This document shows positions 1 to 34,915 of a stretch of 34,915 nucleotides of DNA, piece after piece. This DNA comes from Desulfuromonas sp. (lineage in GTDB: Bacteria; Desulfobacterota; Desulfuromonadia; Desulfuromonadales; UBA2294), in contig PKUH01000080.1 in assembly GCA_002869615.1 (NCBI GenBank), forward strand, positions 1-34,915, given 5' to 3'. Below the pieces are notes generated by a model, which saw nothing but the letters and a program-made list of their open reading frames with translations, was not told where the DNA came from and did no database searches. Numbering within the stretch: position 1 is the first letter of the stretch; each line of letters opens with the position of its first letter. Position numbers and translations under genes: made by a program.

Positions 1-78
1 CCCGAATCTGATGAGCTTTTTATTGATCTCGGTGAAATCATCATCAACCGGGAATCAATCGACGGAGGTGTAATGTGA
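1..78 (+). CDS. 3' end of an unidentified gene (partial)
   Basis: The frame starting at base 1 is open for 25 codons, ends with TGA at 76-78 and enters from outside the window. Its last residues are RESIDGGVM. The stop overlaps the GTG start of the next gene, and a GGAGGT ribosome-binding site lies inside this tail, so the two genes are probably co-transcribed and translationally coupled. Too little is visible to name the protein. The downstream spore-coat-U gene suggests a chaperone/usher-type secretion cluster upstream, but that is only inference. Confidence 0.5.
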   Translation, partial: PESDELFIDLGEIIINRESIDGGVM

Positions 79-551
79 AAACACGATCTCGCATACTTTT
101 CCAGATCTGCCTGCTGGCAATAATTATCGGCTGTGCCGATGTTGCCTTTTCTGCCCAATGTAATGTGACGACAACAGCCCTCAACTTCGGCAATTATGAC
201 CCCCTCTCATCGGCCCCGACAGATTCGTCGGCAACGGTTAACATCACCTGCCGAACCCCGGCCCGCAATCCTCAGGTCGTGACCTTTCAACTCACCTCGG
301 GTGGCTCCGGCACTCCGGCGCAAAGATCCATGTTGCATCAGTCGGGAGGTGGATCACTTTTTTACAACATCTATTCAAACCCCGGGCGGAATCAGATTAT
401 TGGCGACGGGTCTGGCGGTTCAACGACATTTACCCGAACCGTTGACAAGACATCCCCCTGGAGCCTGCAACTCTATGGCAGAATTGATCCCTTGCAAGTT
501 GTGCCGGTCGGACTCTATTCCGACACAATAATTGCTACAATCCTCTGGTAA
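75..551 (+). CDS. Spore coat U (SCPU) domain secreted protein
   Basis: This 158-residue protein has a hydrophobic signal peptide (about 1-27, likely cut after AFSA) followed by one SCPU domain. Visible family features are Cys29 and Cys59, spaced as in the paired cysteines of this fold, the LNFGNYDPLS segment near residue 36, a central YNIYS/GDG region, and the closing run YGRI..VPVGLYSDTIIATI. The family is exported and usually assembled as a surface or pilus-like subunit by a chaperone/usher pair; the name comes from Myxococcus spore coat protein U and does not imply sporulation here. The start is GTG at 75, preceded by GGAGGT at 64-69 and overlapping the upstream stop by four bases. An IIGC sequence in the leader resembles a lipobox, but the later signal-peptidase-I-like site fits better. 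Confidence 0.85.
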   Translation: MKTRSRILFQICLLAIIIGCADVAFSAQCNVTTTALNFGNYDPLSSAPTDSSATVNITCRTPARNPQVVTFQLTSGGSGTPAQRSMLHQSGGGSLFYNIYSNPGRNQIIGDGSGGSTTFTRTVDKTSPWSLQLYGRIDPLQVVPVGLYSDTIIATILW

Positions 552-560
552 TCCAATTTT

Positions 561-589
561 TTGCACTCAGATCGACAATCTGTTATTGT
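561..589 (+). promoter_or_regulatory. Possible sigma-70 promoter for the FKBP-type isomerase gene
   Basis: TTGCAC at 561-566 and TATTGT at 584-589 are separated by 17 bases, 40 bases before the ATG at 630. The match is moderate. A weak inverted repeat (CGACA 573-577, TGTCG 589-593) overlaps it and could be a terminator remnant or an operator. Confidence 0.35.
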
Positions 590-629
590 GTCGGAATAAT
601 TTTAATTTGACTCAAACAAAGGGGAAACA

Positions 630-1058
630 ATGTCCAAAGTAAAGAATGACGACAAGGTAAAAGTTCACTACACAGGCACTCTTGAAGACGGTACCGTCTT
701 CGATTCGTCGCGCGAGCGGGAGCCGCTTGAATTTACCGTCGGTGGTGGTGAAATGATCAAAGGGTTTGATTCGGCGGTCGTCGGCATGGAAGTCGGTGAA
801 TCGAAGAAATTTACCATAGAAGCTGCGGATGCTTACGGCGAGCGTCGTGATGAGATGGTTTTCCAGGTTGAGCGGAGCCAGCTCCCGGAAGGGATGGAGC
901 CGGAGGTTGGACAACATCTCCAAACCGAGGCCGAAGGCGGTCATCCGGTGATTCTGGAAATTGTTGCCATTGAGGATGCAAACGTCACCCTAGACGGCAA
1001 CCACCCACTGGCCGGCAAGGATCTGAACTTCGATATCGAAGTGATGGGAATCGCTTAA
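630..1058 (+). CDS. FKBP-type peptidyl-prolyl cis-trans isomerase, SlyD-like
   Basis: The protein has 142 residues and no signal peptide, so it is expected in the cytoplasm. The N-terminal segment KVHYTGTLEDGTVFDSS and the GEMIKGFDSAVVGM stretch are classic FKBP motifs. The FKBP domain is interrupted by an insert-in-flap region (about residues 65-120), and the domain closes with LDGNHPLAGKDLNFDIEV, which is characteristic of the SlyD/FkpB branch. These enzymes catalyse proline isomerisation and have chaperone activity through the flap insert. The E. coli SlyD histidine-rich metal-binding tail is absent, so a nickel role is not supported. AAGGGG lies just before the ATG. A strong bidirectional terminator follows, shared with the convergent peroxiredoxin gene. 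Confidence 0.9.
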   Translation: MSKVKNDDKVKVHYTGTLEDGTVFDSSREREPLEFTVGGGEMIKGFDSAVVGMEVGESKKFTIEAADAYGERRDEMVFQVERSQLPEGMEPEVGQHLQTEAEGGHPVILEIVAIEDANVTLDGNHPLAGKDLNFDIEVMGIA

Positions 1059-1079
1059 CGCCGATCCGGCATCAGACGA

Positions 1080-1110
1080 AAAAAAGGGGCTGCGATTGCA
1101 GCCCCTTTTT
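1080..1110. terminator. Bidirectional Rho-independent terminator
   Basis: GGGGCTGC (1086-1093) pairs perfectly with GCAGCCCC (1098-1105) around a four-base loop. It is flanked by an A-run on the left and a T-run on the right, so it can stop transcription of the isomerase (+) and of the convergent peroxiredoxin (-). Confidence 0.9.
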
Positions 1111-1130
1111 CATTTGGAAGAAGAGAAGTT

Positions 1131-1733
1131 TTATAAATTTGAAGCTTCATCCTTGAGATACTCAGCCACGCCATCGGCATCCGGGCGCATCGCCTTGTCG
1201 CCCTTTTCCCAACCAGCCGGGCAAACTTCACCGTACTTCTCGGTAAACTGCAGGGCGTCGATCATCCGCAGCATCTCATCAACATTGCGCCCAAGCGGCA
1301 GGTCGTTGACCACCTGATGGCGGACGACTCCGTCTTTATCGATCAGGAAAGAGCCGCGGAAGGCGACGCCGGCCTCACCGAACTCGACATCGTAAGCCTG
1401 GCAAATCTCGTGTTTAACATCGGCAACGAGCGGATAGGTAACCTGGCCGATACCACCCTCTTCAACCGGAGTGTTGCGCCAGGCGGCATGGGTAAATTGA
1501 GAATCGATCGAGCAACCGATAACCTGAACGCCACGATCCTCAAACTCCTTGATCAGCTTCGAAAAAGCAATCAGTTCGGTCGGGCAGACGAAGGTAAAGT
1601 CAAGCGGGTAGAAGAACAGGACGACGTACTGTTCCGCGAACTCAGACAGGGAAAAATCAGCTTTTATAGTTCCATCAGCCAGTACAGCTGCAGCAGTAAA
1701 ATCCGGGGCTTGCTTACCTACCAGTACGCTCAT
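1131..1733 (-). CDS. Typical 2-Cys peroxiredoxin (AhpC/TSA family)
   Basis: The protein has 200 residues. The peroxidatic motif FYPLDFTFVCPTE places the reactive Cys at residue 50, and the resolving Cys is at about 171 in GEVCPAGW, as in Prx1/AhpC-type dimers. It reduces hydrogen peroxide and organic hydroperoxides in the cytoplasm using thioredoxin-type donors. I chose ATG at 1733 because AAGGAG lies nine bases upstream; an in-frame GTG at 1739 sits too close to that site. Length and both cysteines are normal, with no selenocysteine. A near-consensus promoter lies at 1785-1812. No peroxide-regulator gene (PerR or OxyR) is adjacent. Confidence 0.95.
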   Translation of the reverse strand: MSVLVGKQAPDFTAAAVLADGTIKADFSLSEFAEQYVVLFFYPLDFTFVCPTELIAFSKLIKEFEDRGVQVIGCSIDSQFTHAAWRNTPVEEGGIGQVTYPLVADVKHEICQAYDVEFGEAGVAFRGSFLIDKDGVVRHQVVNDLPLGRNVDEMLRMIDALQFTEKYGEVCPAGWEKGDKAMRPDADGVAEYLKDEASNL

Positions 1734-1784
1734 AATCACATTCTCCTTTTTGGTTGGGATGAGTTAATATTGAAATTGGAAGTC

Positions 1785-1812
1785 ATTTTACCGACTTAAT
1801 TTCGACTGTCAA
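1785..1812 (-). promoter_or_regulatory. Strong sigma-70 promoter for the peroxiredoxin gene
   Basis: Read on the minus strand, a perfect TTGACA (1807-1812) and TAAAAT (1785-1790) are separated by 16 bases, about 50 bases upstream of the peroxiredoxin ATG. This is the best promoter match in the window. Confidence 0.75.
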
Positions 1813-1909
1813 GCAAAACATGACAAAAACGGTTATATTTTCACGCCAAGCCTGAGGTCGATGGAATGTAACGAAAGAGAATAGATTTTGCAACTTCGGT
1901 AAAGCGGTC

Positions 1910-3265
1910 TTATTTGTTCTTTTTTCCATGCACATCCGGGTGGTGCTCCACCATGCAGGAATCGCAGATGCCATGGCTGAACACCATTCCGGCATGCCGG
2001 GACAGATAATCCTCAATCCTGTTCCATAAACCATCATCATCCCTGACTTTCTTGCAGTGCATACAGATGGGAAAAATGTTTCTCAAGTCCTCTATTTCCT
2101 GTATCGACCTGTCCAACTCAGAATCGATAACGTCCTTCTCTTCCTGGAGGATCTGTTTCTCCTGCTCAAGCCGACTCTTTTCGATAAGCAGTCCGTAACT
2201 GCCCAGCAACGGCTTAAGAAATTCAACGTCGGCATCGCTATAGCCATCCTCGCGGTTGGATACGGCCATAATTCCGACAATCTCTCCGCCTGAATCCCGA
2301 ATTGGCATGCCGAGGAAAGATTTCAGCGGCGGATGGCCGGATTCCTTGGGATATCCGCCCCGACGCGGATCGGCATCAGGATCATTTGCAATCACCGGTT
2401 CTCCGGTTTTGAATACAGACCCCCAGAGACTGTCAAAATTGAAAAAATCAAGTCCCGAGGCGACGTTCTCGTTGTAAAAACGATCCGTATCATCGTTCCA
2501 GGCGATATTGGAAATCCCGTGCGACTTTATGAACGGCGTCCCGTCATCCTGGTGCATCAACTCGCAGATAAACCCGATCTCGCTGTCGGTCAGGTCGATC
2601 AGATTCTGCAACGTTCTCTCGCACCAGCCATAGTATATCCCCTTGTCCATGTAGTCTTGCTGCAGGACGACAATCGACTCCATCAGCAGCTTTTTTCTGA
2701 CCAGCCGGTTCTCCGACCTGACGCGCAAAATAGCATTTTTGGTGAGTTGCGCCATCATCTTGACACTTGCCAATACCAGTTCATTCCTCGCGATGGTCCC
2801 ACCGACCATATCGACACCCATAAAACCATACAAAGCGTCACCCTCGTATATGGGCACAACCAGAATACTCGTAATGCCCTGCTCCAGCCAATGACCTTTT
2901 TCAGCGCGGCATTCATCAGGAAGACAGCGTACGTCGTCAACACAAACTGACTCGTTTGCCATCATTTTACTGAAAAACCATGGCAGTTCGGACTCAACAT
3001 CAACCTGTTTCAGGTTGGCAATTTCTGCACTCACATCATCCCGGGTCCATTCATGCGTATTGCTGAAGGTTCCTCTCGTATCAATACCGGCATCATTTTG
3101 AAACAGGTAAACCCGATCTGCGTCAAAATGTTCGCCAATAGCAGCAAGGGCTTCAGTGATCACCTGGTCCAGACCAGACTCTGAACTTTCCAGAAAGCTG
3201 GTTGCCAAAGAGGTAAGTTTTTGTTCCAACTCGATTAATTTTTCATATGCTTTTGTGTTGTACAT
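1910..3265 (-). CDS. Double-GAF sensor protein with C-terminal CxxC...HGICxxC domain
   Basis: The protein has 451 residues and no transmembrane segment. Two GAF-type modules can be seen: residues about 25-185 (ITSILVVPIYEGDALYGFMGVDMV is the typical core) and about 200-370 (FLGMPIRDSGGEIVGIMAVSNR). A coiled-coil stretch (about 370-400) follows. The protein ends in a small Cys-rich module, ICMHCKKVRDDDGLW ... FSHGICDSC, which in many deltaproteobacterial signalling proteins caps PAS/GAF sensors and may bind a metal. There is no kinase, GGDEF or HD output domain, so how the signal leaves the protein is unknown. The same tail occurs in the gene at 33575-34318. The ATG has no clear Shine-Dalgarno sequence. 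The flanking 3266-3542 region is AT-rich and holds no gene. Confidence 0.75.
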   Translation of the reverse strand: MYNTKAYEKLIELEQKLTSLATSFLESSESGLDQVITEALAAIGEHFDADRVYLFQNDAGIDTRGTFSNTHEWTRDDVSAEIANLKQVDVESELPWFFSKMMANESVCVDDVRCLPDECRAEKGHWLEQGITSILVVPIYEGDALYGFMGVDMVGGTIARNELVLASVKMMAQLTKNAILRVRSENRLVRKKLLMESIVVLQQDYMDKGIYYGWCERTLQNLIDLTDSEIGFICELMHQDDGTPFIKSHGISNIAWNDDTDRFYNENVASGLDFFNFDSLWGSVFKTGEPVIANDPDADPRRGGYPKESGHPPLKSFLGMPIRDSGGEIVGIMAVSNREDGYSDADVEFLKPLLGSYGLLIEKSRLEQEKQILQEEKDVIDSELDRSIQEIEDLRNIFPICMHCKKVRDDDGLWNRIEDYLSRHAGMVFSHGICDSCMVEHHPDVHGKKNK

Positions 3266-3542
3266 GAATAGTCCGGAATTAGTAGTTCAAAGCGGAAACG
3301 GCCGGAGACATCGACTCCATCCTGCTTGTGATTTAAGAATTCAACCCGCGCAAAATCACAAAATCATGTTTTCCAACATAAGGCAATATATTTAAACATT
3401 TAAAATAAATAAACCATCTGGCGACAGCACCACTTTTATCCGAGATTGTATTGGCGCAACAGCCAATCAGCGACATGCGGCCGCCTGGCTATTCGAAAAT
3501 GTCCCGGCCGATTTTGACGATTATTTCTGACGAAAGGCAACT

Positions 3543-4445
3543 TTACTTGTCGTTCTTCCTGCGACTGCGCGGATGCGCATCATCATAGACATGCGTCAGG
3601 TGATCGACGCTGACCTGGGTATATTTCTGTGTCGTTGACAGGGAAGAGTGGCCGAGCAGTTCCTGAATCGCCCGGAGATCGGCGCCACCGTCGAGCAGGT
3701 GGGTCGCAAAAGAATGCCTCAGGGCATGTGGTGAAGCATCTTTCAGAACCCCGGCCAGCAGGAGATGTTTCTTGAGATGCCGCTGCACGCTGCGGGGGGT
3801 CAGCCTCTTACCGAAACGGTTAAGGAAAAGGGGTTCATTCTGAGCTGGCCATCCCCTCTCCTCAAGATAGAGATGCAGAGATTTGAGGGCGTGTTGGCCA
3901 ATCGGCACGATCCTCTCCTTGCCCCCCTTGCCGAGTACCCGGACCAGTGCCTGTTCGAAATCGACTGCGCCAACGTCAAGTCCGGTCAGTTCGCTGATAC
4001 GCAATCCGCAGGAGTAGAGAGTTTCAAGGATAGCCCGGTCGCGCAACGAAAGACGGTCGCCGGATTGAATGCTTTCGAGCAGTGCATAGACTTCATCGAC
4101 GGTCAGGGTCGTCGGCAGATATTTTTCCTGGCGCGGCGTTGCAACCAGCTCCCCCGGGTTGGCCTGAACGACCCCTTCCCGAACCAGGTACCGGTAAAAC
4201 GTCCGGATCGCCGCCAGCTTTCTCGAGATCGTTGATTTGCGATTCTTCTTGTGTAGTTGGGCCAGATAGCGCCGCAGGGTGATTTTGTCTACCTGTCCGA
4301 AAACCGAGTCGTCCTGTTTCCTGAACAGCTCCTCGAGAAACCGGTAGAACTCATTAAGGTCCCGGTTATAGGCACTCAGTGTGTGTTCGGAAACATTCCG
4401 TTCAACCTGAAGGTGCCGGCAGAATTTTTCAATCAGACGGTTCAT
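3543..4445 (-). CDS. xerC: Tyrosine recombinase XerC
   Basis: At 300 residues this has the normal XerC length. The N-terminal SAM-like DNA-binding domain (about 1-95) precedes the catalytic domain. All six active-site residues are present: Arg149, Lys173, His240, Arg243, His266 and the nucleophile Tyr275, at nearly the E. coli XerC positions. With XerD it resolves chromosome dimers at dif. GGGAG lies eight bases before the ATG. The gene stands alone on the minus strand, divergent from the lipase operon, and lacks integrase-type neighbours, attachment repeats or cargo, so a housekeeping rather than mobile role is favoured. No dif-like site was recognised in the window. Confidence 0.92.
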   Translation of the reverse strand: MNRLIEKFCRHLQVERNVSEHTLSAYNRDLNEFYRFLEELFRKQDDSVFGQVDKITLRRYLAQLHKKNRKSTISRKLAAIRTFYRYLVREGVVQANPGELVATPRQEKYLPTTLTVDEVYALLESIQSGDRLSLRDRAILETLYSCGLRISELTGLDVGAVDFEQALVRVLGKGGKERIVPIGQHALKSLHLYLEERGWPAQNEPLFLNRFGKRLTPRSVQRHLKKHLLLAGVLKDASPHALRHSFATHLLDGGADLRAIQELLGHSSLSTTQKYTQVSVDHLTHVYDDAHPRSRRKNDK

Positions 4446-4514
4446 CTATCGCTCCCTGGTCGAATATTCGCACGCTTTTACGCTTGAGAGCAATCACCTT
4501 TTCATTGGATGTGA

Positions 4515-4543
4515 TTGACGCTCCGGAACCCGCATGCGATAAT
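4515..4543 (+). promoter_or_regulatory. Sigma-70 promoter of the lipase-yjbQ-DUF362 operon
   Basis: TTGACG (4515-4520) and GATAAT (4538-4543) are separated by 17 bases, ending 20 bases before the lipase ATG, in the divergent gap with xerC. Confidence 0.6.
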
Positions 4544-4563
4544 ATCAGACATTGGAGATATGC

Positions 4564-5427
4564 ATGGATTTGTTGATCAATATCATCGAATTGGCCCTGC
4601 TTCTGGTTTTCGGTTTTACCGTGACCACATTCACCATTGCCCTTTACGAGTGGGCCAATTCGATCGGCCGACCGATCCGCCAGATCCTCGGCATTGCCAA
4701 TCTCTGGCTTGCTCTCCGTCTGATCATTAGCGAATATCTGGCCCTGATCATCACCCTGCTACTCTACCCGTTCGGTTTTCTCAATCTCCCCGAAGGTCAG
4801 ACCCCGGAGGGCAAAAAACCGGTCATTCTTCTGCACGGTTTATTTCTCAATCGCGCCTGCTGGTTTGCCATGAAGCTGCGCTTCAGGCTCCACGGAATTT
4901 CGGATCTGCACACACTGAATCTTTCGCCGCTGAAGGATGTTGAATCAGTGACCGAAATCGTCGCGCGCAAGGTCGACTCCCTACGCCACGAACGGGGCAT
5001 TGAGAAGGTAAATATAATCGGTCACTCAATGGGAGCGATCGTTGCCCGCAACTACACGCAGATACGCGGCGGCGCCAGAAAAGTCGAAAAGTGCATATTG
5101 ATCGGCGCGCCGAACCAGGGCTCGAAGCTGGCGCCTTTTGCGCTGACAACACTCGGGGAAACGCTCCTGCCGGCATCGGATTTCCTGTCCAACCTGAACA
5201 AGCAGGGCTTTCCGCAAACAGTTGATTATCTCAATATCTACAGCCGTCATGACAATATGGTTATTCCGGCGACCTCAAGCAGCCTGACCGATATCAGGAA
5301 TATTGAGTTAACCGGTCTCGGGCACAACTCACTGCTTTACAACGGAAAAACATTCCGGGAAGTCATAATTTTCCTTAATTCTGCCGACCATGAAAACGCT
5401 CAGGATCAACAGCCACAAGAAGGTTGA
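4564..5427 (+). CDS. Membrane-anchored alpha/beta-hydrolase (triacylglycerol lipase-like)
   Basis: The protein has 287 residues. Two N-terminal hydrophobic helices (about 5-28 and 45-72) suggest inner-membrane anchoring. A lipase-type alpha/beta-hydrolase domain follows: the oxyanion-region HG (91-92, VILLHGLF), the nucleophile elbow GHSMG with Ser155, the acid Asp230 (SRHDNMVIP) and His254 (GLGHNSLL). Family knowledge supports ester or acyl-lipid hydrolysis; the substrate is not evident. ATG at 4564 is preceded by GGAG six bases away, better than the upstream TTG at 4552. The last 38 bases overlap the start of the yjbQ gene, so translation is probably coupled. The C-terminal tail is Gln/Asp-rich and looks disordered. 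Confidence 0.82.
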   Translation: MDLLINIIELALLLVFGFTVTTFTIALYEWANSIGRPIRQILGIANLWLALRLIISEYLALIITLLLYPFGFLNLPEGQTPEGKKPVILLHGLFLNRACWFAMKLRFRLHGISDLHTLNLSPLKDVESVTEIVARKVDSLRHERGIEKVNIIGHSMGAIVARNYTQIRGGARKVEKCILIGAPNQGSKLAPFALTTLGETLLPASDFLSNLNKQGFPQTVDYLNIYSRHDNMVIPATSSSLTDIRNIELTGLGHNSLLYNGKTFREVIIFLNSADHENAQDQQPQEG

Positions 5428-5785
5428 GATGATCGATATCACCGGCGAGGTCGTCGCGGCTGTCCGGTCATTCGATTGCGCTTGCGGTATCATCCATCTC
5501 TACGTCCCCCATACGACAGCGGCCGTAACAATTAACGAAAATGCCGACCCCGATGTGACCCGCGACATGATAATGGAATTGAACAGGATCGTCCCTTTCG
5601 AAGATGGTTATCATCATCTCGAAGGGAACAGTGCGGCTCATCTGAAGAGTTCGCTGATCGGAGTCAGTGAATTTATCCCGCTAGAAGATGGCAAGCCGGT
5701 CCTCGGCATCTGGCAGGGTATCTATTTTTGTGAATTTGACGGGCCGCGACAGAGAAAACTTCACATCAGGATAGTGCCGACATGA
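5390..5785 (+). CDS. yjbQ: YjbQ family protein (UPF0047, secondary thiamine-phosphate synthase type)
   Basis: This 131-residue protein covers the whole family. Signature stretches are HTTAAVTINENADPDV, HHLEGNSAAHLKSSLIG and GIWQGIYFCEFDGPRQRK, which form the His-rich active-site surface of the trimeric fold. E. coli YjbQ has a weak thiamine-phosphate synthase activity, but the physiological role of the family is unsettled. The ATG lies inside the lipase C-terminus and the stop overlaps the ATG of the DUF362 gene (ATGA), so the three genes form one tightly coupled operon. Confidence 0.9.
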   Translation: MKTLRINSHKKVEMIDITGEVVAAVRSFDCACGIIHLYVPHTTAAVTINENADPDVTRDMIMELNRIVPFEDGYHHLEGNSAAHLKSSLIGVSEFIPLEDGKPVLGIWQGIYFCEFDGPRQRKLHIRIVPT

Positions 5786-6921
5786 AAATCCGGGTCGCCA
5801 TCAATCAGGTGCCCGACTACAGTCGCGACAACATCAGCAGGGCAATCAGAAATCAAATCGATTTGCTCGGCGGCATGGCAGGTTTTGTAAAACCGGGACA
5901 AACGGTTCTGGTCAAACCAAACATGCTGGCCGGAAAATCACCAGAAAAAGCGGTCACCACCCACCCGGAAGTTGTCCGGGCAGTCATTGAAGAGGTTCTG
6001 CGCGCCGGTGGCAAGGTTCTGGTCGGTGACTCTCCCGGCATCGGCAAGTCCGATCAGGTTGCTCGGAAATGCGGAATTATGCAGGTTATCGAGGAGACCG
6101 GTGCGACGTTCACACCTTTTATCGAATCTGTCTTAGTCCCCGGCAAGAATGGCATCTTTCAGCACCTTGAAATTGCCAAAGAGGTTCTCGCTGCCGATGT
6201 CATCATCAATCTGCCGAAGCTCAAAACCCACCAGATGATGGGCCTGACCTGCGGTATAAAAAATATGTTTGGAGCGGTCGTCGGCATGCGCAAGATCCGC
6301 CTGCACCTCCAGGCCGGTACCAACAAGGAATTCTTCGCGACGATGTTGCTCGAGCTGGCTGAATTCCTGAACCCGGCTCTGACTTTGGTCGATGGCATCA
6401 CTGCCATGCAGGGGGATGGTCCCGGCAGCGGCGACCCGGTTCAGGTCGGCGTCCTGATCGCTTCGCCATCGATGCAGGCCGTCGATACGGTTGCCTGCAA
6501 TCTTCTCAACCTCCCCGACAGCTCGGTCTGGACGCAAAAAGTAGCCCTCGCCTCACAGCGGCCTGGCTGCCGGATGGAGGAGATCGCGCTGGTCGGCGAG
6601 CCGATCGAGGGATTGCGGCCACAGCAATTCAAACCGGCCAAATCGACCGATGTTAATTTCAGCCTGCCGGCTTTTTTGCGCAAGCCGCTCAAGAAAAGCA
6701 TCACCGCCCGCCCCGAGCCTGATCATAACCTCTGCGTCCGATGCGGCGAATGTGTGAAAAGTTGCCCGCCCCGGGCGATGCGGATAACCCACAACCGGCT
6801 TGAAATCGATTTTGCCACCTGCATCCGCTGTTTCTGTTGCCAGGAGCTCTGTCCGCATGGCGCACTTGAAACCCGCCAGGGTCTGCTGCTTCGCCTCTCC
6901 CGCTTATTTATAAAAAGTTAG
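5782..6921 (+). CDS. DUF362 domain protein with C-terminal 2[4Fe-4S] ferredoxin domain
   Basis: The protein has 379 residues. The DUF362 domain (about 1-290) shows VLVKPNMLAG, KLKTHQMMGLTCGIKNMFG and VDGITAMQGDGPGSGDPV. The C-terminal 55 residues hold two four-cysteine clusters, CVRCGECVKSC and CIRCFCCQELC, as in bacterial 2[4Fe-4S] ferredoxins. The family is common in anaerobes and its reaction is unknown; an electron-transfer role is inferred from the clusters. It is the last gene of the lipase-yjbQ-DUF362 operon. Its stop codon lies inside an AT-rich inverted repeat (6912-6937). Confidence 0.88.
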   Translation: MKIRVAINQVPDYSRDNISRAIRNQIDLLGGMAGFVKPGQTVLVKPNMLAGKSPEKAVTTHPEVVRAVIEEVLRAGGKVLVGDSPGIGKSDQVARKCGIMQVIEETGATFTPFIESVLVPGKNGIFQHLEIAKEVLAADVIINLPKLKTHQMMGLTCGIKNMFGAVVGMRKIRLHLQAGTNKEFFATMLLELAEFLNPALTLVDGITAMQGDGPGSGDPVQVGVLIASPSMQAVDTVACNLLNLPDSSVWTQKVALASQRPGCRMEEIALVGEPIEGLRPQQFKPAKSTDVNFSLPAFLRKPLKKSITARPEPDHNLCVRCGECVKSCPPRAMRITHNRLEIDFATCIRCFCCQELCPHGALETRQGLLLRLSRLFIKS

Positions 6922-6937
6922 AACATATTAACTTTTT
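6912..6937. promoter_or_regulatory. AT-rich perfect inverted repeat (terminator or operator)
   Basis: AAAAAGTTA (6912-6920) is perfectly complementary to TAACTTTTT (6929-6937) around the eight-base spacer GAACATAT. It covers the DUF362 stop codon and ends four bases before the -35 element of the TonB-receptor promoter. The T-rich right arm allows a weak terminator; the position also fits a repressor site. Confidence 0.5.
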
Positions 6938-6940
6938 TGC

Positions 6941-6968
6941 TTGACCTTCCTTTCTTATCTGTTACTAT
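6941..6968 (+). promoter_or_regulatory. Sigma-70 promoter of the TonB-dependent receptor gene
   Basis: TTGACC (6941-6946) and TACTAT (6963-6968) are separated by 16 bases, 33 bases before the ATG, with a strong AGGAGGA ribosome-binding site between. I see no sequence resembling a Fur box. Confidence 0.6.
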
Positions 6969-7001
6969 TTTTGTCTTATTTATATATCAGGAGGAAGCTA
7001 T

Positions 7002-9095
7002 ATGTGCCATAAACCCTTTTTTACTGTCCTTGTCTGCTCTCTGCTGCTGCCGTCATTTTCGGTTTTTGCCGCCGATACGGTGATCCTCGATGAGATTGTC
7101 GTTCGCGGGACCGAACAATCGAGTTTTTCCAGCAACCTGACCATCCGCGAAGTCAAGGAAAGCGCCGCCCGCGACCTCGGTGAAGCGCTGCAAAATGTTC
7201 CGGGGATGACCTACGTGCGGAAAGGGGCGATCGCCAACGACGTCGTTTTGCGCGGTCTGAAGAAGGACAATATCAATGTCCTGCTCGACGGCGTCCGGTT
7301 GTATGGCGGCTGCCCGTCGCGTATGGACCCGCCCTCCTTCCATTTCGACTTCGCCGAAGTCGAATCGGTGGAAGTGGTCCGTGGCCCCTACGACCTGAGC
7401 CATCCCGGCAGCCTCGGCGGCATGGTTAACGCCGTTTCCAAGTCACCTGCCATGGGAAAAAAATTCAACTTCAGCTTGACCGGCGGATCCTTCGACATGC
7501 TCCACTCCTCCCTGACTACCTCGTACGGCGCAGAAAAATACGATATTCTTGCTGGCTATGCCTACAAGTACTCACTGCCGCCGGAATCGGGTGACGGCAA
7601 GCGGATTACTGAAGTTTATACACCCGGAACTCCCAACAGTTACCTCGCTGACAAAATCGATTCACGCGCCTACCGGATCAATACCGGTTGGGCAAAAGCC
7701 GGCTACAAGTTCATGGACAAGGGCCGTTCGGAAATCAGCTACAGCTACCAGGACGCTGAACACGTTCTCTACCCTTACCTCTTCATGGATGCCGACTACG
7801 ACAAGACACACCGCTTGAGTTGGACAACGCGTATCGAAGAGAAAGCCGGTGCTTTTGAAAACTCGGAAATCCAGCTCTGGTGGGACCGGGTCGACCATCT
7901 GATGAGTGACCGCAATCGTACGTCATCGCTCTCTAAACCACGCGACTACGGCATGGAGACCGATTCGCAGACTTCGGTCAGTGGCGTTCGCGCCAACGGA
8001 GTCATCAAGGTTGGCGAAGGTGCACTCAAGTCGGGACTCGACTATTATCACCGGAACTGGGACGCGACCAACTCCAGCGTCATGTACTTGTCGTACCAGC
8101 CTCAGGCGATGGTGCCAGACGTCGACATCGACAATATCGGAGCCTTTGCCGAATATAGTGTGCCGGTTGCAGAAAATTTGCGGCTGACCACCGGTGGCCG
8201 GGTCGATCGGACGACAGCCGAGGCGAACGCACTCGATGCGAACCGCCTGACAACCGTCTATGAGCAATACAACTCAAGCACAAACCTTGATTCAGAAACC
8301 GACTTCACCGAGTTTGGCGGCAACCTGCAGCTGACATGGACACCGCGCGATTCGATCGAGATCTTTACCGGCATTGCATCAATGACCCGCACCCCCGATC
8401 CGCAGGAGCTCTACATCGGCCTTGTACGTTTACCAACTATGATGATGCCGAATCCGACCAGTTGGGTCGGCAACCCGGACCTCGATCCGGTACGTAACAA
8501 CCAGGCCGACATCGGCTTTAAAATGACGGCAGATACCCTGTTTTTATCCGGCAGTCTCTTCTACAGTGATCTTGATAACTACATTACACTGGTCGAGATC
8601 GCCGATCCGGACGGCGGCGGAACTTTATATTCAAAAGGCCGTTCCTACCGGAACATCGATGCCGAAATCGTCGGCGGTGAAATCAGCGTTCAAAGCTCCC
8701 TGCCCTTGGACCTGTTTTTGACCGCAGCGCTCAATTACACGCGGGGTGAGAACAAGGACCTCGACGAGCCGCTGGCAGAGACTCCGCCTTTGAACGGTTC
8801 GGTCTCACTGCGCTATGATCTTGGCACCTGGTTCGCGGAGATCACCGAACGATTTGCCGACCGCCAGGATCGGATCGCCACCAGTCTGCAGGAGCTGGAA
8901 ACGGCGGGCTGGAACATCACCAACATCAAGGGGGGATACTATTTTGACAACTGGTCGTTGATTGCCGGGGTCGACAATCTCTTTGACAACTACTACTTCA
9001 GCCATTTGTCGTATCAGCGCGATCCTTACAGCTCAGGCGTCAGGGTGCCGGAAACAGGAAGGATGGCTTATTTGACGATCAGCTACAGTTATTGA
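7002..9095 (+). CDS. TonB-dependent outer-membrane receptor, OprC/NosA-like (putative copper)
   Basis: The protein has 697 residues: a signal peptide (about 1-23, cut after VFAA), a TonB-box region (about 26-33), a plug domain (about 40-150) and a 22-strand-type beta barrel ending in an aromatic-terminated TISYSY strand. The plug contains LYGGCPSRMDPPSF, with Cys104 and Met108 in the CxxxM arrangement. Residues 299-301 are HLM, an HxM motif in a barrel segment. In Pseudomonas OprC a CxxxM-HxM set forms the copper site, so copper uptake is a specific prediction here; siderophore uptake is less likely. Pairing of these motifs in three dimensions is inferred. AGGAGGA lies before the ATG. A dedicated TonB follows 13 bases downstream. 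Confidence 0.85.
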   Translation: MCHKPFFTVLVCSLLLPSFSVFAADTVILDEIVVRGTEQSSFSSNLTIREVKESAARDLGEALQNVPGMTYVRKGAIANDVVLRGLKKDNINVLLDGVRLYGGCPSRMDPPSFHFDFAEVESVEVVRGPYDLSHPGSLGGMVNAVSKSPAMGKKFNFSLTGGSFDMLHSSLTTSYGAEKYDILAGYAYKYSLPPESGDGKRITEVYTPGTPNSYLADKIDSRAYRINTGWAKAGYKFMDKGRSEISYSYQDAEHVLYPYLFMDADYDKTHRLSWTTRIEEKAGAFENSEIQLWWDRVDHLMSDRNRTSSLSKPRDYGMETDSQTSVSGVRANGVIKVGEGALKSGLDYYHRNWDATNSSVMYLSYQPQAMVPDVDIDNIGAFAEYSVPVAENLRLTTGGRVDRTTAEANALDANRLTTVYEQYNSSTNLDSETDFTEFGGNLQLTWTPRDSIEIFTGIASMTRTPDPQELYIGLVRLPTMMMPNPTSWVGNPDLDPVRNNQADIGFKMTADTLFLSGSLFYSDLDNYITLVEIADPDGGGTLYSKGRSYRNIDAEIVGGEISVQSSLPLDLFLTAALNYTRGENKDLDEPLAETPPLNGSVSLRYDLGTWFAEITERFADRQDRIATSLQELETAGWNITNIKGGYYFDNWSLIAGVDNLFDNYYFSHLSYQRDPYSSGVRVPETGRMAYLTISYSY

Positions 9096-9108
9096 ATACT
9101 TGACGGGT

Positions 9109-9801
9109 ATGGACAGTGATCACAAACTTGCCTGGGCCATCTTCATTTCGATTGGCTGTCATCTTCTGATCTTCGTTGCTGCAATCGAGTTTGCACCCTG
9201 GAAGATTCTGAAATCGGGGCAGAAAAGCCGGATCGTTGTTCATCTCAACACTCCGTCGGCGGTTGAACCGGCGGCAACCACAACCGTGCCGAAAAAAACG
9301 GTAAAAATCGAAGAGAAGGTCAAAGCGACGCCACCGCCCACAGTGGTCAAGGTTCAAGACGGGAAAAAGAAGAGCCCGGAAGAAATCCCGGCCCAGCCCG
9401 AACCGGCGGCGGCACCCGCACCGCAACAGCCGGTCGTTTCCGACCAGCCCCTGATTCGCGACCGATCACTCGGCAACCTCATGGCAAAACCACAGAACGA
9501 AGGGACAGGGGATTGGCAAGCCGAATACGCGCGCAAGCTCAGAGAGCTGATCGAAGAGAACCAGCGTTATCCGGTGATGGCATCGCGCAACCGGTTACAG
9601 GGGACGGTGATGGTCGGGTTTATTCTTAATCGTTCCGGAAACCTGCTTGAATGTCACATCACCCAATCCTGTCAGCATAAAATTCTTGATCGGGCCGCCT
9701 TGCGCGCCGTAAAAAGCGTCAAAAGCTTCCCTCCCTTTCCGGATTCAGTTGGATGGGAGCAGGCCGGTTTTGTCGTTCCGGTGACCTTTCGCATCGAATA
9801 A
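9109..9801 (+). CDS. tonB: TonB energy-transducing protein
   Basis: The protein has 230 residues: an N-terminal membrane anchor (about 8-27, AWAIFISIGCHLLIFVAAI), a long Lys/Pro/Glu/Ala-rich periplasm-spanning linker (about 50-125, with PAQPEPAAAPAPQQP), and a C-terminal TonB domain (about 145-230) with RYPVMASRNRLQGTVMVGFILNRSG. It passes proton-motive force from ExbB/ExbD to outer-membrane receptors. ExbB and ExbD are not in the window. The start is 13 bases after the receptor stop, so it probably energises that receptor. I chose ATG at 9109 over TTG at 9100; neither has a strong ribosome-binding site. It converges with the thioesterase gene, leaving only 14 bases. Confidence 0.9.
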   Translation: MDSDHKLAWAIFISIGCHLLIFVAAIEFAPWKILKSGQKSRIVVHLNTPSAVEPAATTTVPKKTVKIEEKVKATPPPTVVKVQDGKKKSPEEIPAQPEPAAAPAPQQPVVSDQPLIRDRSLGNLMAKPQNEGTGDWQAEYARKLRELIEENQRYPVMASRNRLQGTVMVGFILNRSGNLLECHITQSCQHKILDRAALRAVKSVKSFPPFPDSVGWEQAGFVVPVTFRIE

Positions 9802-9815
9802 GCACACTTGACCAC

Positions 9816-10562
9816 TCAACGAGGCTGCCACTGTACCTGCAGGCGGGCCAGTTCCCGGCCGTCACTTTCGCGCAGAAGCTGATGCAGGCTGCAAGATGAC
9901 TGGCAATCATAGTTGCTTCGTGAAAAAACCCGATCACCGTATTTTGCTTCGGCGCGATATGAGACTTCAATTGTTTGCGGGCTCACCTGCCCGATGATAT
10001 TGGCAGGAATAGTCTCCAGGGCCCAGTCGACATAGACGGTATTATTGACATGCTGATTAATATCGAGGTCGCTGTGACGCACCCGGAATGGAAGCTCGCA
10101 ATTAAAATCGAGCGGAACCGGCAAACTGGTAAAGTTATCATGAACCATTCGCCTGGGAACGGTCGGCAGTTCCGGCAGAAACTCATCAATACGAACCGGG
10201 CGCCGCGTTTCGAGATTGATCAGCATCCAGGAACTGGTCGCCGAGACGATCAACTGGTTGTCCGGACCGGTCAATGCAAAATCACGCAGGGCAAAACGCC
10301 CTTCTTTCGCCGACGGCCAGGTGCGCAGACTGATCTGGCTGTGGACCGGCGGGAAAGAATGAAACTGCAGATGATAGCGGGACAGGACCCAGGTCAGGTT
10401 TTTCTTCAGGAGAGCCGGCACCGAAGCACCAAGCCGGGCTGCATGTTCACCGGCGGCATCCTGCAGGTAATTGAGTATGGTTAACGGCCGGACCAGCCCC
10501 CGGGTGTCAATTTCATAGCTTCTGATCCGGTAGTCTGCCTGATAAATATCCATTTCGGTCAT
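9816..10562 (-). CDS. Acyl-ACP thioesterase (FatA/FatB-like double hotdog)
   Basis: About 248 residues long. The N-terminal hotdog carries YRIRSYEIDTRG and NYLQDAAGEHAARLG, both typical of the acyl-ACP thioesterase family. The C-terminal hotdog has RVRHSDLDINQHVNNTVYVDW, which includes the catalytic DxNxH set. It releases fatty acids from acyl carrier protein in the cytoplasm; chain-length preference cannot be read from sequence. ATG at 10562 is taken as start; GTG 10568 and ATG 10553 are alternatives, and none has a clear ribosome-binding site. A strong terminator hairpin ends only about 16 bases upstream of the start, which leaves little room for a promoter. Confidence 0.85.
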   Translation of the reverse strand: MTEMDIYQADYRIRSYEIDTRGLVRPLTILNYLQDAAGEHAARLGASVPALLKKNLTWVLSRYHLQFHSFPPVHSQISLRTWPSAKEGRFALRDFALTGPDNQLIVSATSSWMLINLETRRPVRIDEFLPELPTVPRRMVHDNFTSLPVPLDFNCELPFRVRHSDLDINQHVNNTVYVDWALETIPANIIGQVSPQTIEVSYRAEAKYGDRVFSRSNYDCQSSCSLHQLLRESDGRELARLQVQWQPR

Positions 10563-10577
10563 CGCCACAACATAACA

Positions 10578-10608
10578 GAAAAAGGAGCCGTATGCGGCTC
10601 CTTTTTCT
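10578..10608 (-). terminator. Rho-independent terminator between the small ORF and the thioesterase
   Basis: AGAAAAAGGAGCCG (10578-10591 region) pairs with CGGCTCCTTTTTCT (ending 10608) around TATG. Read on the minus strand, the stem is followed by a T-rich tract. It ends the nifU-like / small-ORF transcription unit. Confidence 0.85.
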
Positions 10609-10629
10609 CTCTTCAGCTTGAGGCAGGGA

Positions 10630-10824
10630 TCAGGCCTCGTAAACGAGCGTCCTGATCAATCCGATGGTTGAACCATCCTCGCTTGTCGCGGTGTCGCAGA
10701 GGGAGACAACCTTGCTGATGCTGTTTTCAGCAATGAAAGCGTTCACCCTGGCATCAAGCTCATCAAGCTCCTGCTGCGCCTTGAATGGCTTCAAGGGTTC
10801 ACCAAATGTCTTGACCTTGATCAT
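10630..10824 (-). CDS. Small conserved-looking protein of unknown function
   Basis: A 64-residue soluble protein starting MIKVKTFGEPLKPF, with an excellent ribosome-binding site (AAAGGAGG, five bases before the ATG). It is predicted to have a helix in the middle (AQQELDELDARVNAFIAEN) and two strands (KVVSLCDTAT, IGLIRTLVYEA), an arrangement seen in many small deltaproteobacterial proteins. I do not recognise a family with a known function. It lies 24 bases downstream of the NifU-like gene and before a terminator, so it is likely the last gene of that unit. Confidence 0.7.
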   Translation of the reverse strand: MIKVKTFGEPLKPFKAQQELDELDARVNAFIAENSISKVVSLCDTATSEDGSTIGLIRTLVYEA

Positions 10825-10848
10825 CGCTGCCTCCTTTCAAAGTTCATC

Positions 10849-11070
10849 TTACACCTGAACGACTTCTTTGATGCCCGGGATATTTTCGACCAGCGTCCGT
10901 TCGATTCCCATCTTCAGGGTCATGGTCGACATCGGGCAGGAACCACAGGCGCCGGTCAGTCTGACGCTGACAACGCCATCCTCAGTCACATCTACCAGTT
11001 CAACATCGCCACCGTCTGCCTGCAACGCCGGGCGAACCTGTTCCAGAACTTCCTGTACTTTCTCTTTCAT
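10849..11070 (-). CDS. NifU C-terminal domain Fe-S scaffold protein
   Basis: A 73-residue single-domain protein, [21 protein letters not shown] at the start and [17 protein letters not shown] in the middle. The CxxC (Cys42, Cys45) is the Fe-S cluster-binding motif of NfuA/NifU C-terminal domains. It is expected to carry and deliver [4Fe-4S] clusters in the cytoplasm. The open frame extends upstream to 11172, but AGGAGG lies five bases before the ATG at 11070 and the family begins there. Upstream on the same strand is the MidA-like gene, 73 bases away. Confidence 0.92.
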
Positions 11071-11143
11071 AAATCCTCCTATCTGTTCTCTGTTCAGTAT
11101 AGCCCTGTCCCGGGTTCGGGGCAAGGCAGTGCTCTTCCTTTTC

Positions 11144-12295
11144 TTAAGATAGCGGTATCGGAATATCCGCAATCCGTCTTTGACAAATCAGTTCGGGTGA
11201 CCCGACCCCCTTCCCCTGAATCAGAACCTTGAAGGTACTTCCCATCCCTTCATCCGGCATCACCAGATTCTTCAGGGTCATGCGCAGGGCCGCCGCTTCG
11301 GTTTCACTTTTGGCAGCAGCCTGCAGCTGCATCAGCTGCTCGATAAAGCCGAGGGCCATCAGGAAACGGTACTGGACATCAAAATAAAGAGTATGAAGAC
11401 CCCTTTCGAGGCCGGCTTTCTGCAGTGCGGTAAAGTCGACGTGCGCCGTGATGTCCTGCTCGCCGACGAGCTGGTAAGGGTCTTCGTTGGAACTGTGCCT
11501 GTGATAACACATCAAAGTCCCGTTTCTGCGAAACGGTGCGTACAGCTCTTCGGCCGGATATCCGTAATCAACGCTCAGGACAAAACCTTTCTCAAGTCGG
11601 TCGCTAACCTGCCGAATCCAATCAACCGCCGCAAGATTGGCTTCCCCCCGGTTCCCTTCGCAAGGGGACGAACCGAGCCAGGAAAAATGAGTTTCAAGGC
11701 GACCATCATCGGGCCGCAACTGTTCGCCAAATCCAGCGTCGGTATTGCTGACATAAACTTCGAAGTAAGCTCCATCCCGCTTCTCGGCGAGATGAACCGG
11801 AAACGCATCGACCAGCTCATTCGAAAGAAAACAGCCGGTGACCGGTTCGAGCTCTTCAAATGTCGACCATGAAATAATGTCGGCATGGGATGACAAATTT
11901 GCTGACTGCCGCTGTCGATTGTCAGGAGAGACTTCGACGATCCGGTAGTTGAGGCGGCGATAGAAATCGGGATGCTCATGGCGAACGGAATCGAGGATAT
12001 CCTTGGCCAGGTGCCCTTCACCGGCGCCCTGCTCGACAAGCGTAAAGGATTCGCAACCGAGCAGCTGCCACATCTGGTCGAGCTGTCGGGCAATCAGGGC
12101 TCCGAACAGGGAATGGACCGAACTGGAGGTAAAAAAGTCACCCTTTTTACCGATCCGGGTGCGGTCTTTCATGTAATAACCCGATTCCGGATGGTAGAGG
12201 CAGAGCTCCATGAACCGGGAGAAACGGATCCCGCCATTCTCCGCGATCTCACGGGCAATAATCTCTTTCAACTGCTGGTCGCTTTGCTCTCTCAT
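11144..12295 (-). CDS. SAM-dependent methyltransferase, MidA/NDUFAF7 family (DUF185)
   Basis: The protein has 383 residues from ATG 12295, which follows GGTGGAAAA; the upstream extension to 12349 has no ribosome-binding site. Family hallmarks are the N-terminal [19 protein letters not shown]-like block (here [18 protein letters not shown]), [10 protein letters not shown], the SAM-binding [27 protein letters not shown] and VLSVDYGYP. The mitochondrial homologue NDUFAF7 methylates an arginine of the 49-kDa subunit during complex I assembly; the bacterial target is not established. It diverges from the CopG-like selenoprotein gene across a 132-base gap. Confidence 0.88.
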
Positions 12296-12364
12296 TTTTC
12301 CACCGCAAAAATAAAGCGGGATTGTACCGCAGTGGCCATGAAGTGGCAAGAAAAGATTACTGTT

Positions 12365-12392
12365 TTGCTCAGGATTGCTTCTGTGGCATAAT
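12365..12392 (+). promoter_or_regulatory. Possible promoter of the CopG-like selenoprotein gene
   Basis: TTGCTC (12365-12370) and CATAAT (12387-12392) are separated by 16 bases, 35 bases upstream of the ATG at 12428. I see no recognisable CueR- or CsoR-type operator overlapping it. Confidence 0.45.
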
Positions 12393-12427
12393 TAAAGGAC
12401 ACAAATGCGAGAAAGGGAAATTTACTT

Positions 12428-12925
12428 ATGCGATATTTCACGCACCTGTCACTACTGGTCCTGGCCTGTTTCCTGGCGCCGCTCATGGCATTTACCGGGG
12501 TCGCCTATGGTCAGGACAACGCCCGGGACATGCTGGTTTACAAGACACCCGGCTGAGGCTGTTGCAAGGGCTGGGGCGACCATCTCGAGGAAGCAGGCTT
12601 CACCATCCGTTACCAAGACACCGGCCGGATAACCGAGCTCAAACGGAGTTACGGTCTTCCTGATAAGCTTCGCTCCTGCCATACAGCCATCGTCGATGGC
12701 TATATCATTGAAGGTCATGTTCCGGGTGAACAGATCCATCGTCTACTGGAGACCAGACCGCCGATTAACGGACTCAGCGTACCCGGGATGCCGATCGGGT
12801 CGCCCGGAATGGAATCGGACACCATACCGGCACAGCCTTACAAGGTTTATTCTTTTGACAGACAGGGGAATATTTCAGTCTTTGCAGAATATCCCGGCGC
12901 CAATCCCGGGCAAAGAAAACAATAA
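12428..12925 (+). CDS. Selenocysteine-containing CopG-like protein (DUF411)
   Basis: Reading through one in-frame TGA (12554-12556) gives a complete 165-residue DUF411 protein. It has a hydrophobic export signal (about 6-28), then VYKTPG-U43-GCCKGWGDHLEEAGF, CHTAIVDGYIIEGHVP (Cys84) and VPGMPIGSPGME (119-129), ending with TAA at 12923. DUF411 proteins normally have CxCC at this point, so TGA replaces exactly the first Cys while Cys45, Cys46 and His52 remain. In Pseudomonas CopG, a DUF411 protein, the conserved cysteines hold a copper cluster, so a periplasmic copper role is likely. Homology continues in the same frame on both sides of the TGA, which argues against a pseudogene. A possible SECIS hairpin follows the codon. 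The ribosome-binding site (AGGGAAA) is modest. No selA/B/C/D gene is in the window. Confidence 0.88.
12557..12584 (+). promoter_or_regulatory. Candidate bacterial SECIS stem-loop downstream of the UGA codon
   Basis: GUUGC (12561-12565) pairs with GCGAC (12576-12580) around the loop AAGGGCUGGG, and the two outer G residues (12557-12558) can pair with U12583 and C12584 across a small internal loop. The loop has the G-rich/U composition seen in bacterial SECIS elements. It begins close to the UGA (about 9 bases), nearer than is usual, so the exact fold is uncertain. A second hairpin, GAAG/CUUC, lies about 35 bases after the UGA. Confidence 0.45.
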
Positions 12926-12940
12926 GCATCCGGAGACTTT

Positions 12941-13585
12941 TTACGGCACAATCCCCATAAACCTGTGAACCTGCAAAAGGTCGGAAACTTCCTGAATCAA
13001 CAGGGTTTTGATATCAAGAGCAGCGGCCGGCTGCAGATCGACCTGTTGGCGGTCACCGACAAAGAGGAAGGTCTCGGGCGGCCCGCCGATATCTTCAAGG
13101 ACTCGCTGAAAGGCCTCCGGGTCGGGTTTCGGCAGCCAGCAGAACTCGATTGTGTAGAGGTCGCGAAAACAGTTCGCAATGCCGAGCAGCGACAGGATTT
13201 TTTCCGTCAGAAAACGGTTATTGTTGGTGTAGATGTACAAATCACAAATCGACTTCAATGAGTCGAGCAACGCGATCAGGACCGGGTCCTCGACCAGGTA
13301 GCGCTCCGGCTTGACCTCCTGCTGAAAAAAACGATGAAGGTCACCTAACTCGAGTCCGAGTTCCATGCAGGTCAGTGAAAGTGTTGGCTCGACGCCGAGG
13401 CTCTCGGCCAGGCGCTCTTTTGCTGTCCGGAGCAGTTGACGCCCCTCGAACAGGGGAACTCCGCGCGCCGAAGCAACCGCAACATAGGCTGCTTCGGTAA
13501 TCTCCTGCAGCAGATGTTCTGATGAATAGAGTGTTCCGTCCAGGTCAAATACGATTGACCGGATCGGCTGATTAACACTAAGCAT
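12941..13585 (-). CDS. HAD-superfamily hydrolase (pyrimidine 5'-nucleotidase/phosphatase type)
   Basis: The protein has 214 residues. HAD motif I is IVFDLDGTLY (Asp14, Asp16), motif II is in LYIYTNNN, motif III is the Lys in WLPKPDPEAF, and motif IV is FVGDRQQVDLQPA. An alpha-helical cap sits between motifs I and II. This arrangement fits small phosphatases acting on phosphorylated metabolites, such as nucleoside monophosphates; the substrate cannot be assigned. It ends 16 bases after the convergent selenoprotein gene and lies 58 bases downstream of the GDPD gene on the same strand, probably in one operon with it. Confidence 0.82.
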   Translation of the reverse strand: MLSVNQPIRSIVFDLDGTLYSSEHLLQEITEAAYVAVASARGVPLFEGRQLLRTAKERLAESLGVEPTLSLTCMELGLELGDLHRFFQQEVKPERYLVEDPVLIALLDSLKSICDLYIYTNNNRFLTEKILSLLGIANCFRDLYTIEFCWLPKPDPEAFQRVLEDIGGPPETFLFVGDRQQVDLQPAAALDIKTLLIQEVSDLLQVHRFMGIVP

Positions 13586-13643
13586 GTGATGCCCCCGGAA
13601 TTATCATAAAAGTCCAGCATGGGGGCCGGCACTGTCAAAAAAG

Positions 13644-14345
13644 TCAAGGCAGATCGGTGAAATATCCGTCGACGCCGCGGCGCCGCATGTCCCGCTCATT
13701 CAGAAGCTTACCATCGGTCCAGGGGTAGATCTTGAGGTTGTTGGCATGACAGGCAACAACCAGGTTGCGCGTCAGATACATCGCCTTGGGGTGAAATGAT
13801 TCGGCGACACAGGCCAGAGCCCGGCGCATGGAGAGCCGCCAGAACGGACTATCGGTCAAAAAAGCAAGTGCCAGACCAGCATTGAGCTGACGCAGCTGCG
13901 ACAATGCTTTATGATTGAAAGAAGAGATGAGAACATCGACTTCAGGAAAATCAGCAATTGTCGACAAGACTGCACGGCCGGCCCGCTGATCCTTGATTTC
14001 AACATTGATCCGGATCCGCTCCCCGGCCCAGGCAAACACCTCGGCCAGAAGTGGCATCCTCTCGCCGGCGAATCTTTCGTAAAACCACGTCCCGGCATCT
14101 AGGTCGAGTAATTCGGCCAGGCTCTTGTCTGCGACCGCACCGGTTCCGTCGGTTGTCCGGTCAACGGTATCGTCGTGGATAACAACCGGAATGCCATCGC
14201 GGCTGAGATGGACATCGAGTTCAATGCCGTCAGCCCCGGCATCAGCGGCAGCCCGAAAAGCGGTCATCGTGTTTTCCGGTGCCCGCGCCGAGGCGCCACG
14301 GTGCGCCCAGACAAAAAACGTGTTAGCGCGTTGAAACGAAGTCAT
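13644..14345 (-). CDS. Glycerophosphodiester phosphodiesterase
   Basis: A 233-residue cytoplasmic-type GDPD without a signal peptide. The TIM-barrel active site is complete: AHRG (His15, Arg16), PENT (Glu24), GIELDV (Glu42, Asp44) and VIHDD (His57), followed by NVEIK (metal-ligand Glu) and the final YPWTDG. It hydrolyses glycerophosphodiesters to glycerol-3-phosphate and an alcohol. The HAD phosphatase gene follows on the same strand. The start codon overlaps the ATG of a small opposite-strand ORF at 14344. Confidence 0.92.
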   Translation of the reverse strand: MTSFQRANTFFVWAHRGASARAPENTMTAFRAAADAGADGIELDVHLSRDGIPVVIHDDTVDRTTDGTGAVADKSLAELLDLDAGTWFYERFAGERMPLLAEVFAWAGERIRINVEIKDQRAGRAVLSTIADFPEVDVLISSFNHKALSQLRQLNAGLALAFLTDSPFWRLSMRRALACVAESFHPKAMYLTRNLVVACHANNLKIYPWTDGKLLNERDMRRRGVDGYFTDLP

Positions 14346-14607
14346 GAAAAAAGAGACCTTCTATCTGATCCTGCTGATCCTGATATTACTCTGTGCGATG
14401 ATCTATACCTTGCTGACTGGCGATAATCGCAGCCGTCACGGTTACGGACAGGTCAATTTTCCGGCCGCAAGATCATGCCTGACATCATGGCAGTCCCTGG
14501 AGAACCGGGTATACCTTCTTACTCCAGGCATAAATACCGCCGTAAAGGTTGTAGACTTCGGGGTATCCGATCCGGGCCATGTATCCGACGACCTGGGAGC
14601 TGCGTGA
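14344..14607 (+). CDS. Possible small membrane protein (overlaps rhodanese gene antisense)
   Basis: The first part of this 87-codon frame reads MKKETFYLILLILILLCAMIY, a convincing single transmembrane helix with a positively charged start, then GDNRSRHGYGQV. That N-terminal third lies in the otherwise empty gap between GDPD and the rhodanese. The rest runs antisense through the rhodanese 3' end and shows no recognisable features. There is no clear ribosome-binding site. It may be a genuine small membrane protein whose C-terminus has degenerated or been replaced. It could also be chance. Confidence 0.4.
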   Translation: MKKETFYLILLILILLCAMIYTLLTGDNRSRHGYGQVNFPAARSCLTSWQSLENRVYLLTPGINTAVKVVDFGVSDPGHVSDDLGAA

Positions 14608-14901
14608 ACCGACAGCGCAATAGACCAGCAGCGGTTTGTTCTTCGGAACCTCGTCCATTCTTTGCAGCAGCTGATCAATCGGAATCAGCTTGGCTCCGGC
14701 CAGTCGAACCTGTTGATATTCACCCGGGGTCCTGACATCGAGCAGAAAAATCTCGTCACCGCGCTGCTTGAGCAGTTCGTAGGACTCTTCGGGCGAGAGG
14801 TTTTTAACGACTCCGGCGGCGATAGCCGCGGCGCTCAAAAAGAAAAAAATGGATACCACAAGGCTCCATAAAACCAGTTTCTGTCTCAAAACAATTGCCA
14901 T
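14485..14901 (-). CDS. Exported single-domain rhodanese
   Basis: The protein has 138 residues from ATG 14901. A signal or anchor sequence (about 8-29, VLWSLVVSIFFFLSAAAIAA) precedes one rhodanese domain with LLDVRTPGEYQQVRLAGA and the active-site loop CAVGSRS (Cys95). Such periplasmic rhodaneses transfer or bind sulfane sulfur; the physiological acceptor is unknown. The frame is open up to 15027, but that stretch has no ribosome-binding site and crosses the glpX promoter. AAAGG sits directly against the ATG, so the precise start is uncertain. It diverges from glpX. Confidence 0.82.
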   Translation of the reverse strand: MAIVLRQKLVLWSLVVSIFFFLSAAAIAAGVVKNLSPEESYELLKQRGDEIFLLDVRTPGEYQQVRLAGAKLIPIDQLLQRMDEVPKNKPLLVYCAVGSRSSQVVGYMARIGYPEVYNLYGGIYAWSKKVYPVLQGLP

Positions 14902-14965
14902 CCTTTCAGTTCCTGAAATCAGGTTCAGTATATTCGGTCTCCAGCTTCGAGGACAACCAAAAAGA

Positions 14966-14994
14966 TTGTCTTGCTCCTGTTTTCGTGCCATCAT
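14966..14994 (+). promoter_or_regulatory. Possible promoter of glpX
   Basis: TTGTCT (14966-14971) and CATCAT (14989-14994) with a 17-base spacer, 35 bases before the glpX ATG. Each hexamer matches the consensus at four of six positions, so this is a weak call. Confidence 0.3.
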
Positions 14995-15029
14995 ATCGGC
15001 CGTTTCCAACTGCACACAGGAGGTCAATT

Positions 15030-15983
15030 ATGGATCGCAATCTCGCCCTTGAGTTGGCACGAGTTACCGAAGCGGCAGCCCTCGCCTGCGGCCGCTGGGT
15101 CGGCAAGGGTGACAAGATCGCGGCTGACGCAGCCGCTACCGACGCCATGCGCAGAACCCTCGATTCGCTCGATATCATCGGCACGGTCGTCATCGGCGAA
15201 GGCGAGATGGATGAAGCTCCGATGCTGTACATCGGAGAAAAGCTCGGCAACGGCAACCCGCCTGAGGTCGACATCGCCGTCGATCCGCTCGAAGGGACAA
15301 ACCTTTGTGCCAAAGGGATTAACGGTGCGATAGCAACCATTGCCATCGCCCCGCGCGGCGGCTTCCTGCATGCCCCCGACATGTACATGGAGAAAATAGC
15401 GGTCGGACCATCGGCAGCCGGAACCATCGATATCGATGCATCGCCGACCGAAAACCTGACCCGGATCGCCGAAGCCAAGGCCTGTCACATTGAGGACCTC
15501 ACCGTCGTTCTGCTCGACCGGCCGCGCCATGATAAAGCGATAACAGAAATCCGCAAAGCCGGTGCCCGGATCCACCTGATCTCGGATGGCGATGTGGCGC
15601 CGGCCTTTGCCGCCGCAGTTGAAGGGAGCGGGGTCGATATGCTGATGGGCATCGGCGGCGCCCCCGAGGGGGTTCTGGCCGCAGCCGCCCTTAAATGCAT
15701 GGGCGGCGACATGCAGGGCCGACTTGTATTTACCAACGACGAGGAAAAGGCGCGGGCGCCGAAAATGGGCATAACGGATCTGGACAAGGTCTACAGTTGT
15801 GAAGAGATGGCATCAGGCGATCTCTTCTTTGCAGCAACCGGGGTCACCAACGGCGAGCTGCTCAGCGGCGTCCGTTATTTTTCCGGCGGCGCCGAAACGC
15901 ACACGATCGTCATGCGCTCGAAGAGCCGGACGGTCCGCTTCATTCAGAGCCGGCATCAATTTGACCACAAACCGTCCTACTGA
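15030..15983 (+). CDS. glpX: Class II fructose-1,6-bisphosphatase (GlpX)
   Basis: The protein has 317 residues from ATG 15030, which follows AGGAGG by six bases; the open frame starts earlier but without a signal. Family motifs are clear: GKGDKIAADAAATDAMR, VVIGEGEMDEAPMLYIGE, IAVDPLEGTNLCAKG, the GIGGAPEGVLAAAALKCMGGDMQGRL block and FFAATGVTNGELL. It dephosphorylates fructose-1,6-bisphosphate in gluconeogenesis (cytoplasm). It is monocistronic: the neighbour on one side is divergent and the next gene downstream has its own promoter. Confidence 0.95.
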   Translation: MDRNLALELARVTEAAALACGRWVGKGDKIAADAAATDAMRRTLDSLDIIGTVVIGEGEMDEAPMLYIGEKLGNGNPPEVDIAVDPLEGTNLCAKGINGAIATIAIAPRGGFLHAPDMYMEKIAVGPSAAGTIDIDASPTENLTRIAEAKACHIEDLTVVLLDRPRHDKAITEIRKAGARIHLISDGDVAPAFAAAVEGSGVDMLMGIGGAPEGVLAAAALKCMGGDMQGRLVFTNDEEKARAPKMGITDLDKVYSCEEMASGDLFFAATGVTNGELLSGVRYFSGGAETHTIVMRSKSRTVRFIQSRHQFDHKPSY

Positions 15984-16006
15984 AAATACCACTTGTGTAT
16001 TTCACC

Positions 16007-16035
16007 TTGTCATTCATCGGACGAGTTGCTAGAAT
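16007..16035 (+). promoter_or_regulatory. Sigma-70 promoter of the cytidylate-kinase-like/BON gene
   Basis: TTGTCA (16007-16012) and TAGAAT (16030-16035) with the ideal 17-base spacer, 40 bases before the ATG. Confidence 0.65.
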
Positions 16036-16075
16036 TCGGTGGCTTTCAGACATTACATAAAAATGAGGGAGAAGC

Positions 16076-16903
16076 ATGGCAATTATTACTATCTCGCGTG
16101 AAATGGGTAGTGGTGGGATTCCGATCGCACATCAGGCGGCAGAAAAGTTGGGGTATACCCTGGTGGACGGTGAAGCCCTGAGAAAAGTTGCCGGCAAGTA
16201 CGGGCTTTCGCAGGAAGCTTTTGACCAGGCTGACGAGCACCCTCCGTCCTTTATTGCCGAAAAAGATGTCCATCTGCTGATCGACCTGCACCAGATCGAA
16301 CTGATGATTCTTGATTATGCTCTTAAAGGTGACGTTATCATCTACGGTCGTGGTGGTCAGGACCTTCTCAAGAGGATCAAATCTGTCTTCAGGGTTCGCA
16401 TTGTCGCCCCGTTTGAGGATCGGATTGAACGCTGGGCTGAGCGCGAATGGCTTGACCCCGAACTCGCCAGGGTGCTGGTGCGCAGGAGTGACCAGCAGCG
16501 GGCCGGGTTCATCAAGTACTATTTTGACCGCGACTGGGACAATCCACTCGACTACGACCTGGTAATCAACACCCAAAAACTTTCCGAAGACAAGGCGATC
16601 GACCTGATCTGCGATGGCGTCAAGGATCAGAATCTGGTCGAGGAAAAGAGTAATTCGAAACGGGTCCTGAGCGATCTCATCCTCAGCAAGAAGGCTGAAA
16701 TCTCGGTCCTGACCATCGACGGGGTCGAGGGTGAACACCTTGATCTCTCTGCCGAAAATGGCAAGATTACCGTTTCCGGACACGTCCACAGCAAGGACGA
16801 GCACAAAGCGGTTCTCGATGTGGTTGCTTCAGTCGAAGGCGTCACCTCGGTCGAGAACCAGCTACAGATCATCAGTTACCGGAACGAACCGGACGAACAC
16901 TGA
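16076..16903 (+). CDS. Cytidylate kinase-like protein fused to a C-terminal BON domain
   Basis: The protein has 275 residues. The N-terminal ~185 residues match the cytidylate-kinase-like family: P-loop region TISREMGSGG (5-14), LVDGEALRKVA, VIIYGRGGQDLL and an Arg-rich lid (RIERWAEREWL, VRRSDQQRAGFIKYYFDRDW). These proteins resemble CMP kinase but lack its usual context, and their substrate is not settled. Residues about 198-268 read as a BON domain (LDLSAENGKITVSGHVHSKDEHKAVLDVVASVEGVTSVENQLQI-type pattern with the conserved Gly and closing hydrophobic strands). BON domains usually bind phospholipid or act as exported adaptors, which is odd for a cytoplasmic kinase. GGGAG lies before the ATG, and a strong terminator follows. 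Confidence 0.82.
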   Translation: MAIITISREMGSGGIPIAHQAAEKLGYTLVDGEALRKVAGKYGLSQEAFDQADEHPPSFIAEKDVHLLIDLHQIELMILDYALKGDVIIYGRGGQDLLKRIKSVFRVRIVAPFEDRIERWAEREWLDPELARVLVRRSDQQRAGFIKYYFDRDWDNPLDYDLVINTQKLSEDKAIDLICDGVKDQNLVEEKSNSKRVLSDLILSKKAEISVLTIDGVEGEHLDLSAENGKITVSGHVHSKDEHKAVLDVVASVEGVTSVENQLQIISYRNEPDEH

Positions 16904-16921
16904 CCGACCCTTCAACACTTC

Positions 16922-16949
16922 AGGCCCGTCGCCGGACGGGCCTTTTTTA
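16922..16949 (+). terminator. Rho-independent terminator
   Basis: AGGCCCGTC (16922-16930) pairs perfectly with GACGGGCCT (16935-16943) around GCCG, followed by a T-run. It ends the kinase/BON gene. Confidence 0.92.
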
Positions 16950-17028
16950 TTTCCAAGCCACATAAAAGCTTCTCATTTCGATAAAAAGAATCTGGTATCC
17001 GGATATCTCAATCGCTAACGCAAATTTC

Positions 17029-17057
17029 TTGTCGCTAAAGGTTGCAGATGATAGGAT
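17029..17057 (+). promoter_or_regulatory. Sigma-70 promoter of the yebC-ruvCAB operon
   Basis: TTGTCG (17029-17034) and TAGGAT (17052-17057) with a 17-base spacer, followed by GGAGG upstream of the yebC ATG at 17093. No LexA-type box was recognised nearby. Confidence 0.6.
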
Positions 17058-17092
17058 AACTATTCGAAAAAATCATGGAGGAATAAGGACAA

Positions 17093-17839
17093 ATGGCCGG
17101 ACACAGCAAATGGGCTAATATCAAGCACCGCAAGGGCGCCCAGGACGCCAAGCGGGGCAAAGTTTTCACCAAACTGATCAAGGAAATTACGGTGGCCGCG
17201 AAGATCGGCGGTGGCGACCCGGAAACGAATCCTCGTCTGCGCCTTGCTATCGACAAGGGCAAGCAGGCCAACATGCCGAAAGACAATATTGACCGGGCCA
17301 TTAAAAAAGGTACCGGTGATCTTGACGGTGTGACCTACGAGGAAGGAACCTTTGAAGGTTATGGCCCGGGCGGCGTTGCCGTGCTGGTAGAGTTTATGAC
17401 TGACAATCGCACGCGTACGGTCGCCGACGTCAGGCACACATTCAACAAGAACAATGGCAATCTCGGCAAAGACGGATCAGTCGCTTTCATTTTTGAACGC
17501 AAGGGGCTGATATCCTTTTCAACTGACTCCGATTTTGAAACGATTTTCGAAGCGGCACTCGAAGCCGGCGCTGAAGATGTCAAGGATGAAGGGGATGTTT
17601 ACGAAGTACTTACCGAGCCCTCCGAATTCATCGAAATCCGCGACGCTTTGGTCGCTAACGGCCTCGACCCGCAAGCATCCGAAGTTTCAATGATTCCATC
17701 GACAACGGTTGACCTGGAAGGCAAATCAGCCGAACAGATGCTGAAGCTGATGGACATGCTTGAAGATAATGATGATGTCCAGAATGTTTATGCCAATTTC
17801 GACATTTCCGAGGAGGAAATATCCCGGATTATGGGATGA
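17093..17839 (+). CDS. yebC: YebC/PmpR family protein
   Basis: The protein has 248 residues, normal for the family, beginning with the invariant [22 protein letters not shown]. The three-domain pattern is intact (about 1-80, 80-135 plus 205-245, 135-205), with [10 protein letters not shown]-like (here [13 protein letters not shown]) and the acidic C-terminal half. Members have been reported as DNA-binding regulators and, more recently, as ribosome-associated factors that relieve stalling, so the exact job is open. It is the first gene of the ruvCAB unit, a common arrangement. The gap to ruvC is 27 bases. Confidence 0.95.
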
Positions 17840-17866
17840 TTTTGTGCCATCTTCCGGGCATTGCGC

Positions 17867-18388
17867 ATGCGAATTATCGGAATAGACCCCGGCTCACGAG
17901 CCACCGGATACGGACTGATCCGCAGGGAAGGCAATCGCCTGATCCATATTGATAACGGTGTTATCAGACCTCCGGACAAGGCTGAATTGCCGGAACGGCT
18001 GCTGGCGATCTTTGAGGGTCTCAACACGATTATCGGAGAATACAAGCCCGAGCTGGCGGCAATTGAACAGGTCTTTATGTCCCGGAACGCCCAGACCGCG
18101 CTGAAACTGGGACAAGCTCGCGGTGCCGCACTGCTGGCCCTGGCCAGTGCCGGGCTTGATGTCGGCGAATACAGCCCGATGCAAATCAAAAGTTCGGTCG
18201 TCGGTTATGGCCGGGCGGCAAAGAACCAGGTCCAGCAGATGGTCAAAGCTTTACTGAATCTGCCGGAAATTGCCCAGGAGGATGCCTCCGATGCTCTCGC
18301 CGTTGCCGTCTGTCATGCCCACAGCAGCAGCCGCAACAACCAACTGGCCCGGGCGACTACGCAAAGCATGCAAAGAAGGAAAGTCTGA
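17867..18388 (+). CDS. ruvC: Holliday junction resolvase RuvC
   Basis: The protein has 173 residues, the usual length. The four catalytic acids are present at Asp7 ([14 protein letters not shown]), Glu67 (LAAIEQVF), Asp139 and Asp142 ([13 protein letters not shown]). It cuts Holliday junctions symmetrically with RuvAB. ATG 17867 begins at the conserved MRIIGIDPG; the TTG six bases upstream is less likely. The ribosome-binding site is weak, consistent with translation coupled to yebC. Confidence 0.95.
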
Positions 18389-18392
18389 CAAA

Positions 18393-18989
18393 ATGATCGC
18401 TCTATTGCAGGGACAGATTGCCTATAAATCGATCGATCACGTTATTCTTGATGTCAACGGCGTCGGCTACCGGCTGCTGATCCCCCTTTCTTCGTTTTAC
18501 GCGCTTCCTGAAGAGGGTCCGGCAAAATTTCATATTCACACCCACGTCCGGGATGATGCAATCCAGCTCTTCGGTTTTCTGACAACCGATGAAAAGGAGA
18601 TGTTCAGCATCCTGATCTCGGTCTCCGGGGTCGGTCCGAAACTGGCGATCAACATACTGTCGCACATCCCGGCCAATGAACTGAACACTGCCCTGGCGGC
18701 AGGGGACATCAACAGGCTGTCCAGCCTGCCCGGGATCGGCAAAAAAACCGCCGAACGACTTGTCCTTGAGCTCAAGGACAAAGTGCCAAACGTTTCCGCT
18801 GGCACAACAACAGCGGCGCCCCCGGGCTCTTCACTGCATACTGATTCGATTGACGATCTGCTGTCGGCGCTGGTTAACCTCGGTTACAAGGAGAATATGG
18901 CCCGTAAAGCGATTGAGTCAATGGAACTGAGCCCTGAAATCTCGTTTGAAGAAGCCCTGAAAGGGGCCCTGAAGCTACTCGGACAATAA
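18393..18989 (+). CDS. ruvA: Holliday junction DNA helicase subunit RuvA
   Basis: The protein has 198 residues starting MIALLQGQIAYKS. The N-terminal OB fold (about 1-63) has DVNGVGYRLLIPLS. Two helix-hairpin-helix motifs follow (LISVSGVGPKLAINIL and LSSLPGIGKKTAERLVLELKDK), then a flexible Thr/Ala/Pro linker (about 143-155) and domain III (about 155-198), which touches RuvB. It binds four-way junctions as a tetramer and loads RuvB. The open frame begins upstream inside ruvC; the ATG at 18393 is supported by AAGGA and by family alignment. It follows ruvC after four bases and abuts ruvB. Confidence 0.95.
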   Translation: MIALLQGQIAYKSIDHVILDVNGVGYRLLIPLSSFYALPEEGPAKFHIHTHVRDDAIQLFGFLTTDEKEMFSILISVSGVGPKLAINILSHIPANELNTALAAGDINRLSSLPGIGKKTAERLVLELKDKVPNVSAGTTTAAPPGSSLHTDSIDDLLSALVNLGYKENMARKAIESMELSPEISFEEALKGALKLLGQ

Positions 18990-20027
18990 ATGACCGCAAT
19001 GTCGAACGATCGATTAATTAATGCCGATATGACCGGAGAAGATGCTCAGCTTGAGTTGTCTTTACGCCCCCGGTCATTGACGGAATATATCGGTCAGGAG
19101 AAGGTCAAGGACAACCTGAAGGTTTTTATTGAGGCCGCCAGGAACAGAAATGAAGCGCTCGACCACGTCCTTTTTTATGGCCCGCCCGGACTCGGCAAAA
19201 CGACTCTGGCCAACATTATCGCCAACGAAATGGATGTCAACATCAAGAGTTCATCCGGCCCGGTCATCGAAAAACCGGGTGATTTGGCCGCTGTTCTGAC
19301 GAACCTGGAAGAAGGAGATGTCCTCTTTATCGATGAGATCCATCGACTGTCGCCGGTCGTCGAAGAGATTCTTTACCCGGCAATGGAGGACTACCAGCTC
19401 GACATCATGATCGGCCAGGGACCATCGGCACGAACCCTGAAACTTGACATTCCGCGGTTCACTCTGGTCGGTGCGACAACCCGGGCCGGCCTGCTCTCGT
19501 CACCGCTGCGCGATCGCTTCGGTGTCATCAGCCGACTCGAATTTTATACGGACGACCAGCTGGCAGTAATCGTCGCACGTAGCGCCGGGCTACTCGATAT
19601 CGACATTGAGAACAACGGCGCCACAGAAATCGCCCGGCGCAGCCGCGGGACGCCCCGCATTGCCAATCGTCTGCTCCGCCGGGTCCGCGATTTTGCCCAG
19701 GTTATCGGCGACGGGACCATCACCCGGGAGATTGCCGATACGTCACTGCAGCGGCTGGAAGTCGACCGTAGCGGCTTTGACCACATGGACCGCCTGCTGC
19801 TATTGACGATTATCGACAAGTTCGCTGGCGGTCCGGTCGGACTCGATACTTTAGCTGCGGCAATTGGCGAAGAAAAAGATACAATAGAAGACGTGATTGA
19901 ACCGTACCTGATGCAACAGGGGTACCTGAACCGGACGCCGCGCGGTCGGATCGCGACCCAGGCGGCGTACGGTCATCTACAGAAAAAAATGCCTGGTGGG
20001 AATAATGGGGAACTTTTTTCAGGATAA
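18990..20027 (+). CDS. ruvB: Holliday junction branch-migration ATPase RuvB
   Basis: The protein has 345 residues. Walker A is GPPGLGKTT and Walker B is [10 protein letters not shown]; sensor 1 lies in [20 protein letters not shown] and sensor 2 in [19 protein letters not shown]. The C-terminal winged helix contains [16 protein letters not shown] and [17 protein letters not shown]. It is the hexameric motor of the RuvAB branch-migration complex. ATG directly follows the ruvA stop. The 3' end overlaps the start of the HAMP/GGDEF-like gene by 23 bases. Confidence 0.96.
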
Positions 20028-21396
20028 AATCAACTACGCGCTGACCCGCTTGAACGAAAGCACTTTTATCAGCAGACTGACGGTCACCAAAAAGGTAGTC
20101 ATGGCCTATGCCCTGGTCGCCGGCTTCAGTCTGATTGCGATCATTTTCGCCCTGAACAGTTTGCACTCGCAGACAACGACCTCCACGGAACTCGTCAACA
20201 TCGATGTCAAGGCAATCTCCCTGACTGAGCAGCTCCAGAAAAGCCTGGTTTCCCAGGAAAAACTCGGGCGTCAATACCTGATCATCAACAATAAAGAGAC
20301 TATCGATCTGATCAGGGAGAAGTTCGACCAGTTTCCCGACGAATGGGAAATACTGTTGCAACTTCTGCCCCTGGACCGGGTCAGCATGGTTGCATCCGAG
20401 TACGATAAATACCGGACAGAGGGAGAGCGCTACCTGCAACTGGCCGATGACGATCTTTCCCTGAAAAAGCTTGAAGCGGAATTTAAAAAGAGTTATCTGC
20501 CGGCACACAACGACTTTTATCAGGCCTTAACGAACTTTCGCGAAAACCAGCAGGCCAGGGTCGACAGGACGCTTGCCGCACTGCCCCGTGACGGCGCCCA
20601 TTCATTCAGAATGACCCTGCTGCTGTTACTGCTCGGCATTCTTCTGGCAACGCCGGTTGCACTTTCAGTCCTCTTGGGTATCCATAATTCACTCCGCCAG
20701 TTGACCCGGGCTACCCACCAGATTGCCGAGGGCAACTACGCGGTCGACATCAACCTTTCAGCGCACGACGAATTCGGCAAACTGGCCCGGGAATTTCAGT
20801 CGATGGGTCGTAAACTCCAGGAATTCGAGGCATCCAATCTCGACGCCAGTCCGCTGACCCACCTGCCGGGAAACATGGTCATACAGCGGCGGGTTGAAGG
20901 GCTTCTTAAAGATAAGGTTCCTTTCGCCCATGCCTTCGTCGACCTCGACCATTTCAAGGCATTTAATGATCGCTACGGCTATCAGAAAGGGAGTGATATC
21001 ATCAGTGCTGTCGGCGATATTATCAGTGAAATCATCAAGATTGAAGGGGACGAAGATGACTTTGTCGGACACATCGGCGGTGACTATTACATTTTCCTGA
21101 CCTCCACGGAAAAGGTCGAGCACCTCGCAAAACGGGTCATAGAAGAATTCGACAGCATGATCCCGCACTACTACTCTGATGAGGATCGCCACTCCGGATT
21201 TTTTATTTGCCAGGACCGCTTTGGTGTCGAACGCCAGTTCCCGCTGATGACCATATCGATCTCGATCATTTGTTCCGATACTTCAAACTACGATTCGGCC
21301 ATCGCGATCAGCCATGAGTGTGCTAAAATGAAGGAACATTTGAAACGACTACCCGGCAGCAACTACTTAATTGACCGACGACGAGGCAAATCTTGA
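20005..21396 (+). CDS. Membrane HAMP protein with degenerate GGDEF domain
   Basis: The protein has 463 residues. A first transmembrane helix (about 31-51) and a second (about 205-228) bracket a periplasmic four-helix-bundle-like sensor region. A HAMP domain (about 228-275) and a GGDEF-fold domain (about 283-460) follow. The domain keeps [25 protein letters not shown], but the signature reads GGDYY (358-362) rather than GGDEF/GGEEF, so the catalytic Glu is lost and diguanylate cyclase activity is doubtful. No upstream RxxD inhibitory motif is obvious. It starts inside ruvB (ATG 20005, GGTGGG upstream) and overlaps the next lipoprotein gene by four bases. A role as c-di-GMP/GTP sensor or partner is possible but inferred. 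Confidence 0.8.
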
Positions 21397-21761
21397 CCAG
21401 ACTATCCAGGTTATCTATCTTATTGGTCGTTACAGTTTTCCTGGCCGGCTGTTTGGCAACTCGCCAGCCAGGACCTGCCAAGCTAGAAGTCAAAACTGAG
21501 ACTGACGCATTCCGTATCGCCGTGCAAAAACTTGAACAATCAGGCAATCCTTCCGGTCTCAAGACATTAGCTGACAAAGAACCCGGTTCTGCCCGGGGGA
21601 AAAATGCCCGATCAATCCTGAATGTTTATAAAAGCCAGACTCGAACCATTGACAAACTGAGAAAAACCAACAAGGAACTGAAAAAAGAGAACCGGAAACT
21701 CAAGGTAACCCTTGAGAAACTGAACCGGATTAATCTCGAAATGGAAAAAAGAACCGACTGA
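21393..21761 (+). CDS. Small lipoprotein with C-terminal coiled coil
   Basis: The protein has 122 residues. A signal sequence ends in the lipobox FLAGC (Cys at about residue 20), so it should be lipid-anchored in the periplasm. The C-terminal half (about 78-118) is a Lys/Glu-rich heptad coiled coil (IDKLRKTNKELKKENRKLKVTLEKL). The start is TTG at 21393, overlapping the stop of the HAMP/GGDEF-like gene (TTGA), with GAGG seven bases upstream, so the two are translationally coupled. The pairing suggests it may work with that protein's periplasmic domain. The family is not recognised beyond this. Confidence 0.75.
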   Translation: MTRLSRLSILLVVTVFLAGCLATRQPGPAKLEVKTETDAFRIAVQKLEQSGNPSGLKTLADKEPGSARGKNARSILNVYKSQTRTIDKLRKTNKELKKENRKLKVTLEKLNRINLEMEKRTD

Positions 21762-21860
21762 CCTCTTTTTATTCATATTTCATTTGGCAAGAGAGAATCT
21801 TCTGTGATAAGAACACAGAGGGGGATACGGAAAGAGCAAGCCCTGCTGATCTGACCCCCG

Positions 21861-21886
21861 GGCCGCCATTGTGGCGGCCTTTTTTA
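21861..21886 (+). terminator. Rho-independent terminator of the yebC-ruvCAB unit
   Basis: GGCCGCCA (21861-21868) pairs with TGGCGGCC (21872-21879) and is followed by seven T residues. The ~100 bases before it (21762-21860) hold only a weak TCTGTG/CACAGA inverted repeat and no gene that I can recognise. Confidence 0.9.
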
Positions 21887-21903
21887 TTTCAAGAATCCTC
21901 CGG

Positions 21904-24258
21904 GTGATCCGTTTGAACCTTGTAAAATACAATACGCCAAAAACCGATGGAGCCCTTCGCCAATTTTCACAACAACTCCAAGCCTGGAGTGAAGAGAAAT
22001 TGCAGCAAAAACCCGGCCCCTTTCGCCAGTCCGAGCTATGTCGAGGACTGATCGGGGCCGAGACGCTGCCAACTCCGCCGCTCGTTTACTGGGTGAATCG
22101 CGAAAGCCTTCTTGCAGGTGGCATCGTAATCCTTCCGGACCACGATGACGCAGAGATCCTGCCGGTAGCAGCACGGGCAGCGCTCGCGCTCGGTCTTCCC
22201 CATTTTTTCACATGGGGACGCCGTGAAATCCAATGCTGGTCGGCCACATACAGCCCACCGGAAAAAGTCTGGGAGTACGCCCTGCCGCATGGAGAGGAAT
22301 CAACGCCGGCTACCTTCCGAAAATGTTTTAATCTGCTCATCGAGGAACTGGAAAAACAATTTTACAATTTGCAACAACATATCCCGGAGATATCGGCAAC
22401 ATATCTGGCGAATCTGATCCATATCACCTATCTCGATATCTTGCCGTCGATCCAGAAAGATGCCCAATTATCGATAGCCGAGGGCAGAATGACTCCATCC
22501 CCGGATGCTCTAAAAAATAGTCTGTTGCAGATGCTTCTTCTTCCGCCAGCCCTGGCGACGGTAAATGATCTCCCTCGCGACTTTTCAGTCGCGGACTTCC
22601 CGAACAACCTGGCTGAGGCTGTCAACAATTTGCCCGAGAAGCTGAAAACGACTTTTACCTCTCACCACGAGACAGTTCTTTTTCCCGAGGATTGCCAGCG
22701 GCGATTTCTTCACTATTATTACAGACTTGAGCAGATCAAAAGCGCTCTGCCGGAATTCATAGCTGATGCAGCCGCTCTGGTCCTCAAATCCTTGAGTTTT
22801 GAACTCGGTGGCCGGCCATTGCCAACAACCGGCTCAGGTTTGCCGCTTGTTGCGATAAACCCCGACAGCGCCATTGAAGATCCCTCTCCCGAGTACGAAA
22901 TCAGCCTCCCCGGGATTGCTGCCGCAATCGCACTTGTCAGGAATTTCTCAAACAGTCCGCCCCACCAAGCTACGCAGGTCTACACCAACCCTTTTGATCT
23001 TAAAACAAAACTGGCCAATCACTTTTTTACCGGCGCTCTCACCGATGAAACCATTCCGAACGCAGCGCTGCAAAAAGAACTGAATGCACGGCTACGTTTT
23101 GCCTGGCCAAACCACAAAATAAGCTTTGGCGGAAAAACACCGGTCTGGGCCTGGCAGCTTCTCCATCTAACCGGCCTGCTGGACCAGGGAAGCCGCCTTG
23201 AATTGACGATCCCGAAGAACTGGCTCTGGGACAGGTTTGGAGAAAAAATTCCGGAAGTAATCAGGGCAAAGTTTGTGATTTCAGAAATTGCCCTGATTGG
23301 AGAAAACAGTTTGAAATGTCAGTTTCAGCCGGGTGATGCGGCGACCACATCAATTACCCGGGAAAATGATAGCCAGCGAACGATTGAGCCACCCCTTCCG
23401 CGGTGGCTACGGCCATTCGCAATTATTGCCCTGTTTGCATCGGACCCGACGTTTCATCTGCTGGAGACGGGCGAGTTGCAGTTTTACGAGGAAGGGACAT
23501 GTCAGGGCTACCCGTCGGCCGGACTGCAATGCTATCTTCAATCGACTCTCGGTAAAAATTTATGGTCCCTTTTGGCCCCTGGCCGGCCACAACCCAGACC
23601 GGAAAAAATGGCGGCCCAGATAGCGAGTGCCGGTGTGCCCTTGCCGAACGAAAAAATCATCAGGGCTTTGGGGCAGCTCTCGACGCGCAAGGGAATCGTC
23701 ACCACAGCCGATATCGACCAGGAAATAACAGTCTGGCTCGGAGCAACAACGCCAATTGAACCGAAGAGATCTCTGAAATCAACCTCAAAAAAACAGCCGG
23801 ACGCGCCGGAGATAATCCGCCTGTTTAACAACAAATGCCTTGAAGAAGAGATCCCGATATTCCCTGACAATTATATTTTCAAAACCCCGGAGAACCAGAG
23901 AATTGAATATAACTTTAATGGCCGGCTTAGAATAAAAGAGACCTTTTTCGATGAAATTATTCTGGTCGATCAAATGAATAACGAGATCACGCTTCAGGGC
24001 ATCAGGCAGGCCGAAGCTCTTGAGCTCATTTCAACCTGCCGATCCGGGCCAATTAAACTGCCCCGTGACCAGTCGGAGACAGAAAAAATGCTGACCCGCT
24101 ACGTCGACGATCTGACTAACCTGAGAAAGTCCTATTATCGGCATGCAACCAATATTCTGCCCGACCAGGAAGTCACCGACAAGGTCAATGCCTTTTGGCG
24201 AAAACAGCAATTGCCCGATTGGAGACTGGTCAAAACGAGGATTCCAAAGAACTTTTAG
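21904..24258 (+). CDS. Large uncharacterised protein (about 784 aa)
   Basis: I do not recognise this protein. It has no signal peptide or clear transmembrane helix. The N-terminal region (about 60-130) alternates hydrophobic stretches (GGIVILPDHDDAEILPV, LGLPHFFTWGRREIQCWS) in a way that loosely recalls the nuclease-like front of restriction-methylase proteins. Residues about 370-470 (NPFDLKTKLANHFF, LELTIPKNWLWDRFGEKIPEVIRAKFVISEIALI) loosely resemble the latter half of N6-adenine methylases, but no NPPY/F motif or SAM site is visible. A basic, Ser/Lys-rich linker lies near 625-640. The open frame begins inside the upstream terminator, so the start must be GTG 21904 or TTG 21913; neither has a convincing ribosome-binding site. 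The intact frame of 2.3 kb shows it is a real gene. Confidence 0.7.
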   Translation: MIRLNLVKYNTPKTDGALRQFSQQLQAWSEEKLQQKPGPFRQSELCRGLIGAETLPTPPLVYWVNRESLLAGGIVILPDHDDAEILPVAARAALALGLPHFFTWGRREIQCWSATYSPPEKVWEYALPHGEESTPATFRKCFNLLIEELEKQFYNLQQHIPEISATYLANLIHITYLDILPSIQKDAQLSIAEGRMTPSPDALKNSLLQMLLLPPALATVNDLPRDFSVADFPNNLAEAVNNLPEKLKTTFTSHHETVLFPEDCQRRFLHYYYRLEQIKSALPEFIADAAALVLKSLSFELGGRPLPTTGSGLPLVAINPDSAIEDPSPEYEISLPGIAAAIALVRNFSNSPPHQATQVYTNPFDLKTKLANHFFTGALTDETIPNAALQKELNARLRFAWPNHKISFGGKTPVWAWQLLHLTGLLDQGSRLELTIPKNWLWDRFGEKIPEVIRAKFVISEIALIGENSLKCQFQPGDAATTSITRENDSQRTIEPPLPRWLRPFAIIALFASDPTFHLLETGELQFYEEGTCQGYPSAGLQCYLQSTLGKNLWSLLAPGRPQPRPEKMAAQIASAGVPLPNEKIIRALGQLSTRKGIVTTADIDQEITVWLGATTPIEPKRSLKSTSKKQPDAPEIIRLFNNKCLEEEIPIFPDNYIFKTPENQRIEYNFNGRLRIKETFFDEIILVDQMNNEITLQGIRQAEALELISTCRSGPIKLPRDQSETEKMLTRYVDDLTNLRKSYYRHATNILPDQEVTDKVNAFWRKQQLPDWRLVKTRIPKNF

Positions 24259-24299
24259 TCTCTTCCGAATAATGTTACAGTAAGTCTTCAGAGGTTATT

Positions 24300-24839
24300 A
24301 TGAACATTCTTTTCCACATATGTTGTGCCAATTGCGCTATCTTTCCAGTCCGTGTCCTGCGGGAACGGAACCACAATCTAACCGGCTATTTTTACAACAA
24401 CAACATTCACCCCTACCGCGAATTCAAAAGACGTCTGGATACCGTCAAGGAGTATGCCGGAAAAATGGAGCTTGATGTCATTTACAATGAAGACTACATG
24501 CTCCGCGAGTTCCTCGAAAATGTCGCCAAGGATCCGGAAAAGAGATGCGATTACTGTTATCGTTCTCGTCTTGAGCAGACCGCAAAGCTTGCTTCAGAAA
24601 ACAATTTTGATGGATTTTCAACCAGCCTGCTTTATTCGCGCTATCAGCAGCATGAACGGATCAGGGAATTTGGTGAAAGCCTCGCTGACAAGTATGAACT
24701 GCAATTCCACTATGAAGACTTCCGAACCGGTTGGCAGGAAGGGATTAACGCGTCGAAAAAAATGGAACTCTACCGTCAGCAATATTGCGGCTGCATCTAT
24801 TCTGAAATGGATCGATATTACCCCTCCAAACGCAACTAG
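24300..24839 (+). CDS. queH: Epoxyqueuosine reductase QueH
   Basis: The protein has 179 residues. The DUF208/QueH cysteines are all present: HICCANC (Cys8, Cys9, Cys12), KRCDYCYRSRL (Cys83, Cys86) and QYCGCIYS (Cys163, Cys165), which bind an Fe-S cluster and a second metal. It performs the last step of tRNA queuosine synthesis, reducing epoxyqueuosine, and replaces cobalamin-dependent QueG in many anaerobes. AGAGG lies before the ATG. The DUF2905 gene starts 11 bases downstream. No other queuosine gene is in the window. Confidence 0.93.
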   Translation: MNILFHICCANCAIFPVRVLRERNHNLTGYFYNNNIHPYREFKRRLDTVKEYAGKMELDVIYNEDYMLREFLENVAKDPEKRCDYCYRSRLEQTAKLASENNFDGFSTSLLYSRYQQHERIREFGESLADKYELQFHYEDFRTGWQEGINASKKMELYRQQYCGCIYSEMDRYYPSKRN

Positions 24840-24850
24840 GAGTCCCAACT

Positions 24851-25060
24851 GTGCCTGCCGGAAAACTCCTGATTATGGCCGGTCTGCTGATCACCTTCAT
24901 CGGCCTGGCCATTACCTTCGGACCGAAAATTCCATGGCTCGGCAAACTTCCTGGCGACATTTATATCAAACGTGAAAATGCCAGTTTCTATTTCCCCGTT
25001 ACAAGCTGCCTGTTGGTCTCGGCATTCATTTCATTGATTCTCTGGTTTTTGAAAAAATGA
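24851..25060 (+). CDS. DUF2905 family small membrane protein
   Basis: The protein has 69 residues and two transmembrane helices (about 6-25 and 47-67) separated by the family's conserved WLGKLPGDIYIKREN loop. The function is unknown. GTG start with AGGAG eight bases upstream. The stop overlaps the ATG of the patatin gene (ATGA), so the three genes queH-DUF2905-patatin form one unit. DUF2905 genes often accompany queuosine and ruv genes, which fits this location. Confidence 0.87.
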   Translation: MPAGKLLIMAGLLITFIGLAITFGPKIPWLGKLPGDIYIKRENASFYFPVTSCLLVSAFISLILWFLKK

Positions 25061-26010
25061 TGATTGAGCCTGAAAAGAAAAGCGGACTGGCAAATCAAAC
25101 TGCCGTTGGCCTGGCTCTCGGCAGTGGCGCCGCCCGGGGCTTGAGCTATATCGGGGTCATTGACGCTCTGGAAAATGCCGGCATCAGGATTCAAATGCTG
25201 GCCGGCACTTCAATCGGCGCCCTGATTGGCGCCCTTTATGCTTCCGGCATCCCGGTCAACCAGATGGAACAAGTCGCCTGCAGCCTGAACTGGCGACGGC
25301 TTGCCAGCCTGATTGATCCGATCATTCCGACATCCGGATTGATTGACGGAAAGAAAGTGACCCGCTTTATCGACGAGTTACTACCGGTGAAATCGTTCGA
25401 GGAGCTAGAGATCCCGCTCGCGGTGACAGCGACCGACATCGAAACCGGAGAACTGATTGTTATCCGCAAGGGGAGTCTCCTCGCAGCGATTGAAGCTGCT
25501 ATTGCATTTCCCGGGATCTTCGCTCCGGTGCAGATCGGCGACCAGTTTCTGGTTGATGGTGGAATATGTGCTCCCGTACCGACCGATGTTGTCAGAAATA
25601 TGGGCGCCGAATACATCATCGGTGTCTGCGCTATTCCGGAAGTCGAAAAGCAGTACAGTGAAGCGATTTCACCAGCCTCGACACAAAAAAGCGACAAGAA
25701 AGGCTTCCTTGAACATTTCAATTCGGAATGGATTGAAAACACCTTCCGGGAAGTCTGGCAGGGGAAAAACAACAAATCAGATAATCGCCCCCAACCCATC
25801 CGAAAGCCCCCCGGGCTCTTCCGGGTTTTCGCACAGAGCGTCGCTATCATGGAGAATCAAATCAACGCGCTTCGCATTGACAAAGATCAGATCGACTTAC
25901 TGATCAGGCCTGAATTAAGAGAGTTCAGGTTACTAGAGTTTCACCGGGCCCGGCAAATCATTGACCGCGGCAAAGAGGCTGCTACGGCAGCTCTGCTTCA
26001 GATAAAATGA
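25057..26010 (+). CDS. Patatin-like phospholipase
   Basis: The protein has 317 residues. The catalytic patatin core is complete: glycine-rich oxyanion loop LGSGAARG (21-28), nucleophile GTSIG with Ser52, and DGG with Asp167 (LVDGGICAPVP). This is the short bacterial RssA/YlbK-like type, with no signal peptide. It should hydrolyse acyl-ester lipids at the cytoplasmic face; the substrate is unknown. Residues about 210-255 form a polar insert (ending RKPPGLFRVF). ATG overlaps the DUF2905 stop. Confidence 0.9.
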   Translation: MMIEPEKKSGLANQTAVGLALGSGAARGLSYIGVIDALENAGIRIQMLAGTSIGALIGALYASGIPVNQMEQVACSLNWRRLASLIDPIIPTSGLIDGKKVTRFIDELLPVKSFEELEIPLAVTATDIETGELIVIRKGSLLAAIEAAIAFPGIFAPVQIGDQFLVDGGICAPVPTDVVRNMGAEYIIGVCAIPEVEKQYSEAISPASTQKSDKKGFLEHFNSEWIENTFREVWQGKNNKSDNRPQPIRKPPGLFRVFAQSVAIMENQINALRIDKDQIDLLIRPELREFRLLEFHRARQIIDRGKEAATAALLQIK

Positions 26011-26019
26011 GCCGAAAAA

Positions 26020-26047
26020 TTGCACCGCCAATTTACTGTGTTAGTAT
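26020..26047 (+). promoter_or_regulatory. Sigma-70 promoter of the phasin gene
   Basis: TTGCAC (26020-26025) and TAGTAT (26042-26047) with a 16-base spacer. A 13-base palindrome, AGTTA-AAA-TAACT (26054-26066), sits just after it near the expected transcription start and could be an operator. AAAGGAGG follows before the ATG. Confidence 0.5.
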
Positions 26048-26085
26048 ATAAATAGTTAAAATAACTGAATTAAAAGGAGGAAAGC

Positions 26086-26391
26086 ATGATAGAACTGTTT
26101 GAAAAAACAATTCTCGCCGGTGTTGGCGCAATCTCATTGAGCCAGAAAAAGGCGGAGGAGATGTTGCAAGAAATGAAAGAGCAGATGAATATCTCGGAGG
26201 ATGAAGGCCGCAAGATTCTGAAACGGCTCGAATCAATAGCCGAAGAGAACAGGAGTAAACTGGAGAAAGCCGCCGAAGAGGAAGTCAGGAAAACCTGCGA
26301 AAGGCTTGGTATCATCACCAAGGATGAACTGGCAACCCTCAAGGGCCGCATCACAAAGCTGGAAAATCGGATTAAAGAACTCGAAAAATAA
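26086..26391 (+). CDS. Phasin-superfamily protein (PhaF/PhaI-like)
   Basis: The protein has 101 residues, almost entirely helical and charged. The hydrophobic start MIELFEKTILAGVGAISLSQKKAEEMLQ is typical of phasin-superfamily proteins, followed by a long amphipathic helix and a C-terminal leucine-zipper-like coiled coil (LATLKGRITKLENRIKELEK). Phasins coat polyhydroxyalkanoate granules, but in deltaproteobacteria such genes are regularly next to aarF/ubiB with no PHA synthase, so a granule role here is unproven. Very strong ribosome-binding site. The next gene begins 27 bases downstream. Confidence 0.75.
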   Translation: MIELFEKTILAGVGAISLSQKKAEEMLQEMKEQMNISEDEGRKILKRLESIAEENRSKLEKAAEEEVRKTCERLGIITKDELATLKGRITKLENRIKELEK

Positions 26392-26418
26392 CGTTCAACC
26401 TGACCAAGATATTATCTG

Positions 26419-28110
26419 ATGCTGACTTTCAAGCGGATTAACCGCAATATCCGTTCAATCCGACGCTACCGGACCATTCTCGGGATCCTCATCAAGTACG
26501 GTTTCGGCCATGTCGTCGAACAGCTCAATATCAACTATTATGTTGAGCTCGGGCGGCGCTTCGTCACCCTCGGCAAGGCGCCCAGGGAGATTGAGCGATT
26601 GAGCGTTCCGGAGCGGTTGCGCCTGGCGATGGAAGAGCTCGGCCCCTCTTTCGTCAAACTGGGCCAGATCATATCGACCCGTCCCGACCTGATTCCCCGG
26701 GAATACACCGACGAATTTCGTAAACTTCAGGATGATGTCCCACCGGAGAAGTTCGAAGCGATTCAGGACGTCATCAAAAAGGAATTTGGTCTAACACCTG
26801 ATGAACTGTTCGCCACATTCGACCCTGAACCGCTGGCGGCGGCCTCCATAGCCCAGGTTCACCGGGCGACTCTTGAATCGGGCGAAGAGGTCGTTGTCAA
26901 GATCAGACGACCGAAAATAGAGGTTGTTCTAGAAACAGACCTCGACATTCTGACCGGGCTTGCCTACCTGGTCGAGAACCACATCGAGACTGAGATGATT
27001 GCCGATCCATTGGCTATCGTCCGGGAGTTCCGGCGGGTTATCAACCGCGAGCTCGACTTCAGCCGGGAAGGCCACACGATCGATCGCTTCCGGGAAAATT
27101 TCAGGGGGGATGAAACCTTCAGTGTCCCCAATGTTTACTGGAAGTTTACCGGCCACACCGTGTTGACCATGGACTATCTCGAAGGGGTCAAAGTCAGTGA
27201 AATCAAACAACTCGAAACCGCAGGGTACGATCCCTCTGTCATTGCCAAACGGGGGGCCGACGTCTTCCTTAAGCAGGTCCTTGAATACGGACTTTTTCAT
27301 GGAGATCCCCACCCCGGCAACGTCTTTATTCTTCCTGAAAACAGAATTGCCATGCTCGATTTCGGCATGGTCGGGCATCTCGATGACACCCTCAAGTATC
27401 AACTGGTCGATCTTCTGGTTTCGTTAACCGAGCGGGACGTCGATCATATCATGCATCAACTACTCTTCTCGGGTGAAATTGCCGATGAAACCGACCGCCG
27501 CCAGTTGAAAAGAGAGCTCAGTGAATTCATCGATGAAAACTACGAGATCCCTCTGCGAATGCTTAAAGCCGGTCGCCTGCTGACCGAATTCGTTGAAATC
27601 CTCCAGAGACACAGGATCAAGTTCCCGCCGGATCTGATACTGCTCGGCAAGGCCCTGGTTACCATGGAAGGCATCGGTCGACAGCTTGATCCGGAGTTCA
27701 ACATGATCGCTCACCTCAAACCTTTCGTCGAACGGATGCTACGCGAGCGAATGGCTCCGGGGAATGTGACCAAGGAGGCTATACGGACCAGCCATTCGTA
27801 TTTCAAACTGTTCCGTACTCTGCCGGGCGACATCAAGGAATTTATAAACAGAATCAATCGTAATCGCTTCAAAGTTACCCTGGAGCATAAAGGTCTCGAC
27901 AAACTGATATCCGATCTCGACCGTTCGAGCAACCGTATCTCGTTCAGCATGCTGGTCGGCTCGATCATCATCGGCTCATCTCTGGTCATCCTGACTGACA
28001 AGGGACCACAGTTGTTCGGGTTCCCGGTACTCGGCCTTCTCGGGTACTCCATAGCCGGCATTCTCGGTCTCTGGCTGGCGATTGGCATCCTCCGCTCCGG
28101 ACGCCTTTAG
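26419..28110 (+). CDS. ABC1/AarF/UbiB family atypical kinase
   Basis: The protein has 563 residues. Family motifs in order: the KxGQ-type block ELGPSFVKLGQIISTRPDLIP (about 73-94), the Ala-rich nucleotide loop PLAAASIAQVHRA, catalytic Lys in VVVKIRRP, GLFHGDPHPGN (catalytic loop) and MLDFGMVG (metal-binding DFG). Two hydrophobic helices close the protein (about 516-535 and 540-560), anchoring it to the inner membrane. UbiB-type proteins bind ATP and support ubiquinone or related isoprenoid-lipid metabolism; here menaquinone is the likelier quinone, which is inference. It is co-transcribed with the phasin gene. Confidence 0.9.
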   Translation: MLTFKRINRNIRSIRRYRTILGILIKYGFGHVVEQLNINYYVELGRRFVTLGKAPREIERLSVPERLRLAMEELGPSFVKLGQIISTRPDLIPREYTDEFRKLQDDVPPEKFEAIQDVIKKEFGLTPDELFATFDPEPLAAASIAQVHRATLESGEEVVVKIRRPKIEVVLETDLDILTGLAYLVENHIETEMIADPLAIVREFRRVINRELDFSREGHTIDRFRENFRGDETFSVPNVYWKFTGHTVLTMDYLEGVKVSEIKQLETAGYDPSVIAKRGADVFLKQVLEYGLFHGDPHPGNVFILPENRIAMLDFGMVGHLDDTLKYQLVDLLVSLTERDVDHIMHQLLFSGEIADETDRRQLKRELSEFIDENYEIPLRMLKAGRLLTEFVEILQRHRIKFPPDLILLGKALVTMEGIGRQLDPEFNMIAHLKPFVERMLRERMAPGNVTKEAIRTSHSYFKLFRTLPGDIKEFINRINRNRFKVTLEHKGLDKLISDLDRSSNRISFSMLVGSIIIGSSLVILTDKGPQLFGFPVLGLLGYSIAGILGLWLAIGILRSGRL

Positions 28111-28325
28111 ATAGAACCGTATTCAAAAGATACTGTGTCAACCGAACCACATTATGATTGTGCATATCTGCAACACAATCCTTCCCAAACTGATCTGCAA
28201 TACTGAAATTCCGAAAAAGATCAACAAATACGCGCTGTTAAAAAACAATAAATTTTTGGCACAAAGATTGTATGTATTGTTTCAATATACGAAAATAATA
28301 ATACAAATAACAGGATCGAAGAGTA

Positions 28326-29258
28326 ATTATTTTCCAACGCACAATCAGTAAAGCGGTAGAATTCTCCGGCATTGGACTGCACACCGGTGACACCATTCAT
28401 GTCAAGCTTCGCCCGGCCGATGCCAATAACGGAATTCTCTTTCATCGCAGTGCGGGCGACCGAACGATAACGATCAAGGCCTGTTCTGAAAATGTTGTCG
28501 ATACGCGCTTGGCGACGGTTCTCGGCAAAGGTGACCTCAAGGTTTCGACGGTCGAACATCTGATGGCTGCACTCTACGCCTTCGGTGTCGACAACCTTCA
28601 TATAGACATAGATGGTCCGGAAGTTCCGGTCATGGACGGTAGCGCCGCAGAATTCGTAAAAATTATTAACGATGCCGGCCTGACTAACCTGGCCCAGAGC
28701 CGGAAGTATCTGGCTATCCGCAAGCCAATTTCGGTGGTTGACGGAGAAAAAAGAATCAGTATTATTCCGTCACGCTTTTTCCGGGTTACGTCAGATATCG
28801 CTTTTGATCATCCTAGCATTGCCCTGCAGAACCGGTCGGTAAAACTCTCGGCTGAGACCTTTACCCGGGATATCGCCCGCGCCAGAACCTTTGGCTTCCT
28901 CAAGGAAGTCGAATATCTCAAGGCCAACGGCCTTGCACGCGGCGGTTCTCTCGACAACGCTGTTGTGATAGATGATGATGGCGTCATGAATCCGGACGGG
29001 CTTCGCTACTCGGACGAATTCGTCCGGCACAAGATTCTCGATACCATTGGTGATTTCAGTCTGGCCGGCTATCCGATTCTCGGCCATATCCGGACCTACA
29101 AATCGGGTCACGACATCAATCACAAAACCGTTGAAAAAATTCTTGAGTCAACTGACTGTTGGCAGCTGATCGAGTTCAGTGACGACGACCTGCGGATGGC
29201 CCTGCACACTGAGCCAACCCTTGCGGCCAGCAGCGAACTCGCGCTTGAAAAAATCTGA
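28326..29258 (+). CDS. lpxC: UDP-3-O-acyl-N-acetylglucosamine deacetylase LpxC, ATT start
   Basis: The protein has 310 residues, the usual length. The conserved beginning xIFQRTISKAVEFSGIGLHTG is encoded from 28326, but the only codons there are ATT-ATT. The frame is open back to 28311 with no ATG, GTG, TTG or CTG before the conserved start, and the first of the usual starts is TTG 28509, which would delete 61 essential residues. Zinc ligands are His78 (STVEHLMAAL), His235 and Asp239 (RHKILDTIGD); His262 (YKSGHDINH) is the catalytic base. LpxC performs the committed step of lipid A synthesis. AGGA (28312-28315) and GAAGAG (28318-28323) could serve as ribosome-binding sites. ATT 28329 is the alternative start. 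Confidence 0.9.
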   Translation: MIFQRTISKAVEFSGIGLHTGDTIHVKLRPADANNGILFHRSAGDRTITIKACSENVVDTRLATVLGKGDLKVSTVEHLMAALYAFGVDNLHIDIDGPEVPVMDGSAAEFVKIINDAGLTNLAQSRKYLAIRKPISVVDGEKRISIIPSRFFRVTSDIAFDHPSIALQNRSVKLSAETFTRDIARARTFGFLKEVEYLKANGLARGGSLDNAVVIDDDGVMNPDGLRYSDEFVRHKILDTIGDFSLAGYPILGHIRTYKSGHDINHKTVEKILESTDCWQLIEFSDDDLRMALHTEPTLAASSELALEKI

Positions 29259-29280
29259 CCATCAACTGTTCAAGATCCCA

Positions 29281-29307
29281 AAGGCAGCCTTTTCGGCTGC
29301 CTTTTTT
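29281..29307 (+). terminator. Rho-independent terminator of lpxC
   Basis: AAGGCAGCC (29281-29289) pairs perfectly with GGCTGCCTT (29295-29303) around TTTTC, followed by T residues. Confidence 0.92.
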
Positions 29308-29318
29308 ATTTGGAGACC

Positions 29319-29348
29319 TTGCCAAACATAACTAAACTGTCCTATTAT
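29319..29348 (+). promoter_or_regulatory. Promoter of the NtrY/NtrX-like pair
   Basis: TTGCCA (29319-29324) and TATTAT (29343-29348) with an 18-base spacer, about 35 bases before the kinase ATG. ACTAAA (29331-29336) and TTTAGT (29355-29360) form an inverted repeat around the -10 element. Confidence 0.5.
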
Positions 29349-29382
29349 CAAGTATTTAGTTAAGAAAGACAGTGATCCGGCC

Positions 29383-31644
29383 ATGACAGAAGAGAAGACT
29401 GAAAATAAACATGAGCAGGTAGCTCCATCCAGACCGCCAAGGCGGAAGCGGGAATGGATCATTACCCTTGTCGTGTTTCTGCTTCTTATTATTTTTACCC
29501 GCTTTGAAACGCAGCTGTTCGAGCTGACGGCCAAACTACCCTTATCGAACAGCATCCTCGTTCTGGCAATCATTAATCTGAACATTCTGCTGATTATCAT
29601 TTTTCTTTTTCTGATTTTCAGGAATCTGTTCAAACTTCTGCTTGAACGTCGGCGGGCCGTACCCGGAGCCAAACTCCGCACCAAGCTCGTCGTCACGTTT
29701 ATAGCCCTGTCACTGATTCCGACCATGCTGCTTTATTTTGTTTCAGCCGGTTTTATTACCAGCTCAATTGAAAACTGGTTTAACCAGCAAATTGAGTCAT
29801 CACTCCAGGAATCGCTGAACGTTGCCCAGACTTACTATAAGAATTCTGCGGCTAACGCTTTATATTACGCCGACCAGATCGCAACGACGATCAAGGATCA
29901 GCGCCTGCTCAAGGAGGAAAACCTTAATCAGCTCGAATCATTTGTCCAGAAAAAGCAGACTGAATACAATCTCGGAATCGTTGAAGTCTTTTCATCGACC
30001 TTTGAGGAACTGGTCCGATCAACCAATCCGAAAGTGCCGACATCGGAGTTTTCCGATCCGGGTTCGGATAACATCAAGGAGGCCCTTGAAGGGAGCCGCT
30101 TCAGTCGCATAACCCCGATCGGCAAGGCCGACCTGATCCGCGGTGTCGTACCAATCTACTCCAACTGGAATCCGAACGATGTTGTCGGTGTTGTCGTTGT
30201 TAACTATTATGTTCCCTACTCACTGGTCAACAAGATGAAGGAAATCTCTAATTCCTACGAACAGTTTAAAAACACCAAGCTGCTCAAGGGAAACATCAAA
30301 TCGGGATATCTTGTTTTTCTGTTACTGATTGCCCTGGTCATCATATTCCTCGCTACCTGGTTCGGGTTTCATCTGGCTCGAGGTATAACTGTTCCGATCC
30401 AGGATCTGGCGGTGGCGACCAAAAGCGTCGCCGAAGGCAACCTTGATGTTAAACTCGATGTTACAAGTGATGACGAGGTCGGCTCGCTCGTCAATTCATT
30501 CAACACCATGACATCGGATCTGCGCGCCGGACTGGAAAAGTTAACTGAGGCCAACATCGAGCTGCAATCATCGAACCTTGAGCTAGACCAGCGTCGCCGT
30601 TACATGGAGACGATACTGGGCAATGTCACGGCCGGGATAATTTCAGTCGATCAACATGGCCGCCTGACAACAGTCAACGCAGCTGCCGTGACTCTTTTGA
30701 GAATTGATGCGACAAAAGTCCTCGGCAAAAATTTCCGGGAAATCCTCAATGACGATCATCAACCTCTGGTACTGGAAATTCTTGCTGAACTCAAAGCCTC
30801 CGGCAAGGATTCAATCCGCAAGCAGTTGACCTTAACCGTTGGCGAAGCAAAATTGACGCTGGTCGTTACGGTGACCAATTTACATGATGAGAATAACGAA
30901 TTCATCGGTACGGTCGTTATCTTTGACGACCTGACTCAACTGATGAAGGCCCAACGCATGGCGGCATGGCGTGAAGTTGCCCGACGCATCGCGCACGAGA
31001 TCAAAAATCCACTGACTCCGATCCAGCTCTCGGCGCAGCGGTTGCGGCGTAAATATCTCGACAAATTTGAGGGCGATGACACTGTATTTGATGATTGCAC
31101 CAATCTGATTGTCAAGCAGGTGGATGAATTGAAAAACCTGGTCAATGAATTCTCCAACTTTGCCCGAATGCCGGCCAGCAATCCGAGTCCGAACCAGTTG
31201 AATGAGGTCCTGTCAGAGGCGCTGAGGCTTTACCAGGAAGGGCACAAGAATATAAATTTCTCGCTCGATCAGGATCAGTCTATGCCGGTATTCAATCTCG
31301 ATCACGATCAGATCAAGCGGGCAATTATCAATCTTCTTGATAATGCTGTCAGCGCCGTTAATGCCAAAACCGGAGAGATTAAAGTCAGCAGCAGTTACAA
31401 TCGCGCTCTGCAAATGGCAATCTTTACCATCAGCGACAACGGTTGCGGCATCCCGCCGGAAGACAAGCCTCGATTGTTTGAACCTTATTTTTCAACCAAG
31501 AAATCAGGCACCGGTCTCGGCCTGGCAATTGTTTCGACAATCATTTCGGACCATAACGGATATATCAGAGTCAAAGACAACCTCCCCAACGGAACTTCAT
31601 TTATCGTAGAATTGCCGGTCAGTGGCGATACCCTGAACACTTGA
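29383..31644 (+). CDS. NtrY-like membrane sensor histidine kinase
   Basis: The protein has 753 residues. Four transmembrane helices are visible (about 25-45, 52-80, 100-125 and 305-330), with a periplasmic sensor region between the last two. Then come HAMP (about 330-385), PAS (about 405-510), HisKA with phospho-acceptor His538 in RRIAHEIKNPLTP, and a HATPase_c domain with N box LLDNAVSAV, DNGCGIPPEDKPRLFEPYFS and GTGLGLAIV. This architecture matches NtrY-type kinases. The signal is unknown; nitrogen control is only a name-based guess, and other members respond to redox or envelope cues. The cognate sigma-54 activator follows after eight bases. Confidence 0.92.
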   Translation: MTEEKTENKHEQVAPSRPPRRKREWIITLVVFLLLIIFTRFETQLFELTAKLPLSNSILVLAIINLNILLIIIFLFLIFRNLFKLLLERRRAVPGAKLRTKLVVTFIALSLIPTMLLYFVSAGFITSSIENWFNQQIESSLQESLNVAQTYYKNSAANALYYADQIATTIKDQRLLKEENLNQLESFVQKKQTEYNLGIVEVFSSTFEELVRSTNPKVPTSEFSDPGSDNIKEALEGSRFSRITPIGKADLIRGVVPIYSNWNPNDVVGVVVVNYYVPYSLVNKMKEISNSYEQFKNTKLLKGNIKSGYLVFLLLIALVIIFLATWFGFHLARGITVPIQDLAVATKSVAEGNLDVKLDVTSDDEVGSLVNSFNTMTSDLRAGLEKLTEANIELQSSNLELDQRRRYMETILGNVTAGIISVDQHGRLTTVNAAAVTLLRIDATKVLGKNFREILNDDHQPLVLEILAELKASGKDSIRKQLTLTVGEAKLTLVVTVTNLHDENNEFIGTVVIFDDLTQLMKAQRMAAWREVARRIAHEIKNPLTPIQLSAQRLRRKYLDKFEGDDTVFDDCTNLIVKQVDELKNLVNEFSNFARMPASNPSPNQLNEVLSEALRLYQEGHKNINFSLDQDQSMPVFNLDHDQIKRAIINLLDNAVSAVNAKTGEIKVSSSYNRALQMAIFTISDNGCGIPPEDKPRLFEPYFSTKKSGTGLGLAIVSTIISDHNGYIRVKDNLPNGTSFIVELPVSGDTLNT

Positions 31645-31652
31645 GATGAATT

Positions 31653-33035
31653 ATGAGCAAAATGAATACAATCCTGATCATCGATGACGAAGAAAACATT
31701 CGTAAAAGCCTGGTCGGCATCCTGCAAGACGAGGGGTTTACGCCGATGGTTGCCGAAAATGGTGAAAAAGGTCTGGAAATGGTCCGCATGGAAGGCCCCG
31801 ATCTGGTCTTGCTTGACATCTGGATGCCCGGTATGGATGGCATTGAAACACTAAAAAAAATCAAGGCCGAAACACCTGATCAGCCGGTCGTTATGATGAG
31901 CGGCCACGGGACCATTGAAACAGCCGTCAAGGCGACCAAGCATGGTGCCTTTGATTTCATCGAAAAGCCACTTTCGCTCGAAAAGGTTCTGCATTCGATC
32001 CAGCAAGCCGCAAAAATGAATGAATTGGTCGAAGAGAACCGGGCGCTGAAGGAGACCATCGCCAAGGACCATGAGATGATCGGTGACAGCCAGCCGATTA
32101 TTGACCTTAAACAGCAGATCGACATGGCCGCACCGACTTCCGGCTGGGTATTAATTACCGGTGAAAACGGCACCGGCAAAGAACTGGTCGCCCGCTCAAT
32201 CCACCTCAATTCGTTGCGCAAAGCAAAACCCTTCATCGAGGTCAACTGTGCCGCCATCACAGAAGAATTAATCGAATCCGAACTCTTCGGTCACGAGAAA
32301 GGTGCATTTACCGGCGCCACAACCCAACGCAAAGGCAAATTCGACCAGGCCAATGGCGGGACTCTCTTCCTTGACGAAATCGGTGATATGAGCCTGAAAA
32401 CCCAGGCTAAAATTCTGCGCATCCTGCAAGAGCACAAATTCGAACGGGTCGGCGGCAATCGAACCATCGAGGTTGATGTTCGGGTTATCGCTGCGACTAA
32501 CAAAGATCTCGAAGAAGAGATCAAAGAAGGAAACTTTCGCGAAGACCTCTATTATCGACTTAATGTCCTCCCCTTTCATGTGCCGCCTCTGCGTGAACGG
32601 GTCAACGATGTGCAGGCACTTGCCATGCATTTTCTCGAGTTCTTCTGCCAGAAAGAAGGCAAAAAAGCAAAGAAGTTGTCTGCCGAATCGCTCAACCTTT
32701 TAGCGCAATATTCCTGGCCGGGTAACGTACGCGAGCTCAAAAATATCATCGAAAGACTCGCCATCATGACGGTTGATGAAATTATCGAACCGCAACACTT
32801 GCCAACTGTCATCGTTAAAAAGCAGAACAGTTCCGATAGCCTTTATACCAATATGGCGAACCAGGACGACAATTTCCGTAGCGCCCGGGAGTTGTTTGAG
32901 AAGGCGTTTATTACCCAGAAGCTGCAGGAAAACAACTGGAACGTATCGAAGACCGCCGAGATGATTGAGATTGAACGCTCAAACCTGCATCGGAAGATAA
33001 AATCGTATGGGATTGAATTAAAAAAGGGGAGCTAA
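31653..33035 (+). CDS. Sigma-54-dependent response regulator, NtrX/NtrC family
   Basis: The protein has 460 residues. The receiver domain (about 5-120) has the acidic pair Asp11/Asp12, phospho-acceptor Asp55 (LVLLDIWMPGMDG) and Lys105 (FIEKPLS). The AAA+ domain (about 140-375) carries Walker A GENGTGKE, the sigma-54-contacting loop GAFTGA, Walker B GGTLFLDEIGD and the arginine-finger block FREDLYYRLNVLP. A Fis-type helix-turn-helix ends the protein (NVSKTAEMIEIERSNLHRKIKSYGI). It should activate sigma-54 promoters when phosphorylated by the upstream kinase. GAGATG lies before the ATG. Confidence 0.95.
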   Translation: MSKMNTILIIDDEENIRKSLVGILQDEGFTPMVAENGEKGLEMVRMEGPDLVLLDIWMPGMDGIETLKKIKAETPDQPVVMMSGHGTIETAVKATKHGAFDFIEKPLSLEKVLHSIQQAAKMNELVEENRALKETIAKDHEMIGDSQPIIDLKQQIDMAAPTSGWVLITGENGTGKELVARSIHLNSLRKAKPFIEVNCAAITEELIESELFGHEKGAFTGATTQRKGKFDQANGGTLFLDEIGDMSLKTQAKILRILQEHKFERVGGNRTIEVDVRVIAATNKDLEEEIKEGNFREDLYYRLNVLPFHVPPLRERVNDVQALAMHFLEFFCQKEGKKAKKLSAESLNLLAQYSWPGNVRELKNIIERLAIMTVDEIIEPQHLPTVIVKKQNSSDSLYTNMANQDDNFRSARELFEKAFITQKLQENNWNVSKTAEMIEIERSNLHRKIKSYGIELKKGS

Positions 33036-33241
33036 TTCCGGTTGCTGGTTTGCGCAAATGAAACTTAAAGAGGGAAGCGGCCTGACTGATAGCATTTCCC
33101 AGGTCCGACCACGCACTTTCTGTTCCGTCTTATAAACAGACCAGGCGTTGACGCCGGCAGCAAGCAATTGTCCGAACTTCACCTCGGCCGACTTTTCATT
33201 TCCTCAAGGATCTTTATCTCTTCGGCAGAATTGATCTCGGC

Positions 33242-33590
33242 ATCGGACTTCGTCTGTGCAGCATTCGCCTTGAGAACGTCCATCCTTGGCATCCCGGTGA
33301 CGAGACCACGATCATGACCGAGAGTATGCTCGACCTCGAACTCTTCACAAAAAAGGCAGCGTTTGACCTGGTGATTCCCGGTCAATCTATGAAAAAATCT
33401 CAGGATTGGGGTTATCGAAGGGGGTGCTGCAGACCTGCCCTGATCCTCCGATCATCCTTTGTAGCGGCTACAGTAGCAAAGTCAATGAAGAGATGGTCAG
33501 AGTACATGGATTTTATCATCAAATGAATCCGGGAGGAATGAAGTACAATTTTTCAGATTTTTGGAGGCGCTGGATCAACGTGGACGCTTA
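33242..33590 (+). pseudogene. Decayed response-regulator receiver domain
   Basis: Two overlapping frames together give a receiver-like protein. Frame one (from about 33314) reads LELFTKKAAFDLVIPGQSM, matching the beta-3/phospho-site region but with the acceptor Asp replaced by Gly. After a frame change near 33395-33406, frame two reads GLSKGVLQTCPDPPIILCSGYSSKVNEEMV, the beta-4 region, then a HGFYHQMNP segment where the conserved Lys is Asn. Both catalytic positions are lost and the reading frame is broken, so this is a relic. Upstream frames (33242-33313) are interrupted by stops. It lies between the NtrX-like gene and a GAF sensor gene. Nothing else is recognisable in 33036-33241. Confidence 0.6.
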
Positions 33591-34318
33591 AGATAATCGC
33601 CGAAACGTTCGGCCATACAGGTATCGCAAATACCATGGCTGAATTGAGCTTCCGAGCGTGACTCAATATATTCCTCAAGGCGACTCCAGTACCCGGCGTC
33701 GTCGCGAATCCCTTTACAATAAGAACAAATTGGAATGATTCCCTTGAGTGCTACAATTTCTTCAAGATAACGACTGTTTTGTAAAGCGATCGCAGCGAGT
33801 TCACCGAAGACCGTAGCCATTTCGGCGTCGCGGTCATTAAAATCGCCCGGTTTGTTGGCCATTCCAATGATGCCAACGGTCTTTCCGTCAATAACAAGCG
33901 GTGAAAACATGACGTTTTTTAGACCCATATGCCCTTCCGGCATCATTTCGGCGTGATCACTGTTCATGAAGTCGTTATGATAAACAGCACAATTACCCTG
34001 ATATGCCTCTTCCCGCAGGCCACGAATCGGCATCGGCAAATCAGGGTCAACAGTGCAATGTGCTCCACCATCCTCGAGAAAAAGGACTTCGTTTTCATCA
34101 CCGTCATCCGTAAGCAATGCAACATAACCGGAGGTCGAACCGATCAGGCGGCTGCAATGATCAAAAATTTCCCTGGCCGAGGCAGCAAAGGTTCTTTTCC
34201 CAAGAATCGACCTTGCACCGTTGATAATCGCGCGCAACTCTTCTTCTTTGTTTTTGAGAGCTTGATTAGAAGTGATTTCAGATTGCAATGACTTGTCCTC
34301 ACCGATCAGGAATATCAT
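33575..34318 (-). CDS. GAF-domain sensor protein with C-terminal CxxC...HGICxxC domain
   Basis: The protein has 247 residues. After a short N-terminal helix (about 20-45), one GAF domain (about 45-190) shows SGYVALLTDDG, MFSPLVIDGKTVGIIGMANKPGDF and FGELAAIALQNSRYLEE. The C-terminal module reads ICSYCKGIRDDAGYWSRLEEY ... FSHGICDTC, the same Cys-rich tail as the protein encoded at 1910-3265. No output domain is present. The ATG at 34318 has no good ribosome-binding site, so the true start may differ or the protein may be a fragment of a longer sensor. The neighbouring receiver relic supports decay of a larger signalling locus. Confidence 0.7.
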   Translation of the reverse strand: MIFLIGEDKSLQSEITSNQALKNKEEELRAIINGARSILGKRTFAASAREIFDHCSRLIGSTSGYVALLTDDGDENEVLFLEDGGAHCTVDPDLPMPIRGLREEAYQGNCAVYHNDFMNSDHAEMMPEGHMGLKNVMFSPLVIDGKTVGIIGMANKPGDFNDRDAEMATVFGELAAIALQNSRYLEEIVALKGIIPICSYCKGIRDDAGYWSRLEEYIESRSEAQFSHGICDTCMAERFGDYLKRPR

Positions 34319-34526
34319 TAAAGCATTTCAACTATCTCATAAATATCATTCGCTGTAAAACACCGTTTAAAAAATCTCGATGCGACCCTTTATTTGGTTA
34401 TGGAGACTATTTATATGGATTACAAAAGAGCCTGGTTGTTCATATTGAATTATGTCTCAAGATAAGAGGACATCTGCGTCTTAAGCCGCTGCGATCGCGC
34501 AGGTGGATTCCTTATGCACTTCAAAC
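34319..34526. other. Intergenic region, no gene recognised
   Basis: This gap between the GAF gene and the rRNA terminator holds no convincing coding frame, RNA or strong promoter. A short palindrome (CTGCG-ATCG-CGCAG near 34490) is present and probably incidental. Confidence 0.5.
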
Positions 34527-34560
34527 AAAAAAAGGCCCGCCTCTTACGAGACGGGCCTTT
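34526..34560 (-). terminator. Terminator of the rRNA operon
   Basis: On the minus strand, AAAGGCCCGTCTC pairs with GAGGCGGGCCTTT (one mismatch) around GTAA, followed by a run of T. It lies directly after the 5S gene. Confidence 0.92.
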
Positions 34561-34569
34561 GAATTAATT

Positions 34570-34684
34570 TCGGCAGCGACCTACTTTCCCACATAGTCTC
34601 CCATGCAGTATCATCGGCGCAACGGGGCTTAACTTCTGTGTTCGGGATGGGAACAGGTGTGACCCCCGTGCTATAGCCACCGAA
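34570..34684 (-). rRNA. rrf: 5S ribosomal RNA
   Basis: The minus strand contains the conserved 5S core: CACCTGTTCCCATCCCGAAC, then CAGAAGTTAAGCCC and, near the 3' end, GGGAGACTA...GGGAAAGTAGGTCGCTGCC. The two ends (GGTGGC and GCTGCC) can pair into helix I. Length is about 115 nt; the exact ends are estimated. Confidence 0.95.
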
Positions 34685-34757
34685 AAGCGTAAACTGTTCG
34701 GCAATTGCACTGACAAACCTGGCATTGCAGTAAATGAAAGATCAATTCGTAAAGTCA

Positions 34758-34794
34758 GAAGAAGTCGGGGGGAGGAGAACCTCCCCCCTTCTTC
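34758..34794 (-). other. Strong hairpin in the 23S-5S spacer
   Basis: GGGGGGAGG (34767-34775) pairs perfectly with CCTCCCCCC (34780-34788) around AGAA. The helix extends outward as GAAGAA/TTCTTC with a three-base bulge. It lies between the 23S 3' end and the 5S gene without a T-tract, so it looks like a processing stem rather than a terminator. No tRNA is in the spacer. Confidence 0.6.
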
Positions 34795-34804
34795 AAAACT
34801 TTTT

Positions 34805-34915
34805 ATGGTCAAGCCTCACGGTCAATTAGTACAGGTTAGCTGAACACATTGCTGTGCTTACACATCCTGCCTATCAACGTCGTAGTCTTCGACGGACCTT
34901 CAGGGGACCGAAGTC
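34805..34915 (-). rRNA. rrl: 23S ribosomal RNA, 3' end (partial)
   Basis: Read on the minus strand, the segment ends GTTCAGCTAACCTGTACTAA followed by TTGACCGTGAGGCTTGACC, and it contains AAGACTACGACGTTGATAGG; these are the conserved last ~110 bases of 23S rRNA. The gene continues past the window edge. Confidence 0.93.

Follow-up and report, generated by a model that had tools for sequence, protein, structure and literature searches.

A CopG (DUF411) gene with an in-frame UGA, most likely read as selenocysteine, at the first position of its copper motif

The locus described here raises the question of how a stop codon in the middle of a conserved metal site is read, if it is read at all. It lies in a stretch of 34,915 nucleotides (the window), positions 1 to 34,915 of contig PKUH01000080.1 of the Desulfuromonas sp. 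assembly GCA_002869615.1. An earlier note on this DNA had claimed a 165-codon frame with a TGA at codon 43 and DUF411 homology on both sides of it, and had proposed that the TGA, standing where a CxCC copper motif has its first Cys, encodes selenocysteine (Sec). The frame is borne out at 12428-12925; its one in-frame TGA occupies 12554-12556, and there is no further internal stop. The features of the gene are as follows.

12412..12418, + strand: likely ribosome-binding site AAAGGGA, 10 nt 5' of the ATG, read directly
12428..12925, + strand: copG/DUF411 selenoprotein gene, 165 codons from ATG to TAA, with TGA taken as Sec
12428..12511, + strand: putative export signal, residues 1-28, with a hydrophobic core, assigned by eye from the sequence
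12554..12556, + strand: in-frame TGA, Sec43, position 1 of the UGCC motif, from the translation and the homologue alignment
12560..12565, + strand: Cys45-Cys46 of UGCC, invariant in the 49-sequence alignment
12571..12587, + strand: SECIS-like apical hairpin, its loop ~18-20 nt 3' of the UGA, with modest support
12668..12811, + strand: match to the PF04214 DUF411 domain, from a profile search
12677..12682, + strand: Cys84-His85, invariant in the 49-sequence alignment
12788..12811, + strand: Met121 to Met128 (GMPIGSPGM), both Met invariant in the 49-sequence alignment

When the TGA is read as Cys, PF04214 matches residues 81-128 with 90.3 bits (cut-off 27; 92.8 bits in the genome-wide search), and PDB entry 6wis aligns with residues 37-157 without a break across the TGA, so that homology does extend to both sides of the codon. 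The identity to Pseudomonas aeruginosa CopG is ~42% over 125 residues. Of 49 aligned homologues, 19 are Sec forms, entered with Cys; every other row has Cys in the column of the TGA, placing the codon exactly where the note had put it. With the TGA taken as Cys, the invariant residues are C43, C45, C46, W49, C84, H85, M121 and M128, and the CopG motif set is thus kept (UGCC, C84-H85, M121 and M128; strictly UxCC, since the first position is a TGA). An AlphaFold model with Cys for Sec has a mean pLDDT of 87, and its sole strong fold matches are the CopG structures 6wis and 6wje (Z 20.7, 1.5 A over 124-125 residues), followed by glutaredoxins at Z 6.6. Sequence and predicted fold together support the assignment of the gene product to CopG. 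Its signal-like N-terminus, judged by eye, makes export to the periplasm likely, with cleavage likely at AYG|Q; model confidence is low across residues 1-28. The N-termini of four Chloroflexota or Halieaceae-labelled Sec forms (L032, L045, L071 and L072) are lipobox-like (LLSAC and LMAAC among them), and these proteins may therefore be lipoproteins instead of soluble periplasmic proteins.

The comparison of the codon among relatives, proposed in the note, gives a consistent result. The gene is present in 12 of 136 genomes from the window's order, without exception with TGA at the position of codon 43; a sample of 395 genomes from the phylum gave only two weak, partial matches beyond the window's own. 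Among the best 80 loci in the GTDB collection, 10 have TGA and 70 have TGC or TGT. Two of these ten are duplicates of genomes from the order and four are from Chloroflexota, with one each from Acidobacteriota, Gemmatimonadota, Rokubacteriota and a contig labelled Halieaceae. The last is a 3.7 kb contig of a MAG that clusters with Chloroflexota in the tree, and its short length and this grouping suggest that the label may be a binning error. Two extra TGA copies, both on long contigs, were found among 400 genomes belonging to the same phylum as the Chloroflexota locus L032, and the total is 22 distinct genomes of several phyla with TGA at the same codon. Plasmids yielded 3451 records with DUF411, at <60% identity. 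On the best tree the 22 Sec rows require six changes, but the data do not reject their union in one clade (p-AU 0.515); both one origin followed by transfer and several origins are therefore compatible with the tree.

These observations bear directly on whether the TGA has simply disabled the gene or reflects an error of sequencing. A standard gene finder stops at codon 43, as one would expect of a broken gene, and as the note had foreseen in claiming that gene callers miss it because the stop codon cuts the gene; a relative in the same genus, G133, also retains the TGA gene while its assembly has no SelB or tRNA-Sec match. Against this stand the TGA at one codon across 22 genomes of several phyla and a downstream frame without any second stop that is under purifying selection. 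The codons 3' of the TGA have NG86 dN/dS values of 0.11-0.34 in the nine computable pairs, and the same-genus pair gives 0.31/1.90 by NG86 for the codons after the TGA. Occurrence of the same-codon TGA in independent genomes, in combination with purifying selection, excludes a pseudogene or a sequencing error, for which we would retain only a negligible probability. A global reassignment of the code is ruled out as well, because TGA is the ordinary stop of 16 of the 33 genes in the window, which indicates an event specific to this site.

The genome to which the window belongs encodes the machinery that such an event would call on. A tRNA-Sec with anticodon tca scores 75.8 bits, and frames for selA, selB and selD share a contig with this tRNA gene (selC), so that all four genes named in the note are present. 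The selB frame was identified by profile (380 bits, TIGR00475), and selA and selD were named by reading their sequences. SelD is itself a selenoprotein, with an in-frame TGA in SGUAAK (L010:3408-4445, contig C106); plain annotation begins this gene too late, at an internal GTG. Across genomes, SelB is above the cut-off in 20 of 22 with the TGA form and in 10 of 39 with the Cys form, these rows being related by descent. Fisher's exact test on the first 20 gives p 3.7e-6 when kinship among the rows is ignored, and the pairs on the tree are too few for Sec and SelB to be compared over independent pairs. In G133, which is 87% complete, a search found neither SelB nor tRNA-Sec; in the 2.1 Mb genome G529 a search found no SelB, and tRNA-Sec is present at 75.6 bits. 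Missing contigs would be the simplest reading of the absence of SelB from both assemblies, and for G133 the alternatives are missing contigs or a recent loss of Sec decoding.

The signal that would direct Sec insertion is less clear. Folded from the UGA, the window RNA has an energy of -17 kcal/mol (z -1.0) and presents an apical loop GGCGA 18 nt past the UGA, a position that fits the usual geometry of a bacterial SECIS. Folding energies over 51 nt from the codon, compared with synonymous recoding, do not separate TGA genes from Cys genes, and in a crude enumeration of bSECIS elements the TGA genes score no better. We also scanned all six-pair hairpins against synonymous recoding. In TGA genes the highest degree of pairing belongs to a hairpin whose 5-nt loop lies at +20 (0.83 vs 0.75 when recoded, z 3.1), and in Cys genes the same hairpin shows no such excess (0.71 vs 0.71 recoded). 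Since at least one other scanned hairpin reached a higher z, and the sequences share ancestry, support for a SECIS is modest, and the evidence is positive but weak. The note's expectation of a SECIS thus stands as far as a hairpin of suitable geometry is concerned, but its statistical support is only modest.

A weak SECIS, together with the Cys found in homologues at this position, would agree with near-cognate decoding of the UGA as Cys or Trp, in which case the gene would make a normal CopG by leakage through the stop. We consider this very improbable, as tRNA-Sec, SelA, SelB and SelD are all encoded in the genome, most TGA forms come from genomes that also have SelB, and TGA terminates nearly half of the window's genes normally. 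Conservation of the TGA in near and far relatives and the selC-selA-selB-selD set support the Sec insertion that the note had inferred, and we regard it as strongly indicated by the sequence data that UGA43 is read through, and as Sec.

What the selenoprotein does can be approached from the known members of the family. A review (PMC7558416) describes CopG as a periplasmic thioredoxin-like protein in which CxCC and two Met hold a tetranuclear copper cluster; it has a part in copper resistance under anaerobic conditions and may act by oxidising Cu(I) or transferring copper onward. The present protein shares with P. aeruginosa CopG (6WIS/6WJE, PF04214) its domain, predicted fold, CxCC position, Cys-His, Met residues and, probably, export, and differs from it at the first position of CxCC, where the codon is UGA instead of one for Cys. 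By this analogy Met121 and Met128 may correspond to the pair of Met that ligate copper in CopG (PMC7558416), and copper binding is predicted by homology. The window neighbours of the gene include no copper genes. In the order genome G070 (L120:854-7237) the Sec-CopG gene shares its strand with the adjacent genes for CopB and a multicopper oxidase; farther along come MerR and MerT, and the whole forms a metal-resistance neighbourhood. There AAAGGGAA, which resembles the AAAGGGA of the window, precedes the gene of this relative.

A different function would follow if the protein were a thiol/selenol redox enzyme acting through a U43-C46 UxxC pair, for example in disulfide exchange or metalloid reduction, with copper binding secondary or absent. 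The predicted thioredoxin/glutaredoxin-like fold agrees with such a role, as does the UxxC pair contained in UGCC, with Sec in the usual nucleophile position, and redox enzymes are the majority of known selenoproteins (PMC13188914). Indeed, bacterial UxxC selenoproteins of the Trx, Grx and DsbG-like types likewise have Sec for the N-terminal Cys in a thioredoxin-like fold (PMC13188914). Unlike them, the protein described here has UGCC with a third chalcogen residue, a distal Cys-His and Met, and the DUF411 domain. Every CopG-type residue is retained, including C45, C84-H85 and both Met, and one Sec form adjoins copper-resistance genes, as noted above for G070. On balance we find the redox function unlikely, and favor an exported CopG (DUF411) selenoprotein in which UGA43 is Sec and which most likely binds Cu(I) and protects against copper, a reading to which we assign a probability of roughly 0.8.

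For this copper-protective selenoprotein, the following course of events is proposed. The ribosome would decode UGA43 as selenocysteine by means of the genome-encoded SelB and tRNA-Sec, with the weak hairpin directly 3' of the codon probably directing insertion. The product would be a periplasmic protein of thioredoxin-like fold carrying UGCC, the invariant Cys84-His85 and the two invariant Met. It would most likely bind Cu(I), with a selenolate substituting for the first thiolate of the cluster, and could protect the cell by sequestering, oxidising or handing on copper, as proposed for the Cys form of CopG. Selenium might then be a direct copper ligand and raise the affinity for Cu(I) or the redox reactivity or turnover of the site. 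More tentatively, and with somewhat less than even odds, Sec may serve as a bridging ligand of a natural multinuclear Cu(I) cluster, in an extracytoplasmic copper defence used in several Sec-decoding phyla.

The note knew of no characterised Sec-containing CopG, and the literature that we searched contains no report of one. Neither DUF411 nor PF04214 is listed among the 119 prokaryotic selenoprotein (sub)families tabulated in a 2026 review (PMC13188914), a search of NCBIfam found no model matching Sec-DUF411, and a 2007 paper on stop-codon mining does not mention the family. None of the papers searched links DUF411, PF04214 or COG3019 to selenoproteins, and in them copper CopG and selenocysteine occur together only in single incidental mentions. 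Selenoproteins predicted to handle metals do include a CopZ-family (2Fe-2S) protein, the SO_0444 Cu/Zn efflux transporter, MerT, an E1-E2 ATPase and MbdU (PMC13188914); these share with the present case the replacement of Cys by Sec in a metal-linked protein, but have other domain ids, none of them DUF411 (PMC13188914). The Sec form of the known CopG family is absent from the published selenoprotein family table and is apparently new. The bacterial selenoproteome would thus gain a family that, by its presence in several phyla, is not one genome's curiosity. Its predicted function would link selenium to copper detoxification and provide a possible natural example of a copper cluster with selenium among its ligands, and the solved Cys homologue (6WIS/6WJE) permits a direct comparison of Sec with Cys.

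Finally, the surroundings of the gene in the window are unrelated to it, and Sec-copG is therefore probably a single-gene unit there. It is divergent from a Methyltransf_28 gene, an arrangement kept within the genus (in G133, where the neighbour was identified by sequence resemblance at the start of its frame). Elsewhere in the window, two GAF-domain proteins (1910-3265 and 33575-34318, both on the - strand) have a similar C-terminal tail, PICxxCKxxRDDxGxWxxxExYxxxxxxxxFSHGICDxCM, which is perhaps a small metal-binding module.
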